In this document: positions 1-64,000 of the stretch, in pieces
How the letters are laid out: every line of letters starts with the position of its first letter
How positions within the stretch are numbered: position 1 is the first letter of the stretch
NCBI GenBank assembly: GCA_004322275.1
Contig: SCTA01000005.1
Coordinates: 1-64,000, forward strand
Reading direction: 5' to 3'
DNA length: 64,000 bases
Source of the DNA: a bacterium
GTDB taxonomy: Bacteria > Desulfobacterota > Deferrisomatia > Deferrisomatales > BM512
Notes under the pieces: model-generated
Seen by the model: only the letters and a program-made list of their open reading frames with translations
Told to the model about the DNA's origin: nothing
Databases searched by the model: none
Position numbers and translations under genes: made by a program

Positions 1-3000
1 CGTTCCCCCGAGTGCGTTCTTTTCCTCGTAAATCCTGCCGAGCGAGTCATAGACGTACTCCGTGACGTTGCCCTCTTCGTCGGTCACGGACGCAATACGC
101 CCCCCGGAATCGTAGGCGTAGGACTTCTCCTGAGAATTTCCGGCGTCCAGATGGGCGATCTCGCGCACGACGCGCTGCATGGCGTCGTACTCGCGCGATA
201 CCGAATAGGTGGGGTAGGTTACTTCCGTATAGTTGTCGCTGGTGGCGGCGACTTCGGGGCGCTCGTCGTAGTAATAACCGGTAACGTTCTCGGCGGGATC
301 GGCGGAGAAAAGAAGCCGCCCCTCGGAGTCGAAAGAAGTCGTGCTGATGCGCCCAAGAGGGTCAATGGTTTTCACCGGACGCCCGGCGGTGTCATACTGG
401 ATGGTTGTGACCGCCCCGGCGGGACTGGTTATGGAGAGAAGTTTTCCAAGCGAATTGTAGGTGTAGGAGGTGCGGCGCTCTACAAGGCCGGAGCCCTCAA
501 CGTTTTCCGAACGCACCTCCGCCGTCATGTTGCCCTGCGGGTCGTACTCGTAACGGGTGACGTGCAGCGGCACGGGGGTTGCGAACGGGTCGGCGGCCGG
601 ATCCGCGTAAGGATCGGCGAAGCTGGTCTTTCTCCCCGCGGCGTCGAAGGTGTAGCGGCGCACGTTTCCCCTCGGGCAAATTGTCGTCCGCGCGTTGCCC
701 ATGACGTCAAAATCCTGGTATTGCCAGATTTTGCCATCAGCGTCGGTGCGGCTGGTCATGTTTCCCGTCGCATCGTATTCCTCTCTGGAGATTACCGCCG
801 CAGTCTCGTACCCCTTTCCCTGCAGCCTCTCGGTCTTTGAAAGGATTACGCCGTTGGTCCCGAACTGGTATTCATGGGTGATTATCCGCTCGTCAGCGGT
901 GGCGGGAGCCTCGGTCTTTTTGAGCATGTAGCCGCTGTCGTCGTATTCGTAGACTACCTTGTCGACCCCGTTGATTTTTTCGCGGGTTAAGATATCCATG
1001 TCGGGGAGGTACTCCCACTCACGGATTGTTCCGTCAAGGTACGTCTTTTTGATAAGCCTTCCCCACTCGTCGAACTCTTCGGTGCTCTCGTTGCCTTTTT
1101 CGTCGGCTATTACCGACGTTCTTCCGCTTCTCGCGATGGTTTTGACTCTTTTGCCGTTGACGTCCTGGCTGAGCATACGGCCGGCTAAATCCAGATAGGA
1201 TATTTTTTTCGCCCCTGAAGCCGTTTGATGCTCCACCCTCATTTTTCCGTTTTCCGCCTTGTAAAGCGTGGAATCCGTTTGCCCGCCCGCATGAGAAACG
1301 GAAACGTAATTGGGGGATTGCTTCACCGTCACCGAATAATCTCCGGGGCCTGTCGTTCTTATTGTGCCGGGCTCATTCTCCGGGTATTCGTAACGGGTGA
1401 CGTTGCCGAGAACGTCGGTCACGGTCTCAAGGCGATCCGGTTTGCCTAAACCATTGAGGGTATAGGTATACAGAACCTCTCTGCCCGTGTAATCCGCCGC
1501 TCTCACGATGTAATTGTTGTCATCGTCGTAGTAGAATATATCTATAAGGACATTATCGTTAGCATCCTTTATACGAACGGGCCTTTTCTTTGAATAGAAG
1601 TCTGGATGAATGTATTCGATGTTGCCCAGCACCACATAGTTATAACCGAACGACTTCATCCAACCGTCCGGATAATACATTACCCAATTTCCCTTTTTAT
1701 CTTCCCAGCGATAACCTCTGGACTCGCTAAGACGATATATAACCCCATTCTCGCCGGTTGCTATTGTATTTGCGCTGTTATATCTATATTTTTCTCCCCG
1801 CAAATTAATATCGCAATTCACTTCCATGTTAATGTTGGTCGATGACGAGGAACTACCTACTGCACCAACACTACTGGAGGCCCTTGCTGAAGGGTATAAA
1901 AACCCCTGATATCCACCGCCCGTTGAGCCACATGTCCAACTGAAATCCATGATTTTATTTGAGAGGATGTCAAAACCCGAAGCACGACGAGTAAACTCAA
2001 CGAAACCACCGGGAACTTTAACCTTGAGATCGGTGGTCCTGTCGTAATACTTGCGCGAGCCCATGTCAATGCCCGAGCCTGTCGTTATACAGCGCCCTGC
2101 CGTATCATTTCCGTCGGAGCGGGGATTGCAGGGAGAACCTCGGTCTCCAGATCCTGGGCTTCCTGCCCTGTCACAAGAATCGCTCTGAGGTGGTGGCAAT
2201 TCACACAATTCCTCGCTTATCGCCCCTGCCGAAGGGCTTGACGATGTTGATCCCCCTTTACTGGAATCGTCCCCCCAAAGCATTCCGCCACCGCCGCCGC
2301 CACCGCCGCCCCAACCAGGGCTGTCGCCGCAGGAACCTATGTTGCCTGAGCCTACCCCCACCGAGGAGCTGCCGCTTGAGGTGCCGCCGTTGGCGCACTC
2401 GTAATCGTAGTCCAGATCGCCGCTCGATCTGGGCGCGCCTGAGCATCCGCCGCCTCCTCCTCCGCCGGTCGATACGAAATCAATCAGAGCGACGACTTTA
2501 AACGGAACATGTATCGTGGTTTTGGCGGCGATGACTGACGGGATGCCGGTTAAAAGCTCGAAACTGTAATAAGCCTTTCCGTCCGGCTTCGTGAAAACCG
2601 CATTCTTGGCGTTTATCAGCCCCTGATTGGTAATCTCCAGTTCCCCTTGGTACACGTCGCCCTTTTTCATCTCGGGCAAACCGATATAGGTGGGGTTGAA
2701 GGTTACAACCGCAGCCGGGACGTTTGTCTGAAAGGTGGTATGGAGGACTATTTCGTACTCGTCTTCAATGAGGGTTGGGACAACCGACCATTCAACCGTG
2801 ATGAGGTTGTTTTTCAGGAATACCTTTTCGTTGGCGGTAACTCCGGGTTTTACCCAGATGCGACCGACAACCTCTTCGTGGTCGGGTGCGGACGCGCGGT
2901 ATTTGTACTGACCGGCAGGGATGGCGGTAAACAAAGCTTCGCCCGTGGCATCGGTGTTGACGGTGAACGTTTGCAGATAAGCCAACTCATTCTGGAGGTA

Positions 3001-6000
3001 AATTTTAGCGCCTCCGACCCCCTGAACGACGTTGTTAGACTCATCGGTCGTGCCCGTGTAGATATCCTCGACCTTGAAGAGCGCATTCCCGTTGCCTGAC
3101 TGAGTGACGGTGATGAAAAGGTTGATATCCACTTGGGGGGCGTTTGAACTGGAAACCCTGAGCTTGTATGAATAAACCCCCTCGAAAAGGCTCGATGGAG
3201 GGGCAAAGGTTATCGGAACTTCGATTTTTTCTCCTACCGCCAGTTCGACCGGATTTTTTTGCGCGTTGAGTAACATCCATCCCGGCGCGACATTGCCCTC
3301 GGCATCGACAAGCGACAAAGATACGTTGACGAAACTTGCGTATCCCTTGTTCTCCAGCGTTACCGTTTCGGTTATAACTTCTCCCTGACGGACTCCTGTG
3401 TCAACATAGTTAGGCATAAATGACAAAACTGGTGCAGCGGCAGTCAGATGGTAGTTAATGGTTACCTTTCCCCATACCTCTTCATCGCTAACTACTTTCA
3501 GGACCGCAACTCCCGAGGCTGCGGCTGTGTTGTCGCCCCAGAATTTAAACTCCAGAACGGATTTCTGGTTCGGGAGAAGCGAGGCCAGGGAATTGACGGG
3601 CTCAATGGAAACACCCGCAGGGAGGGTTCCGCCGGTTTGATCGGCAGCATCGTAAACAATGCGAAGGTTGGACGCAGTAGTACCCTCACCGGCAATGACT
3701 GTAATTGGTATTTTTTGTTCAAAATTTCTGGGGGTTTTTAACGTTATCGTTGCAGGGTTTATCGAAAGGTTTCCTATGGTGAAGCTGGCCTGTGATGGCC
3801 TGTCAAACAAGTCGGGATGCACAGCACAGACGCTGTAGACTCCCGACTCATCCGGCAGCGGCTTAAAAATCTGCGAAAAATCTCCGTTTTCGTCTGAATA
3901 TACGCCGTACTTCCGCTCAAACCCCTTGACCGTCACGATTACCGTCAGCGGAACATTCGCCAGCGGCTGGTTATCGGAGCGCGCAAAAGCCTTGCCGGTA
4001 ATTGTTATGTCCTGACCGCCGTTGGAAGACTGAGGCGTCACCTGGGTGACCGTTCCGTAGTAGGAGGTGTCCACAAGGGTTATCTGCCGGGTCGTTGTCA
4101 CTCCATCTATTTGGACGTGGTCGAAACCGCCTGAATGGTAATGAAGATTTTCAACCCTGAGCCTCAAAGTCAGCGAATCGGGAGCGCCTGTGGGCACCGG
4201 GAGATCGAGTGGCGCAGAGATAAATGATCCCCCTCCGGGGATACGGGCCACCGTGCCGGAAGCGATAGATATGACGTTGGCCCCCAGCTTCTGGATATAA
4301 GGCTTCGCCGAAAGAACGTTGCCATCGGCGTCAAGAAGTTCAACCCATATTTCGCTCGTTGTCCCTGAAGCAGTAACGATCTCAAACTCTTCCTTGCCCG
4401 GATTTTCAATCGTGAAGCTGACGCTGACAGCTCCGCCGCGAACCGGTTCATCATTTGTCAGGGTGATAACGGGTTTGCCGTTGCCTACCGCGATCTGCTC
4501 ATTACGGACGATTTCTGTCTTCTCGCCTGTCTCGGGGATGATCTCCACCGTTGTGGTCAAATCTGCCAAATCAGGCAAATCCTCATATCCGCCAACTACA
4601 ACCGGAACAACCGCCGTCTGTCCTGCGCCAATTTCGACAGGTGAGGAGACATGGCTAACCGCGCCCAACAGAATTTTTACCCTCAAACCCGAGAGGTCAG
4701 TGACGCCGTTGTTCGTGATTTCATAGTCGAGTCTGTTCATGACCCCGCGCTTAATCGTGGAGTCCATACTTCGGTTTATGACAAGCTCGGGCAGGGTAAC
4801 GCCGCGTCCAAGGCTTTCTTCAAACCCGTCATCGGCTTTTACTATGTAGATTCGTTCGTTGCCCGCATATCCGGTGTCTTCATAATAGGCTTGTGTCAAA
4901 GGAGCGCCGTTGACGGGATTTGAGAGATTCGGCTCAACGTAAACATCGTAGTTAAGCCCATTCGTCGTATGGCTCCACGAGAGCACGGGCAGCGCATTGT
5001 CGACTTGGCGAACCGCCAACGCAGCAACGGGGAGGAGTTGGAAATTTATTCGTACGCCTGGCGAAAAGGCCGACTCGTTACCCGCTGTGTCAACCGCAGT
5101 GACTGCGTACATATGCTGGGCCGGAGAAGGCGCAGTGTCTATCGCTGAGGGAGTTTTGACGGCTGACAGGATTGGAGTCAAAAACTGCCCCTGGTCCTCG
5201 GTTCTGTATACATTGTAGCTTACCGGTTCCTCGGCTACGGCCTCCCAGGAAGCGCTTACGCCTGCGCCCACAAGCACAAGCAAGAGGTTTTGCGGTGCCG
5301 CGGGGGGAGTGGCGTCTGAATATACCGAAACGGCCTGACTTTGCCCGCTTATCGATTCCTGCCCGTTGGCGTTTCGGAGACTGGACACTGTATAGAAATA
5401 CTGACCTTCACTCGACGGATGGTCGTTATGCACTAGCTCGCCTGAAGTTCTTGCGATTTCAATGAATCCACCAGCGCTATCCGGTCCTTTTCTATAAACG
5501 ACATAATCCGCCGCGCCAGAAACCGAATTCCAGGTAATGTGCGCAACACCGCCCGGCAAGGATTTGCCTGCAAGGCCTGAAGGGGCGTCCAGAGGAGGCA
5601 GTTCGCCCTGATAAATCTGAAAGGAGTTTTGGGACCCGATTTTATCTCCGGCATTCCCAAGATCATCTGTCGCCGAGAAGCTGAAGGTCAGGGATTCCGG
5701 TCCGGCGATTCCCGCGTTTGCAGGAAGGATGAAGCTGCCTTCCCATTCTCTTTTATTCAGCGCAGCGGTTTCGTCGAGGCCGATCTGCGTTTGTGCTTGC
5801 GGATTGCCGGAAAGGGAATACTTCATAACCGGACTTCCGGCTGCGGCGGGTTCGTCTAGAACCATGGTTACATGCACCGAAGCCGGATTGGATTCTTCGT
5901 TCTTTATCGGACTTTGAGGCGAAAGGCCAAGGGCCGTGACTGCCGGGCCGGACGTATCAATGGTTATTGTCGCGCCGCCGGTTAAATTGGTTCCACGGTT

Positions 6001-9000
6001 TCCGGCTGCATCTCTTGCCGAAAACACCGCCGTCGCAACGCCTGAAGGAGTTGTTCCGGATATGTTGAAATAACCCTCGTAAACCAATTCTCCTGTCTTT
6101 CTCAGTTCTATTGAAATAGGCAATCCGCCGGAAGGAGTAATGGAGAGAAAAGGTGTTGTTAAAAGTTCCTCGGAAGCCGCAACCTTCACATTTACAGGTC
6201 CGACAGTCGTCCTCCCTGATGCAACGTCATGTTTACCCGGCTGAAAAAAATATTCGATAGCGGCGCTCGGCATGATTGAATCGGCCACAGCATATGCTTC
6301 GTTTGAGAGTTCGCTTTCGTTCAAGGCATTATCGACGGTTGCAACACGGAAGTACCAACGTCCGTCGTTGCGCAAGGCGTTGTATGTTTTCGACGTTACA
6401 AGTGAGGTATTTATAAGCGTTGCTTGCGAAACTGAACTGAAAGCGGCGTTTGAGGCATAAATCCGATAGCCCTTGATGGCTGTTTCCGATGGTTCAGACC
6501 ACGCAAGCCTTATCGTGCCGCCTTCTTTTGCTTCGGCGGTGAGATTGGAGGGCGGATACGGCAAAGAGGTATCCAGCAAAACGTTAATGCCGTTGCTCAT
6601 CGAGCTCTCGCCGGCGCGGTTAGACGCACTTGCGCTGATCTGGTTTGCGCCTTCCGTGAGGTCTGCGTTCGCTGAAAAGCCGCCGGAAGAAGCAACCGCA
6701 ACACCGGTTACCTTTTGCTGCCCTCCGATGTAAATTGAGACCGTTGAATACTTGTCGGCGGTGCCCGTAATTGAAATTGTCTTGTGGTTTGTCGGGGTCG
6801 CGGCGGCATTCAACGTCGGCGGCGGCGGGACAGAAAGGGCCACGTTGAGAGCATAAGTCGCGGAAGGAGTCGAATTGCCAAGGGTGTCGTGTACGATGAA
6901 CTGAACGTTGTGATTGCCGTCGGTTTCGTTGACGACGTTCCAGGGAAAAGAATACGGCGAACCGGTGTCTGTGGCGCGCACCTGTCCGTCAACCACAAAC
7001 TCCACCCTGCTGACGCCTGACGGATCCGTGGCGGCAACGGTGAAGGTGCCAGGGGCGGATACCGTTTCACCGCCGGTGAGGTTGTTTCCGTTGAGCTTTA
7101 CCGACGTTATTGAAGGACCCGCGGTGTCCGGAACGGGCGTTACCGAAGTTTTGGGGAAAGTATCGCGGCGCTCGCCGTTGGAATCATTAACAACCGTCAC
7201 GGCGATATAATATGTTCTGTTGTTTGTAAGCCCCGTTATTTTCGCGTTCGTGGCCGTAGTGCCGAGGCGAGGCGTAAGGCCTGAAAGGGTCGTAATGTCG
7301 GCATCGCTTAAATAGACATTATACTTTTTAACCAGACTCGCCGGAGAAACCGCGCTCCACGTCACATTTGCGTAGCCGCTGAAGGGCTCGGCGGAGACCG
7401 TCATTGGATTTTGCAGAAGGGTTACGCCTTGAAGGGAACGTCCCGAGCTGTGGTTGCCGTCATTGTCGACGGTGGAGATATTGAAATCATAGGCCTTGGC
7501 CTGTTCGAGACCGACGGGGGCAAATTCCGTATCCAATGCTCCGATATCGGTAGTGGTTCCGTTGAAAACCACTCTGTAGCCGGCAAGGTCGCCGTCAGCG
7601 TTCGCCGAAGAGGACCACCGGTAAAGCAGGGCTCCGTCAAGGCTGGTGACGGCAAGATTCGTCACGTCTTCCGCCGGTTTTACGTCCGACAATGAGACCT
7701 GCACCGGGATAACCGCGGGATTTAAATTGAGAGACTGATCCACGGCGACTACCGCGAAGAAATACGTCCCCCCTCTCGAAAGCCCGCTCACCGTCGCTTG
7801 TTTTGTACCGGCGGCAACGGACTTGACCGGCGATTGACCTTCTATCGACGTAAACGATTGAGTTTGCGAATAGATGTCGTACCTTAAAATGTCGCCGTGC
7901 AGTTGCTCGTCGTAAGCACTCCAGCTGAGGACCGCCTCGGTTCCCGATCCGGCGCCGTTGGCTGAGAACTCAACCTGCGGAGGCGCCGTGTTGTCGAATA
8001 GAATGGTCACGGTCACGCTTTCGCTCACGTTTCCGGCCGCGTCCATGGCTTCGACGATGAAAGCGTTCACTCCCGTGGCAAGCACATAGCTAACATTCCA
8101 CGTGGCCGAGCTGTTCAAAGCCACCTTTTGTACGCCGTTTATCCAGATCGACGACTGAGGGTCTTTCGATCCTGAGAGTGTAAGATTTATGTTATTGGTA
8201 ATTGCGGGAGTAGCGGCGAGCGCCGGAACGGAGGGAGGAAGGGTGTCTACGATGAATTGCAGATAAGCCGCCTTTTGGTTCCCGGCGTTGTCGAACGAAG
8301 TCAGGGAAACTCCGTAACCGCCGTCCATAAGCGGTGAAGCCGGCGTGAAGGCCACTTGTCCTTCGCCCGTAGAACTCCAGTCCCCCGGCACGGCCGTTCC
8401 GGCAGGCGTCGCTACAACGGCAGCCGATGCAATTGTACCACTCTCATCGATTCCCGACCCGGAATCGGAGAAAACCAGAGATACGGCAGAAACTGCATCG
8501 CCGAGGAGAGCCCCGCTTGCGGGAGCGGAACTGACTAAGCCAGGCGCCGCCGAATCAAGGACAACCGTCGCACTCAAAGGCGCGGAAGTATTCCCATCGA
8601 AATCGGCGGAGGTCAGAACCAGCTGATTCTGGCCCGGTGAAAGAGTTTTCACAAAGGACCAGGTGGTTTCGGCGTCCAGGGGGACGACGACAACGCCGTT
8701 GGCTAAAATCGACGAACCGGCGTCTTTGGAGCCTGAAATTGTAATGGACGGCTGATTCGTGTATTGCGGCAAAGCTGCAGCAACAGGCGTCGAAGGCGGC
8801 GTCAAATCGGTTCGGGGATGGTCGCTCACTTCATTTGAATAGACGCTCTCCATACCCTGAGAGTTTTGGGCGGTGACTACATAATAATATGTGGTCCCGT
8901 TGACTACGTCGGTATCAGCGAAGTTCTGCTCAACTAAAAGATTGCCGACTTTTACGTAATCGCCGCCTGAGGTCAGACTGCGGTAGACGTTGTGGCCCTC

Positions 9001-10491
9001 CACGCCGGTATCCGGGTTAGCAGACCAGGCAAGGGTCAATATACCGTCCCCGGGAGTCAGCGAAACGCCGGATGGCTTTAGCGGCGCGATTGAAGTTCCG
9101 CCCAGCCAGGGGTTGTAAAGAACCTCATTTGTGACTTTGCATCCGGTTCCAGAAATATTTGTCGTCGCATGATAAGGGCCGCTTGAGTCACCCCACCAGT
9201 TGTTGGTCGCGTCGATCGGTTTTGCAGGGGTTGTATTGTTGACGCCGTAACCGCTGCAAAAGACGATGTCGCTGTAGTTTATCGAAAGGTCGGAATTAGA
9301 GGTTTTTATGCCGTCTACGGCGTATTTAATCTGAGCGTTTCGTATTGTCGAATTCGCCCCCGAAGGGTCCCTGTTGAAAGCGAGTCCGGACCAGGTTCCG
9401 GCGGAAGGCGCGGGATTGCTCGACGTGAAGACTATGGGTTTAGTTGCCTCTCCCTCCGCCTTAAGCGCTCCATAATAGGAAGAGGAAGATAAGCCAACCG
9501 TAATTCCGGTGTTGACCTCAAAACGCATTTCAAGACCGGGCTCAAGCGTCAGAACCGGAGGAACGGCCCCGGAACTGCCGTAAACCGCCACGGGAACCGT
9601 GACTTTGTAGGGAATGCCGGGGTTGGCCCAGTATTCGTTTTGGCTGATATGTTCGCCGGTTACTGCGTAGAGCCGTACGAAGTCTCCCGGAGCGGTAAAG
9701 GTATTGTTTGAAAAAGCTGAACCGGTTCCAAGCTTGCCTGCCGCCATGCTTATCGCGCTTGCGCCGTTGCCGGAAAATTCACAACCGGTTACGACGGCTC
9801 CCGCCTGCATATCGAGCCCGGCCCCGCCGTTATTTAAAAAGCGGCTACCGGAAACCGTGAGGGTGCTTGGCGTAATAACCTCGATGCCATCCGCGGCGTT
9901 TTGGCTGAACGTGCAGTTGGTTACCGTAGCCTTTCCGCCATCGTGGATGCTCATGCCGTCGGCTATGGCGTTTTCGACCGTGACGTTTTCCAGATTCAAC
10001 AGGGCATTATTTTGAACGTTGATGCTGCCCCAGTAACCGGACTGATTCCCATAGCTGATGCCGGCGTTTTTAATAGATGAGCCGTGCAGCGGATTTGACT
10101 GATACAGGTTGTTGAAGGTAATCGGCCCCCACTCCCCCGGCGCCGGATTAATCGAAGCGGAGGTAAAAATTATCGGTTCTTCAGGGGTGCCGTCGGCTAT
10201 GAGACGGCCGTAGTACGATGCTGAAGTCGATCCGAAGGTCAGCCCCGTCCCCGAGACGAACCTCACCTCTACCCCCGGCTCTATCGTCAGCGTCACAAGA
10301 CTTCCGGATTTGTACACGGAAACGTTCCCTTTGACTATGTAGGGGCTGTTGGCCTTGGTCCAGGTCGCGTTTGAAGATATAACGCCCGAGACGTCGGTGG
10401 CGTTGCACTTGTATGGCGACAACAGGAAAGCAACCGCCAGAGCTAGAGTCAAAATGAAATTCTTGATCGAACTCATGATACCCTGCCTCAT
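1..10491 (-). CDS. Giant secreted beta-helix / FN3 / CARDB / RHS-repeat surface protein (C-terminus beyond window)
   Basis: The frame is open from an ATG at 10491 to base 1, giving at least 3,497 residues with no stop; an in-frame ATG at 10476 is an alternative start. A basic N-terminus and a hydrophobic stretch ending near residue 31 form a signal peptide. Residues ~35-460 are Asn/Gly-rich repeats typical of a right-handed parallel beta-helix. From ~478 to ~1865 there are about eight FN3-like domains mixed with Ig-like domains sharing GSKD and INGV motifs. CARDB-like domains lie near 1910-2135, and carboxypeptidase-regulatory/CnaB-like folds near 2160-2240 and 2475-2550. A Gly/Ser/Cys-rich hinge spans ~2675-2808. 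An RHS leader follows, then YD repeats (e.g. YVYDSLGRI) from ~3004 to the edge. RHS proteins can form shells that deliver C-terminal toxins; any tip and immunity gene would lie left of the window. Role in adhesion or competition is inferred. Confidence 0.9.
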   Translation of the reverse strand, partial: MRQGIMSSIKNFILTLALAVAFLLSPYKCNATDVSGVISSNATWTKANSPYIVKGNVSVYKSGSLVTLTIEPGVEVRFVSGTGLTFGSTSASYYGRLIADGTPEEPIIFTSASINPAPGEWGPITFNNLYQSNPLHGSSIKNAGISYGNQSGYWGSINVQNNALLNLENVTVENAIADGMSIHDGGKATVTNCTFSQNAADGIEVITPSTLTVSGSRFLNNGGAGLDMQAGAVVTGCEFSGNGASAISMAAGKLGTGSAFSNNTFTAPGDFVRLYAVTGEHISQNEYWANPGIPYKVTVPVAVYGSSGAVPPVLTLEPGLEMRFEVNTGITVGLSSSSYYGALKAEGEATKPIVFTSSNPAPSAGTWSGLAFNRDPSGANSTIRNAQIKYAVDGIKTSNSDLSINYSDIVFCSGYGVNNTTPAKPIDATNNWWGDSSGPYHATTNISGTGCKVTNEVLYNPWLGGTSIAPLKPSGVSLTPGDGILTLAWSANPDTGVEGHNVYRSLTSGGDYVKVGNLLVEQNFADTDVVNGTTYYYVVTAQNSQGMESVYSNEVSDHPRTDLTPPSTPVAAALPQYTNQPSITISGSKDAGSSILANGVVVVPLDAETTWSFVKTLSPGQNQLVLTSADFDGNTSAPLSATVVLDSAAPGLVSSAPASGALLGDAVSAVSLVFSDSGSGIDESGTIASAAVVATPAGTAVPGDWSSTGEGQVAFTPASPLMDGGYGVSLTSFDNAGNQKAAYLQFIVDTLPPSVPALAATPAITNNINLTLSGSKDPQSSIWINGVQKVALNSSATWNVSYVLATGVNAFIVEAMDAAGNVSESVTVTILFDNTAPPQVEFSANGAGSGTEAVLSWSAYDEQLHGDILRYDIYSQTQSFTSIEGQSPVKSVAAGTKQATVSGLSRGGTYFFAVVAVDQSLNLNPAVIPVQVSLSDVKPAEDVTNLAVTSLDGALLYRWSSSANADGDLAGYRVVFNGTTTDIGALDTEFAPVGLEQAKAYDFNISTVDNDGNHSSGRSLQGVTLLQNPMTVSAEPFSGYANVTWSAVSPASLVKKYNVYLSDADITTLSGLTPRLGTTATNAKITGLTNNRTYYIAVTVVNDSNGERRDTFPKTSVTPVPDTAGPSITSVKLNGNNLTGGETVSAPGTFTVAATDPSGVSRVEFVVDGQVRATDTGSPYSFPWNVVNETDGNHNVQFIVHDTLGNSTPSATYALNVALSVPPPPTLNAAATPTNHKTISITGTADKYSTVSIYIGGQQKVTGVAVASSGGFSANADLTEGANQISASASNRAGESSMSNGINVLLDTSLPYPPSNLTAEAKEGGTIRLAWSEPSETAIKGYRIYASNAAFSSVSQATLINTSLVTSKTYNALRNDGRWYFRVATVDNALNESELSNEAYAVADSIMPSAAIEYFFQPGKHDVASGRTTVGPVNVKVAASEELLTTPFLSITPSGGLPISIELRKTGELVYEGYFNISGTTPSGVATAVFSARDAAGNRGTNLTGGATITIDTSGPAVTALGLSPQSPIKNEESNPASVHVTMVLDEPAAAGSPVMKYSLSGNPQAQTQIGLDETAALNKREWEGSFILPANAGIAGPESLTFSFSATDDLGNAGDKIGSQNSFQIYQGELPPLDAPSGLAGKSLPGGVAHITWNSVSGAADYVVYRKGPDSAGGFIEIARTSGELVHNDHPSSEGQYFYTVSSLRNANGQESISGQSQAVSVYSDATPPAAPQNLLLVLVGAGVSASWEAVAEEPVSYNVYRTEDQGQFLTPILSAVKTPSAIDTAPSPAQHMYAVTAVDTAGNESAFSPGVRINFQLLPVAALAVRQVDNALPVLSWSHTTNGLNYDVYVEPNLSNPVNGAPLTQAYYEDTGYAGNERIYIVKADDGFEESLGRGVTLPELVINRSMDSTIKRGVMNRLDYEITNNGVTDLSGLRVKILLGAVSHVSSPVEIGAGQTAVVPVVVGGYEDLPDLADLTTTVEIIPETGEKTEIVRNEQIAVGNGKPVITLTNDEPVRGGAVSVSFTIENPGKEEFEIVTASGTTSEIWVELLDADGNVLSAKPYIQKLGANVISIASGTVARIPGGGSFISAPLDLPVPTGAPDSLTLRLRVENLHYHSGGFDHVQIDGVTTTRQITLVDTSYYGTVTQVTPQSSNGGQDITITGKAFARSDNQPLANVPLTVIVTVKGFERKYGVYSDENGDFSQIFKPLPDESGVYSVCAVHPDLFDRPSQASFTIGNLSINPATITLKTPRNFEQKIPITVIAGEGTTASNLRIVYDAADQTGGTLPAGVSIEPVNSLASLLPNQKSVLEFKFWGDNTAAASGVAVLKVVSDEEVWGKVTINYHLTAAAPVLSFMPNYVDTGVRQGEVITETVTLENKGYASFVNVSLSLVDAEGNVAPGWMLLNAQKNPVELAVGEKIEVPITFAPPSSLFEGVYSYKLRVSSSNAPQVDINLFITVTQSGNGNALFKVEDIYTGTTDESNNVVQGVGGAKIYLQNELAYLQTFTVNTDATGEALFTAIPAGQYKYRASAPDHEEVVGRIWVKPGVTANEKVFLKNNLITVEWSVVPTLIEDEYEIVLHTTFQTNVPAAVVTFNPTYIGLPEMKKGDVYQGELEITNQGLINAKNAVFTKPDGKAYYSFELLTGIPSVIAAKTTIHVPFKVVALIDFVSTGGGGGGGCSGAPRSSGDLDYDYECANGGTSSGSSSVGVGSGNIGSCGDSPGWGGGGGGGGGMLWGDDSSKGGSTSSSPSAGAISEELCELPPPQSDSCDRAGSPGSGDRGSPCNPRSDGNDTAGRCITTGSGIDMGSRKYYDRTTDLKVKVPGGFVEFTRRASGFDILSNKIMDFSWTCGSTGGGYQGFLYPSARASSSVGAVGSSSSSTNINMEVNCDINLRGEKYRYNSANTIATGENGVIYRLSESRGYRWEDKKGNWVMYYPDGWMKSFGYNYVVLGNIEYIHPDFYSKKRPVRIKDANDNVLIDIFYYDDDNNYIVRAADYTGREVLYTYTLNGLGKPDRLETVTDVLGNVTRYEYPENEPGTIRTTGPGDYSVTVKQSPNYVSVSHAGGQTDSTLYKAENGKMRVEHQTASGAKKISYLDLAGRMLSQDVNGKRVKTIARSGRTSVIADEKGNESTEEFDEWGRLIKKTYLDGTIREWEYLPDMDILTREKINGVDKVVYEYDDSGYMLKKTEAPATADERIITHEYQFGTNGVILSKTERLQGKGYETAAVISREEYDATGNMTSRTDADGKIWQYQDFDVMGNARTTICPRGNVRRYTFDAAGRKTSFADPYADPAADPFATPVPLHVTRYEYDPQGNMTAEVRSENVEGSGLVERRTSYTYNSLGKLLSITSPAGAVTTIQYDTAGRPVKTIDPLGRISTTSFDSEGRLLFSADPAENVTGYYYDERPEVAATSDNYTEVTYPTYSVSREYDAMQRVVREIAHLDAGNSQEKSYAYDSGGRIASVTDEEGNVTEYVYDSLGRIYEEKNALGGT

Positions 10492-10528
10492 TGGAACCCC
10501 CGGGATTCACACCCCATAGAAACTATCT

Positions 10529-11431
10529 TCAGTTGAATTTTATTTTTATGTCTTTCTCGCTGCACCAGAACCGATGCTCACCCTTCAGGGGTGAGTTTTC
10601 GTTGCCGAAAGGCGCGAGTGAAAACGCGATAAAATCGGATGAGCGGCCATTGAATATTTTCTTCTGCGGGTCCACCGTCACCCAGCCGCCATCGAGGTAG
10701 ACTTCCGCCCAGTTATGAAAATTTTCGGGTTCGACTATAGAGTCTTCTGCGTATACGTAACCCGAAACCACACGCGCCGGAATTTTCAGGGCGCGGCATA
10801 ACGCAACGAAAAGCGTCGCATATTCGGTGCAATCACCCTTCCTGTTCCGAAGCGCGTATAACGCACCCCTGTCCTTTTCGGCATACCCGGAGTAGGCGAT
10901 GGAGGCTGAAACCCATTTGCTCAAAGCCTTTGCGGTTTCAGGCTCGCTTTTAGCGCTTAGTTCCAAAGCGGCTTTTATGATTTCCGGGTTGCCGCTCTCG
11001 ATCATCGGCTCCGACGTCAAAAAAAGATCTTTTTTCGGCAGTTCGGCCGCCCAAGGGGTTTCGTTCAAGGCCATTTCCGCGCGAATCTGAATTATTTTTG
11101 TGCCGAAAGGCGGAATGGAGGGGAAATTGAAATGCAAAACCTGATCGCCAAATTCATCGGCTATAAGGTCGGCAGGCTCGGAGGAGACGACCGTGAGGCA
11201 CTTTTGCGAGGGGGTTTTTCGCACCGGGGCATGGACCCAAAAATCAACGCCCGTAGCGGTTTCGGAGCTTAAGTTCTCAAGGGTAAGCGAATAATGAAGA
11301 TTTCTTCTCATAGGGTAATCGGTGGATATTTTTTCGGGCTCGAAGAGATGATCACGGCACTGCGCCGAAGCGGCCAGCATGCTCACACAAGCAGCGATCA
11401 GGCAAAGCATTCTCACTGGCATGAGCCGCAT
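10529..11431 (-). CDS. Secreted transglutaminase-like cysteine protein
   Basis: This 300-residue protein has an N-terminal signal peptide (about residues 1-25) and an immunoglobulin-like N-terminal half with Ser/Thr-rich strands. The C-terminal half is a transglutaminase-like core. The catalytic triad is visible: Cys201 in the GDCTEYATLF motif, His239 in FHNWAEVYL, and Asp254 in VTVDPQ. The Cys-containing helix is followed by the usual IPARVVSGY strand. Bacterial members act as transglutaminases, proteases or peptide amidases, so the reaction is not settled by sequence. The start overlaps the upstream rhodanese gene by 19 bases, and the giant RHS protein starts only 37 bases after the stop. 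The three genes are therefore almost certainly one transcript. A role in processing or cross-linking the giant surface protein is inference. Confidence 0.88.
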   Translation of the reverse strand: MRLMPVRMLCLIAACVSMLAASAQCRDHLFEPEKISTDYPMRRNLHYSLTLENLSSETATGVDFWVHAPVRKTPSQKCLTVVSSEPADLIADEFGDQVLHFNFPSIPPFGTKIIQIRAEMALNETPWAAELPKKDLFLTSEPMIESGNPEIIKAALELSAKSEPETAKALSKWVSASIAYSGYAEKDRGALYALRNRKGDCTEYATLFVALCRALKIPARVVSGYVYAEDSIVEPENFHNWAEVYLDGGWVTVDPQKKIFNGRSSDFIAFSLAPFGNENSPLKGEHRFWCSEKDIKIKFN

Positions 11432-12297
11432 CCGCTTCTAATGAATGGAGAACCGGAATTTTGTGACGAGATAATGCTTATTTGCTGTGATTCACCGCCT
11501 CCCACGCTCCTTAAGGCATTGTAACTTTTTATTGCCTTGAGCCCTCCTTCGACAGCAAAGACGGAAGCCCTGACTCCACTTTTTTTTACCGCGTTTACGA
11601 CAACCGAAAGTTTTTCCGCATTGTAGGCGCCGTCGCTGTCGAAGACCGTGATTACTACAAATCCATTGTCGGCACGGGCCGATATCGCATCCGGCAAAGC
11701 ATCGGGATTTCCGTGGTCGGCAACTATGGAATCGGGTAATGGACACTTGGCCTCGTTGGCATCCACGCCAACTCCCACGGCAAGCCATCCTTTTTGTGTC
11801 TCATTCAAAAAGTAATCTTTTGAGGAAATAAAAAAACCATTGCCTCCACCCTTGGGTTTTCCTTTCTCCTCGACCACTTTGCCATACCAGGCGGCGGCGC
11901 CTCCCTCAAGGACTCCGGCACCCGGGTACCCTAGGTCCCTAAGTTCTGAACATAAATCCATAAGTTGCGCAAAATCATAACCTTCTCCGATAAGGGCAAA
12001 TTTCTTGCCCTTAAGGAAGGTCTTGGTCTTTACCGAGTAAAGGGGGATGTTCAGGGCATCTGCGATATGCCCTTCCGAGAAATCTCCGGAAGAACGTATA
12101 TCGATAAGTAGCGTGTCGCGCGAAAGCGACTCGGGAAGAATCCGGCAATCAGAGGGAAAAGCGAAAGAAGGTGCGGGCAAATGCACGATAATGCATACGC
12201 CAATCAAAAATAAAACTCTGGTGACGGCATTTAAAAAGGTTGCAACAAGGGAAAGCGCACCCTTTCGAGGACCGCTAAAATCGACCTTGAATATCAT
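11413..12297 (-). CDS. Exported tandem rhodanese-like protein, probably catalytically dead
   Basis: The protein has 294 residues. A hydrophobic segment at ~28-46 ending in SFAF suggests a signal peptide or anchor, preceded by an unusually long N-terminus. Residues ~60-135 fit a rhodanese fold: LIDIRSSGDFSEGHI matches the conserved D-R/E-F-GHI pattern, and the second half LRDLGYPGAGVLEGGAAAW matches the family ending. The active-site loop that normally carries Cys (CxxGxR) reads IGEGYD here, so sulfur transfer is unlikely. Residues ~165-270 look like a second, more degenerate copy. The C-terminus ends in CGSC, a possible metal or redox pair. The start has AGGG a few bases upstream of the ATG. 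It is first in the operon with the transglutaminase-like protein and the RHS protein. Its role is unknown; a scaffolding or binding function is inferred from the lost Cys. Confidence 0.78.
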   Translation of the reverse strand: MIFKVDFSGPRKGALSLVATFLNAVTRVLFLIGVCIIVHLPAPSFAFPSDCRILPESLSRDTLLIDIRSSGDFSEGHIADALNIPLYSVKTKTFLKGKKFALIGEGYDFAQLMDLCSELRDLGYPGAGVLEGGAAAWYGKVVEEKGKPKGGGNGFFISSKDYFLNETQKGWLAVGVGVDANEAKCPLPDSIVADHGNPDALPDAISARADNGFVVITVFDSDGAYNAEKLSVVVNAVKKSGVRASVFAVEGGLKAIKSYNALRSVGGGESQQISIISSQNSGSPFIRSGCGSCQ

Positions 12298-12868
12298 TTT
12301 ACCCTGCCGAATAAAAATTATTCCAAATGCAACTATTTATACAGCATATGGCCCTTTATTTTGGCTTAACCCTTGTTGCCGATAAGGGTGCCGAATCTCT
12401 TTCCATGGTCTGTCTGGATGCGGGCTGAAAACGTTGGCCCACCACCCAAATTACACAGCCAAAATCCACGTTGGCGAAAATGTGAAATAATTCATCACCA
12501 CGAAAGAGAGACAATTATTTTTCATGCTATGATACCGCTCAAAATGGCGCAAGTTGCAAATATAAAAAACATGCTTTCAGACTGCCCCTGTAACCCTCCC
12601 GCAAAATAGTACCGGTCAAGTCAAGTTGTTCCACTCGGTTCTTGGCGTCCTCAAGGGTTGTATCGAAAAATGGAGGGAAAACGTAAGAGGGCGACCTGGA
12701 TTGTAGAGTTCATTGCCGCGCCCCTCAGCCTCTTCGGGCTTCATGATGGTGACAACCGGCTCGCCTTTGTCTCAGGGGCCGCAGACTGCTTTTAGCTCGA
12801 CTCCGGAGCTTTCGCCCCCAGACAAATTGGTCGAAACCGGCGAGGCGAGCGTATCGAGGAACAGGGAG
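12298..12868. other. 571-bp non-coding stretch, partly AT-rich
   Basis: No convincing gene is seen. The part next to 12297 is clearly more AT-rich than the surroundings and must carry the promoter of the rhodanese/transglutaminase/RHS operon; a TATAAAT-like box lies about 45 bases upstream of that ATG. A 6-bp inverted repeat (ACCCTT/AAGGGT, 9-base loop) sits at 12369-12389. The rest is GC-rich and contains only a 41-codon ORF at 12670 without a ribosome binding site. The stretch separates two operons on the same strand, so it should also terminate transcription from 12869, though no classic terminator was found. Confidence 0.5.
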
Positions 12869-14353
12869 TTACCGCATCCCAGTGGAAAGCAAATCCGGAT
12901 TGACGGACATGACGTGGTACATGCCGTTCAGGTTCGCTATCATGTCGCGAAAGAATTCGCGCATCGCCTCTTCCGAGTAATTGTCGTTGCGCAAATCCTG
13001 CGTTTCGCGGCGGAGGGCCAGATCGAGGGATTCATGGGGGGACTTGTAGACGCAGATGCCGCCGAAGACGTTCCAGTGGCGGCTTTTGTCCGCTCCGTCC
13101 TCCTTGTTGCCGGGCAACAGGAAATTGTCGAGGGCGAGCGAGGCAGGCAGCGACTCTTTAGGGATGGATTTTACCCAGGCGAAGGGGATGCGTATCGCCT
13201 CGTCGAGAAGCCCTACCGCCTTCTTCTTATCACCTCCCTCGATGCGAAGCGCTTCCCTGAAGAGCAGGACCATCGGCAGGTTGTGGTTTTCGACCTTCGG
13301 GTCCATGTGCCTTTTGCTCGTCCTGGAAACGGCTCTCAGGTAGCGGGGATCATGCTGGGCGTAGTTTATGAGCGCCCTGAAATCGTCCTCGCTCGCGGTG
13401 CTTTTGTAATACTGCCATTCCGCGCGCTGAAGGTAGTTTTCCAGATTGGCCAGGTCCCTCGGCGGGGGGAGGCCGTTGAAGTCGTAGCCAAGTCCGAGGT
13501 CCGAGGCGAGATAGCCGGAGACCGCCTTCAGAACATCTTCCCAACCGTTCTTCCCCTCCTTGAAACCCGCATACGTCCGCGAGCCGAGAATCTCCCGAAG
13601 ATGGTCTCGAAAAGCCAGGAGTTTCACCGAAAACCCGGGCTGTCCTCGCACGGTGAGGGTCTCGGCGTCTTCCGACAGCTCCATCAACGTCAAAAGAAGC
13701 TCGAATTTTTCTCCCGCCTCGAAGAGTGCTTTAGCTTTCGCGATCTTTCCCGCCGCGTATTCCTTCTCGATGGGCAAAAGGCCCGGTCTGCGCTTTAGCC
13801 AGCCCTGTTCAAACCTTGCGGCCTCGCTGTAAATCGCGGCGTCGAGCGTCCCGGCGTAAGAGCCTGAGCCGGTCTTGGGCGCGGTCCCCGAAAGCCAAAC
13901 GAGGGAGGGGTCGCGGTCGAAAGCATAAGGCAGGGCGAAAAGCGGCCTGATCCGGTATTCATCCGTCGAGACATAGCGGTAGAGTTCTCTCGGGCGGGGA
14001 AAGGGCTCCCTCCTTGAAAGGGCGCTTTCCTCGGCCGCATAGGGGTCTCCGCCGGAGTTTACCAGCGCGCGTATGATCGTCGAATCTTCGACATCGACGA
14101 GACCGTTCTGGTTCATGTCGATGAGACAAGCCGTCTTGTCCGGCGCAAGGGCGAAATTGCTTGAAAATTGATCGAGCAACACCGCGTCTTCGGAGCCCCA
14201 TCGCCCGTCACCGTTCAAGTCGCCCAGCATGACAAGCTCGGAATTTATCCGGACACGGTGTGTGGGTATTGCGTACTTCCAGTAGCCGTATCCGAGAACG
14301 CCCAAAGCGCATAACGCCAACAAGAGCCAGACAACCTTACCCCTTGAAATCAT
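12869..14353 (-). CDS. Membrane-anchored protein with two dockerin/EF-hand calcium loops; function unknown
   Basis: The 494-residue product begins with one hydrophobic segment (residues ~8-23), either a signal anchor or an uncleaved signal. Two dockerin-type calcium loops follow: D45-N47-D49-R51...D56 and D79-N81-N83-L85...D90, each followed by the short helix typical of dockerin or EF-hand repeats. The remaining ~380 residues are mostly helical, rich in Leu, Glu and Arg, and not recognised; they hold no catalytic motif that I can name. The ATG is preceded by a strong AGGGG/CAGGG stretch. It overlaps the upstream sigma-54 activator gene by 17 bases, so translation is coupled. The pairing suggests either that the regulator controls it or that it senses a signal for the regulator; this is inference. 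Confidence 0.7.
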   Translation of the reverse strand: MISRGKVVWLLLALCALGVLGYGYWKYAIPTHRVRINSELVMLGDLNGDGRWGSEDAVLLDQFSSNFALAPDKTACLIDMNQNGLVDVEDSTIIRALVNSGGDPYAAEESALSRREPFPRPRELYRYVSTDEYRIRPLFALPYAFDRDPSLVWLSGTAPKTGSGSYAGTLDAAIYSEAARFEQGWLKRRPGLLPIEKEYAAGKIAKAKALFEAGEKFELLLTLMELSEDAETLTVRGQPGFSVKLLAFRDHLREILGSRTYAGFKEGKNGWEDVLKAVSGYLASDLGLGYDFNGLPPPRDLANLENYLQRAEWQYYKSTASEDDFRALINYAQHDPRYLRAVSRTSKRHMDPKVENHNLPMVLLFREALRIEGGDKKKAVGLLDEAIRIPFAWVKSIPKESLPASLALDNFLLPGNKEDGADKSRHWNVFGGICVYKSPHESLDLALRRETQDLRNDNYSEEAMREFFRDMIANLNGMYHVMSVNPDLLSTGMR

Positions 14354-15833
14354 CCCTGCCCCTCCCCTTGAGGATATGCTTTTTGGCGGTCCTCCGGTCT
14401 ATCCCCGCTCTCCTGGCCACCTCTTCGTATGAGCCGAACCTTTCGTAGAGCATTGCGGTGTAGAGTTCCACCACCTCGTCGGCGGTCAATTTCCCTCCCC
14501 TCAACTTCGCTTCAATCGAACCGGGATAACCTCCTTCGTCTTCCGCGGAAGGCTGGGGCTGGTAGCGGCCGGTGAGGATGATGCGTTTTACGGCCTGTTC
14601 CAGTTCGCGCACGTTGCCCGGCCACCCGTAACTTTCTCCCGCGTCCCGCAGAATGGCGCTCTTTACAAAATCCCTCACCTCCGGCGCGATCTCCCCGGAC
14701 AGCCTCTTGAGTATGCTCTCCAGCAGGAGGTCGAGTTCCCCCGGCTCCTCGCGCAGCCTCTCCCGGAGGGGCGGCAGCGCTATTACGTCGGAGGAGATGC
14801 GGTAGTAGAGGTCTTCCCGGAATTTGCCTTCACGCCTGAGCTTTTGAAGCGGACGGTTGGTCGCGGCGACGACCCTTCCCCGGAAGCTCTTCGGAGAGTG
14901 GCTCCCTACGGGGAAAAAGACCCTGTCCTGCAAAACCTGGAGGAGCTTTATCTGGATTGAAACGCCGATATCGCCGATTTCGTCGATGAAGATCGTGCCG
15001 TGGGGGGCGCACCGGGAGAAAAGGCCCTCGTGGTCGCCGATCGCCCCGGTGAAAGAACCCTTCTTGTGGCCGAAAAGCTCCGACTCGATCAGCCCTTCGG
15101 AGTACTGCGAGAGGTTTATCGAGACGAAATTGCTCGCGAAACTCTCGGTGAAGGAGTTTTTCGACGGATTGTAGGGGATGAACCCCGATTTCCCTATCGC
15201 CGCCGCCGCAGCCCCCTTGCCGGTTCCCGTTTCGCCCACGAGGAGGATAGTGAACTCCTCCATCCTCTCCCAGAAGCGCTCCTCAAACCATCTTATATCG
15301 CAGGTGAACACAACGTTCCAAAGATGCATCCTAAGGTCCGCCATGGCGGGAGAGCTTCCCACGAGGCCGTTCCTGATGAAGTAGAACCCCCTTCTCAGTT
15401 GATAGAAGAAGGCGAAGACCTTGAGCGCCACGGGAGGCGTGAAACCGAAATTTTCTATCTCTTTCAACGCCCTTTCGGCGAAAGGCGCGGGGACCAAAAC
15501 ACTCCCCTTTTTTTCCTGCTCTCTTATGAGGCTGTCAAACTCGGCTATGTACTTGTGGAATAGGTGGAATAGCACTACGTCGCGCAGAATCTCTCCCCGC
15601 CTGCCCTCGTAGCGCCCCGGCTGTGTGCCCCCCTTTGCGCCGAAACCCGCCGCTTTCTCTTCGATTTTCGCCAGGGCCGCCCCAAGGATGGCGCCGGAGG
15701 GTATTTCCGGCGAAGCGCCCCCGATGCGGAGGTCGAGGTCGCCCCTCGCCCTCCCGAAGGGGTTGGCGAAGGCCGCCCTGGAGACATCCTCGAAAAACCC
15801 CCAGTCCTCCGAAGTGATTTTGACGTTTTTCAT
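14337..15833 (-). CDS. Sigma-54-dependent transcriptional activator (NtrC-type AAA+), no receiver domain
   Basis: The protein has 498 residues. Residues 1-~165 form a non-receiver N-terminal domain that I do not recognise. The AAA+ domain covers ~165-420: Walker A GETGTGKG at 200-207, sigma-54 contact loop GSFTGA at 259-264 (the usual Ala is Ser), Walker B IFIDEIGD near 281-288, and the sensor/arginine region ATNRPLQ to LPPLRERL. A Fis-type helix-turn-helix lies at the C-terminus (~455-490, VARRAGIDRRTAKKHI). It drives open-complex formation by sigma-54 RNA polymerase. The gene is divergent from an envelope operon that carries a matching -24/-12 promoter, its likely target. No ribosome binding site precedes the ATG, whereas a strong -35/-10 pair places the transcript start at the ATG itself. 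The next in-frame Met is far inside, so this start is preferred. Confidence 0.93.
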   Translation of the reverse strand: MKNVKITSEDWGFFEDVSRAAFANPFGRARGDLDLRIGGASPEIPSGAILGAALAKIEEKAAGFGAKGGTQPGRYEGRRGEILRDVVLFHLFHKYIAEFDSLIREQEKKGSVLVPAPFAERALKEIENFGFTPPVALKVFAFFYQLRRGFYFIRNGLVGSSPAMADLRMHLWNVVFTCDIRWFEERFWERMEEFTILLVGETGTGKGAAAAAIGKSGFIPYNPSKNSFTESFASNFVSINLSQYSEGLIESELFGHKKGSFTGAIGDHEGLFSRCAPHGTIFIDEIGDIGVSIQIKLLQVLQDRVFFPVGSHSPKSFRGRVVAATNRPLQKLRREGKFREDLYYRISSDVIALPPLRERLREEPGELDLLLESILKRLSGEIAPEVRDFVKSAILRDAGESYGWPGNVRELEQAVKRIILTGRYQPQPSAEDEGGYPGSIEAKLRGGKLTADEVVELYTAMLYERFGSYEEVARRAGIDRRTAKKHILKGRGRDDFKG

Positions 15834-15859
15834 GCGTATAATGTATTACGTGTATGCAT
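15832..15859. promoter_or_regulatory. Imperfect inverted repeat, candidate operator / upstream activating site
   Basis: ATGCGTATA (15832-15840) and TGTATGCAT (15851-15859) pair at 7 of 9 positions. Nested within is TAAT-GT-ATTA. The element covers the start codon, -10 box and spacer of the activator's own promoter, and lies about 120-145 bases upstream of the predicted start of the divergent sigma-54 promoter. That is the usual place for an enhancer-binding site, so one site could both repress the activator and activate the divergent operon. Confidence 0.45.
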
Positions 15860-15869
15860 ATTTTGTCAA
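15834..15869 (-). promoter_or_regulatory. Probable sigma-70 promoter giving a leaderless mRNA for the sigma-54 activator
   Basis: On the minus strand a perfect TTGACA (15869-15864) is separated by 18 bases from TACATT (15845-15840). Six bases further is the A of the start codon at 15833, where transcription would be expected to begin. No Shine-Dalgarno sequence is present. Confidence 0.55.
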
Positions 15870-15951
15870 TTTATTGGCGCCATGACACGCGATATTCCGG
15901 AGCTTTCATTAAAACCCCTTTAAATCCCACGCTATTTGAAATCCCTTCCCC

Positions 15952-15967
15952 CGGCACGCTCCCTGCA
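15952..15967 (+). promoter_or_regulatory. Sigma-54 (-24/-12) promoter of the envelope operon
   Basis: CGGCACG-CTCC-CTGCA matches the consensus TGGCACG-N4-TTGCW at 10 of 12 defined positions. The GG (15953-15954) and GC (15965-15966) dinucleotides have the obligatory 10-base spacing. Transcription should start near 15978, so the upstream in-frame ATG at 15854 cannot be the gene start and the ATG at 16016 is used. Confidence 0.75.
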
Positions 15968-16015
15968 AACACAGTTAACAGCGACACAGGACAACTATCG
16001 GAGGAGACTTCATCG

Positions 16016-17053
16016 ATGCCAGGGAATAAGAAGCTGATCGATATCCACTGCCACACCGGCGGAACCGGCGCGGGCGAAAGCGGATGCTTCATCTCGCACC
16101 GGCTGCGAAAGAGCTATAAATTCCGCGCCTATCTCAGAGCTCTTGGTGCAACCGGACCCGACCTGGAGCGCGAGGGCGACGATTTCTCGGTGAAGCGGCT
16201 GTCCGAAACGCTCTCCCGCTCCGAGAGGGTGGGAAAAGCGGTGCTCCTCGCTCTTGACGGCGTCATGGACGGAGCGGGCAACCTCGACGGAGCAAGGACC
16301 GAAGCCTACGTGCCCAACGAATTCGTCGCCAGATGCGTCCGGGAGAACGAGGGGTTTTTCTTCGGAGCCAGCATAAACCCCCTCCGCCGCGACGCCCTCT
16401 GCCGCCTCCACAAGGCGTCGGAGGAAGGAGCGGTGCTGATAAAATGGCTCCCGAACATCCAGAGGATCGACCCCTCCGACGAGCGCCACATTCCCTTTTA
16501 CCTCGCCATGAAGCGGGTTGGTCTTCCCCTGCTGTCTCACACCGGGACCGAGCGCTCTTTCACCGTCCACGCCGACGAGTTCGGCGACCCGGAGCGCCTG
16601 AGGCTCCCTCTCACCATCGGCCTCACCGTCATCGCGGCGCACTGCGGCGGAAACGGAAAATACCGTGCAGAAAAAAGCCTAAACCGCTTCATTTCCCTCT
16701 GCCGGGAGTTCCCGAACCTTTACGGAGACATATCGGCTTCTACGCAGATCAACGCCCTCGGCAATTTCGGGCGGATCACAAAGGCTGGCGCGCTAAGGGG
16801 CCGGCTCCTCTACGGGACCGACATGCCTCTCGCGAACACCGCCGCCGTAACCCCCTTCGCCTTTCCCTTCCGCCTCTCTCCTCCCCTGATGGTCCGCCTC
16901 TCCAGGATTGAAAACCCCTGGGACCGGGATCTCGCCATAAAGGAGGGGCTCGGCCTCGATCTCTCCACCCTGGCCGACCCTTCCCGCATGCTGCGGCTCC
17001 CGAAGGAGGGCAAGGGGCAAAGGGAGGGAAAAGGCTCTTCCAAAGCCGTTTAA
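16016..17053 (+). CDS. Amidohydrolase-family metal-dependent hydrolase (TIM barrel)
   Basis: The protein has 345 residues from the ATG at 16016, which has a GGAGGAG ribosome site about ten bases upstream and lies downstream of the sigma-54 promoter. Amidohydrolase metal ligands are visible in order: His11 and His13 (DIHCH), Lys143 (LIKWLPN), His175 (LLSHTG), His209 (AAHCGG) and Asp269 (YGTDMP). The fold resembles the amidohydrolase-2 family, which includes decarboxylases and lactonases. No signal peptide is seen, so it is cytoplasmic. The substrate cannot be read from sequence. It is first in a run of plus-strand genes that otherwise concern lipids and the envelope. The C-terminal ~20 residues are Lys/Gly/Glu-rich and probably disordered. 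Confidence 0.85.
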   Translation: MPGNKKLIDIHCHTGGTGAGESGCFISHRLRKSYKFRAYLRALGATGPDLEREGDDFSVKRLSETLSRSERVGKAVLLALDGVMDGAGNLDGARTEAYVPNEFVARCVRENEGFFFGASINPLRRDALCRLHKASEEGAVLIKWLPNIQRIDPSDERHIPFYLAMKRVGLPLLSHTGTERSFTVHADEFGDPERLRLPLTIGLTVIAAHCGGNGKYRAEKSLNRFISLCREFPNLYGDISASTQINALGNFGRITKAGALRGRLLYGTDMPLANTAAVTPFAFPFRLSPPLMVRLSRIENPWDRDLAIKEGLGLDLSTLADPSRMLRLPKEGKGQREGKGSSKAV

Positions 17054-17131
17054 TCCGGCGCAGAATAAATTTCCGCCGATTGGACGAAGACTCATTTCAC
17101 GGCGGTTTTCGTGAGGAAAGGGAGGCGTGCA

Positions 17132-18253
17132 ATGCGCAACTCTAAAAGGATTTTATCGATAAGCGTATCCGCGGGCGCGGGCCACGTCAGGGCGGCGCAA
17201 GCTCTTTGCGCGGCGGGAGAAAAATACTTCGAGGGGGTAGAGACCATACACCTCGACCTCCTCGACCTGGTCCCCTCCCTCTTCAAAAAAAGTTATGGAG
17301 AGGGGTACCTGAAGCTGGTAGAGCGCCACCCCGCCCTCTGGGGTTACTTCTATGAAAAGACCAACCACACGCGGAGCGATTCAAAGCTACGCCGCCTCCA
17401 GTACGCCGTCGAGAGGCTGAACACTAAAAAGCTCGAAAAGCTCATCGAACAACTGAAGCCCGACGCGATCATAGCCACCCATTTCATGCCTGCGCAGCTC
17501 CTTTCAAGGCTCCTCGGGCGCGAAGAACTGAATCTGCCGGTGTGGGTGGCGGTAACCGACTTCGACGTCCACTCCCTCTGGATACAAAAACACATGAGGG
17601 GTTACTTCGCCGCCAACGGCGAGGTCGCCTTCAGGATGGCGGCTATGGGGATCGACCCCTCGGCGGTCAGGGTCACCGGCATTCCTTTAATGCCCGTCTT
17701 CTCGGAGACCCTTTCAAAGGACGAGTGCCGAAAAGAGCTCGGCCTCTCGCCCGGAAAGACCACCTTTCTGATGATGTCGGGCGGGGCGGGCATAGGGGGG
17801 ATAGACGGCCTCGCGAAGAGGGTGCTCGACGTCGAGGGAGATTTTCAGGTCGTCGCGATAGCCGGGAGAAACGAGGTGCTGCACTCCGGCCTCCGGGAAC
17901 TGGCGAAAAGGTATCCCGGCAAGCTCTTTCCTATGGGTTTCACGACCACCATCGAGCGAGTGATGGCGGCCAGCGACATCGCCATAACGAAACCCGGCGG
18001 TCTTACCTCCTCGGAGTGCCTGGCCATGGGGCTGGGGATGATCGTCGTATCGCCGATACCGGGCCAGGAGGAGCGGAACGCCGAATACCTGATGGAAAAC
18101 GGCGCGGCTCTGAAGGCGCATGACGTAGCGGGCCTTGAGTACAGGGTGCGGCTCCTCCTCGGTGATCGTGAGCGGATAACGGCATTGCGGCGAAACGCGC
18201 TTGCGCTCGGAAGGCCGGAGGCAGCAAGGAGCGCCCTGGAGGCGGTCCTTTGA
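17132..18253 (+). CDS. MGDG-synthase / MurG-like glycosyltransferase
   Basis: The protein has 373 residues from the ATG at 17132, preceded by GGGAGG; an in-frame GTG at 17111 would overlap this ribosome site and is rejected. The N-terminal domain opens with a beta strand and the SAGAGHVRAAQAL loop typical of monogalactosyldiacylglycerol synthase and processive diacylglycerol glucosyltransferases. ATHFMPAQLL and VTDFDVHSLW match the acceptor-side motifs. The C-terminal Rossmann half carries the nucleotide-sugar site ITKPGGLTSSECLAMG and PIPGQEERNAEYL. Family members transfer galactose or glucose to diacylglycerol at the inner membrane face, so a glycolipid product is likely. The stop overlaps the next start (TTGA). 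Confidence 0.87.
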   Translation: MRNSKRILSISVSAGAGHVRAAQALCAAGEKYFEGVETIHLDLLDLVPSLFKKSYGEGYLKLVERHPALWGYFYEKTNHTRSDSKLRRLQYAVERLNTKKLEKLIEQLKPDAIIATHFMPAQLLSRLLGREELNLPVWVAVTDFDVHSLWIQKHMRGYFAANGEVAFRMAAMGIDPSAVRVTGIPLMPVFSETLSKDECRKELGLSPGKTTFLMMSGGAGIGGIDGLAKRVLDVEGDFQVVAIAGRNEVLHSGLRELAKRYPGKLFPMGFTTTIERVMAASDIAITKPGGLTSSECLAMGLGMIVVSPIPGQEERNAEYLMENGAALKAHDVAGLEYRVRLLLGDRERITALRRNALALGRPEAARSALEAVL

Positions 18254-18795
18254 AACCCACCAGGAGGAGGGAGGCCGTGCTGCGCGGCCTCCTTCACCTC
18301 TTCTGGGTGCTGACCCTCGCCTTTTTCTTCGCCAAGGCGGAGATTCAGATAGAGGGGGCGAACGGCTGGGCGTCGAACCTCCCCACCTGGCGGGTCGAGG
18401 GCCACGTGCTTCTGGGGCTCTTCTGGGGCGGGCGGACCCTCACCGGCTACCATGCGTGGATATTCTCCTTCATGGCGCTGGTCTTCCACACGCCGCTCAT
18501 TCTTTCCGGAAAATTCGCGCGAAAGCTCTGGTCGCGCTCGCTCGGGAGTCTGATGCTCTTCTGGATCGCCGAGGATTTCATCTGGTTCGCCCTGAACCCC
18601 GCCTACGGAATCGCGAAGCTGGCCCCGCAGTTCGTGCCCTGGCACAAAAACTGGCTTCTCGGCTGGCCCTCGGACTACCTGACTTTTTCCACGCTCGGCG
18701 CGCTCCTCATCCTCTATTCCCTGTGGCCCGCGAAACGGCAGGACGGCGAAAATGCGCGACAACTTGAAGCTGTAAAAAATTACCAAAATAAGTAG
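18250..18795 (+). CDS. Small integral membrane protein, unknown function
   Basis: The 181-residue product has about four hydrophobic segments: residues ~12-30, ~50-65, ~75-95 and ~155-170, plus an amphipathic WIAEDFIWF stretch. The start is TTG, overlapping the stop of the glycosyltransferase (TTGA), with AGGCGG just upstream, which implies translational coupling. No family is recognised. Trp- and His-containing motifs at the membrane face (GYHAW, PWHKNW) could bind a ligand, but nothing catalytic can be named. Because of its coupling it may act on, or move, the glycolipid made by the preceding enzyme; that is inference. Confidence 0.7.
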   Translation: MKPTRRREAVLRGLLHLFWVLTLAFFFAKAEIQIEGANGWASNLPTWRVEGHVLLGLFWGGRTLTGYHAWIFSFMALVFHTPLILSGKFARKLWSRSLGSLMLFWIAEDFIWFALNPAYGIAKLAPQFVPWHKNWLLGWPSDYLTFSTLGALLILYSLWPAKRQDGENARQLEAVKNYQNK

Positions 18796-18836
18796 AATCC
18801 AATGAAATTCAAGCTTGTCCGACAGGATGACCGAAA

Positions 18837-19904
18837 ATGAAAATCCCTATCCGCAAACTTATCTGCGCCCTAGCCCTTTTGCTTTTCGCAAAAGCTTCCT
18901 TTGCCTTAAAGCCGGACGAGACCGCCCTCTTTTACCCCACCGACGCGGCGCTGGTGAACGGCGTGTGGGAGGTTCCGGTTCACGGCTGGATCTTCGAGCC
19001 GGAGGAGGATTCGGTAAAGCGCGGATTCCTTCTCGACCTCGCCAAAAAGATGTTCGACAAAGAGCTGAGGCCGGAAGAAGAGACTCTCTTCAAACAGAGA
19101 GCGATAAGGTTTCTGGCGGACTCCGAGGAGGGCAAGAAGGTCAGCCTCTCGCTTTGTAAGAAGGAGTCAAAGGCCGCCGTCTCCTCCGAGGGCGGGCAGG
19201 TGAACCTTATTCTCACAATCCCCGAAGTGGAGCTTTGCGAAACTCAAAAAGGCTGGACCGAGGCGAGGACGGAGCCGGACGGGGGAGACGGCAGAGTCTT
19301 CACCGCCCCTGTCCAACTGGTCGAGCCGCGGGGAGTCTCCGTCGTCTCCGACATCGACGATACGATAAAGATTTCAAACGTCTTGAACCGCGAGGCGCTT
19401 TTTGAAAATACTTTTTTGCGCCCCTTCGTCCCCGTCGGCGGAATGCCGGCGGCATACCGCAAGTGGGAGAGCGAGGGTGCGAGATTTCACTACCTTTCGG
19501 CGAGTCCATGGCAGCTTTACGAGCCGCTTTTTGCCTTCCTCGAAGCGGAGGGTTTTCCCCGGGGAAGCTTATATCTGAAGTCCTTCCGCCTTACCCCTTC
19601 CGGGATCATCGAGATTACGAACCACTCCCTGGACTACAAGCTCTCCCGGCTCACCGCCCTCTTTGAACGCTATCCCGAGCGAAAATTCATCCTCGTCGGC
19701 GACAGCGGTGAGCAGGACCCCGAAATCTACGGACAGATCGCCAGGAAGGTCACTGAAAAGGTGCTGGCGATTTTCATTCGCGACGTGACCGGCGATGCCC
19801 CCGGCTCGGACCGCTACAGAAAAGCCTTCTCCGATATCCCGGAAGATAAAATCAGGATTTTCAAAGACCCCTCCGAACTGAAAGACTTCAGCCTTGCGAG
19901 ATGA
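18837..19904 (+). CDS. Exported App1-type phosphatidate phosphatase-like protein (HAD fold)
   Basis: The 355-residue protein has a clear signal peptide (residues 1-23, ending SFA). The C-terminal half carries the App1/DUF2183 catalytic motif VSDIDDTIK, with Asp172 and Asp174 as HAD nucleophile and acid. HYLSASPWQLYEPL and ILVGDSGEQDPEIY supply the conserved Ser, Lys and acidic residues of HAD motifs II-IV. Yeast App1 dephosphorylates phosphatidic acid, and bacterial relatives are usually exported. The N-terminal ~160 residues form the beta-rich domain normally fused to it. Linkage to a diacylglycerol glycosyltransferase makes a lipid substrate plausible, since the phosphatase product diacylglycerol is the acceptor of that enzyme family, though the two act on opposite sides of the inner membrane. 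Confidence 0.85.
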   Translation: MKIPIRKLICALALLLFAKASFALKPDETALFYPTDAALVNGVWEVPVHGWIFEPEEDSVKRGFLLDLAKKMFDKELRPEEETLFKQRAIRFLADSEEGKKVSLSLCKKESKAAVSSEGGQVNLILTIPEVELCETQKGWTEARTEPDGGDGRVFTAPVQLVEPRGVSVVSDIDDTIKISNVLNREALFENTFLRPFVPVGGMPAAYRKWESEGARFHYLSASPWQLYEPLFAFLEAEGFPRGSLYLKSFRLTPSGIIEITNHSLDYKLSRLTALFERYPERKFILVGDSGEQDPEIYGQIARKVTEKVLAIFIRDVTGDAPGSDRYRKAFSDIPEDKIRIFKDPSELKDFSLAR

Positions 19905-19908
19905 AAAG

Positions 19909-21438
19909 ATGCTAAAGCGCCTCTTCCTTTTTGCGGTTCTCTGCCTCGTCGGTTCGCTCTCCTTCGCCGCCGTTCCCGCAAGAGACAAGATCGCGGACGA
20001 CCTCGCGACGGTCGAGAATCTCCGAAACGGCCTTATCTCCGTGGTCGAATACGTCAGGAAGACCCCGGAGATTTTTCACCCGAAAAATCCAAAGGCCCTT
20101 CCTCCCCGAGACGACAAGGTTGCCGCGCTCCAGGTCTGGAGGCGCTTTTTGGATTACCGGATAGCGCTCGACACGATCGAAGAGGAGTACTCCGAGTACT
20201 TCTTTTCCATGGACGGCGCGACCTCCGGGGACGAAAACGCGGCCTTCGAGGTCCATTACGCAGCCTTTCTGGCCCAATACCGGTGGTCGCTGGAGTTTCT
20301 GAAGGAATTGGAAAGCTATCCCTACGCCGACACCGCCTTTAACGAGACGCTTCCAGACCTCGGCCTCCCCGCAGGCTCTTACGCCGATTTCAAGCTGCGC
20401 TTCCTGAACGTCGGCACCGCCTCCCGCTTCGCGGCGCTTAACGCCATCGACCTTCCCAACCGGAAGGGGCAGGATTTGACGGAGCGAAGTTGGATCAAGG
20501 ACGACCGGGATAGAATATGGAGTCTGGGCAAGGGCAAGGGGCTTGAGCTTACCGCCAAAAACGCTCTGGAAGTCGTGAAGGGCGTAGGGCAGGTCATCTG
20601 GCTCCCCGTCCAGACCGATATCAGCAAGTCCATGGGCCGTATGAAGGTCGCCCGCCGCGGCCAAAACCTGATTACCGCCGAACAGGCGCAGGAGCTTGGC
20701 GAGAGGCTTGAGCCGGGCGACATCTTCCTCGAACGGCGCGAATGGTACATGTCGAACGCAGGCATCCCCGGCTTCTGGACCCACGCGGCCCTCTACATCG
20801 GCACGGCAGACGATCGAAGAAAATTCTTTGGTTCGGACGAAGTTAAGGAGTGGGTGAAGGAACAAGGCGTTTCCGGCGGCGACTTTGAAGAGCTGATAAA
20901 GACCAGATTCCCCTCCGCATACACACTCTCCCTCAAGAAAGACGAGTCCGGCTATCTGATCGGCGTACTCGAAGCGATTGAAAAGGGCGTTACCTTAACT
21001 TCCCTCGTCCACTCCGCCACGGCGGACAGCGTGGCTGTCCTGCGTCCCCGTCTCCCGAAAAAAGAGAAGGCCCTTGCCGTCTTGCGCGCCTTCTCCTACG
21101 AGGGACGCCCTTACGACTATAATTTCGATTTCCTTACCGATTCCGCCCTCGTCTGCTCCGAGTTGGTCTACAAGTCCTACGAACCCGCGAAGGATTTTCA
21201 CGGTGTCGTTTTTCCGCAATCTACCGTAATGGGGCGGATCATCACCTCTCCGAACGAGTTCGCGCGGCAGTTCGACGAAGAGAAGGCGGCGGGGAAACCC
21301 CAGACCGACCTCGTGGCCTTTCTGGACGGCTACGAGGACGCGAAGAAAGCGGTCGACGCTGACGAAAAGACCTTCCGTGAAAGCTGGAGACGCCCGAAGT
21401 GGCACATCCTTGTCCAGGAAAAGCGACCGGAAAAGTAA
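19909..21438 (+). CDS. Exported YiiX-type permuted papain-like peptidase/amidase (C92-like)
   Basis: The protein has 509 residues from the ATG at 19909, four bases after the previous stop; the upstream in-frame TTG at 19894 lies inside the previous gene. A signal peptide covers residues 1-20. Residues 22-~255 are helical and not recognised. The C-terminal part fits the permuted NlpC/P60-papain fold: LEPGDIFLERR at ~267, His292 in FWTHAALYIG, and Cys416 in LVCSELVYKSY. In this fold His precedes Cys. Known members cleave amide or ester bonds in peptidoglycan or lipids. It probably acts in the periplasm. Its position directly after the App1-like phosphatase supports an envelope or lipid role, but the substrate is open. 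Confidence 0.83.
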   Translation: MLKRLFLFAVLCLVGSLSFAAVPARDKIADDLATVENLRNGLISVVEYVRKTPEIFHPKNPKALPPRDDKVAALQVWRRFLDYRIALDTIEEEYSEYFFSMDGATSGDENAAFEVHYAAFLAQYRWSLEFLKELESYPYADTAFNETLPDLGLPAGSYADFKLRFLNVGTASRFAALNAIDLPNRKGQDLTERSWIKDDRDRIWSLGKGKGLELTAKNALEVVKGVGQVIWLPVQTDISKSMGRMKVARRGQNLITAEQAQELGERLEPGDIFLERREWYMSNAGIPGFWTHAALYIGTADDRRKFFGSDEVKEWVKEQGVSGGDFEELIKTRFPSAYTLSLKKDESGYLIGVLEAIEKGVTLTSLVHSATADSVAVLRPRLPKKEKALAVLRAFSYEGRPYDYNFDFLTDSALVCSELVYKSYEPAKDFHGVVFPQSTVMGRIITSPNEFARQFDEEKAAGKPQTDLVAFLDGYEDAKKAVDADEKTFRESWRRPKWHILVQEKRPEK

Positions 21439-21482
21439 ACCAGACCATCGTGGAGCGCGTTAACGCGCGGTAAGGATGAGGT

Positions 21483-24317
21483 ATGAAGGTTCTTAAGGCT
21501 TTTGCGATAGCGGTTTTAATAGCCTTTTTTTCCGCGCAGGCATACTGCGCCTCGCCGAAGGTCTCTATTTACAGTGAGCCCGGCGAGCCGGGGTACTTTT
21601 ACCTCGAACTGCCGGAGCCGCTCGTCATTCCGCCCGATTTCAGAGTCCTGGAATGTACGTCCAGCACCAAAAACGTCTACCTGCTTACTCCGAAGACCGA
21701 GACCGCAAAAGAGCCGGGCGATCTTCCCGCCTATAAAAAAGTCCTTAAGGGCATCTACGGAAGGTTCAGCCGGGAAGGCGAAGCCGGAATAAAGGTCGCG
21801 GGCTGCGCCTGGAACGATGAAAACAAGCGGACGAAGATAGGTGACTATTCGTTTGCGATCGGCAAAGGCGCGGAAGGAAGCGAAGACCTGAAAAAGGAAT
21901 GGGGATCGGCCTGGAAAAGGGAATTCGAGTGGGCGGGGTTCAGCGCCGATTCGAGCTTCGCTTCTTATTTCAAAAAATTCGCGCCTCCCCGTTACGGCCT
22001 CGATGTCTTGCCCGCCGAGCTTCAACCCTGGGCCCTCCCTCTGGAAACCCCCGACCTTTACAGCGTCTTTTCCTCGGGGGCCGCCATTCACGAAAGCCTC
22101 CAGCTGGGAGGACTGGTCGACAGGGTCGGTCGCAACCGCCGTCCTCTGCCCCAGAACGAAAGATCCGTTCCAATCGAAGAGCTGAAAGGACCCGAGGTAA
22201 AATCCCACCCCTTCGCCGAGATGCTGGGAAGTAAGAATCCCGCCGAATCGCCCCTGGCCGGGTTCGTGCCCCAGGACCAGTACTACGTTCTCTTCAGAAA
22301 TTACGACAAGCAGATTGAGCTTTCAGATCTTTTGCGCGATAGCGGCGGGAACCTCCTCTCCATGACCGGAGGAGGGGGAGGTCGCGAATACGACGTGCGC
22401 AAAAAACTTGAAGGAAAGCTCTGCCTCGAGCAGACTTATCTCTCCCGTCTCTTCGGCTCAAGCGTCATCGGCGAGGTGGCTCTCACCGGCAGCGACCCCT
22501 TTTTCCGGGAAGGGACCTCGCTGACGGTGATTTTCGGCCTCAAAAACCCCGACGTTTTCAAAAGGCATATGGAGTCGAAATACGAGGAAGCTGCGGCGGC
22601 GAAAAAAGCGGTCAGAAGTTCCCGGAGTATAGAAGGCCATGAGGTTTTTTCCATCCTAACGCCGGACGGGGAGGTATCCTCCTTTTACGCCCAGCTTGGA
22701 AACGCCGCCATCGTCTCCACCAGCCTTAATTCCCTGACCCGCTCGCTGCTTTGCGCAAAGAAGAAGATTCCCAGCCTCGGAGAAGCCCTCGACCTGAAAT
22801 ACATAAGGACTATTTTCGCCAGGGGAGCGGAAGAGGAGGACATCTTCATCTATCTCTCCGACGCCCACATAAGAAATCTCGTGGGGCCGAGGTGGAAGAT
22901 AGAGGAGACGAGGCGGCTTCGCTGCGGGGGCAATCTCGAACTTCTCTCGAACGCGGCGCTTTGGAGAAAGATCGAAAAATCCTCCTTCGGGAGGGTGGAG
23001 CAGTTGGCCTCGGAAAAGTATCTCGGCGAAACCTCTCCCGTCTGCCCGGACGGAGGGAGCTATTCGATAGACGCACAAACCGGCGCGCCCGTCTGCTCGA
23101 TACACAACAGGCTCGGTTCGATGACCGCCATAGGGGAGATCGACATTAAGGAGGCCACCGCCGAGGAAACGCTTCTCTACGGCGACTTCGTGACGAGTTA
23201 CTCCCGCTTCTGGCGGCAGTATTTCGATCCCATCGCGATACGCGCGAAGATCGGCGGCGATCTCAGGATCGAAACGCTGATCCTCCCGCTGATAGAGAAC
23301 TCCTGGTACGACGGGATCGTCTCTTTCACGGGCAAAAAGGACGGCGACCTCCCGCTGGCGGATTTGACGGAAAATACGGTTGTGAGCCTGCGCTCGCGCA
23401 TCGCCGTCGAGGAGATAAAGAAATCCCTCGAAAACAGCGAATTGCGCTCCTTGTCTCTTTTCGGCAACTGGCTCGGCGACGAATTTTCGTTAAACGTATG
23501 CGACGGTCGGCCCTTCGTCGAACTCGGCGGTTCCATGTCCGCGCAGATGATGCGCGGAGGCGGTTCGGCCATTGAGAGGCTGACTCTCGGCTACCTGGTC
23601 ACGGCGCTCAACCTCCCGGTCTACCTCTCCGCCGAAGTCACCGACCCCGTAGCCGCCGGAAAAGCCCTGCCCGATCTATTCCTGTACTCCTTTAACCCGA
23701 GACATTTTTCTAATCAGCGGGTCGCGGAGACCTACCGGCTCGACGATTACGGCGATACGGCGGTCTATTCCAACGTCTTCGATTTCGGCTTCGTCCGCTT
23801 CAGGCTCTTTACGTCAATAATCGGCGACCGCCTCATCGTGGCCACCCGCTACGAAATACTCAAAGACCTGATCGACAAAAAGACCTTCTCCCCGGATCCG
23901 GCCGACCGTAACGGAAATATCGGCCTGACCGTCTACAAGGAAAATTTCGACGAGCTGGGAGAGACGACGGCGCGAGGCCACGCTGAGGACAGCCTCAAGG
24001 CGTGCCGGGGCAACCTTCTTCTGACCGGCCTTTTGATGGAGCAGGCGGGCGTTGAACCCGAAAAGGCGGCGGAAATCATAAACGCCTCCAAGGGGTACTC
24101 CCCCCAGTGCCCCTCCGGAGGGCGCTACCTCCCCGACGGCGAAGGGCTCGGGGCCAGATGCTCGGTGCACGGGACTCTCGGCAGGGCGATTTCATCCAGA
24201 ACAATGGACGAAACCGCGCCGGTGACGAAGCTGCTGGATTCGATAGAGCGCGCTGGCTTCACCCTGAAATTCTCCGAAGAGGGGCTGAGGGCGGTGATCA
24301 ACATCGCGAGGGATTGA
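21483..24317 (+). CDS. Large exported protein with duplicated CPxGG...C motif, unknown function
   Basis: The 944-residue product has a signal peptide (1-22, ending AYC-AS) and an ATG preceded by AAGGATG. Two similar Cys motifs stand out: Cys521-P-D-G-G-S-Y...Cys538-S-I-H541 and Cys876-P-S-G-G-R-Y...Cys893-S-V-H896. Each is followed by a Leu-Gly segment, and the surroundings also repeat (a FGLKNP/LTVYKE-type strand, then KACRGNLLLT or RLRCGGNLELL), so the protein seems to contain two copies of a ~400-residue unit. The overall look recalls DUF3352-like proteins, at low confidence. The CPxGG-CxxH pattern also occurs in pilin-like proteins as a disulfide or metal knuckle. It is the last gene before a pair of hairpins. 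Confidence 0.75.
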   Translation: MKVLKAFAIAVLIAFFSAQAYCASPKVSIYSEPGEPGYFYLELPEPLVIPPDFRVLECTSSTKNVYLLTPKTETAKEPGDLPAYKKVLKGIYGRFSREGEAGIKVAGCAWNDENKRTKIGDYSFAIGKGAEGSEDLKKEWGSAWKREFEWAGFSADSSFASYFKKFAPPRYGLDVLPAELQPWALPLETPDLYSVFSSGAAIHESLQLGGLVDRVGRNRRPLPQNERSVPIEELKGPEVKSHPFAEMLGSKNPAESPLAGFVPQDQYYVLFRNYDKQIELSDLLRDSGGNLLSMTGGGGGREYDVRKKLEGKLCLEQTYLSRLFGSSVIGEVALTGSDPFFREGTSLTVIFGLKNPDVFKRHMESKYEEAAAAKKAVRSSRSIEGHEVFSILTPDGEVSSFYAQLGNAAIVSTSLNSLTRSLLCAKKKIPSLGEALDLKYIRTIFARGAEEEDIFIYLSDAHIRNLVGPRWKIEETRRLRCGGNLELLSNAALWRKIEKSSFGRVEQLASEKYLGETSPVCPDGGSYSIDAQTGAPVCSIHNRLGSMTAIGEIDIKEATAEETLLYGDFVTSYSRFWRQYFDPIAIRAKIGGDLRIETLILPLIENSWYDGIVSFTGKKDGDLPLADLTENTVVSLRSRIAVEEIKKSLENSELRSLSLFGNWLGDEFSLNVCDGRPFVELGGSMSAQMMRGGGSAIERLTLGYLVTALNLPVYLSAEVTDPVAAGKALPDLFLYSFNPRHFSNQRVAETYRLDDYGDTAVYSNVFDFGFVRFRLFTSIIGDRLIVATRYEILKDLIDKKTFSPDPADRNGNIGLTVYKENFDELGETTARGHAEDSLKACRGNLLLTGLLMEQAGVEPEKAAEIINASKGYSPQCPSGGRYLPDGEGLGARCSVHGTLGRAISSRTMDETAPVTKLLDSIERAGFTLKFSEEGLRAVINIARD

Positions 24318-24709
24318 ACGGGGCGGTCAATCCCCTGGTAGCGGCCCCCCTGTGGTTGGTGATCATCACCATGTCGATGGCGAAGACGCTGAGGAGGGAG
24401 AGCACCGCCTTTTTGCGTGCTGAAAGCATTGGCGACGGGTTGCTCATCCCGTGCCGGGCCTAATTTTTGCCGGGTTCGGCAAAATCCTGTGGAAGAAGGT
24501 AAGCGCGGGTGAACTTACCCGCGCGGATGCCGAAACCATCACTGCCGTCACACAGCCCGACACAACGTAACGGCCCAAAAATTTCAACTGGATTTTCTTT
24601 AGCGGAGGAATATATTGGTCAGCCAAAGAGTTTTTTAGTCACTGGCGAAGTTTATACCTTCTACAGGCTTAAAAATAAGCTGAGTCAATTTTTGCCGTAA
24701 GGGGCTGCG
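24318..24709. other. 392-bp intergenic region with tandem hairpins
   Basis: The region holds GGTGAT-C-ATCACC, a perfect 13-base odd palindrome, at 24358-24370. Two perfect hairpins with 8-bp stems follow and are annotated separately. No gene is convincing: a 48-codon minus-strand ORF from 24447 has one hydrophobic segment but no ribosome site. The part after ~24560 is AT-rich and should carry the promoter for the alpha-2-macroglobulin operon. Confidence 0.5.
24465..24524 (+). terminator. Tandem hairpins, possible terminator of the envelope operon
   Basis: Hairpin 1: TTTTGCCG-GGTT-CGGCAAAA (24465-24484). Hairpin 2: GCGCGGGT-GAACTT-ACCCGCGC (24503-24524). Both stems are perfect 8-mers. Neither is followed by a long T run, so classic intrinsic termination is uncertain; RNA stability or protein binding are alternatives. 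Confidence 0.45.
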
Positions 24710-27700
24710 ATGTTCTCATGGCGCTTGTTCAACCGAATTGCCCTTTCCCTCCTTTTCGCAGCCTGCCTCCTTGCTGTTCCGGCGGCGGCACAACCCGGCA
24801 GCCAGTTCACCATTACCGGGATCGAGGTCAAGGAGTGCTGCGAAGCCGGAAGAACGGTTTCGATCACTTTCTCCGACAAGATTACTGCCAACGACGCTTA
24901 TAGCCGGCTACACTTTGTTCCGCCCGTTCCCTCGGCCAACGAAAAATTGTCAAGCGACGACAAGGTCCTTATTGTCCACGGGCAGTTCCGCACAGGCACA
25001 ACTTACTCGGTCCGCTTTTCAGGGGGTTTCGTCTCCGCCTCGGGGAAACCTTACGTGGCGTCCAGGCAGAGTTTCGAGGTTCCCCACCTGCCTCCCGCTC
25101 TGCGCTTTTCCGGACTCGGCTCTGTCGTCGAGCGAAACAGCCGCCAACTCGTCCACTTCGATGTCCTGAACGTCGATTCCACCCTTCTGGAAACCGTTAC
25201 GGTGCCGCCTCTCACCGCACTGGCGCTTGGATTTTACGGCGGAAAAAAAACGTGGGATATCGAAAGCGCCGCCAGCGTCAGCGATCTTTTTAAAAAAGAG
25301 CTGCCGGGCGACAGCCCGCTTCGCGCCGGCGTCTACGAAATCTCTCAGAGAAAGGATGTGTTCGACACCAAGGGGAAAGAGGACTTTGAGCAGTCCTTTT
25401 CAATTCCCCTGTCGGAACGTCCGGATAAGGCTAAGGGGCAAATAGTCCTTGCCCGCGTGCTCGACAACGCCAAAGGCAAAAACACCGTCTCCGAGCCGTC
25501 GATTTTCAACATTACCGATCTTGGAGCGACCCTTGTCTCCAGCAACAGGGAAACTCTTGTCTGGGTGACTTCGCTTACGACGGGTTTGCCGGTCAAGAAC
25601 GTGAAGATTTTCGCGGTTTGCCAGGACGGCTGGATATTCGAGGCGGGAAATACGGATGCCGACGGTGTGCTGAATATCCAGGGGGGCGACAAAAACGGCG
25701 TGAGGGTAGCCCGGACACAATCCTTCCTCAGGAAAGGGTTGGCCGAGTCCCTGGAATCAGGGACTTTCCCGTGCCTTCCCGATAAAATAGAAGCCATTCT
25801 CGCAGTAACGGGCGACGACGTGGCTATCGCCGCCACTCCCGCCAATCCCGCGTGGCGCATCTCCTTTCCCGGCATAAGGCAGACCTCGTCGCCCTCCGAG
25901 CAGCCGCGTCCGGCGAACGCGCAGATTTTTACCGAGCGCGGTGTCTACCGCCCGGGCGACAAGGTGTTTTTCAAGGGGACGGTCCGCCGCTACCGCGAAG
26001 GCGCCATCGAGCCTCCGGCGGGAGATGCCTGCAATCTTGAGATAACCGATTCCAGGGGACGGAAGATACACGAGTCGGAGACGCCCCTCTCGGCTTTCGG
26101 CACCGCCTCGGGTGAATTTATCGTCCCTCCCTCCTCGCCGCTGGGTGAGTACCGCATCGAGATGCGGCTCAAGGAGGGCGGACAGTCCGCCGTGACCACT
26201 TTCCGGGTGGAGGAGTTCCAGCCACCCCGCCATTTCGCGCGGGTGGGGTTCGCACAGGAGAAACGCAAAGACGACTCCTACGTGAACCGGACGGTCGAGA
26301 TGACCTTTCTAAAAGTGACCGTCGAAGGCGGTTACTACGCCGGTGGACCGGTGAAGAACGGCCGAGTGCGCTGGCAGCTTACCTACGGCCCCTCGGCTCA
26401 TCAGGTAGCTGATTACGAAGACTACATCTTCGGCCACGAGGGGGACCGGGACACGGGTGAAAGGGCAGAGCCCCTGGAGTCGGGCGAAAGTTTTCTCGAC
26501 GCCTCGGGTAAGCTCTCCCTTGAATTCCCGGTTTCGCGCGAGGTCCTTTCCGGCGAGCGCAACCTGGTTGTTTCCGCCACGGTACTCGATTTCGACGGGA
26601 AGGCCGCCAGTACAACGCAGAGCTGGCAGGCGCCCATCCCCTACCAGATCGGCATAATGAGCCACCCCGGTTCTATCTCCGCCGAGCAGGAGCAGCAGCT
26701 TAGGGCGATCGTCATCGAAAAGGACGGTGAAAGGATTGCCAAGGGGACGCTATCGGTGGAAGTCCTTCGCCAGAGCTGGAATTATTTCAGGAAGCGCAAC
26801 CTCTCCGGCAACGAGTACTGGGTAAGCGAACAGGTATGGAAGCGCAGCAGCCTCACCGAAGTGGATATCTCGGATTCCGTTGCTAAGTACTCCGTCGCCT
26901 TCGACTGGGGCGGGGAATACCTTGTGCGCTTCTCCTACCGCGCCGAGGACGGCGGCGTCTACTCTTCCGCGACCCGCTACAACGTTAACTGGGGTTCCTG
27001 GGAGGACAGCTACTCTTCGAGGGATGAGCAGCGCTACACGAAGGTTTCCCTCGCGCCCGACAGAAACCAGTACAAGCCGGGACAGACGGCGCGGCTGCGC
27101 ATAGGGGCTCGCCGCAAGGCGACTGCTTACCTCTACACCCTTGAGAGGCAGGGGATACTGGAATACAAGGTGTACACTCCAAAAGACGGGATGCAGGAGC
27201 TTGAGGTAAAGATAAAGAAGGACCACCTGCCGAACGTCTTCGCCTCGCTCGTGGGAACGATTCCGCGCGGATCCTTCCCCGTCTACTCGGGAAAGATCGA
27301 CGATGGCTTCCCTACCTTCATGCACGGCGTCACCAATCTTCAGGTCGTGACGAAATCGACCGGCATCACCGTGGAAATAGCGCCGGAGAAGAAGATTCTG
27401 GAGGCGGAGCCGGGGCAGGAGGTAACGCTAACCCTGGCCGCGACCGCCGAAGGCAGCGCAGGGGTTCAGGCGGAACTGGCAGTCGCCGTTGTCGATGAAT
27501 CCGTCCTCGCGCTTACCGGCTACCGTACTCCCGACCTCAAAGGGTTGACCAGGTTCGACATTCCTCTCGGCGTTTTTCTAACCGACCTTCGCCTCTTCAT
27601 GCTGCCCCAGACCCCCTACCGCACGGTGCGCAACGAAGCGCTCACCGGAGGCAGCGAAGGCGACGGAGCGCCGCTCGAAACGAGAAAACGCTTCGAGCCG

Positions 27701-29797
27701 GTCGCCTACTGGAACCCGGCGCTTCTCACCGGCGAGAACGGCAAGGCCACCATCCGCTTCACCCTTCCCGACCAGATGAGTTCTTTTAGGGTGTTCGTGG
27801 TCGCCTGCGACAAGGGTAGCGCTTTCGGAAACGCCGAAAGGCAGCTTCGCGTCTCCAAACCCTTTTACCTCGAACCCGGCCTCCCTCGTTTCTTCACTAA
27901 AGGAGACACCTTCCGTTTCAAGGTCGCCGCTTTCAACCAGACCTCCGAAAGCGGAGCGCTGGAGTTCTCGCTCTCACAAAAAGGCGGCCTCGCCGTGTCG
28001 ACGGAGCAGAAAAGCTACCCGGTGAAGGCGATGGACCGCGTGGACGTTGCTGTTTCCGGACGAGCAGAGAAACCCGGCGACTCGGTCCTTCTCTTTTCGG
28101 GTGCTTTCGGCAGCCGCCGAGACGCCGTGGAAATGACTCTGCCGGTTAGGACTCCCCACGTCTCCGGGCAGGAGACGTGGTACGGAACCCTGAAGGGCAA
28201 GGCCAACCTGGCTCCCGCGCTCTCGGAAACGCAGAAGGGACTGGCGGCGGACCCGGAGCTCCTCGCGGAGACCAGGGCCGTGCTCACGCTTTCCTCCTCT
28301 CCCTTCCTGAGGATGACCGAGGGGCTTCGCTACCTTCTCCAGTACCCTTACGGCTGCGTTGAGCAGACTTCTTCGGGAGTCATGCCTCTCGCCGTAATGA
28401 AAGGGCTTCTCGCCAAGGGCGCGGTTCCCGGCATAAGGGCCGATGAAGCAGACCCCTTCCTCGAAAAGGGTGTCCAGCGACTCTTGGGCATGCAGACCTC
28501 CTCGGGCGGCTTCGGCTACTGGCCGGGAGACAGGGAGGCGAGCCCCTGGGGGACTTTCTACGCGCTTACGGCGCTCGCTGAGGCGAGGGACGCGGGGATG
28601 TCAATCCCGACGCCGGTAATTGAGCGCGCCGTCGAATACCTGAGGACGACCCGCATCACAAAGGAACCGGAGGAGGCGGGTGGCCCAGTGGCTCTCTACC
28701 TCCTTGCGAGACTCGGCGCGGCCAATTCCTCCGACTTCGCCCTCTTTAAGGACAAAATCGGCTCCATGGATTGGGAGCCGCGCATCCTCACCCTGCTCGC
28801 GGCTTCCTACGGGAATTTCATGGCGACCGGGGAACTTGCGGAAAGCGCCAAAAAGGCGGTCTCTTCGCCACGGAAGGATTCCTACTACGCGCATGATTTT
28901 CATGCTCAGTACCGCTCTGACGCCCTCTCGCTTCTTCTGCTCGACCGCGCCGCGCCGGAGAGCGGGGAGGCGGCCAAGGCGGCAGTAAAACTGCTGGAAT
29001 CTCGGAGCAAAGAGGGGAACTGGTACCGCACCAGCGATACCGGCTGGGCTCTTTCCGCCCTTGCCCGCCACTTCATGGCGGAAAGCCCCTCCAGCGGGCA
29101 GGTGAGCGTCACCGTGCTTCTGCCGGGCGAAGGGGAAAAAACTGTCTCCCTTCCCTCTCAGGGCTACACGGAGATCTCCGTACCAGTCGCCTCTCTTCTT
29201 GCAAACCCGAGCCTCTCCATGTCTTCCGACCCCGCCAGGGAGATACTCTACTCCCTCAGACTCGTTTTCCCGCGCGCGGATTACGCCAAAGGCGGCCACG
29301 AGGGCGGGTTTCAGATTTCCAAGCGTTATGAAACGGTCGAAGGTTCGCAGAAGATCAAGGTCGGAGATCTCGTCAAGGTGACGGTCGAGTTTTCCGGCCC
29401 GGAAAGGGATTCCCGGTTTGTGGTTCTCGACGACCCTCTGCCCGCGGGTCTTGTCGCGATAAACACCGCCTTCAAGACGGAGGAGGCTCTGCCCTCCGAC
29501 AACGACGCCCAAAACTCCGGCGGTCAAAACAACGAGGGTTACTGGTACTCCTTCTGGAATCCCGAGGGATTTTACCGCTTCGTCCCCGACCACCTGGAGC
29601 TTCGCAACGACAGGGTGACGGCCTTCCGCGCCTCTATATGGACCTGGCGTGAGAACCCCTACCGTTTCACCTACTACGCCCGGGCGGTGTGCGAAGGGGT
29701 ATTCGTTATCCCTCCGACGAAGGTCGAGCGCATGTACGAGCCTGAGATAAACGGCTACACGCCGGCTTCGGCGCTCACCATCGAAGGCCGTCCGTAG
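24710..29797 (+). CDS. Bacterial alpha-2-macroglobulin with intact thioester motif
   Basis: The protein has 1,695 residues, the usual size for the long bacterial form. A signal peptide (about 1-27, ending AAAQ) is present without a lipobox Cys at the cleavage site. N-terminal Ig-like/MG domains include the FTERGVYRPGDKVFFKG motif (about residue 405) typical of the family. The central A2M domain shows AYWNPALLTGENGKATIRFTLPDQMSSFR-type features. The thioester signature YPYGCVEQ has Cys1216 and Gln1219 in place, followed by the alpha-toroid thioester domain with repeated GGFGYW segments and a receptor-binding-like C-terminus. Family members trap proteases covalently in the periplasm. The next gene is PBP1C, 15 bases on, the classic partner thought to repair peptidoglycan after breach. 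Confidence 0.95.
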   Translation: MFSWRLFNRIALSLLFAACLLAVPAAAQPGSQFTITGIEVKECCEAGRTVSITFSDKITANDAYSRLHFVPPVPSANEKLSSDDKVLIVHGQFRTGTTYSVRFSGGFVSASGKPYVASRQSFEVPHLPPALRFSGLGSVVERNSRQLVHFDVLNVDSTLLETVTVPPLTALALGFYGGKKTWDIESAASVSDLFKKELPGDSPLRAGVYEISQRKDVFDTKGKEDFEQSFSIPLSERPDKAKGQIVLARVLDNAKGKNTVSEPSIFNITDLGATLVSSNRETLVWVTSLTTGLPVKNVKIFAVCQDGWIFEAGNTDADGVLNIQGGDKNGVRVARTQSFLRKGLAESLESGTFPCLPDKIEAILAVTGDDVAIAATPANPAWRISFPGIRQTSSPSEQPRPANAQIFTERGVYRPGDKVFFKGTVRRYREGAIEPPAGDACNLEITDSRGRKIHESETPLSAFGTASGEFIVPPSSPLGEYRIEMRLKEGGQSAVTTFRVEEFQPPRHFARVGFAQEKRKDDSYVNRTVEMTFLKVTVEGGYYAGGPVKNGRVRWQLTYGPSAHQVADYEDYIFGHEGDRDTGERAEPLESGESFLDASGKLSLEFPVSREVLSGERNLVVSATVLDFDGKAASTTQSWQAPIPYQIGIMSHPGSISAEQEQQLRAIVIEKDGERIAKGTLSVEVLRQSWNYFRKRNLSGNEYWVSEQVWKRSSLTEVDISDSVAKYSVAFDWGGEYLVRFSYRAEDGGVYSSATRYNVNWGSWEDSYSSRDEQRYTKVSLAPDRNQYKPGQTARLRIGARRKATAYLYTLERQGILEYKVYTPKDGMQELEVKIKKDHLPNVFASLVGTIPRGSFPVYSGKIDDGFPTFMHGVTNLQVVTKSTGITVEIAPEKKILEAEPGQEVTLTLAATAEGSAGVQAELAVAVVDESVLALTGYRTPDLKGLTRFDIPLGVFLTDLRLFMLPQTPYRTVRNEALTGGSEGDGAPLETRKRFEPVAYWNPALLTGENGKATIRFTLPDQMSSFRVFVVACDKGSAFGNAERQLRVSKPFYLEPGLPRFFTKGDTFRFKVAAFNQTSESGALEFSLSQKGGLAVSTEQKSYPVKAMDRVDVAVSGRAEKPGDSVLLFSGAFGSRRDAVEMTLPVRTPHVSGQETWYGTLKGKANLAPALSETQKGLAADPELLAETRAVLTLSSSPFLRMTEGLRYLLQYPYGCVEQTSSGVMPLAVMKGLLAKGAVPGIRADEADPFLEKGVQRLLGMQTSSGGFGYWPGDREASPWGTFYALTALAEARDAGMSIPTPVIERAVEYLRTTRITKEPEEAGGPVALYLLARLGAANSSDFALFKDKIGSMDWEPRILTLLAASYGNFMATGELAESAKKAVSSPRKDSYYAHDFHAQYRSDALSLLLLDRAAPESGEAAKAAVKLLESRSKEGNWYRTSDTGWALSALARHFMAESPSSGQVSVTVLLPGEGEKTVSLPSQGYTEISVPVASLLANPSLSMSSDPAREILYSLRLVFPRADYAKGGHEGGFQISKRYETVEGSQKIKVGDLVKVTVEFSGPERDSRFVVLDDPLPAGLVAINTAFKTEEALPSDNDAQNSGGQNNEGYWYSFWNPEGFYRFVPDHLELRNDRVTAFRASIWTWRENPYRFTYYARAVCEGVFVIPPTKVERMYEPEINGYTPASALTIEGRP

Positions 29798-29812
29798 CAA
29801 CCGAGGCTCAAG

Positions 29813-32227
29813 ATGCTATCAGACGGGGCCGGGACTTCAAAAGAAACTGGTGCGCCGGGAAAGCTTGGCCGGAAACGGTTTTGGCTTTGGTCCCGGGCGC
29901 TACTTTTCGCCCTTATGCTTTTCGGTGGTTATGCTGCATGGCTGCGTCTTGAGCCGCTGACTCGTCCCTCTCTGCCCGAGCTTGAGATAGCTCCGACGCT
30001 ATTTTTAACTGACTGCAACGGAAGGCCCCTTCGCTCGGTAACCGACGAGAAATGGCGCCGCCATCTCCCCCTCGTCCAGAAAGATATCCCCGATATAGTG
30101 CGCAAAGCCTTCATCGCGGCCGAAGACTCGCGCTTTTATTACCATCCCGGTTTCGACCCCATCGCCATCGCGCGCGCGTCCTTTTACAATTTCCGCTCCG
30201 GGAGAGTCGTCTCCGGCGCTTCGACCATAACCCAGCAGCTCGTCAAATCCACGCATCCGGGGGAAGCCCGCACTTTCGAGCGAAAATTTCTGGAGATTAT
30301 CGAGAGCGTCAGGGTTGAATGGCTGCTTTCCAAGGAAGAGATACTGACCCGGTATCTAAACCGGGTCGATCTTGCAAATAACCTCATCGGCGTTGAGGCG
30401 GCTTCGCGCTCTTATTTCGGCAAAAAAGCCGCAGAACTGAGCCCCGTCGAGGCAGCCACCCTTGCAGCCCTGCCCAAGGCTCCCACGCGCTTCGACCCGT
30501 GGGGGCCGCACCCAGAACGACTGATCGCTCGCCGGGACCTGGTTCTTGGCCAAATGGCAGATAACGGAGTAATTACAGAGGAAGAGGCAGAAAAGGCGAA
30601 GGAACAACCGCTGGATGTTCTTTCCGCGGGCCCGCCAGAAGGTGCTCCCCACCTTACTGATTATCTCCTTGGGTTCGGCCGCCTTTCGGGACGCACCGGC
30701 GAAACGGCGCTGACCATTGACCTTGACATCCAGAAGATCCTGATTGACGCACTCGCCTCCAACCGCCACCGCCTCAAGGCTTCCGGGGCTTCCCAAGCGG
30801 CGGGTTTAATAATCGACAACCGCACTATGGGAGTAAGGGCTCTGGTTGGCTCCTTTGAATACTCGCCGCGCGATCAGGGGTTCGTCAACGGGGCTCTGGC
30901 CCGGAGGTCTGCTGGCTCCACCCTCAAACCCTTTCTCTACGCCGCCGCGATGGAGCAGGGCTATACTCCCGCCTCGGTGCTCGACGACTTTGAACAGGCC
31001 TTCCGGAGCGACGAGGGTGAGTACCTCCCTCTGAACTACGACCGGAAGTCAAACGGCCCGGTCAACCTGCGTATGGCCCTGGGAAAATCCCTTAACCTGC
31101 CCGCCGTGCATCTCCTTAACGAACTAGGGCAGGAACGCGTTTACAAGATTTTGGGACTCCTCAACCTTCTTCCCTACGAGGCCCCGCCGCCCGATTACTA
31201 CGGTCTCGGCCTCGCGGTAGGCAATCCTGAGGTGCGCCTGATCGACCTGGCGGCGGCTTACGCCGTGCTTGCGAACGCAGGAGACTACCGACCGGTATCA
31301 TTTCTAAAGGAGGGAGCTGAGGCAATTCCGCGAAGAATTTTCTCAACCGAGGCTACTGCTCTGGTAACCAACGTCCTCAGCGATACCCTTGTGCGCTCTT
31401 CGGCGTTCGCCAATTTTCCACCTCCCGCGCCGCTTGCCTTGAAGACCGGGACCTCTACCCATTACCGCGACGGCTGGACGGTCGGCTACACCCCCGAATA
31501 CACCGTGGCGATATGGGTGGGCAATTTCGACGGGAGGGAAACGGCAACGCTTTTCGGAGGGCATGGCGCAGGACCGGTTTTTACCGACGTGATGAGAGGG
31601 CTTTACCCCGGCGCTCCTCCGCCTACCTTCCGCCTTCCAGACACAGTAGTGCTCCGTGAGGTTTGCGCCCAGTCGGGTGTTAACCCGACGCCGCTCTGCC
31701 TGGAGAGAAAGACTGAACTCTTCATAGTGGGGAACGAGCCGGAAGGGCTATGCGCCTACCACGAACAGGGCGACGGGCACGATCTGCCCATGAAATTCGC
31801 GGGGTGGCTCGACAAGCGTCACTCAGAGGGAAGGGAGAGCAGGTACAGGCTAGCCGGCCTTCCCTCGAATCTCGACAAACTTTTCATACCTCCTCTCCCG
31901 GATAAGCCGGCGCGCTACTCGGGTCCGGTGAGGATAGGAGCCCCTGACGAAGTTCCCCGCATGACGCCTGAAACTTACCTTAGCATAGTCTATCCCCTGG
32001 ACGGAGACCGCTACATTCTCACCCCCGGCGAGGAATCTGTGGAGCTTCGGTTTGAGGCATCTCTTCGCGATCCGGCTGAGAAAATCGACTGGTATGTGGA
32101 CGGGAAGGAAGCTGGCAGCGCCGGTCCGCCCTATACGCTCTACTGGAATGCGGGAAGGGGCCGCCACCGCATCATGGCCGTCGACGGAAACGGCTTCGGC
32201 CAGACGATCGAAGTAAGCGTGGAATAA
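29813..32227 (+). CDS. pbpC: Penicillin-binding protein 1C (bifunctional transglycosylase/transpeptidase)
   Basis: The protein has 804 residues with one N-terminal membrane anchor (~24-43). The GT51 transglycosylase domain carries catalytic Glu104 in AAEDSRFYYHPG and the GASTITQQLVK motif at ~135-145. The transpeptidase domain has SxxK at Ser369-Lys372, SxN at Ser426-Asn428 and KTGT at 544-547, all intact. The C-terminal ~90 residues fit the Ig-like PBP1C C-terminal domain (BiPBP_C), with ISIVYPLDGD-type strands. It polymerises and cross-links peptidoglycan from the periplasmic face. GAGG lies just before the ATG. The tight link with alpha-2-macroglobulin is known from many Gram-negatives and supports the assignment. 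Confidence 0.95.
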   Translation: MLSDGAGTSKETGAPGKLGRKRFWLWSRALLFALMLFGGYAAWLRLEPLTRPSLPELEIAPTLFLTDCNGRPLRSVTDEKWRRHLPLVQKDIPDIVRKAFIAAEDSRFYYHPGFDPIAIARASFYNFRSGRVVSGASTITQQLVKSTHPGEARTFERKFLEIIESVRVEWLLSKEEILTRYLNRVDLANNLIGVEAASRSYFGKKAAELSPVEAATLAALPKAPTRFDPWGPHPERLIARRDLVLGQMADNGVITEEEAEKAKEQPLDVLSAGPPEGAPHLTDYLLGFGRLSGRTGETALTIDLDIQKILIDALASNRHRLKASGASQAAGLIIDNRTMGVRALVGSFEYSPRDQGFVNGALARRSAGSTLKPFLYAAAMEQGYTPASVLDDFEQAFRSDEGEYLPLNYDRKSNGPVNLRMALGKSLNLPAVHLLNELGQERVYKILGLLNLLPYEAPPPDYYGLGLAVGNPEVRLIDLAAAYAVLANAGDYRPVSFLKEGAEAIPRRIFSTEATALVTNVLSDTLVRSSAFANFPPPAPLALKTGTSTHYRDGWTVGYTPEYTVAIWVGNFDGRETATLFGGHGAGPVFTDVMRGLYPGAPPPTFRLPDTVVLREVCAQSGVNPTPLCLERKTELFIVGNEPEGLCAYHEQGDGHDLPMKFAGWLDKRHSEGRESRYRLAGLPSNLDKLFIPPLPDKPARYSGPVRIGAPDEVPRMTPETYLSIVYPLDGDRYILTPGEESVELRFEASLRDPAEKIDWYVDGKEAGSAGPPYTLYWNAGRGRHRIMAVDGNGFGQTIEVSVE

Positions 32228-32336
32228 ATACCCCGGAGACAGAGTGGATCAGTCCTCCGCCGGTGAGCCCCGAATATGGCAGACAAACCGCGTTAAAACC
32301 CGTGTTTTTGCGTGAAGGCGGCGGGCCGGGGTTTGC

Positions 32337-33041
32337 TCAGGTCAGTGCGGCCAGCTCCCGGAAGCGTAGCGCTTCGCCCGGCCCCTTCGCCTCTTCTTCG
32401 TGCTTGAAGAAGACGAAGCATTTCTCCAGATTCCTTGCGCGGATTCGCTTTGCCCATTCCGCGAGGTCCCCTTCTGTGTAATTCGAGCGGCGAAGACGAA
32501 GGTAGCCCCAGTTCGCTAAGCCGGATATATCGTTCAACGGCGCTTCGTCGGTGTCGGCGGTACAGAGGCAGTGGCCGCCGCTTTCGAGGAGCCCGGTTAC
32601 GCCTCCTTCGAGCCAGTCCGGGTTCCGAAACTCGAAGGCGCAGCGGAAATTTCCGGGGATGAGGCGCAGAAAATCCTCAAGCCGGGGAAGATTCGCCCGG
32701 AAGTTGGCGGGAAACTGGAAGAGGACCGCCCCTAGCTTGTCCCTGAGGGCCGGGATGGTCCGAAAGAAGTAATCCGTTTCCTGCTCCACCTCCTTCAGCC
32801 GCTTTCTGTGCGTTATTACCTGCGGCGTCTTGAGGGCGAAGACGAAATCCGAAGGCACCTGCTTCACCCAGGAGGCGAGAACCTCCCTGGTGGGCATGTG
32901 ATAGAAGGTGTAGTTAATCTCGACCGCGCCCAGCCGCTCGCCGTAGAAGCGCAGCATCTCCTTCGGGTCGATATCCCCGGGGTAGAAGAGTCCCCGCCAT
33001 TCCTTGTGCGCGTAGCCGCTGGTGCCGACGTGAATTTTCAT
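32337..33041 (-). CDS. DUF72 (YecE-like) TIM-barrel protein
   Basis: The protein has 234 residues from the ATG at 33041; upstream in-frame starts lie in the ligase gene and would add an implausible basic extension. The N-terminus MKIHVGTSGYAHKEW and the motifs FYGERLGAVEINYTFY, FAFEFRNPDW-type (here CAFEFRNPDWLEGG) and the LRLRRSNYTE strand are characteristic of DUF72. The family is TIM-barrel-like, and its biochemical role is unknown. Its start overlaps the stop of the ligase gene (ATGA), so it is the last gene of the end-joining operon. This coupling hints at a DNA repair or nucleic acid role, which is inference. Confidence 0.88.
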   Translation of the reverse strand: MKIHVGTSGYAHKEWRGLFYPGDIDPKEMLRFYGERLGAVEINYTFYHMPTREVLASWVKQVPSDFVFALKTPQVITHRKRLKEVEQETDYFFRTIPALRDKLGAVLFQFPANFRANLPRLEDFLRLIPGNFRCAFEFRNPDWLEGGVTGLLESGGHCLCTADTDEAPLNDISGLANWGYLRLRRSNYTEGDLAEWAKRIRARNLEKCFVFFKHEEEAKGPGEALRFRELAALT

Positions 33042-34636
33042 CCCTCTACCTCGCGGATTGCTTCGCTTGCGGGTTTGTCGTCGCGCATCCTCAAAAAGAC
33101 AGGGTGCCTGAGGAGTCCCTCTTCGGTCCATTCCGTGAAGGCCACCTCGCAGACAAGTTCCGGCCGCACCCAGGTGGCCGGGGCGTTGGTCTCCGGCGCG
33201 GCCTTGAAGGGGCAATCCTGCTGAATCAGGGGCTCCAAACGCTCGTAGATCCTTTTCAGGTCTTCCTCGCCGAACCCTCCTCCCGAATGGCCGATGGAAA
33301 CAAGCTCGCCCCCTTCGTAAACCCCGAGAATCAGCGAGCCGAAATAGCGCCTCCCCCCTCGCGGCGAGGTGAACCCTCCGATCACCGCGTCCTGCGTCCG
33401 CTGTCTCTTGAGCTTCAGCCAGTGGCGGCTTCGCACCCCCGCCCGGTAAGCGCTCAGGCCGTGCTTGGCGACGATGCCTTCGAGCCCCTTTGCCAGCGCG
33501 ACCCTGAAGAACAGCAGCCCGTCCTTCCTGACGTGATCGCTAAAGCGGATGCGCTGGGAATGGGGGAGAATCTTTTTCAGAAGCTCCTTCCTTTTGACCA
33601 GCGGAACTCCGGTAAGGTCGCGCCCCTCAAGATAGAGGAGGTCGAAGACGTAGTAGAGGAGATACCCCTTTCCGGCTTTGGAGTAGTTTTGCAGCAGCTG
33701 AAAATCGGGCTGCCCCTTTTCGTCCACGGCTACGATCTCGCCGTCGAGCACCGCCTCGAACCGAAGATCGCGTAGCGCCTCCGCGACGGGGGCGAATTTC
33801 TCGCTTAGCGAAAGGAGGTTGCGGGAGTAGAGAGAGACCTCGCCGCCCCGGACTTCGGCGATGGCCCGGTACCCGTCCCATTTCACCTCGAAGAGCCACT
33901 CCGGATTGTCGAAGGGCTCCTTCGCGGTGGTCGCCAGCATTGGCCGGACCAGGTGAGGCATCGGCCCCTGCGGAGCGCCGCCAAGCTCTTCGCTCTCCAG
34001 CGTCTCCCGGAGACGGACGGCGTCTGCCTTCCTTTGCGCGGAGGGCTTCCCCGTCTTTTCTTCGAGTAGCTCTTCGAGGCTCCTTCCCGACGCGACCGAG
34101 CGGTTCTCCGAAAGAATCTCTTCCCTGCTCGCGTGGCTGTCCTTCTTCTTCAGAAGGAGCCACGATTTTTCGTCTTTCCGCGTCTTCACGAGAGCGAATT
34201 CGCCCCGGAGCTTCTCGCCTTCGAGAACGAACTTGAAATCCCCCTTCCGAAGCCCCTCAAGCAGGAGTTTTTCGCCCTCCGCTCCCTCCGGCGCGGCGGG
34301 GTGGCGGTAAAAACCCCTGTCCCAGATGATTACGCCCCCCGCGCCGTAATTGCCCTCGGGGATAACGCCCTCGAAATCCCTGTAATCGAGAGGGTGGTCC
34401 TCGACTATCACAGCCAGCCTCTTCACCGCCGGGTCCAGCGAAGGCCCCTTCGGGCAGGCCCAGCTCTTGAGAACTCCTTCCAGCTCGAAGCGAAGATCGT
34501 AATGGAGAGCGCGGGCCGCGTGCTTGTGGACGACGAAGCGCAGCCGCCCCTCGCCGGGGCTCTCCTTCGGCCCCGGTTCGGGAGTCTCTCCGAATTTCCG
34601 TTTGGCTGCGTATTCTTCAAGTCCCTTGTCGGCCAT
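33038..34636 (-). CDS. ligD: ATP-dependent DNA ligase with N-terminal 3'-phosphoesterase domain (LigD PE-LIG)
   Basis: The protein has 532 residues. The phosphoesterase domain covers ~10-165; residues equivalent to the known active site are present: His39, His45, Asp47, Arg49 and His81 in EDHPLDYRDFEG. The adenylating ligase domain starts near 225 with nucleophile Lys252 in FEVKWDGYRA. Ligase motifs follow: LDGEIVAVDEKG, YYVFDLLYLEG, GLEGIVAKHG and HWLKLKRQ. A C-terminal OB-fold completes it. In non-homologous end joining the PE domain trims 3' ends and LIG seals nicks. The polymerase domain, fused in many LigD proteins, is encoded by the gene just upstream, 19 bases away. Confidence 0.95.
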   Translation of the reverse strand: MADKGLEEYAAKRKFGETPEPGPKESPGEGRLRFVVHKHAARALHYDLRFELEGVLKSWACPKGPSLDPAVKRLAVIVEDHPLDYRDFEGVIPEGNYGAGGVIIWDRGFYRHPAAPEGAEGEKLLLEGLRKGDFKFVLEGEKLRGEFALVKTRKDEKSWLLLKKKDSHASREEILSENRSVASGRSLEELLEEKTGKPSAQRKADAVRLRETLESEELGGAPQGPMPHLVRPMLATTAKEPFDNPEWLFEVKWDGYRAIAEVRGGEVSLYSRNLLSLSEKFAPVAEALRDLRFEAVLDGEIVAVDEKGQPDFQLLQNYSKAGKGYLLYYVFDLLYLEGRDLTGVPLVKRKELLKKILPHSQRIRFSDHVRKDGLLFFRVALAKGLEGIVAKHGLSAYRAGVRSRHWLKLKRQRTQDAVIGGFTSPRGGRRYFGSLILGVYEGGELVSIGHSGGGFGEEDLKRIYERLEPLIQQDCPFKAAPETNAPATWVRPELVCEVAFTEWTEEGLLRHPVFLRMRDDKPASEAIREVEG

Positions 34637-34655
34637 CTCCGGCGGTTTCCTTCGC

Positions 34656-35561
34656 TTACAGGTGGGGCAGCGTCTGTTTTATCGTGAGCAGTTCCCGGAA
34701 GAGGTCGCCCTTCTCCCCTGCACGCCGAAGCGCCTCCTCGTGACTTACCGGCAGCTTTTCCGGGTCTCCCTCCGCCGCCAGGGCTTCCAGCTCTTCCCAG
34801 CCGAGGGGGAAGGAGACGAAGGGCGCTTCCCGCGCCCGCAGGGAATAGACGCAGATCGTCGTCTTTTTCGGGTCGTTCTGCTCCCAGTTGATGAAGACCC
34901 TCCCGGCGCGCTCCGTTTTCGCCATTTTCGCCGTCACGAGGTCCGGGTATTTTTTCTCCACCGTCAGCGCAACTGCCCGCGAAAAGGTCTTGGTGTCCTC
35001 GAAGGCCGCCCCCGGCAGATTAAGCGGCATATAGACGTGAAGACCCTTCTGGCCCGAGGTCTTGACGAAGCTTTCGAGACCGAGCCGGTCAAAGAGGCCG
35101 CGCAGGATGAGCGCGACCCTTGCGCAGTCGAGTAGGTCCGCCCCCTCGCCGGGGTCAAGGTCGAAGACGACATAATCGGGCGTCGCGGGAGATTGTGCCC
35201 TTGCCAGAGGCACGTGGAGTTCGAGGGTAGCGAGGTTGGCCGCCCAGATGAGGGTCGGGAGGTCGTTGACGAGGCAGACCGTCATCCGCTCGCCCTCCTC
35301 ACGGAGGATTTCGCCCGTCTCCACCCACGCCGGACGGTGGGAGGGGCAGCGCTTCTCGAAGAAGTACTCCCCCTCCACCCCGTCGGGATAGCGCTTAAGA
35401 GTGAGCGCCCGGTCTTTCAGATGGGGCAGGATGAACTCCGAGATGCGGCGGTAATACTCGATTACCTGCGCCTTCGAGAAATTGCAGGAAGGATAGAGGA
35501 TTTTTTCGAGGTTCGAGAGGGAGAGCTGACGCCCGGAAATCTCGACGGCGCTTTTGCTCAC
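34656..35561 (-). CDS. Stand-alone LigD-type polymerase (archaeo-eukaryotic primase family)
   Basis: The protein has 301 residues and starts with GTG, whose GTGA overlaps the stop of the Ku gene. The primase-polymerase fold shows the metal-binding pair Asp134-x-Asp136 in VVFDLDPGEG, the nucleotide-binding SGQKGLHVYMPL motif, and FINWEQNDPKKTT near the third acidic residue. The N-terminus (LSNLEKILYP) matches LigD POL domains. Such enzymes fill gaps and add ribonucleotides at broken ends. Having POL as a separate protein rather than fused to PE-LIG is a known but less common arrangement. Confidence 0.94.
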   Translation of the reverse strand: MSKSAVEISGRQLSLSNLEKILYPSCNFSKAQVIEYYRRISEFILPHLKDRALTLKRYPDGVEGEYFFEKRCPSHRPAWVETGEILREEGERMTVCLVNDLPTLIWAANLATLELHVPLARAQSPATPDYVVFDLDPGEGADLLDCARVALILRGLFDRLGLESFVKTSGQKGLHVYMPLNLPGAAFEDTKTFSRAVALTVEKKYPDLVTAKMAKTERAGRVFINWEQNDPKKTTICVYSLRAREAPFVSFPLGWEELEALAAEGDPEKLPVSHEEALRRAGEKGDLFRELLTIKQTLPHL

Positions 35562-36367
35562 TGGTTCTTGTCCACGGCGCGCATCGCCTCTTCGAGCGCC
35601 GCCATCAGGTCGGGCGGGACAGCGCCCTCCTCCTCCACGACCTCGGGAGGCTGAACCGGGGTGGATTCCCTGGCTTTCTTCTCCAGAAGTCCATGGATTT
35701 TTTCCCGCCTTGCGTCGGCGTATTTGCCGGGGTCGAACTGGGCCGTCATCTTCCCGATGGTTTCCTTTATCCGGCTCTTCTCCTCGCCAAAGACAACACT
35801 TTCCTTAGGCGCAAGCTCGTCGCCGGGGAGCACCTCCGCGCTGTAGTGGAGAGTGACGAGGGCGAGCGCACCCTCCCTGCTGGTTACCGCCACGAGATAC
35901 TCCCTCTCGGCCAGCACGAACTTCGCGAGCCCCGCCCTGTTCGTCTGGCGCATCGCTTCGGCCAGCAGCCGGTAGGACTTTTCGCCTCCCTTCAGGGGAA
36001 CGAGATAATACGGGTGATCGAAGTAGACCGGATCCACCTCATTAAGATCGATGAACTCGATAATCTCTATCGTGCGGCTCCGCTCGGGCGAAACGGATTC
36101 CAGCTCCTCCTCCGTGACGGGCAGGTAGTTGCCGGGAGAAAGTTCGTAGCCCCGGACAATCTCCTCCGGGGGGACCATCGCTTCCTCGGCGGGACAGAAC
36201 ATTCTTCGCGCAAGCGGCGAATAATCAGCGTCGTGGAGCAGCCGGAAGGAGATTCGCCCAGGCGCGACCGCCCGGACCAGCCGGACAGGTATCGCCACGA
36301 GGCTGAAACTGACCGTCCCGCTCCAGATTCCATGCCCCGGCGGTGCGGGGGCCTTCTCCGCGCTCAT
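35558..36367 (-). CDS. ku: Ku-family DNA end-binding protein, paralogue 1
   Basis: The protein has 269 residues, normal for bacterial Ku. The start (GIWSGTVSFSLVAIPVRL) and the beta-barrel motifs RISFRLLHDADYSPL and IVRGYELSPGNYLPV are typical, as is the long KFVLAEREYLVAV segment. The C-terminal tail after ~215 is rich in Lys, Glu and Pro, as in Ku tails that recruit LigD. The protein forms rings on double-strand ends. Both ends overlap neighbours by four bases (ATGA with the second Ku, GTGA with the polymerase), so all are co-translated. Confidence 0.95.
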   Translation of the reverse strand: MSAEKAPAPPGHGIWSGTVSFSLVAIPVRLVRAVAPGRISFRLLHDADYSPLARRMFCPAEEAMVPPEEIVRGYELSPGNYLPVTEEELESVSPERSRTIEIIEFIDLNEVDPVYFDHPYYLVPLKGGEKSYRLLAEAMRQTNRAGLAKFVLAEREYLVAVTSREGALALVTLHYSAEVLPGDELAPKESVVFGEEKSRIKETIGKMTAQFDPGKYADARREKIHGLLEKKARESTPVQPPEVVEEEGAVPPDLMAALEEAMRAVDKNQ

Positions 36368-37131
36368 GCGACCTTCCGGAGGCTGGCTTCGAGCGCCTCA
36401 AGCAACTTCTCCGGCGAGGTGGGCTCAAGGAGCCTGGGCCGCGGGAGCCCGGCTTCTTCCCCTCGCGCCTTTTTCTCGATAAGCCGGTGCAGCTTCTTCT
36501 GGTGCTCGTCTTCAAATTTCTGCGGCGCGAAAGGAGCGGTCAACTGCCCGATGAGATCCCTCCCTATCCTCACTTCCTTTTCGGAAACGGCAATCTCCTG
36601 AAGCTCAAGAGAATTTGCGGCTATAACCTCGTCGCCGTACCGAAGCGCGCAAAGGCGCAGCATCTTCCCGCCGGGGAGAAGAGCGCCGAGATACGAGCGC
36701 TTTCTCATGGTCCAGGTGCAGATACCCGCCACGCCCGTCTCCCGCATCGCCTCCAGCAGTTCGCCGTACCCGTCGCCGTCAGCTTCCAGGTTGTAGGCTC
36801 GTCCGAAAAAGAGGGGGTCGAGCTGCCCGGCCCTGACGAATTCGTGGACCTCGATTATACGGCTGGACTCCGGATCGGCCGGGGCCAGTTCCTCAGGGTC
36901 GACGATTATGTATTTCCCCGTTCCCTCCAGCTCGTATCCCTTTATCTGCTCCTCCGGAGGCACCGGCTTCTTTTCGTAGGCGCAGATCATCTGTTGGTGA
37001 AGCCTCACCCCGTCGGGGCGGTGGAGGAGGTGAAACTGTATCCTCTCCTCCCTGACGGCGGCGTGCAGTTTCACCTCCACGCTTATGTCGCCGAAATGTA
37101 CGGACCCTTTCCAGAGCGTTCCCCTGGTCAT
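36364..37131 (-). CDS. ku: Ku-family DNA end-binding protein, paralogue 2 (first gene of NHEJ operon)
   Basis: The protein has 255 residues from the ATG at 37131, which has GGGGAG about six bases upstream; an in-frame TTG at 37146 is less likely. Conserved Ku features are the TLWKGSVHFGDISVEVKL start, QFHLLHRPDGVRLHQQ, IKGYELEGTGKYIIV and GICTWTMRKRSYLGAL. The sequence differs widely from paralogue 1. Two unlike Ku genes side by side suggest heterodimers or division of labour, as discussed for Sinorhizobium; here it is inference. It opens the operon divergently from the multicopper oxidase. Confidence 0.94.
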   Translation of the reverse strand: MTRGTLWKGSVHFGDISVEVKLHAAVREERIQFHLLHRPDGVRLHQQMICAYEKKPVPPEEQIKGYELEGTGKYIIVDPEELAPADPESSRIIEVHEFVRAGQLDPLFFGRAYNLEADGDGYGELLEAMRETGVAGICTWTMRKRSYLGALLPGGKMLRLCALRYGDEVIAANSLELQEIAVSEKEVRIGRDLIGQLTAPFAPQKFEDEHQKKLHRLIEKKARGEEAGLPRPRLLEPTSPEKLLEALEASLRKVA

Positions 37132-37381
37132 CGTGACTCCCCGCAATTCATCGGTGTTTCGCTGCCTTGCCTTAGAAAAAGTTTAACACCGCGCGGCCCC
37201 GTGTCCATCGGAGAGGCGCAAATGCCAAAAATCCGGCGCGATCTCCGAAAGGCCCATTTACGGACAAGCCCTGAATGAACCTCTTTTTTGACATTGCCGG
37301 AAGGGGGTATAGGCTTTTTGCATAGGCTCTGAAACGGGACTTCAATCTGGCCGCACGAACGGCGGCAAAAGGAGGGAAAGG
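37132..37381. promoter_or_regulatory. Divergent promoter region between ku operon and multicopper oxidase
   Basis: On the plus strand TTGACA at 37288-37293 is followed after 16 bases by TAGGCT (37310-37315), a weak sigma-70-like pair for the oxidase. A strong AAAGGAGGGAAAGG ribosome site touches the ATG at 37382. No clear minus-strand promoter for ku was recognised. Confidence 0.35.
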
Positions 37382-40141
37382 ATGGATTCGCGAAGACACA
37401 GGGCACGATCGATTCCGGCGCTCATGGCGGCCGCCGTTTTCCTGACGGCGGGTCAGGGGCTTGCGCAGCCCCCCGACTACACGAAACCGAACTATACCAA
37501 CAGCCCCATACTGCGGAAGTTCGTGGATTCGCTGCCGGGCCTCGGACCGGCGGGAGCGAACAACCTGGGGCAATACATTCCGATAGCGGTGCCGGACACG
37601 ACAACCTTCCCCGGCTCCGACTATTATACTATCGGGCTCTACGACTACACCCAGCAGATGCACTCGGACCTCCCCGCCACCAAGCTTCGCGGCTATCGCG
37701 ACACGAATCCGGCCGCCGACGGGCAAAACCACTACCTCGGGCCGCTGATCATCGCCGAAAAAGACAAGCCGGTAAGGGTGAAATTCACGAACTCCCTTGC
37801 GGCGGGCGCGGCAGGCAACCTCTTCCTCCCGGTGGACACCACCATAATGGGAGCAGGACAGGGCCCCGTCGCGGGTGAGAACTACACCCAGAACCGCGCG
37901 GGCCTCCACCTTCACGGCGGCCTGACTCCGTGGATAAGCGACGGCACGGCGCACCAGTGGATCACGCCTGCTGCGGAGACCACCTCCTATCCCAAGGGCC
38001 TCAGCACCGTCAACGTCCCCGACATGCCGGATCCCGGAGCCGGGGCGATGACGATGTTCTACCCCAACCAGCAGAGCGGCAGGCTGATGTTCTACCACGA
38101 CCACGCCTACGGCCTCACGGGCCTCAACGTCTACGCGGGCGAAGCGTCGGGCTACCTGCTGACGGACCCTGCGGAACAAGGTCTCGTGACCGACGGAATA
38201 ATCCCGGCCGACCAGATTCCCCTGATCATTCAGGACAAGACCTTCGTCCCCGACCCCGTCAAGCTGGCGGCCACGGACCCCCTATGGGACACGGCCAACT
38301 GGGGCGGAATGGGCAGTCTCTGGTTCCCCCACGTCTACCAGCCGAATCAGGACCCCAATGCGCTCGACGGGCTGAACCCCCTGGGCCGGTGGGATTACGG
38401 GCTCTACGTCTGGCCGCCGGTTAACACCACCGGACCTTTGCCGGACATCTCCCACGTGCCCGAGGCCTTCATGGACACGCCCGTGGTCAACGGCACCGCG
38501 TACCCGTACCTCAACGTCCTGCCGAAGGCCTATCGTTTCAGGGTTCTCAACGCCTGCAACGACCGGTTCCTCAACCTCCAGCTTTACTACGCCGTGGGCG
38601 ACACGGCCGATCCGGACGGAATTCACAGGAATTCCGGCGAGGCGGACCTCACCCGCCCCGGCCCTGTCTTCTACCAGATCGGCAACGAGGGCGGACTCAT
38701 GCCCGCCGTCGCGCTGCTCAACAATCCTCCGCGACAGGTCGGCTACAACCTTGACATGCGCAGCGGAACCTTCATGAACGTCACGCAGTACAATCTCCTC
38801 CTCGGCCCGGCCGAGCGCGCCGACATCGTCATCGATTTTTCGGCAGTTCCCCCCGGCTCCAAGCTGATCCTCTACAACGACGCGCCAGCCCCTCTGCCGA
38901 TGGAGGACATCCGCTACAGCTACTACACCGGAAACCCGGACCTCACCGCCTTCGGCGGCGCTCCCTCCACCCTGCCGGGTTACGGCCCCAACGTCCGCAC
39001 CCTCATGCAGTTCCGTGTAGACGGAGCCCCGGCGGCCGCCTTCGATTCGGCGGCGCTCTCGGCGGCTCTTCCGGCGGTGTTCGCCCAGACCCAGCCGCCC
39101 GCCATCGTGCCCCCCGGCATCTACGGCAACAACGCCATGGCCAGCACGGTGGGCCCGCCCCAGACTCTCAACGGCATACCCATCAAGATCAAGACGCTGA
39201 CCGAGGGATTCGACGACCTCGGCCGCATGAACGCGGTGCTGGGCGACACCACGGTGAGCGTGAACAACCAGGGCCACACCACCTTCGGCCTCCCGTTCAT
39301 CGCGCCTCCGACCGAGTACCTCCCCGCCGGAACAACCCAGGTTTGGGCGATAGCCCACAACGGCATCGACTCGCACATCATCCACTTTCACCTGCTCAAC
39401 GTGCAGGTCGTCAACCGGGTTGACATAACCGGCCAGATATACCCTCCCGATCCGAACGAGACGGGGTGGAAGGAAAGTGTCCGTTTCGACCCATTTCTCG
39501 TCACCTTCATCGCGGTCAGGCCCGCTCCTCCCACCCTGCCCTTCGAGGTCCCGGTGAGCATCCGTCCTCTTGACGTGACAACGCCCTCCACCGGCGCGCT
39601 GGGGAGCACTTACGACCCCGTTGCGAACCCCAATCCGCTGACCAACTTCGGCTGGGAATACGTCTGGCACTGCCACCTTCTGGGCCACGAAGAAAACGAC
39701 ATGATGCGCCCCACGGTATTCCAGGTAGTCCCCAACACCCCCGCCGCGCCGACGGCCGCTGCGGGTAACGGAAAAGCGACGGTGACAATCACGGCTCCGG
39801 CGGACGGCGGCAGCGCGATTACGAACTATACGGTAATCTCCGACCCGCCCGGCGGCGTGGACCAGAACGCCGGAACCGCCGCAACCACCCACACCATCAC
39901 GGGACTCACCAACGACGTGTCTTATACCTTCACCGTGACGGCCACCAACGCCATAGGAACGGGCAACGTTTCGGCCCCGTCCGCAAGCGTAACGCCGACC
40001 GCTACTGCGGGCGGGAACGGCGGAGGAGGCGGGGGAGGGTGCTTCCTCCAGACCCTCGGAGGAGAGGCCGGGCCTTCGGCGGCCGGACTGGCCCTGTTCC
40101 TCCTTATCTCCATACCCTTCCGGCGCAAAGAGCGCGAATAG
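37382..40141 (+). CDS. Multicopper oxidase with C-terminal FN3 domain and Cys/TM/basic anchor tail
   Basis: The protein has 919 residues with a signal peptide (~1-28, basic N-terminus, ending GLAQ). All four copper-binding motifs are present: HLHGG near 176, FYHDHAYG near 240, HIIHFH near 668, and HCHLLGHEENDM near 765. The last supplies type-1 copper Cys and a Met axial ligand, which suggests a moderate potential. A FN3 domain covers ~785-875. A run of seven Gly precedes Cys887, then a hydrophobic segment (~896-911) and a basic RRKERE end. This tripartite tail looks like a processed surface-anchoring signal. Substrates of such oxidases include metal ions (Mn, Fe, Cu) and phenols, and none can be chosen here. 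The gene body is visibly richer in G+C than most neighbours. Confidence 0.92.
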   Translation: MDSRRHRARSIPALMAAAVFLTAGQGLAQPPDYTKPNYTNSPILRKFVDSLPGLGPAGANNLGQYIPIAVPDTTTFPGSDYYTIGLYDYTQQMHSDLPATKLRGYRDTNPAADGQNHYLGPLIIAEKDKPVRVKFTNSLAAGAAGNLFLPVDTTIMGAGQGPVAGENYTQNRAGLHLHGGLTPWISDGTAHQWITPAAETTSYPKGLSTVNVPDMPDPGAGAMTMFYPNQQSGRLMFYHDHAYGLTGLNVYAGEASGYLLTDPAEQGLVTDGIIPADQIPLIIQDKTFVPDPVKLAATDPLWDTANWGGMGSLWFPHVYQPNQDPNALDGLNPLGRWDYGLYVWPPVNTTGPLPDISHVPEAFMDTPVVNGTAYPYLNVLPKAYRFRVLNACNDRFLNLQLYYAVGDTADPDGIHRNSGEADLTRPGPVFYQIGNEGGLMPAVALLNNPPRQVGYNLDMRSGTFMNVTQYNLLLGPAERADIVIDFSAVPPGSKLILYNDAPAPLPMEDIRYSYYTGNPDLTAFGGAPSTLPGYGPNVRTLMQFRVDGAPAAAFDSAALSAALPAVFAQTQPPAIVPPGIYGNNAMASTVGPPQTLNGIPIKIKTLTEGFDDLGRMNAVLGDTTVSVNNQGHTTFGLPFIAPPTEYLPAGTTQVWAIAHNGIDSHIIHFHLLNVQVVNRVDITGQIYPPDPNETGWKESVRFDPFLVTFIAVRPAPPTLPFEVPVSIRPLDVTTPSTGALGSTYDPVANPNPLTNFGWEYVWHCHLLGHEENDMMRPTVFQVVPNTPAAPTAAAGNGKATVTITAPADGGSAITNYTVISDPPGGVDQNAGTAATTHTITGLTNDVSYTFTVTATNAIGTGNVSAPSASVTPTATAGGNGGGGGGGCFLQTLGGEAGPSAAGLALFLLISIPFRRKERE

Positions 40142-40170
40142 CGCGAACCTGACCATAGCGGTGTAAACCG

Positions 40171-40207
40171 AAAAGGGGCGGGCCCGATTGGACCCGCCCT
40201 TCTTTAT
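40171..40207. terminator. Bidirectional intrinsic terminator
   Basis: GGGCGGG (40176-40182) pairs perfectly with CCCGCCC (40193-40199) across a 10-base loop, flanked by AAAA on the left and TTCTTTATTT on the right. It sits between the convergent oxidase and cytochrome genes and can serve both. Confidence 0.8.
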
Positions 40208-40225
40208 TTCTCCGTCGCTACCTGT

Positions 40226-41083
40226 CTACCGCCCCGCAGCCGCCTTTGACTGGGCTTCCACGAGGGCGTCCACTATCCGGTCGTGCTGGTCTACGGGAAC
40301 CTTCTCGGGCGCGATATCGGCCATCGCCCTGACGACCGCGTCCCACTCCTGCCGGGTTCTTTGTTTCGCGAAAATCTCGCCGGGCTCATGGCAGGACAGG
40401 CAGTGCGTTTCGAGCTCCGTCGGGGCGGCTGCGCTACCGGCCTTCGGGCTCCGGGTCTCGGTCAGATAAAAGAGTATCTGGGTTGCCTCGTCAGGTCTGA
40501 TGCGCGGCCACGCGATCATCGTCATTTCTTCGACCACCTTTTCCCAGTTATGGGCGGGTCTCGGCCTCAAGACGGTCTCCAGCAGGTGGCAGGTGCTGCA
40601 CCGTTCGATCAGCAGTTCCTTGCCCATTGCGAGATCCGGTTCCCCCTTGTCGGGCGCGTGAGAGAGGTAGGGTTTTTGCTGCGTCATCCGCACGAAATAG
40701 TGGGCAAGACCGCTCCCGGCGGTGAGAAAGGAAAGAAGGAGCACAAAGACTCCCAGGGGGAAAAGGTGTTTTCTAAAGCCGGGGTATTTGCCCGGAATGG
40801 CGATTTTGAGCAGAAGAAGCAAGGGGATGGCGAAGGCCGTTGTGTAGTGGAATACGATGCGCGCCGGATGCTCCTCCCAGAAAGAGTAGAAACGGACGAA
40901 CATCGTTACAAAAAGGACGAGGAACAAGGCAGAAAAAACCCATCCAGAGAGTCGGTGCCAAAAGAGTTGGCGCGAAGTCGACTGGCTTTCGGGCCGCCCG
41001 AGGCGGCCCAGCATTATTACAGTCGCCGCGACGCCGCACAGAAGAAAGACGCTGGTAAGAATTGCGGATGGAAGGGGAGTCAT
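40226..41083 (-). CDS. Membrane-bound diheme cytochrome c
   Basis: The protein has 285 residues from the ATG at 41083, which has AGGAG eight bases upstream; a longer in-frame reading to 41224 adds a basic tail without support. About four membrane segments occupy residues ~5-155 (including LFWHRLSGWVFSALFLV and PLGVFVLLLSFLTAG). Two class-I-like heme motifs follow: CSTCH near 190 and CLSCH near 245, each with a later Met or Trp-rich segment (MTMIAWPRI, AMADIAPEK). His residues in the membrane part could also bind heme b, but the pattern is not decisive. It likely passes electrons between the quinone pool and a periplasmic partner. Its convergent neighbour is the multicopper oxidase, a possible partner by inference only. 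Confidence 0.85.
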   Translation of the reverse strand: MTPLPSAILTSVFLLCGVAATVIMLGRLGRPESQSTSRQLFWHRLSGWVFSALFLVLFVTMFVRFYSFWEEHPARIVFHYTTAFAIPLLLLLKIAIPGKYPGFRKHLFPLGVFVLLLSFLTAGSGLAHYFVRMTQQKPYLSHAPDKGEPDLAMGKELLIERCSTCHLLETVLRPRPAHNWEKVVEEMTMIAWPRIRPDEATQILFYLTETRSPKAGSAAAPTELETHCLSCHEPGEIFAKQRTRQEWDAVVRAMADIAPEKVPVDQHDRIVDALVEAQSKAAAGR

Positions 41084-41350
41084 CTCTCGCTCCTTGGGGG
41101 CTTCGCGCTGGCGGGTTCGGACCAGCCGCCGAACCGGCCGCGTTTTCTGCGACCGGCGCGGCAGGAAACCTTTTGGCTTACGCGCAAGCATAGTGTGACC
41201 GGGGCGGCTGTCAAGAAAACGCACCGGCTTTTCGCCTTATACGGGAGCGGTCAAAACTTTCGGGTCACGGAGTTTGGGATTTTGAGGAAATTATGAGGTG
41301 AGAATTCGTTATTTTGTTTACGATTGCCGAAAACGAGGTGGCGGTCCGCT

Positions 41351-42982
41351 TCAGGTTTTGGCCGTCTTTTTTTCCGCCACCTCGAAGAGCACCCGATAGA
41401 GTTCTTCCACGTCGATGGGCTTGGTTACGCAGTCGTCCATCCCGGCCTCAATAAAGCGCTCGCGGTAATCCTGCGTGGCGTGGGCGGTCAGGGCGACGAC
41501 GGTGATGTTTTGCAGGGTCTCCCCGCAGCTTCCCTCGCGGATTTTCCGCGTGGCCTCAAGGCCGTTGAGCCCCGGCATCTTCACGTCCATCAGCACCACG
41601 TCAAAGGCCTCGCGGGAGAGGGCCTCCAGCGCCTTGAAGCCGTCTTCGGCGACGACTACGGTATGACCTTCCAGCTCTAACAGGTCTCGGCCTACGATCT
41701 GGTTCACCGGCTCGTCCTCGGCGAGAAGTATCCGCATCGGGGCGGGTTTTTGCCTCTTTCGCCTGACGTACAGCTCCCGTAGCGGACTTTTGGTTCTGGC
41801 TTCGCCGAATTCAACGGTGAAGGAAAAGACGCTGCCGGCTCCGGGAGCGCTCTGTGCCCTGATGCCGCCCCCCATGAGGGTTACGAGCTGCCGCGAGATG
41901 TTGAGCCCGAGGCCGGTGCCGCCGTGGTGGGCGTGGTGCGAGCCGCCGCACTGGTAAAAGGCTTCAAATATTCTGTCCAGCTTTTCGGGGGGGATGCCGA
42001 TGCCTGTGTCCCTGACCTCGAACAGGAGCCGATAGCGATCCTCCGGGCGTGAGGAGTCCAGCCCTACCTGCACCGTCACCGAGCCGGTTTCAGTGAATTT
42101 TACCGCGTTTCCGAGGATGTTGATCAGCACCTGGCTCAGCCTGCCCCAGTCGCCGTGAACCCTCTCCGGGACCTCGGGTGCGACGGTGTTGTTTAGCGCA
42201 AGCCCCTTCTGGGAGGCCACGGCTCCGATCGTCGAGAAGACCAGTCCGAGTTTTTCCGTAAGGTCGAAATCCTCGTTGTGAAGCTCGACCATGCCCGCTT
42301 CTATCTTTGAAAAATCGAGAATGTCGTTGATTATGTCCAGAAGGGCCTTGGCGGAGCGCTTTACGAGGCCGAGGTACTGGGCGGCCTTCGGAGGGAGCTC
42401 TTCCATCAGCGCAAGCTCGGTCATGCCGATGACGCCGTTCATAGGCGTGCGTATCTCGTGGCTCATCTGCGCCAGAAAATCGCTCTTCGCCCGGTTGGCG
42501 GCCTCGGCGGCCTCCACCGCCTCCTTGAGCTGGCGGGTGCGTCTTTCCACCAGCTCTTCCAGGTGCTGGTTGACCCTGTGCACCTCTTCGTCGGCGAGGC
42601 GGTGGCGAAGCATGACCCGGATCCGGGCGGACAGTTCGAGGTTGTCCACCGGCCTCGCGATGAAGTCGTTCGCTCCCGCCTCCAGCCCCTCGGCGCGCAA
42701 CGCGGGATTGGACTTGTGGGCGGTTATGAGGATAACGGGGATACGGGAGGTGCGCTCGTGAGTTTTGAGCCTCCGGCACATCTCTATGCCGTCCATCTCC
42801 GGCATCTGGACGTCGATAAGCGCCCCATCCACCTCTTCCACGGCGGCCAGCGCCAGCCCCTGCTTCGCACCCCGCGCGGGTATCACCGAGCATGAGGGGA
42901 AGAACTGGTTGATGACCTGCTCCAGAGTGAAGAGGTTGTCGGGGTTGTCGTCCACCACCAGAAGCCTGGCTTTAAGTTCCAT
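41351..42982 (-). CDS. Response-regulator/histidine-kinase/receiver hybrid protein
   Basis: The protein has 543 residues from the ATG at 42982 (AGGAA upstream); the longer in-frame reading to 43051 would overlap the upstream kinase gene and lacks a ribosome site. Order of domains: receiver with Asp57 (residues ~5-125), coiled coil ~135-168, HisKA with His175 in SHEIRTP, HATPase ~280-395 ([17 protein letters not shown]), and a second receiver with Asp466 (~416-543). No membrane segment or sensor domain is present, so the N-terminal receiver is its input, probably from the upstream membrane kinase encoded 56 bases away. No DNA-binding output is present. Confidence 0.92.
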
Positions 42983-43038
42983 CGGGGTTTCCTGCGATCG
43001 GGCTCCGGGCCGGGCAAACCCCGGGGAGCCGGTAACTG

Positions 43039-46000
43039 TTAGCGCATCCATTTGCGTATTACCGAAGCGAGCTCGACGGTATCCACCGGTTTAGGTATGT
43101 AGTCGTCGAAACCCGCCGCGAGGAGCGCCTCCCTGTCGCCCTTCATCGCCTTAGCGGTCAGGGCCACCACCGGAATGTCGCTGAGGGAGGGGTCTTCCTT
43201 CAACCGGCGCGTCGCGTCGATGCCGCTGAGCACCGGAAGCTGCACGTCCATGAGGATGAGGGCGGGGCGAAGCCTGGCTGCCGCCTCCAGAGCCTGTGCG
43301 CCGTCCTCGGCTATCTCGTACCTGTGACCGAGTTCCTCCAGAATCGCCGACATCGTAAAGCGGTTGTCGGGGTTGTCCTCGACAAGGAGAATGACCTCGC
43401 CGGTACCGGCCCGGGCCGGGCGCGGCAGCGGAGCCGGTCCGGCGGAAACCTCCGCCGGGGCGGGGGCTTGCTTCGCCGTCTCGTATCCCAGCAGCCGGGA
43501 AACCTTGGCCACCAGCTCCTCGCGGTCGATCGACCCCTTCTGGATAAGCTCCTGCACGTTGTTGTGAGAAAGTTTCGACCGGTCGGCCGCGGTCAGCTCC
43601 TTCGCCGTGAGCACCAGCACCGGCAGGCGGGCCGTCCTTTCGGTCGAACGGAGCTGTTCGAGCACCTCGAAACCGTCCACGTCCGGCATCATCAGGTCGA
43701 GGATTATGGCGTCGGGCGTGATGACGGCGATTTTACGGAGCGCTTCGGCCCCTCCGGAGGCGGTCTCAACCCCGAACCCCGCCTCTTCCAGCGCGGAGCG
43801 TATCTGGAGGGTGGCGATGGAGTTGTCTTCGACGGCGAAGATAAGGCCTCTGCTCTCTTTCGGCCCCTTCCGCCCTGCGGGGGGTTTCGCGCTCTCCCCG
43901 GCAAGCCTGGAAATCTCGGAGACGTAATAAGCCTTGTCCACCGGCTTTAAGGCGTAGCCGGAGACGCCGAGGGCCTCGCCGGTGTCGCGGTCGTCGCTAA
44001 CCGACACGACCATTACGGGAATAGCGGCTGTTTCGGGCGAGGCCTTGAGCCGCGAGATCACCTCCCACCCGTCCATGTCCGGCATGATTACGTCAAGCGA
44101 GATGGCCGAGGGTTTTTCCCTCCGCGCCGCCTCTATCGCCTTTCTTCCCGAGGAGGCGGTTACGACCCGGTACCCGGCCGATTCGAGGTAGCTTTTCAGC
44201 GACCGGCGCTCGGACTCCTCGTCGTCGATGACAAGCACTGTCTTTACGTCTGCGGACGGCCCGGAGGACTTCGCCACGGCTTGAACCGGTTTTTCGGCCT
44301 CGCCGGAGGGGGGCTCACCGAGAGGGAGGTAGAGGACGAAGGTGCTTCCCTCGCCGGGCTGCGATTCCACCGCTATATGGCCGCCGAGTAGCCTCGCCAG
44401 CTTCTGGCAGATCGCCAGGCCGAGGCCGGTCCCCTCGTGCCGCCGGGTGGTGGAGCCGTCCACCTGCCGGAATTCGTCGAAGATGAAGGCCATGTCCCTG
44501 GCCTCGATACCGATACCCGTATCCCTGACCGAGAAAAGCACGAAGCCGTCTTTTTGGGAGAGGCGAACCTCCACCTCTCCGCGCTCGGTGAACTTGACGG
44601 CGTTCCCCATGAGGTTTGTTAGAATCTGCCTCACCCTTTCCATGTCGGAGATCATGGCGGGGGCGTCGCCGCCGAGGGTCAGCTTGAGCCCTTTGGCCCG
44701 GGCGAGGGGTTCGACGGTCTCAACCACCCTCTCAGCCACCGCGCGAGGCTCGAAGCGTTCGGCCACAAGCTCAAGCTTGCCGCTCTCTATCTTGGAGAGG
44801 TCGAGGATGTCGTTGAGGAGCGCGAGGAGGTGGCGCCCGTTGCGCTCGATGACCCGGAGATACTCCTGCTCCTGCGCCGGATTCTTGCCCGCCCCGCGCG
44901 AAATCATGAGCTGCGAGAGCGCCAGCACGCTGTTAAGCGGCGTGCGAAGCTCGTGGCTCATGTTGGAGAGGAATTCGGACTTGAGCCTGTCCGCCTCCTG
45001 CAGCCTCGCCTGCTGCTCTTCCAGTTCGGCGGTCTGCGACCGAAGCTCATGGGATTGAGCCTGAAGTTCGTTGTTCGCCGCGGACATCTCCTGATTCGCC
45101 GCGTTCAGTTCGTCGGTCTTCCTTAGGAGGGACTCGTTGCTTGCCTGGGCTTCGGCCAACAGTTCCTGAATGCGCTTGGCCTGCGCCGCCGTGTAGATGG
45201 AAGTGGCTATTATCACCCCGGCGGCGTCGAGGAAAGCCCGGCGGATTTCGTCGATCTCCTCGAAGGAGGCCACCTCCAGTACGCCCAGAAGGGAATCCTC
45301 GTAAACCAGGGGAATGGCATAGATGGATCTGGGGGGCTCGCTGATGGTCCCGCTTCGGACCACGGCTTCTCCTCTGCGGATGTTGGCAAGAAGAATGGGC
45401 TTGCGCTCCAGGGCGACCTGCCCGACGATTCCCTCTCCCGGCTTGAAGGAGATTGCGACGTGCTCCCCTGTCGCCAGCGCGTAGGAAGAGCGAAGAAAGC
45501 ACCTTCCTTCGTTCCCGGCAAGAATATAGAGCGCCCCGGAGCAGGCGTCTATGTAACGCGAAACGGAGGTGACGCTCTTGTCGAGGAGTTTTTCATAGGA
45601 TTCGCTCTCCAGCAGCTCCCGGTTCAGGCTGTTTTGCCCGTCGCGGAGCCAGAACTGGTTTTCGAGCGCGTCGATGAGCCCGTTGAAGTGGCGCGCCATC
45701 TCGGCGATCTCGTTTTTCCCTTCAACTCCGGACCTTGAGAGCTTTCCGGTCTTCGTAATCTCGGACATCGTCCCCTTTAGCGACGTTACGGAGAAAACGA
45801 TGCTCCGAAGGATGAGATACAGGAGGAGCGCGGAGAACGCGGCGGCGGTGAGGACGATAACAATGGACGTAGAACGGGCATCCAGCTCCACCCTTTCGGC
45901 GTCGGCCTTGAACCCTATCGCCTTGTTGCGGGAGTAGGCGTAGAGTTCCTGCATTTTCTGCTCTGTGCGCCTTATGTGGGGTTTGGCCGTGTTCTCACGC

Positions 46001-46440
46001 CACAGGGCGGCGGTCTGCCGGTCGCCCGCGGCTATGAGCCGGAGGGTTTCCTCCCGTATGGGTTTCCAGGCCGCGAAGAGCTCGCGGGCCTCTTTCTCGA
46101 TGGCTCCGCCCTCATCTCCGAGAATTCTTTCCTTCACGATGTCCAGATTCTCGTAGACCTTCTTCTCCTCTTCCCTGAGGATGGCGTAGCTTTCGCTCTC
46201 GCGGAATTTTCCGCCGATCGAGAGGAGATCGTCCAGCGTGGTGTTCATCTTCACCACGCCCAGATTGGCCCGAAGGGAAGCGTTGGTGACCTCCAGGGGG
46301 TGTTCGTAAATGCTCTCGGTCAGCTCGGCCAGAATATTCATCTGGGAGAGCGAGAAAACCCCGAGGATAATTATCGTCGCCACCGTCAAGAACAGCGTAG
46401 CGGCCAGCCGGGTCTTGATGGAATAGTTGTCGAGTATCAT
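43039..46440 (-). CDS. Membrane hybrid histidine kinase: 4HB-like sensor, HAMP, GAF, HisKA, HATPase and three receivers
   Basis: The protein has 1,133 residues. TM1 (~11-32) and TM2 (~191-214) flank a helical periplasmic domain like the four-helix bundle of chemoreceptors. HAMP (~213-268) and GAF (~280-420) follow, then a coiled coil (~425-485), HisKA with His496 in SHELRTP, and HATPase (~605-725, [15 protein letters not shown]). Three receivers carry Asp783, Asp915 and Asp1065. The start overlaps the cheR stop (ATGA). A chemoreceptor-like sensor placed with CheR but without a methylated signalling domain is notable. It probably passes phosphate to the soluble kinase encoded just downstream. 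Confidence 0.93.
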
Positions 46441-47411
46441 TTATCCCTTCGTTTCACGGCGAACGGAAGTATTTCGGTCTTCTCGCCGGAGGGCGAAGCG
46501 ACCGCCGGTGAGAGAGACTCGCCGGTCTTCCTGAAAATGCGGTTCCTGACGTCGACGGTCCGAAACCCCCCGGCGGCGGCTCCGCCGAGGAATTCGGCGG
46601 AGCCGAGCACAAGAATGCCTCCCGCGTCCAGCGAACGGTGGAGCTTGCCCAGAACGGCCTCCTGCAATTCTTTGGAAAAATAGATGAGGACGTTTCTGCA
46701 GAGCACCAGGTCGAACCCTCCGAACACGCTCTGGGCGGGTGCGAACCGCTCCCCGGCAGTCAAATCGTCGCCTGAGAATGCTACCATATTTTTTATTTCC
46801 GGGTGAACTTCTTGCTCCTCCCCGCTCTGGATGAAATAGCGGTCGAGGACTCCCAGCTTTACATTCTCCATTTTTTCCCGCCGGTATGAGCCGCGCCCGG
46901 CCGCCTGAAGGGATTTTTCGTTGATGTCGGTGCCGAAAACGAGGGGGCGCACCGGGCGCTCCTCATTTTTAAGGGCGCCGTGAAGCAGCATGGACACCGA
47001 ATAGGCCTCTTCCCCCGTGGCGCAACCCGCGCACCAGACGCGGACCTCCCGGCACTTTCTTCTCGCGGCTTTCGAGACGATGTCCGGCAAGATGCTCTGG
47101 GCCAGGACCTCGAAGACGACGGGATCGCGGAAAAAGGAGGTGACGTTGACTGCGAGCACGCCGATCAACCGGTCGCACTCCGCGGGATCGCTGTAAAGGC
47201 GGGCGAGGTATTCGGAGGGATCCGAAATACCGGCCTGTTCCATCCGGTCTCCAAGCCGCTGGCGCAGGGTGGCGCGGCGGTAGCCCCCGAGGTCCAGGTT
47301 CCGCGAGCGTTTCAGATGGTCGAGCGCCTGGGCCAGCATGCGGCCAAGCGGGTCTCTCGCCCGCCCGGCGGCGGCCTTGGAACAGTTATCCCGGCTGTTT
47401 CTGAAAACCAA
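46437..47411 (-). CDS. CheR-type methyltransferase
   Basis: The protein has 324 residues with a TTG start, supported by AAGGG eight bases upstream; no ATG lies closer than residue 25. The N-terminal CheR helical domain (GGYRRATLRQRLGDRM, VTSFFRDPVVFEVL) is followed by the SAM-binding Rossmann domain with WCAGCATGEEAYSVSML, FGTDINEKSLQAA and FDLVLCRNVLIYF. Family members methylate glutamate side chains of chemoreceptors with SAM. No CheB, CheA, CheW or receptor with a signalling domain is nearby, so the substrate may be the neighbouring kinase or a distant receptor. The next gene overlaps by four bases. Confidence 0.92.
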   Translation of the reverse strand: MVFRNSRDNCSKAAAGRARDPLGRMLAQALDHLKRSRNLDLGGYRRATLRQRLGDRMEQAGISDPSEYLARLYSDPAECDRLIGVLAVNVTSFFRDPVVFEVLAQSILPDIVSKAARRKCREVRVWCAGCATGEEAYSVSMLLHGALKNEERPVRPLVFGTDINEKSLQAAGRGSYRREKMENVKLGVLDRYFIQSGEEQEVHPEIKNMVAFSGDDLTAGERFAPAQSVFGGFDLVLCRNVLIYFSKELQEAVLGKLHRSLDAGGILVLGSAEFLGGAAAGGFRTVDVRNRIFRKTGESLSPAVASPSGEKTEILPFAVKRRDK

Positions 47412-47677
47412 AATTTTTACCCTTCATTACGCATTCAAGCGCCGGCCGATTTCGCGGCGATAATTACCCGGTACCCATGAAAATACCCAAAAAGCGCGCA
47501 AGGCTGTTTGAAATAAGTTCAAGCCGGTTCCGGCGCTGTGCTTTTGCGCCGGAGGACACGAACATTTTACGATAACAGGCGCTGCAGCGCAAAAAAACTC
47601 CACCGCTTTCGCCGCGCGGGGCGAGTGTAAATTCCCCGCTTCGCTTTTGGGGTTGTTGCGGGTATTTTAACGTTCGT
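47412..47677. promoter_or_regulatory. Divergent promoter region with two perfect inverted repeats
   Basis: Between cheR and the TMTC-like gene are TCCGGCGC-(9)-GCGCCGGA at 47528-47552 and the 12-base palindrome GCGCTGCAGCGC at 47578-47589, the latter followed by seven A. Because both flanking genes point outward these are not needed as terminators; operator or RNA leader roles are possible. Confidence 0.4.
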
Positions 47678-49378
47678 GTGTGCGCCACGGACAAGCTCTC
47701 GAACCGGGGTATCGCCTTGAGAACGCTGCTGGAAGGATTTTTGAGCTCTGGAAAAGAAGGGGCCGGGGATGGCCGGTTAAACGCCGCCGCGCTCGCCTTC
47801 GTCCTCTTTTGCGCCGCGCTTGCCTTCGGCCCCGTAACGGGCTTTGAGTTCCTCTACTGGGACGACCCTCTCTACGTAACGCAAAATACCTGGATACGGA
47901 GCCTTTCGCGGGAGAATTTATACCGCTTTTTCAGCGCGCCCCTCGAAGGAATCTACCAGCCTCTCACCTGGATCTTTTACGCCTTCCAGTACAAACTCGG
48001 AGAGCTGAACCCGAGGGTGTTCCACACCTTCAGCCTTTTTTTTCACCTCGCCAACACCGCGCTGGTTTACTTTTTCCTCCGTCTGCTCGACCGGAGGCTG
48101 GCGACTCCGCTTCTGGGGGCGCTTGTCTTCGCGCTCCATCCCCAGCGGGTTGAAACGGTCGCTTGGGTTTCGGCCCAGAAAGACCTTGTCTGCACGGCTT
48201 TTTTTCTCGGCTCCCTGATCGCCTGGCTTTGCTTCCGCGAAAGGCCTTCTACAGCCGGATATCTCTCCTGCTTCTCGCTCTTCGTGCTCGCCTGTCTGGC
48301 AAAATCGATGGCGGTGACGATACCCCTTTTGCTTCTCGCCATCGACTGGTATCAGGGAAGAAAAGACTACAAAAAGGCGCTTGCCGAAAAGCTTCCCTTT
48401 TTCGCGGTCTCCCTGTTTATCGGCTTCATGGCCATTGCAGCCAGGGAAGAGTTCGAGCCCCTTCTTCGGGAATTCACCTATAATCCTTCTTACAGGATTT
48501 TTTCGGCGTCTTACCGCCTCGTCTATTACCACCTCGCGCGCTTTTTCTACCCCTGGCTCGGGGGCGAGATGCTCTATCCCCGCTGGGAAGACCTCTCGGG
48601 CGGCGTCCCCCTCTCTTACGTCCTGCTGGCTCCCGCCCTCCTCGCGATTTTGCTTTTGACGTACGTATTCATCAGGCGCTTTCGAGATCTGGCCCTGATG
48701 ACGTTTTTTTTCTTCCTGACCATCTTCCCTACTATCGGGATTATCTCCGTCGGCTCCTCCGCCGACAGGTACAACTACCTCCCTTCGGCAGCCCTCTCCT
48801 CCCTTTTCGCTCTTCTCGTCACCAAAATCCTTTCCCGCATCAAAATCCGCTCCGCGCTCCGGGCCAGCGTCCTTCTGGGGGGCATCTGCGTTTTTGTCCT
48901 CTCTTACGGCTACGGTGCGTATAAAATGACCTTCAACTGGAAGGACGACATAAGTTTTCTTGGCCACGTCATCGACAACTTCCCTGAAACGAGCGGACAC
49001 GCGAGCAACAAGGCGACCGCATACCTTGACCGGGGGTGGGTTTACCTCGGCAGGGGAGACCCCGCGAGGGCGCTTTCGGACTTCGACGAGAGCCTGAGGC
49101 TCAAGCCGGGAAACGCGCCCGCTTACAAGGGAAGGGGTATTGCTCTCGAACAAACAGGCGACGTTCCCGGGGCGATAGATTCACTCAATAAATCGCTGGA
49201 GTCGGGATTTGAAACGCCCGATACTTATGCCGGGCTTGCGGCGCTCTACCTGAGCGCGGGAGAGCTCCCGGCAGCCCTGGAAAGCGCCCGCAGAGCGGCA
49301 GCCCTCGGATATCCCGTTCCCCCGGAACTCGCGGAAAAAATCAGGACCGCGCTCGAGGAAAAAGAAAGAACTCCTTGA
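47678..49378 (+). CDS. TMTC-like GT-C membrane glycosyltransferase with C-terminal TPR repeats
   Basis: The 566-residue product has about ten membrane segments. The first loop holds the acidic WDDPLYVTQN motif of GT-C enzymes. The segment FALHPQRVETVAWVSAQKD closely fits the signature shared by bacterial relatives of TMTC O-mannosyltransferases. Residues ~455-560 form about three TPR-like repeats (DRGWVYLGRGDPARALSDFD, KGRGIALEQTGDVPGAIDSL). Family members use a lipid-linked sugar and a protein acceptor bound by the TPRs, so protein O-glycosylation at the periplasmic face is plausible. The start is uncertain: GTG at 47678 is shown, TTG near 47717 is possible. The GT9 gene follows after 46 bases. 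Confidence 0.8.
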   Translation: MCATDKLSNRGIALRTLLEGFLSSGKEGAGDGRLNAAALAFVLFCAALAFGPVTGFEFLYWDDPLYVTQNTWIRSLSRENLYRFFSAPLEGIYQPLTWIFYAFQYKLGELNPRVFHTFSLFFHLANTALVYFFLRLLDRRLATPLLGALVFALHPQRVETVAWVSAQKDLVCTAFFLGSLIAWLCFRERPSTAGYLSCFSLFVLACLAKSMAVTIPLLLLAIDWYQGRKDYKKALAEKLPFFAVSLFIGFMAIAAREEFEPLLREFTYNPSYRIFSASYRLVYYHLARFFYPWLGGEMLYPRWEDLSGGVPLSYVLLAPALLAILLLTYVFIRRFRDLALMTFFFFLTIFPTIGIISVGSSADRYNYLPSAALSSLFALLVTKILSRIKIRSALRASVLLGGICVFVLSYGYGAYKMTFNWKDDISFLGHVIDNFPETSGHASNKATAYLDRGWVYLGRGDPARALSDFDESLRLKPGNAPAYKGRGIALEQTGDVPGAIDSLNKSLESGFETPDTYAGLAALYLSAGELPAALESARRAAALGYPVPPELAEKIRTALEEKERTP

Positions 49379-49424
49379 GAACAATTGCCTTGAAAACCGA
49401 AGATTTTCCCCGGAGGAAAAGGCC

Positions 49425-50642
49425 ATGAACGTCCCCCTCCTCCGGAAGCTCGATTACTGGCTGGGGATTCCCCTCTGCGGGGTTCTCACCGCCTGTCGGC
49501 GCATCTTCGGAAGCTCGAAGGAGATTCCCGGCGGGAAGATACGCAGCATCCTCTTTGTAAAGCTCGCCGAACAGGGCTCTACGGTGCTGGCCAGACCGGC
49601 TATCCTCCGGGCGATTGAGGAAGCGGGAAGAGACCACGTTCACTTTCTGGTTTTCGACGAGAACCGCCACATCCTCGACGCAATGAACCTCGTACCGCCG
49701 GGTAACATCCACACCGTTCCGTCCAGCGGCGCTTTCGACACCCTCCTCGGCTGCCTCGCGGCAGTCCGCGTCCTTCAAAAACTCGAGTTCGATGCGGCGG
49801 TGGATCTAGAGTTCTTTTCAAGGGGGACCGCGGTGCTTTCCTACCTTTCCGGGGCAAAAAGAAGGGCGGGATATCACGTCCCAGAGCTTACCGGCCCCTA
49901 CCGGGGCGACCTCTTTACCGAACGTCTCAGCTTCAATCCCGTTTTGCACACCGAGGACGGTTTTCTTTCCCTCGTCGAGGCGGCGATTTCCTCCCCTCCG
50001 TACGCCCCCGCCCTCGACTGGCGGCCGCCGGAGCGCTTTGAGCGCGGGCCGGTGTTCAGCCCCTCCTGGGAGGACCTCGAATGGCTCAAAAACGTCAGGG
50101 AAGAGTTCCACGCTTCCGGCGCGCCGCTGATACTCCTCAATACAAACGCCGGGGAGCTGCTTCCCCTGCGCCGCTGGCCGGGGGAAAATTTCGTGGCGCT
50201 CGCGAAAAACCTCCTTGAGAGGTATCCGGAAATAAAAATCGCCTTCACCGGGACCGGCGGCGAAGCCGGGCTCGTCGAGGCGCTCGCGGCAAAAACCGGC
50301 AGTTCCCGCTGCTTTTCTCTCGCCGGAAGGACCTCCATCTCCAGGCTGCTCGCGCTCATGGAGAACTCCGAGGCTCTGGTCACGAGCGACAGCGGCCCCT
50401 CCCATTTCGCCAGCCTCACAGGAATCGGCACGGTCACTCTTTTCGGCCCGGAGACTCCGCTGCTCTTCGCGGCGAGGACAGCCCGCAACCGCGTAATAAC
50501 CTCCGGCCTGGCCTGCAGCCCCTGCATGAACGCCTTCAACGGCAGGTCTTCAAACTGCAAAAGAAACATCTGCATGGAAAGGATAACCGTGGAGGAGGTC
50601 TTCGAGGCCGTCTGCCGAATATACGAAGAGCGCAAACGCTGA
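49425..50642 (+). CDS. Glycosyltransferase family 9 (heptosyltransferase-like)
   Basis: The protein has 405 residues, with GGAGGAAAAGGCC just before the ATG. The GT-B fold shows an N-terminal ILFVKLAEQGSTVL strand-loop in place of the usual KLSSLGD-type motif. The C-terminal donor site reads TSDSGPSHFASLTGIGTVTLFGPETP, standard for GT9. A Cys-rich C-terminal segment (CSPCMNAFNGRSSNCKRNIC, about residues 364-383) resembles the region found in many heptosyltransferases. Family members transfer heptose from ADP-heptose to LPS. The heptose pathway genes 9 kb downstream fit this, although those genes seem to make a GDP-linked sugar. Confidence 0.9.
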   Translation: MNVPLLRKLDYWLGIPLCGVLTACRRIFGSSKEIPGGKIRSILFVKLAEQGSTVLARPAILRAIEEAGRDHVHFLVFDENRHILDAMNLVPPGNIHTVPSSGAFDTLLGCLAAVRVLQKLEFDAAVDLEFFSRGTAVLSYLSGAKRRAGYHVPELTGPYRGDLFTERLSFNPVLHTEDGFLSLVEAAISSPPYAPALDWRPPERFERGPVFSPSWEDLEWLKNVREEFHASGAPLILLNTNAGELLPLRRWPGENFVALAKNLLERYPEIKIAFTGTGGEAGLVEALAAKTGSSRCFSLAGRTSISRLLALMENSEALVTSDSGPSHFASLTGIGTVTLFGPETPLLFAARTARNRVITSGLACSPCMNAFNGRSSNCKRNICMERITVEEVFEAVCRIYEERKR

Positions 50643-50653
50643 GGAATGGTGCG

Positions 50654-51295
50654 ATGAACGAATGGTCGAAGTGGAAAATCGAAAAGCAGCTTGAAAAGAC
50701 CTCCGCCGCCCTTGAGAAAAACGGTTTTTCGTCTGTTGTCTGCGAAAACGGGACCGGCGCGGCGAAGCTGGTAATGGGTTTCGCAAAAGGAGCCCAGACC
50801 ATCGGGTTCGGAGGGTCTATGACCGTCGCCGGGCTGAATCTTCCGGGCAAGCTCGCCGACGCGGGAAAGGAATGCCTGAACCACAGCGCTCCGGGGCTGG
50901 CTCCGGAGGAAAGGCTTGCGATAATGCGCCGCCAGCTGACGTCCGACCTCTTCCTCACCGGGGTGGGCGCGGTAACCCTCGACGGCAAGCTGGTGAACAT
51001 CGACGCCACGGGCAACAGGGTGGGCGCGATGACCTTCGGCCCGAAAAAGGTCATTGTGTTGGCGGGTTTCAACAAGCTCGTGCCGGACGTGGAAGAGGGA
51101 ATCAAGCGGATAAGGATGTGGGCGGCCCCGCCAAACGCAAAGCGTATAGGAGCCGCCACCCCCTGCGTCGAGACCGGCTTTTGCTCGGATTGCGACAGCC
51201 CGCAGAGAATCTGCAGGGTGGTTCACATAATGGAGAAAAAACCCCGCATGACCGATATCACGGTAATTCTGATAGCGGAGTCCATGGGGCTTTAA
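50654..51295 (+). CDS. LUD-domain (lactate utilisation, DUF162) protein
   Basis: The protein has 213 residues, close to the LutC/YkgG size. Family features are NGFSSVVCENGTGAAKLVMGFAKGAQTIGFGGSMT-type N-terminal motifs (GFGGSMT at ~53-59), FLTGVGAVTLDGKLVNIDATGNRVGAM and AATPCVETGFCSDCDSPQRIC. The last Cys cluster (four Cys within 15 residues) is typical of the stand-alone subgroup. It starts 11 bases after the GT9 gene, so co-transcription is likely, but no LutA or LutB is present. A metabolic link with sugar transfer is not obvious. Confidence 0.9.
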   Translation: MNEWSKWKIEKQLEKTSAALEKNGFSSVVCENGTGAAKLVMGFAKGAQTIGFGGSMTVAGLNLPGKLADAGKECLNHSAPGLAPEERLAIMRRQLTSDLFLTGVGAVTLDGKLVNIDATGNRVGAMTFGPKKVIVLAGFNKLVPDVEEGIKRIRMWAAPPNAKRIGAATPCVETGFCSDCDSPQRICRVVHIMEKKPRMTDITVILIAESMGL

Positions 51296-51457
51296 CCTGG
51301 TCGGCAGATTTCGTTTCGGAAGGTTTTTTGAACTTCCGGCAAACTATTTCGGCGAAGGGCAAGGAGTCCGCAGGGCGCGCGGTCGCAGGCAGTAGCGTGA
51401 CTACGCCAAGACCCGCGCCCGAGAAACGACGCAGCCCTTCGCTGAAAGAGGAGCCGG

Positions 51458-52672
51458 TTAACGATACTTCGAGAGAAACACCTCAATAGTTTCCAGTATA
51501 TAAGCCATCTCCCTCTCCCCCAGATCCTGATGGACTCCGACGTGAAGGCCGAATTTCCCCATATACTCCGCGACGGGGAACTCTCCCTCCCTGTAGCCGA
51601 GGTAGCTAAAGCCCAGGCACTGGGTCGGCATCGAGGCGAAGAGGGTGCGGGTCTCTATGCCGGCGTCTTCGAGGCGCTGCGTAAGCTGTGCCCTCGTGAA
51701 GGGTGCGGCTTCGTTTAGTATGATGGGTATGGCGTGGGGGCCGATGCGCTCCCAAGGTTCCTCCCTGATGGTGGAGAGGAAGGGGGCGAAACGGTCGAAG
51801 CGGGTCAGGACGTACGTCAGATTGTCGTGGCGTTTTTCCAGTATCTCTTCGTAGACCTCCAGCGCGCCGAGGCCTATCGCCGCCTCCAGTTCGTTCATCT
51901 TGCAGGAATAGCCGATACGGTCGAAGGTGAAGCGCACGTCCTCGCCCCCCTCGCCCCTGAAACGCTTCGCGCAGTAACCCGAGGCGGTGTTCAGGGAGCA
52001 CTGCTTGCAGGCGCAGGTGCGGCCGTGGGAGCGCAGCGACCGTAAGACCTCGGCGTAAGCCTCGTTGTCCGTGGTGACGACGCCGCCCTCGCCCGTGGTG
52101 ATTATGTGGGCTACGTAAGTGCTGAACGCCCCCAGATCACCCATCGAACCGGCGGGTTTTCCCTTGTAGAGCGCCCCGTGGGCCTCCGCCGCGTCCTCGA
52201 TGACCTTGAGGCCGCGCTTTTTGGCTATGGCGTTGATCCTGTCCATTTCGGCGGGCTTGCCCATGAGATGGACGGGCATTATGGCGCGGGTGCGCTCCGT
52301 TATCGCCCCCTCGATTCTGTCGGGGTCGATGTTCAGGGTGCCCTGCTCCACGTCCACGAAGACCGGGGTGAACCCGGCGTGGAGGACGGCGTTGCCGGTG
52401 GCGACGAAGGAGAGCGCAGGGATTATAATCTCGTCGCCGCGCCTCGCGCCGAAATCGTGGAGGACGGCGAGGGCGAGTATGTCGGCGTCGGTTCCGGAAC
52501 TCACCGCGACGGCTTCCTTCGTCCCCGCGACCTTCGCGAACTTGTCCTCGAACTCGCGCACCAGCTTGCCGCTGGATATCCTCTTCTTGTCGAGGGCCTC
52601 GTTGACGAGTCTTTTAGCGGTATCGGTTATCGTTATCGTCCCGAAGGGGACGGTTATCTTGTCAGCAGCCAC
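51458..52672 (-). CDS. DegT-fold PLP/PMP enzyme with His in place of catalytic Lys (NDP-sugar 3-dehydrase type)
   Basis: The protein has 404 residues. It starts with GTG directly after the stop of the glycosyltransferase gene. Overall it matches DegT/DnrJ/EryC1 enzymes (SSGTDADILAL, FVDVEQGTLNIDPD, VIEDAAEAHGA, GEGGVVTT). The position of the Schiff-base Lys, two residues before I-T-T-G-E-G-G, holds His189. This substitution defines 3-dehydrases such as ColD and the E1/RfbH enzyme rather than aminotransferases. A Cys group at 220, 222, 225 and 234 sits where RfbH carries part of its [2Fe-2S] ligands, though its distant fourth Cys is absent. The likely reaction is removal of the C3 hydroxyl from a 4-keto-6-deoxy nucleotide sugar. 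An E3-type reductase is not seen in the window. Confidence 0.85.
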   Translation of the reverse strand: MAADKITVPFGTITITDTAKRLVNEALDKKRISSGKLVREFEDKFAKVAGTKEAVAVSSGTDADILALAVLHDFGARRGDEIIIPALSFVATGNAVLHAGFTPVFVDVEQGTLNIDPDRIEGAITERTRAIMPVHLMGKPAEMDRINAIAKKRGLKVIEDAAEAHGALYKGKPAGSMGDLGAFSTYVAHIITTGEGGVVTTDNEAYAEVLRSLRSHGRTCACKQCSLNTASGYCAKRFRGEGGEDVRFTFDRIGYSCKMNELEAAIGLGALEVYEEILEKRHDNLTYVLTRFDRFAPFLSTIREEPWERIGPHAIPIILNEAAPFTRAQLTQRLEDAGIETRTLFASMPTQCLGFSYLGYREGEFPVAEYMGKFGLHVGVHQDLGEREMAYILETIEVFLSKYR

Positions 52673-53689
52673 TCAAACCTCCGGATTAACAGGCTTCTCT
52701 TTCCTTTTCCGCCACGAAACAAGCATCTGCTTCTTTTTTGTATCCCCCTCGAAGCCGATCTTCTCGCTGATGATGTAGCGCGGCCTCTCCTTTATCTGGT
52801 CGTACATCCTCGCGATGTAAAGGCCGAGGACGCCGTTGGTCAGAAGGGTGTTTCCCCCGAGGAAGAGGATTGCCGCCATTATCGCCGACCAGCCGGGGAG
52901 ATTTACCCCGATTATCTTGGTCGTGACGACGACGATAAGGTACAGAAACGCCAGGAGCGAGATTATGAAGCCGTATATGAGGCAGGCGTAGAGCGGCGCG
53001 GAGGAAAAAGCCGTCACTCCCCTTATGAACTCCTGTATCGGCCCCTTCCCTAGCAGCGGGAAGTGGGTCTTGCCCGAGTAGCGAGCCGCGCGGACGTAGT
53101 AGACCGTCTCCTGGTGAAAGCCTATCCAGCGGATAATTCCGCGAAGGTAGGGGTCGAGCTCCTTCATGTTCATCAGCTCGTTGACGACCTTGCGGGAGAG
53201 GAGCTTGAAATCCCCCATGTTCTCGGGAAGTTCGATGTCGGAGAGGGCGTTTATGACCTGGTAGGCCTTTTTCGTTATCCACATCTTCAGCGGATTCTCG
53301 CCGAGGCGCTTGGTCCGCACGGTGTTCACCACGTCCGCCCCCGCCTTGAATTTCTCTATCATCTCGGGGATGAGTTCGGGCGGGTCCTGCAGGTCGGTCG
53401 ATATCATCACCATCGCGTCGCCCCTGGCGCATTTGAAACCGGCCAGGGCGCAAGGGTAGTGGCCGAAGCGGCGCGACATGTTCACGATCTTTATGCGGGG
53501 GTCTTCGGCGTTGTATTTCTTCAGTATCTCAAGGGATCCGTCGGTGGAATCGTCGTTGACGAAGATAAGCTCGTAGTCGATGCCGAGAGGATCGAGAGTG
53601 CTCCTCATCCTCGCGACGAGCTCGTCCATGCCCTCTTCCTCGTTGCGGAACGAGAAAATGGCCGAAAGAAGGTTTAACTCATTTGCCAA
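52673..53689 (-). CDS. DPM1/ArnC-like GT2 glycosyltransferase with two C-terminal membrane segments
   Basis: The protein has 338 residues. The GT-A domain has FRNEEEGMDELV, VNDDSTDGS and the metal-binding ISTDLQDPPEL. The C-terminus carries two membrane helices (~233-257 and ~268-290) and the GLYIARMYDQIKERPRYII end typical of undecaprenyl-phosphate sugar transferases. Such enzymes load a sugar on the lipid carrier for periplasmic modification of LPS or glycans. It lies directly before the dehydrase gene and 76 bases after the radical SAM gene, inside the sugar cluster. Confidence 0.92.
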   Translation of the reverse strand: MANELNLLSAIFSFRNEEEGMDELVARMRSTLDPLGIDYELIFVNDDSTDGSLEILKKYNAEDPRIKIVNMSRRFGHYPCALAGFKCARGDAMVMISTDLQDPPELIPEMIEKFKAGADVVNTVRTKRLGENPLKMWITKKAYQVINALSDIELPENMGDFKLLSRKVVNELMNMKELDPYLRGIIRWIGFHQETVYYVRAARYSGKTHFPLLGKGPIQEFIRGVTAFSSAPLYACLIYGFIISLLAFLYLIVVVTTKIIGVNLPGWSAIMAAILFLGGNTLLTNGVLGLYIARMYDQIKERPRYIISEKIGFEGDTKKKQMLVSWRKRKEKPVNPEV

Positions 53690-53765
53690 CTCAATTCCTC
53701 CGGGTCAATTGCTTTTGATTCCTTAGTACGTTCGTTTCGGCGATCGGGTACTTTTTTGCCGGATA

Positions 53766-55256
53766 TCAGGATTCCAGCAGCTTTCTTTTCAGCCGCGTCT
53801 TCGTCATCTCCTCGACGTGTCTTCTCACGCCGGTCCCGAATTTCCCCTCGATCATCTCAAGATACGCGGGGTTCTCGAAGTACCGGTGAAAAGCGTCGTC
53901 CCTAAAGCGAAGAACCTCTTTGGCGGTGAGCGTCTTCGTCGGGAGCGGCAGCATAGCATAGGAGTGCTGCGAGTAATCCTGCCATTTCTCCGGCAGCTCC
54001 CACCCCTCCCTTACGGCTTTTTGGTACAGTTCCGAGCCGGGATAGGCCATCGCGCAGTAGAAATTGGCGAACTCGCAGTTCAGCTCCTCGGCGAGCCGGA
54101 GGGTCTCGTTCATCGTCTCAAGGGTATCCTCGGGAAGGCCGAAGATATAGTTTCCTATGACGCTTATCCCGGCCCGTTTAATCTCCTCTACGACTTTGGC
54201 GATGTCCTTTACCCGCATGTTCTTCTGGGCGCTGTCGCGCACCTCGGGGTTGGCGGTCTCGATGCCGAGGGCGAGCCAGGTTATGCCCGCCTTTCTCATC
54301 CTGACGAGGTTCTCCGGTTTTACGGTGTCAACCCTCGCGTAGGCCCAGATGTTGAGATCGTAGCCCTTCTTTATGAGCATGTCGACTATCGTCATGTAGT
54401 GGCTCTCGTCGAGCACGAAAAGCTCGTCGATGATCTTGAGGTTTTTCACCCCGTAGCGGTCAACCAGAAGGCCGATCTCTTCCACTACCTTTTCCGGACT
54501 CCGGTAGCGTATCCCCCTCTTGCCGAAGAGCGCGTTGATGCAGCAAAAGGCGCAGCCGAAAGGGCAGCCGAGGCTGGTGTAGATGGCGGCGTAGGGCTGG
54601 CGCTCCTCCAGATTGCCGAAGCAGTGCCAGTTGTGCGCCCGGTAGCTATCCATCGGCAGAAGGTCCCAGGCTGCAGCGGGCATCACCTCGTCCAGAGACT
54701 TGACGAGGGGAGCGGGGGGATTGGACCTGACCTCTCCCCCCTGCCTGTACCAGAGGCCCGGCACCGTGGCAAGATCGGCGCCGCCTTTCCTCAGCTCCTC
54801 TATCAGCGCTTTTAGCGTGTAGAAGCCTTCCCCCCCAATCACGTAATCCACCGCCTCCTCGCGTAGCGTCCTCTCGGGGAGCGCAGTCGGGTGGAGGCCG
54901 CCGATAGCCACTTTGCAGGAAGCTTTTTCGGTGATGGCGGCGCAGATCTTTCCCGCTATCGTCATTGTCTGGGTAGAGGCGGAGGGCTGGGAGCCGTAGA
55001 CGATGACGGCGGCGAGGAGAGGTTCGAGCTTCGCCACCTCGGCGGCGGTTTCCTCGCTCGACCAGTTGTTGGCGTTGGCGTCGATTATCGCGACCTCGAA
55101 ACCCTCGCTCCGCAGGTATCCCGCCAGCGCCGCCGTCCAGTAGGGGGGCTCCACGGCGGCGAGATCGGCCCCGAGGCCCTGATATATCTGCCGCTTGTCT
55201 CCGGGAGAGACCAGAACCACGTCCATACGCGACTTTAAAACCCGGTGTACGGTCAT
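53766..55256 (-). CDS. B12-binding-domain radical SAM protein
   Basis: The protein has 496 residues from the ATG at 55256, whose ATGA overlaps the transketolase stop; an in-frame GTG lies six bases upstream. Residues ~12-150 form a B12-binding-like Rossmann domain without the DxHxxG motif, as is usual in this group. The radical SAM core carries Cys231, Cys235 and Cys238 in LGCPFGCAFC, then the IDELFVLDESHY and GIETANPEV strands. The C-terminal ~100 residues are helical. Related enzymes make C-methylations, ring contractions or other C-C changes. Its place within the sugar cluster suggests action on the sugar or a lipid; the reaction is unknown. Confidence 0.9.
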   Translation of the reverse strand: MTVHRVLKSRMDVVLVSPGDKRQIYQGLGADLAAVEPPYWTAALAGYLRSEGFEVAIIDANANNWSSEETAAEVAKLEPLLAAVIVYGSQPSASTQTMTIAGKICAAITEKASCKVAIGGLHPTALPERTLREEAVDYVIGGEGFYTLKALIEELRKGGADLATVPGLWYRQGGEVRSNPPAPLVKSLDEVMPAAAWDLLPMDSYRAHNWHCFGNLEERQPYAAIYTSLGCPFGCAFCCINALFGKRGIRYRSPEKVVEEIGLLVDRYGVKNLKIIDELFVLDESHYMTIVDMLIKKGYDLNIWAYARVDTVKPENLVRMRKAGITWLALGIETANPEVRDSAQKNMRVKDIAKVVEEIKRAGISVIGNYIFGLPEDTLETMNETLRLAEELNCEFANFYCAMAYPGSELYQKAVREGWELPEKWQDYSQHSYAMLPLPTKTLTAKEVLRFRDDAFHRYFENPAYLEMIEGKFGTGVRRHVEEMTKTRLKRKLLES

Positions 55257-56200
55257 TGGCACGCCAGAAGGTCGCGGAGGATGGCTTCGTCGTCCATTCC
55301 GTAGGTCTTGTGCAGGTATTCCCTCCCGCCGTTGGGGAAATGGTAGCTGCCGGAAGGCCCGTACCTCCTGAGCCTCGCGGGAAGATTTCTGTCGCAGATG
55401 AGGTTGGCGGCGAGGCTGTCCAGCCCGCCCCTTCCGATCAGGGATTCCTCGACGGTGAAGATGCTCTCATAGCCCGAAAGCGCGGACGCCAGCGCCTCCT
55501 CGTCGCAGCCCTTCAGCAGGTAAAGGTCGATGAGACCGGCTTCGACCTTCTCCTCCTTGAGGCGGTCGATAATCCGAAGCCCCTTTTGCGTCGCGTACCC
55601 GGTGGTGACGAGGCAAACCTTCCCGCCCTGCCTGAGCACGCTGAAACCCCTGTCGAAATCGGGCTTTAAGCCATCGTAGACGGGGGAGAGGAGCTTGCCG
55701 TCGAGCCGGAGGTATTTGGGCCGCTTCGCGTTCAGGGTGAAATCGAAAAATTCCCCGGTGATGAAACTGTCGCAGGGCGAGAAAAGCTCGATGTTCGGGA
55801 GAAGCCGGATTATGGAGATGTCCTCGATGCAGTGGTGGGTCGGCCCCGAGACGTCGTAGCTGAACCCCGCCCCGAGACTCACGAGGTTGACGTTCAGTTC
55901 CCGCGACTGCGCCAGAAGGGCGAGGTTCCGAAGCTGCTCGCAGGCGCGCATCGAAATGAAGGGGGCGATGCCGTAGGCGTAGACGGTAAAGCCTTCCAGC
56001 GCGAGGCCGGTGGCGATGTTGACAAGGTTCTGCTCGGCTATCCCGACGTTTATGCACCGCCTGGGGTGACGGTCCTTGAGGGCGTCGAAGGAGGGGGCGC
56101 CGAGGTCCGCAGTCAGGAAAAAGAGGGAGTTGTCGGAATCCATGCGGCTGGAGATGCGCTCGATGAGGGTGTCCCGCATGGTCTTCGCCGGGTTCAACAC
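55253..56200 (-). CDS. Transketolase-like protein, C-terminal (pyrimidine-binding and C-domain) subunit
   Basis: The protein has 315 residues. A GTG start overlaps the N-terminal subunit stop by seven bases; an ATG at 56179 is an alternative. The family motifs RCINVGIAEQNLVNIATGLALEG (with the catalytic Glu for TPP), PFISMRACEQLRN, SGPTHHCIEDISIIR and KVCLVTTGY are present. With its neighbour it forms a full thiamine diphosphate enzyme that moves two-carbon ketol units. Split transketolases recur in surface-polysaccharide clusters, where they are proposed to make branched or chain-altered sugars. Confidence 0.93.
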   Translation of the reverse strand: MLNPAKTMRDTLIERISSRMDSDNSLFFLTADLGAPSFDALKDRHPRRCINVGIAEQNLVNIATGLALEGFTVYAYGIAPFISMRACEQLRNLALLAQSRELNVNLVSLGAGFSYDVSGPTHHCIEDISIIRLLPNIELFSPCDSFITGEFFDFTLNAKRPKYLRLDGKLLSPVYDGLKPDFDRGFSVLRQGGKVCLVTTGYATQKGLRIIDRLKEEKVEAGLIDLYLLKGCDEEALASALSGYESIFTVEESLIGRGGLDSLAANLICDRNLPARLRRYGPSGSYHFPNGGREYLHKTYGMDDEAILRDLLACQ

Positions 56201-57012
56201 AGTTCCTCCAGAGCTTCGTCAACCTGCTCTGCCGTCAACATCCGCACATGGGAAAGGGGGTCTTTTTCCAGCATGGGGACTCCCTTGCCCTTTACGGTGT
56301 TGGCGATTATGGCTTTCGGCGCGGCGGTCGCGCTCCCGGCGCACTTTTCAAAGGCCAGGGCGAGGGCGCCGGTGTCGTGGCCGTCAACGGTCACGGCTTC
56401 CCACCCGAAAGTCTGTAATTTCTCCCCGACCGGAGCGAGGTCCAGTATGTTACGGCAAAAATCCAGCATCGAGCCGCCGTTGTTGTCCAGGACGAGGACA
56501 AGGTTGTGAAGGTTGTGTTGCACGGCGAACATTATCGCCTCCCAGACCGACCCCTCATTGAGCTCGCCGTCGCCCAGAAGGACGAAAACCTTCCGGGCGC
56601 TCCCTTTTTCCAGAAGGCCTCTCGCCATCCCGCAGGCCACGCCGAGCCCGTGGCCGAGAGAGCCGTTTATGGTCTCGTAGCCGGGGATGGTTGTGTCGGG
56701 AATGACCTTCAGAATGCCCTCCTCGCTTCCTATGAGCTCCAGCTCGCGGGATGGGAAAAAGCCGAGGTCGGCGAGAATCGGGTAGAGGGAGATCGAGCCA
56801 TGGCCCTTGCTGACTATGAAGCGGTCTCTCCCTTCCCACTGCGGCTTTTGCGGGTCAAAGCGCAGGAACCCGCCGTAAAAGAGGACCGTCAGCAGCTCGA
56901 CGCAGGAAAGGGAGGAGGCGAGGCGGGTCTCCGGGCAGCGGCGGTGGAGTTTTATCGTCTCCCGCCTGCACCAACCGGCCTTTCCGGCAAGCTCGCTTCG
57001 TTCAAGGGTCAA
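56194..57012 (-). CDS. Transketolase-like protein, N-terminal (TPP-binding) subunit
   Basis: The protein has 272 residues. Its TTG start overlaps the epimerase stop (TTGA). The TPP/Mg motif GDGELNEGSVWEA...LDNNG lies at ~147-180, and SKGHGSISLYPILADLG and GSLGHGLGVACGMA match transketolase. The C-terminus includes NTVKGKGVPMLEKDPLSHVR. It is too short to be a complete enzyme and needs the downstream subunit, to which it is translationally coupled. Placement among nucleotide-sugar genes argues against a pentose-phosphate role. Confidence 0.93.
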   Translation of the reverse strand: MTLERSELAGKAGWCRRETIKLHRRCPETRLASSLSCVELLTVLFYGGFLRFDPQKPQWEGRDRFIVSKGHGSISLYPILADLGFFPSRELELIGSEEGILKVIPDTTIPGYETINGSLGHGLGVACGMARGLLEKGSARKVFVLLGDGELNEGSVWEAIMFAVQHNLHNLVLVLDNNGGSMLDFCRNILDLAPVGEKLQTFGWEAVTVDGHDTGALALAFEKCAGSATAAPKAIIANTVKGKGVPMLEKDPLSHVRMLTAEQVDEALEELC

Positions 57013-57521
57013 ACGTAATCCCCGCTTTCATCCCGCCGCGAAAGGATGGGGTTTTTCACCGGCCACCAGATTTTGAAGCGGGGATCGTCCCACCTGTAGG
57101 TGAACTGGCCTTTGGGGTCGTAGTAGGAGGACTGCTTGTAGTTGAGCGCTATCCTGTCGGTGAGCGCCAGATGGCCGAGCCCGTAAAGCGGCGGCACGAG
57201 GAGCTGGTGGCGGTTCTTTTCGGTGAGGGTGAGGGAGATCCACTTGCCGAAGGTGGGCGACTTTTCGTTGCAGTCCGCCACCACCATGTAGATTCTTCCC
57301 AGAATACAGGTGAGGAGCTTGGTCGTGACCTTGTCGCCGTGAAGCCCCCGCAGCACCCCTTTCGAGGAGACCGAGAGGTCGTCCTGGATGAAATCGGCGG
57401 TTATGCCGCTCTCTTTGTAGAGCTTTTCGTTGTAAAGCTCGAAAAACTCGCCCCTGTGGTCCTCGAAGACCTCGGGCTTTATCAGGAGAACCCCTTCGAG
57501 CGCCGTCTTTTCGACTTTCAT
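57009..57521 (-). CDS. RmlC-like cupin epimerase, resembling heptose C3/C5 epimerases
   Basis: The 170-residue cupin keeps the catalytic-base His61 in GVLRGLHGD, HRGEF at 22-26, and H117 in YGLGH. The C-terminal KQSSYYDPKGQFTYRWDDP to NPILSRRD resembles the Campylobacter GDP-6-deoxy-4-keto-heptose epimerases (MlghB/DdahB) more than rhamnose RmlC, by recall. It would epimerise a 4-keto nucleotide sugar at C3 and/or C5. The ATG is two bases from the upstream SDR gene's stop, and the next gene overlaps by four bases. Confidence 0.85.
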   Translation of the reverse strand: MKVEKTALEGVLLIKPEVFEDHRGEFFELYNEKLYKESGITADFIQDDLSVSSKGVLRGLHGDKVTTKLLTCILGRIYMVVADCNEKSPTFGKWISLTLTEKNRHQLLVPPLYGLGHLALTDRIALNYKQSSYYDPKGQFTYRWDDPRFKIWWPVKNPILSRRDESGDYV

Positions 57522-57523
57522 CT

Positions 57524-58462
57524 CTACACGTTTCCGTAGCGGGCGTTGCGGATTATCCGGTAGCCCTTGATAAGCTCGGCTATCCCCATCTCAAGCGAGT
57601 GCTTCGGCATGAAGCCGGTCTTCTCTATCTTTTCGTTGGAGACTATGTAGTCGCGCTTGTCGGGGTCTTCCCCCACCGGGGCGCTTATGTAGACCAGCTC
57701 GGGTAGCTGCGCCTTTATCCTCTCGCAAAGCTCGATCTTGGAGAGGTTTGCGTCGGAGAGGCCGAGATTGTAGGGCTCGTTTTTCATCTTCTCGAAATTT
57801 TCGATGCCGTGGATGAAAGCGCGGGCCACGTCGCGGATGTGGATGTAGTTGCGCTTGAAATGGCCCTCGAAGAGGACGATGAAGCGGTCGTTCACGGCCC
57901 GGTGTACGAAATCGTTGACCAGAAGGTCGACGCGCATCCGGGGGCTTGTGCCGAAGACGGTGGCGAGCCGGAAGCTTATGGCGTTGCCGCGCTCCAGGAC
58001 CATCTTTTCCGCCTCTACTTTCGTCCTGCCGTAGAGGGTGATGGGGTTGAGGGGGCTCTCTTCGGTGCAGAACTGCCCCTGCTGGCCTATACCGTAGCCG
58101 CTGTTGGTCACCGGAAGGAGAATTCTCTGCTCCTTCGAGGCGTTCTTGACTATAAAGCCGATCGCGTCGCGGTTGACGGTGACCGCCGCCAGGGGGTCGC
58201 GGTTGCAAAGCGGGGCTCCGACAAGGGCTGCAAGCGGTATTATTACGTCGGCCCCGGCGAGGAGCTTCGCCATAACCTTTTCGTCCCGCACGTCTCCCCT
58301 CGTGACCGAGAAGTTTTCGTCGGCGCAGCAGTCGAGAAGGGAGTTTTGGCCGAACATGAAGCTGTCGATTACCGACACCCTGTGTCCAAGCTTCAAAAGC
58401 TCGGGTACCATGACCGAGCCGATGTAGCCCGCTCCGCCGGTGACCAGAATATTCAGACTCAT
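57524..58462 (-). CDS. NAD-dependent nucleotide-sugar epimerase/dehydratase (extended SDR)
   Basis: The protein has 312 residues. The Rossmann motif GGAGYIGS occupies residues 9-16, and the active-site pair is Tyr144-x3-Lys148 (TLYGRTKVEAEK), with the partner residues in LPVTNSGYG near 117-124. It probably oxidises C4 of a GDP- or NDP-linked hexose or heptose, as epimerase, 4,6-dehydratase or reductase; sequence alone does not separate these. GAGG precedes the ATG. It lies between the heptose kinase and the RmlC-like epimerase, so it should act on the GDP-heptose made by the upstream enzymes. Confidence 0.9.
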   Translation of the reverse strand: MSLNILVTGGAGYIGSVMVPELLKLGHRVSVIDSFMFGQNSLLDCCADENFSVTRGDVRDEKVMAKLLAGADVIIPLAALVGAPLCNRDPLAAVTVNRDAIGFIVKNASKEQRILLPVTNSGYGIGQQGQFCTEESPLNPITLYGRTKVEAEKMVLERGNAISFRLATVFGTSPRMRVDLLVNDFVHRAVNDRFIVLFEGHFKRNYIHIRDVARAFIHGIENFEKMKNEPYNLGLSDANLSKIELCERIKAQLPELVYISAPVGEDPDKRDYIVSNEKIEKTGFMPKHSLEMGIAELIKGYRIIRNARYGNV

Positions 58463-58480
58463 TCCTTTACCTCTTCCTGA

Positions 58481-59479
58481 TCAGTGATTGTAAGAGGGCC
58501 TGTAGATAATAATCTCCGCGCCGGAAAAATCGAAATTGAAGGGGATGTGGATGTACTTGTCCAGCGCCTTTCTCACCTTTGGCTGGTTCTCGGGCCGTAC
58601 GTAAAGGAGCATGAAGCCTCCTCCTCCGGCCCCGAGGAGCTTGCCGCCGAGAGCCCCGTTCTTCATCCCCGTCTCGTAGATGTGGTCGATAACCGGATTG
58701 GTCATCTTCGAGGAGAGCCCCTTCTTGAAGCGCCAGGTCTCGTGAAGAAGTCTTCCGAAATCGTCGAGGTCCGCCTCCGGGGAAGCCAGCAGGTTGCCGG
58801 CGTCATCCACCAGCCCCTTCATGGCGTGGAGCGACATTATGTTTTTCTTCGTGTTCTCTATCTGTTCCCCCGCGATCTCGGAGGCGTAGCGTGAGATGCC
58901 GGAGAAGACCAGCATCAGGTTCGACCTGAACGCATCGAGCCTCTTTTCGGAAACAATCAGCGGCCTGGGAACGATCTGGCCGTTTTGCATGAATTCTATC
59001 ACGTTCAGCCCCCCGCAGGCGGCGAAGACCTGATCCTGCGAGCCTACGTTTTCCCTGATGAGGTTCTGCTCTATATGTATCGCCTCCTCGAAGAGGTTCT
59101 CCCGGGAGATTATCCTGCCCTTGAGGGCGTAAAGGGTTTTGAGCAGACAGACGGTGAAGGCGGAACTCGACCCCATGCCGGAACGGGCGGGTATGTCGCC
59201 GTCGTGGTGGAGCTCGAGCCCCGAGTCTATCTTCATGTAACGGATGGTCTCCCGGACGGAGGGGTGCACGATCTCGTCAACCGTCTTGACCGTCTCCACC
59301 TTGGAGTAGACTATCCTGTGTTTGTGCTCGAAGAACGGGGGAAGTTCGCGGCAGGTTATGTAGCAGTACTTGTCTATCGCCGCGCCTATCACCTTTCCGC
59401 CGTGCTCTAGGTAATAGGAGGGGTAGTCGGTTCCGCCTCCGAAGAAGGATATCCTGTGTGGGGCTCTGGTTACTATCAT
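58481..59479 (-). CDS. hddA: GHMP kinase, D-glycero-D-manno-heptose 7-phosphate kinase type
   Basis: The protein has 332 residues from the ATG at 59479, whose ATGA overlaps the nucleotidyltransferase stop. The N-terminus MIVTRAPHRISFFGGGTDYP is characteristic of HddA-like kinases. The ATP loop GDIPARSGMGSSSAFTV is at ~95-110, and KLLGAGGGGFMLLY is motif 3. HddA phosphorylates C1 of heptose 7-phosphate to give the alpha-1,7-bisphosphate. The adjacent HddC-like gene supports this, whereas GmhA and GmhB are not in the window. Confidence 0.88.
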   Translation of the reverse strand: MIVTRAPHRISFFGGGTDYPSYYLEHGGKVIGAAIDKYCYITCRELPPFFEHKHRIVYSKVETVKTVDEIVHPSVRETIRYMKIDSGLELHHDGDIPARSGMGSSSAFTVCLLKTLYALKGRIISRENLFEEAIHIEQNLIRENVGSQDQVFAACGGLNVIEFMQNGQIVPRPLIVSEKRLDAFRSNLMLVFSGISRYASEIAGEQIENTKKNIMSLHAMKGLVDDAGNLLASPEADLDDFGRLLHETWRFKKGLSSKMTNPVIDHIYETGMKNGALGGKLLGAGGGGFMLLYVRPENQPKVRKALDKYIHIPFNFDFSGAEIIIYRPSYNH

Positions 59480-60207
59480 GGATTCTCCGGCGAGATGACG
59501 TTTGCCAGCTCGCTCTGTGCCTTCCGGTAGTCCTCGGGCACTCCGATGTCGATGAAATAACCTTCCGCGACGTAAGGGCAAAGCGAAACGTCACCGGTTT
59601 TGCCCGAAAGCAGGTCCCTCTCGAAGGAGAAATTTCCCTCGAAGGGAACCTTTTTCATGAGATCCTTGCGGATTCCGTAGACGCCCGCGTTTATATAACC
59701 CGGGGATGACGAAGACTTTTCCACAAACCCCGCTATTTTCGTGCCGGACAGTTCCACTGTGCCATAGCGCCCGCATTTTTTCAATAATTTCAGGGCTATG
59801 GTGACGTCGCCCCCGCCCTCCTCGTGACAGCGCATGAAGTCCCGAAAATCTATGCCGAAGAAGGTGTCTCCGTTGAGGACGAGCGCGTTTTCCCCCTCGA
59901 CGAAGCCCAGCGCCCGGTAAATCGCCCCGCCGGTGCCCAGCGGCTCCTCCTCGACCGAATAGACCACCGGAATTCCCTGAAACGAGGAGCCGAAATAGTC
60001 CATTATGATATCGCGCTTGTGGTGGACGGAGAGGATTATCCTTCCGGCCCCGAACTTCGCCGCATAGCCGAGGAGATGGTGGAGGAAGGGTTTTCCATCG
60101 ATGTCCGCCATAACCTTCGGCACGTCCTTTACGACTTCGCAAAGCCTGGTCCCGAACCCGCCAGCCAGCACTATCACCTCAAGGGGTTTTCCTGTTTTAC
60201 GAACCAT
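59476..60207 (-). CDS. hddC: Nucleotidyltransferase, HddC-type (heptose-1-phosphate guanylyltransferase)
   Basis: The protein has 243 residues with AAAGG six bases before the ATG. Motifs: VIVLAGGFGTRLCEVVKDVPKVM (nucleotide binding, residues 11-33), EEPLGTGGAIYRAL, LNGDTFFGID (metal Asp), and GYINAGVYGI with FIDIGVPEDY. This pattern fits sugar-1-phosphate nucleotidyltransferases such as HddC, which forms GDP-D-glycero-alpha-D-manno-heptose. The nucleotide (GDP) is inferred from the partner kinase rather than seen in sequence. Confidence 0.87.
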   Translation of the reverse strand: MVRKTGKPLEVIVLAGGFGTRLCEVVKDVPKVMADIDGKPFLHHLLGYAAKFGAGRIILSVHHKRDIIMDYFGSSFQGIPVVYSVEEEPLGTGGAIYRALGFVEGENALVLNGDTFFGIDFRDFMRCHEEGGGDVTIALKLLKKCGRYGTVELSGTKIAGFVEKSSSSPGYINAGVYGIRKDLMKKVPFEGNFSFERDLLSGKTGDVSLCPYVAEGYFIDIGVPEDYRKAQSELANVISPENP

Positions 60208-60249
60208 CGACGCCTTTCAGAGAATATGGGAGATAAGGCAAAAATCGTC

Positions 60250-61275
60250 TCAGTATTTGAAAGCGACTCCGGTCCTAGTACAGTCTTTGCAGATTTTGAT
60301 AGCGCCCCGGCCGATTTTCGCGTGGGTTTTCCGTATCCTGCGGGCTTCTTTGGAGTTCCAGAGCTTTTCGATCGACTTTTCTCCGGCGTTGAGCCTCTTG
60401 TACGGTTCGAGCCCGCCCCAGACGACGTAATCGCAGCAGGGGAATACGTCTCCGTTCCAGTTTACCGTCAGCACCTTCCAGGGCCAGTCGCACACGGGTA
60501 TCGCGGTCTTCGGCCTCTTTTTCTGGAAGTCAACGGCGACCTCGATATTCCGGGTGTTTCCCGGCCTTACGTTGAACACTATGCCGAGCTTCCTGCAAAA
60601 CTCCCGGACCTCTTCGACCTCGTGGGTGTTGTACTCGTAGAGCATGAAATCGAGCATGAGGAGCACATCCGCGCCCCGCTCGCGGTTGAGCTCCTGAAAG
60701 CGGACGATATTGCTCTTTATCTTCTCGATGTTGCCGTGGCGCGCCTGTCTCCGGTAGGTCTCCTGCGAAAACCCGCTTACGGCGACCTTGACGAAGCAGA
60801 TTCCCGACTCGATAAGACGCAAAGCGTTCTTCTCGGTCAGAAGTATCCCGTTGGTGGACATCATCGTGGCGACGTTTCTGTCCGACGCATATTTTATGGC
60901 CGAATAAATTTCCCTGTAGACGAGCGGCTCTCCGTTCACGTAAAGGACCGCAATCACTATATGATCCTTGATCTCATCTATTATGGTTCGATAAAGGGCG
61001 AAGTCCATCTCGCCCTTTTCGACGTAGGGGGTATTATCCGGGTTGCAGTTGTATATCTCCCCCTCTTCGGTCCTGCAAAAAACGCAATCGGCGTTGCATT
61101 CGTTACAAAGGTCGATGTTTATCATGAAGGGGAATCTGCCGCTCCGCTCCCGCTTTAAGGCGTAAGAGAAGTAACAGACGAACATATTCCACAGTTTTTT
61201 GAAGCTGATCAGCCTTCTTCGGAAGATCAGCCACAGAATCCTTAGCTTCAGAGCAATGTAAAGGTTTCTTTTCAT
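60250..61275 (-). CDS. Radical SAM/SPASM-domain protein
   Basis: The protein has 341 residues. A basic, hydrophobic N-terminus (~1-40) may attach to the membrane. The [4Fe-4S] motif is Cys60-x3-Cys64-x2-Cys67 (CNADCVFC). VNGEPLVYREI and MMSTNGILLTE are standard core strands. A SPASM-type auxiliary site includes CDWPWKVLTVNWNGDVFPCC and a C-terminal CKDC. It is 42 bases from the HddC gene on the same strand. Related proteins modify peptides or sugars by radical chemistry; the substrate here is unknown. No signal peptide cleavage site is evident. Confidence 0.88.
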   Translation of the reverse strand: MKRNLYIALKLRILWLIFRRRLISFKKLWNMFVCYFSYALKRERSGRFPFMINIDLCNECNADCVFCRTEEGEIYNCNPDNTPYVEKGEMDFALYRTIIDEIKDHIVIAVLYVNGEPLVYREIYSAIKYASDRNVATMMSTNGILLTEKNALRLIESGICFVKVAVSGFSQETYRRQARHGNIEKIKSNIVRFQELNRERGADVLLMLDFMLYEYNTHEVEEVREFCRKLGIVFNVRPGNTRNIEVAVDFQKKRPKTAIPVCDWPWKVLTVNWNGDVFPCCDYVVWGGLEPYKRLNAGEKSIEKLWNSKEARRIRKTHAKIGRGAIKICKDCTRTGVAFKY

Positions 61276-61326
61276 TATCGTTTGCGCATCCCGGTCGAAA
61301 TCACGTCTTTTGCGTTAACTACTAAT

Positions 61327-62895
61327 TTACCTGTTCATCAGGTCCTTGCGGATATAAAACGACCACCCTCTCAACATCGGCGAGGGTACGGGCTGGTAGA
61401 GACCTATGTTCCGGGAGAGATAATCCCGTACCACGCCGTCCCAGCCCGGCGGGTAGTTGTTGTCGAGGAAAAAGGTGTCGATGAGCGCGGGCGGGCTCTT
61501 TTGCAACTCGGCCCGAAGGGTCGCGGGGTCGAAAAATCTGTAGTACGGGTCGTTTCTGTCCATAATCCCCGTGAAACTCGGGCGGTCATCACCCGGCATG
61601 CCGGTGATGTCCCTGCGGAAGAGAGGATTGTGGACCCAGATCGCGATAACGCGCTCGTCCCTCGGTATCTTGCCTAGTATCCCGTCCAGACTGGCGAGGG
61701 CTGCTACACCCGCCGGAACCTTTGAAGCCCTCGTATTTTCGGTATCCCGGAGGTTCAGGTTTGTTTCGCGAAATTCCCTTCCCACGGCTGGAAGCTGGTT
61801 CAGGACGACGGTCAGCACCGCCGCCGCCAGGACTCCCCTCGCGACCTTCGCCGCAACCCTTTTTTCACCGAAAAGCGTCAAGCCGAAGGGTGCGAAGAGG
61901 GCAAGGGAAACGTAAACCGGGGTCTGGTACTGTTCGAGGGGAAACCGTATCCTGATACAGAAGATTATGATTCCGAGCAGTATCCCCGCCCCTGCGAGGG
62001 CCGCCGAATCCTTTTTTCCCCACGACCGTTTCGCCCAGCCCGCCACCCCCAGCAAAAGAAGCGCGCCGAGAAGAGGCCTTCTCCCAAAATTCGCAAAGAC
62101 TTCCCCGGCCAGATAGTCCCCCTGCTTACCCATCGCCAGCTTCGAGGTCAGTATGTGCGCGGTCTTTATGTTTTCAACAAGAGAAATTCCATAGGCCGCG
62201 TAAAGCAGGAATACAAGCATGGCTGCCGACACCCCTCCCGCGACGACGGCCAGGGCGAGCTTTTTCGTCTGCCTTTCGCCCAGCCACCCGGCGGCGGCGT
62301 ACCCGATGAGGCCGAAGAAGAGCGGCAGGGCGTACTTGGGCGTTATCGCCACCGAAAGGAGGCACAAAAAGGAAGCGAAGGCTATATTCGCCGGTTTCGG
62401 GTAGCAAAAAAACAAAACCATCGCGCCGACCGCCGTCAGCGCCGCGTAGTGGTCGATGCTGAACTCCACCAGAAAGGGGCCGACGTTGCCGGAAGCAGCG
62501 AGCAAAACTATCGGGAAGAGGGCGAAGGCCCAGTCTCTGGCCACATTCTTGCCGTGGCCGTAAAAGAGCGCTCCCGCTCCGGCGAAAGCGAGGATGCTAA
62601 GAAACCTTAGCGCCAGCAGCACAAAGGCGGACTCCGGAAACAATCTGAAAAACGGCATGACGAAGAGATACGCCAGAACAGGGTAGGCCGAAAAGAAGTC
62701 GGGGCCGGGCTTCATTCCCGCAGAGATCATCCAGAGCTGGCGGGCGTGAAGGGATTCGTCGAAAAAGGGGAAATGGACGAGGGCGCGAAGCAGCAGCAAA
62801 AATACCCCGGCGACGACCGCGATAACGGTAAGGTATAGGGTTGTCTGCTCAAGGCGGCGAAGCGCCGTTTCGCGGCTGATATCCATGTGTCTCAT
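61327..62895 (-). CDS. GT-C-type integral membrane glycosyltransferase-like protein
   Basis: The protein has 522 residues with about ten membrane segments between ~18 and ~370, followed by a soluble C-terminal domain of ~150 residues. After the first helix the loop FPFFDESLHARQLWMI carries the acidic motif expected of GT-C enzymes that use lipid-linked sugars. The C-terminal part (RDERVIAIWVHNPLFRRD, YRFFDP) resembles the periplasmic domains of ArnT/PMT-like proteins. It would transfer a sugar from undecaprenyl phosphate, perhaps that loaded by the GT2 enzyme of the same cluster. AGGAAA immediately precedes the ATG. Confidence 0.8.
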   Translation of the reverse strand: MRHMDISRETALRRLEQTTLYLTVIAVVAGVFLLLLRALVHFPFFDESLHARQLWMISAGMKPGPDFFSAYPVLAYLFVMPFFRLFPESAFVLLALRFLSILAFAGAGALFYGHGKNVARDWAFALFPIVLLAASGNVGPFLVEFSIDHYAALTAVGAMVLFFCYPKPANIAFASFLCLLSVAITPKYALPLFFGLIGYAAAGWLGERQTKKLALAVVAGGVSAAMLVFLLYAAYGISLVENIKTAHILTSKLAMGKQGDYLAGEVFANFGRRPLLGALLLLGVAGWAKRSWGKKDSAALAGAGILLGIIIFCIRIRFPLEQYQTPVYVSLALFAPFGLTLFGEKRVAAKVARGVLAAAVLTVVLNQLPAVGREFRETNLNLRDTENTRASKVPAGVAALASLDGILGKIPRDERVIAIWVHNPLFRRDITGMPGDDRPSFTGIMDRNDPYYRFFDPATLRAELQKSPPALIDTFFLDNNYPPGWDGVVRDYLSRNIGLYQPVPSPMLRGWSFYIRKDLMNR

Positions 62896-63032
62896 TTTCC
62901 TGTTGAATAATGCAAATCGAATCCAATCCTGCGGCTTTGACGGGTACTATTCCAGCGGGCCGCGCCCAAGTCAAGTTCAATGGGATTATCGCACGGCTCC
63001 TTATCCGGTTACAATTTTCCTGCTTCCGGAAT

Positions 63033-63073
63033 AAAAAAAGGGGCTGCGCTTTTTTTGCGCAACCCCTTTTGCT
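63033..63073 (-). terminator. Strong intrinsic terminator of the amtB-glnK operon (bidirectional)
   Basis: AAAAGGGG (63036-63043) pairs with CCCCTTTT (63063-63070); after one mismatch GCGC (63046-63049) pairs with GCGC (63057-63060) around a seven-T loop. On the minus strand the stem ends in a seven-T run just after the glnK stop. Confidence 0.88.
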
Positions 63074-63088
63074 TGCTTTAAGGTCGGG

Positions 63089-63430
63089 TCAGCCTATCGC
63101 CGCCCTCCCCGTCTCTCCGGTGCGCACCCTTATGCACTCTTCGAGGTCGAGGATGAATATTTTTCCGTCTCCGACCTCGCCGGTGCGTCCGCCTTCGATT
63201 ATGGCGGCCACGGTTTTGTCGACGAAATCCTCGTTGACGGCTATTTCCAGCTTAATCTTGCGCAGCAGGTTTCCGGCTTCCTTTACGCTGCGGTAGACGC
63301 TGGAAATGCCCTTCTGGCGGCCGCGGCCGAGGACGTTGGACACCGTGACGAGATGTATTTCCTTTTCTTCGAGCATATCCAGAACCGCGTCGATGCGGTC
63401 GGGCTGTATTACTGCAATAATGTACTTCAT
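63089..63430 (-). CDS. glnK: PII nitrogen-regulatory protein (GlnK-type) lacking the uridylylation Tyr51
   Basis: The protein has 113 residues, normal PII size. Conserved parts are VTVSNVLGRGRQKG before the T-loop, TGEVGDGKIFI at ~83-93 and CIRVRTGETGRAAI at the end. Tyr46 is kept, but position 51, the uridylylated Tyr of enteric GlnB and GlnK, is Glu, and the T-loop reads ISSVYRSVKEAGN. Control must rest on ATP/ADP/2-oxoglutarate binding or another modification. It lies 18 bases after amtB with GGGAGG before the ATG; GlnK proteins plug the ammonium channel AmtB. Confidence 0.93.
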   Translation of the reverse strand: MKYIIAVIQPDRIDAVLDMLEEKEIHLVTVSNVLGRGRQKGISSVYRSVKEAGNLLRKIKLEIAVNEDFVDKTVAAIIEGGRTGEVGDGKIFILDLEECIRVRTGETGRAAIG

Positions 63431-63448
63431 CTTTTAATTGCCTCCCGC

Positions 63449-64000
63449 TCAGTCAAGCAGTGTGTATGCGGTTTCACGGTGCTGGGTCAGATCGAGCCCT
63501 ATCCGCTCTTCGTGTTCGCTTACCCTAAGACCCACGATCATATCGACCAGCTTGAAAAGTATTACGCTGGCGACGAAGGCGAAACCGGCGGTGATGGCCG
63601 TGGCCTTTATCTGTATCCAGAGCTGGTTGTTCGCGCCGCTAACGGCGAGAAAGCCCGTGGCTATCGAGCCCCAGATGCCGCCCACTCCGTGTACGCCGAA
63701 GGCGTCGAGGGTGTCGTCGTAGCCGAACTTCGCTTTGACGAAGGTTACGGATATGAAGCAGATAACCGCCGAGCCAAGCCCGATTATCATCGCCCCGGTG
63801 GGCGTTACGAACCCCGCCGCCGGAGTTATCGCGACGAGGCCCGCCACCGCGCCGGTTATCATGCCGAGGGTGGTGGGCTTTTTGTGGTACCACCAGTCGA
63901 GCAGCGACCAGACGAGGCCCGCGACCGCCGAAGCTATGTGAGTGGTGACGAAAGCCGTGGCCGCGACGCCGTTGGCGGCAAGCGCGCTGCCCGCGTTGAA
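63449..64000 (-). CDS. amtB: Ammonium transporter AmtB, C-terminal part (N-terminus beyond window)
   Basis: The frame is open to the right edge, giving 183 residues of the C-terminal half. FNAGSALAANG, TLGMITGAVAGLVAITPAAGFVTP-type helices (GLVAITPAAG) and FGVHGVGGIWGSIATG are hallmark Amt motifs, with the conserved His of the pore pair in GVHGVGG. The cytoplasmic tail is RVSEHEERIGLDLTQHRETAY, the GlnK-contacting end. It conducts ammonia and is followed by the PII gene on the same transcript. Confidence 0.96.
   Translation of the reverse strand, partial: FNAGSALAANGVAATAFVTTHIASAVAGLVWSLLDWWYHKKPTTLGMITGAVAGLVAITPAAGFVTPTGAMIIGLGSAVICFISVTFVKAKFGYDDTLDAFGVHGVGGIWGSIATGFLAVSGANNQLWIQIKATAITAGFAFVASVILFKLVDMIVGLRVSEHEERIGLDLTQHRETAYTLLD

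Follow-up and report, generated by a model that had tools for sequence, protein, structure and literature searches.

The pairing of an Fe-S cluster with PMP is a rare cofactor combination, known from the enzymes E1 and SpnQ. E1/AscC/RfbH (CDP-6-deoxy-L-threo-D-glycero-4-hexulose-3-dehydrase, PDB 3bcx) and SpnQ have the DegT fold and carry histidine at the site of the catalytic lysine. ColD (GDP-4-keto-6-deoxymannose-3-dehydratase) has the same histidine and deoxygenates C3 of GDP-4-keto sugars, but it is driven by glutamate and contains neither a cysteine group nor a cluster. Nothing separates 3-dehydratases from sugar aminotransferases more than the replacement of this lysine by histidine, according to a review that also sets out the roles of PMP, histidine and Fe-S cluster in E1, SpnQ and ColD (PMC8987622).

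Such enzymes also take part in heptose metabolism. The C3-dehydratases of Campylobacter jejuni HS:5/11/45, which are glutamate-driven and free of cysteine group and cluster like ColD, act on GDP-heptoses, and the HS:5 enzyme accepts the product of Cj1427. Cj1427 is a GDP-heptose C4-dehydrogenase, and together with a C3-dehydratase it yields GDP-D-glycero-3-deoxy-4-keto-heptose in vitro, a combination presented as artificial (PMC10680097). The C. jejuni HS:2 pathway comprises HddA, HddC, Cj1427, Cj1430 and Cj1428. In the yersiniose, paulomycose and miharamycin pathways (YerE, alphaKADH2 and split transketolase), a thiamine enzyme branches a keto-(deoxy)-sugar. In yersiniose, for example, YerE acts on the E1/E3 product, CDP-3,6-dideoxy-4-keto-glucose, and attaches a C2 unit to it; for alphaKADH2-type enzymes and split-gene transketolases, branching of keto sugars has been either demonstrated or proposed (PMC12247030).

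His-type 3-dehydratases of DegT fold and GDP-heptose enzymes are thus known kinds. Here we describe a locus that combines them in the window, the whole 64,000-nucleotide stretch of DNA analysed (contig SCTA01000005.1 of assembly GCA_004322275.1, Desulfobacterota). An open reading frame at 51458..52672, on the minus strand (which the earlier note did not state) with a GTG start at 52672, encodes a putative PMP-dependent NDP-sugar 3-dehydratase of 404 residues, assigned by homology, alignment and fold. We give a probability of about 0.68 to the reading that it is a GDP-4-keto-heptose 3-dehydratase with PMP and an Fe-S cluster, feeding thiamine-dependent carbon branching.

The operon and its counterparts in other genomes

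The gene belongs to a nearly gapless run on the minus strand that encodes HddC-like, HddA-like, SDR and RmlC-like proteins, a split transketolase, a B12 radical SAM protein, a family 2 glycosyltransferase and the dehydratase. Heptose enzymes are the best PDB matches of both the HddC-like heptose-1-phosphate guanylyltransferase (59476..60207) and the HddA-like heptose-7-phosphate kinase of the GHMP type (58481..59581; its true start is probably the ATG at 59479). The SDR (57524..58462) is orthologous to PDB 6vo6/6vo8 at 391 bits, the next structure scoring 84; we take these entries to be the Cj1427 enzyme of C. jejuni, a GDP-heptose C4-dehydrogenase. The TNSGYG motif is common to the SDR and these structures, and neither has the Asp-Glu pair usually found in 4,6-dehydratases. 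The operon thus contains the HddA-, HddC- and C4-dehydrogenase-like genes of a GDP-heptose modification pathway. They are followed by an RmlC-type 4-keto-sugar 3/5-epimerase (57009..57521), whose PDB matches include GDP-heptose epimerases, and by the N-terminal ThDP half (56194..57012, GDG...NN motif present) and C-terminal half (55253..56200, GIAEQ motif present) of the transketolase. The B12-binding radical SAM protein (53766..55262; CPFGCAFC) is HpnJ/BchE-like, and these nearest named relatives do not fix its reaction. By homology, the protein at 52673..53689 is an ArnC/PgfS-like glycosyltransferase of family 2 whose C-terminal part carries membrane segments; the Solidesulfovibrio cassette encodes a homologue at 46% identity. 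A GmhA-type SIS protein is encoded elsewhere in the genome of the window and beside the Solidesulfovibrio cassette.

Beyond the operon lie genes for another radical SAM protein and for a protein rich in membrane segments (60250-61275 and 61327-62895, minus strand), which probably belong to one surface-glycan region with it. At the other end, a LUD-domain protein (PF02589; 50654-51295, plus strand) directly adjoins the operon in convergent orientation.

A two-sequence profile, run against GTDB genomes, gave 38 relatives of the dehydratase at 54-79% identity. Three further members came from viral contigs, a same-phylum genome and a Solidesulfovibrio magneticus RS-1 plasmid (one each), for 41 orthologues in all. 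The hosts span more than 10 phyla, mostly anaerobic lineages, including Thermodesulfobacteriota, Myxococcota, Elusimicrobiota, Omnitrophota, Planctomycetota, Chloroflexota, Nitrospirota, Kiritimatiellota, Auribacterota, WWE3 and one Woesearchaeota MAG. The viral-classed contig (L073, IMGVR_UViG_3300020171_002008) carries a family member together with transketolase C-half, RmlC-like and HddA-like genes, and may be phage-borne or a misclassified segment.

Neighbouring genes were scored within about 10 kb of the 41 loci; many contigs are short, so all counts are lower bounds. An HddA-like kinase is found in at least 34 loci, an HddC-like nucleotidyltransferase in 26, a Cj1427-like SDR in 21, and a GDP-fucose-synthase-like reductase, the type to which Cj1428 of the HS:2 pathway belongs, in 15. 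The B12 radical SAM protein is present in 27 and is orthologous across these cassettes (about 480-780 bits). A two-subunit thiamine enzyme occurs in 30 loci, as transketolase halves in 20 (a few distant matches, such as that of L043 at 7 kb, may be unrelated) and as keto-acid-dehydrogenase E1 alpha/beta in 10. At four loci (L037, L041, L067 and L072) most of the cassette is missing nearby. The kinase, the thiamine pair and the orthologous radical SAM gene were found in none of seven RfbH control loci from related genomes, which have CDP-hexose-type neighbours instead. The cassette shares HddA-, HddC-, Cj1427- and RmlC-like genes with the HS:2 pathway and goes beyond it with the dehydratase, the split thiamine enzyme and the B12 radical SAM protein.

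The whole cassette is present in a cultured strain, S. magneticus RS-1, which makes the proposal testable. It lies at 21-41 kb of plasmid pDMC1 (L095) between IS66-type transposase genes, which makes its mobility probable in at least this one cultured host. The plasmid copy is also accompanied by a SIS-domain isomerase, glycosyltransferases and a phospholipid-carrier glycosyltransferase. A search of the open-licence literature found no report on the cassette or on this plasmid.

The two types of thiamine enzyme never occur together in one locus, and four exchanges between them can be placed on the family tree; they thus replace each other, which is what one would expect if each of them donates a C2 unit. 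The likeness to the yersiniose, paulomycose and miharamycin pathways is one of gene content. Unlike those pathways, the cassette has a heptose kinase set, its thiamine enzyme is a transketolase at some loci and of alphaKADH type at others, and its hosts are mainly anaerobic environmental bacteria. A different role for the thiamine enzyme is conceivable if unlikely: the dehydratase would act as proposed, but the thiamine enzyme would supply sedoheptulose, and the final sugar would be an unbranched 3-deoxy-heptose. Transketolase does give sedoheptulose-7-phosphate, a substrate of GmhA/HddA, and C. jejuni makes 3,6-dideoxy-heptoses without any branching (PMC10440746). The 10 loci with a pyruvate-dehydrogenase-type E1 pair speak against this supply role, since such a pair is not expected to make sedoheptulose. 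We therefore prefer a branching function for the thiamine enzyme.

The histidine site and the cysteine loop

The window protein scores 320.8 bits against PF01041 (DegT/DnrJ/EryC1/StrS; gathering threshold 19.8), and Foldseek matches agree with this fold. The earlier note had placed a histidine two residues before ITTGEGG, as in ColD and RfbH/E1; this is His189, in YVAHIITTGEGG (52082-52117, minus strand; codon 52106..52108). When the protein is aligned with solved structures, both pairwise and by profile, His189 falls on His220 of E1 (3bcx). The E1 H220K mutant entry 3bb8, which differs from 3bcx there alone, carries lysine in this column, and so does GDP-perosamine synthase (3bn1/3dr7), for which it is the catalytic lysine (a K186A mutant was crystallised). 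Every aligned family member has the histidine in place of a lysine able to form the PLP aldimine, and the neighbouring columns of the family alignments hold no lysine. These alignments support a dehydratase-type active site as in ColD and E1, in agreement with the earlier note.

The second feature is a group of four cysteines, C220-x-C222-x2-C225-x8-C234, reading CACKQCSLNTASGYC (51971..52015, minus strand). E1 has the spacing C-x57-C-x-C-x7-C when computed from its sequence, which reportedly is also the ligand set of Agnihotri et al. 2004. Ten RfbH proteins and one Streptomyces homologue are arranged in the same way, with E-D-x-C upstream followed by C-x-C-x7-C; the Streptomyces protein is probably a SpnQ-type enzyme because its gene adjoins an NDP-hexose 2,3-dehydratase. 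The window protein and its family share with E1, RfbH and SpnQ a local C-x-C...C before a conserved KRF stretch. The suggestion that all four cysteines sit at the RfbH cluster site held in part: 220, 222 and 234 align with local E1/RfbH cysteines, whereas 225 is extra. The upstream cysteine is indeed missing, its stretch reading IEDAAEAHG with Ala162 (codon 52187..52189, minus strand) at the E1/RfbH position, and this E1 cysteine is absent family-wide. The window protein thus has the His of RfbH/E1 without their cluster motif (upstream C plus C-x-C-x7-C). Conversely, C-x-C-x2-C-x8/9-C does not occur in the ten RfbH proteins, E1 or the Streptomyces homologue, which bears out the claim of a new pattern. 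The arrangement, like the combined cassette, was not found in the open-licence literature.

His189 and Cys220/222/225/234 are invariant in the 41-row alignment, in a 39-row alignment and in the Solidesulfovibrio orthologue. The loop between the cysteines is variable, so this invariance argues against a chance pattern. A fifth cysteine (257, in SCKMNE) is common, but several members have Ser or Ala there, which places it outside the invariant set. The altered cysteine set is therefore a clean difference of the whole family from E1/RfbH and not an oddity of a single sequence, and its four cysteines are candidate Fe-S ligands.

Misannotation, which the earlier note had anticipated, does occur: the Solidesulfovibrio orthologue WP_148208558.1 is named 'DegT/DnrJ/EryC1/StrS family aminotransferase'. 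A plain aminotransferase was rejected on the family-wide invariance of His189. A plain RfbH was rejected on the cysteine pattern, the tree and the score against NF011936 (NCBIfam RfbH), which is 264.4 bits, under the equivalog cut-off of 423, as compared with 618-745 for ten true RfbH proteins of the same phylum. Behind the sugar aminotransferase label there is most likely an enzyme of deoxygenation, one whose iron-sulfur-like cysteine pattern is its own.

Phylogeny and fold

In a tree of 85 sequences, the family forms its own clade (100/100), RfbH forms another (100/99), and RfbH and ColD group together (100/99), so that the family lies outside the RfbH clade and outside the grouping with ColD. 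Lys-type enzymes occupy one side of a branch, and a single change from lysine to histidine would be compatible with this tree if its root lies among the Lys enzymes. With the His and Cys columns removed, the test rejects a union of the family with RfbH that leaves ColD out (p-AU 0.0004), a result that is good but not final given a quick tree and long ColD branches. The family should therefore not be filed as RfbH/E1, and the invariant four-Cys loop also sets it apart from the ColD type. Either the cluster was lost in ColD and one lineage shifted a ligand, or clusters have two separate origins.

Two further His-type proteins were seen during the survey. A very divergent DegT protein without the cysteine group (YMAHHLVTGVGG) is encoded at 1358-2431 of a viral contig (L074, IMGVR_UViG_3300032897_000240); its branch is long and its position in the tree unsure. 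A ColD-like dehydratase (FFSHHMTTMEGG) is encoded in the cassette-bearing genome G037 (L086; contig C11, about 44135-45343).

The family profile finds E1 as its best PDB match (271.6 bits), ahead of aminotransferases. Entry 9wvy ('putative NDP-4-keto-6-deoxyglucose-3-dehydratase') was considered as a closer relative and set aside, with 184 bits against 272 for E1. An AlphaFold2 model built with 39 family members has a mean pLDDT of 93, and its query-normalised TM scores are 0.88 to E1, 0.85 to ColD and 0.84 to perosamine synthase; the best Foldseek E-values belong to GDP-perosamine synthase, an aminotransferase. The Cys loop is modelled too weakly for ligand geometry to be read from it (ten-residue block means of 54-76, with residues 226-231 below 50).

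It is rather improbable that the family works like ColD, with glutamate and hydrolysis and no redox cluster, its four cysteines binding a structural metal such as Zn. Enzymes of the ColD type do serve GDP-heptose in C. jejuni HS:5/11/45 (PMC10440746), and a flexible loop in the model would suit this reading. A crude pattern search found no ferredoxin-type reductase (E3) in the cassettes, which might be added in its favour, but the same search found no Fer2-type E3 in the seven RfbH control loci of related genomes either, and its absence is not used here as an argument against a redox cluster. What weighs against the ColD-like reading is that the ColD alignment has no such Cys loop, that Cys220, 222 and 234 align with the cluster cysteines of E1, and that the cysteines are invariant across a family of mostly anaerobic lineages. 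An NDP-sugar aminotransferase resembling GDP-perosamine synthase, with His189 in another role and PLP carried by another lysine, is highly improbable: the annotation, Pfam PF01041 and the first Foldseek matches point to it, but the histidine is invariant with no lysine in neighbouring columns, neither E1 nor ColD, the His enzymes known so far, transaminates (PMC8987622), and a thiamine branching step suits C3-deoxygenation, as in yersiniose.

A proposed pathway and its meaning

On the preferred reading, of an Fe-S/PMP dehydratase that feeds carbon branching, substrate, reaction, electron route, order of steps and product would be as follows. The HddA/HddC-like enzymes and the Cj1427-like C4-dehydrogenase would supply GDP-4-keto-heptose. 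Because His189 replaces the Schiff-base lysine, no internal aldimine with PLP would form; PMP would condense with the C4 ketone, His189 would move the proton, and the C3 hydroxyl would leave. A cluster on Cys220/222/225/234, beside the cofactor, could then pass electrons to a PMP-glucoseen-type intermediate as in E1/SpnQ, with one ligand now in the local loop instead of on a distant strand. The cassette would thus make naturally a 3-deoxy-4-keto product, which would serve as acceptor for a two-carbon branch at C4, added by the split transketolase or, at other loci, by the alpha-keto-acid dehydrogenase-type E1. The B12 radical SAM enzyme and a reductase/epimerase would finish the sugar.

In sum, whereas E1/RfbH belongs to a CDP-hexose context, this family forms a separate clade in a GDP-heptose context, and the make-up of its cassette suggests an undescribed route to seven-carbon 3-deoxy sugars that bear a carbon branch. 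The full combination is put forward tentatively, at somewhat less than even odds: among His-type PMP dehydratases, this family would be a third lineage, one in which an Fe-S ligand has changed place, and it would act in an undescribed, widespread pathway to a C4-branched 3-deoxy-heptose (nine carbons) that joins GDP-heptose C4 oxidation, Fe-S/PMP deoxygenation, branching by split transketolase or keto-acid dehydrogenase, and B12 radical SAM chemistry.

The cassette offers a concrete hypothesis for a surface sugar on which no report was found; it is spread over more than 10 phyla, and one cultured strain has all of it. Split transketolases come into view here as enzymes of sugar branching, a function that has been proposed with no in vitro study (PMC12247030). 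The family itself provides a new enzyme for studying the Fe-S/PMP pairing. If an Fe-S cluster is confirmed, a separate clade with another set of invariant cysteines would mean that the cluster can be rewired or has arisen twice.
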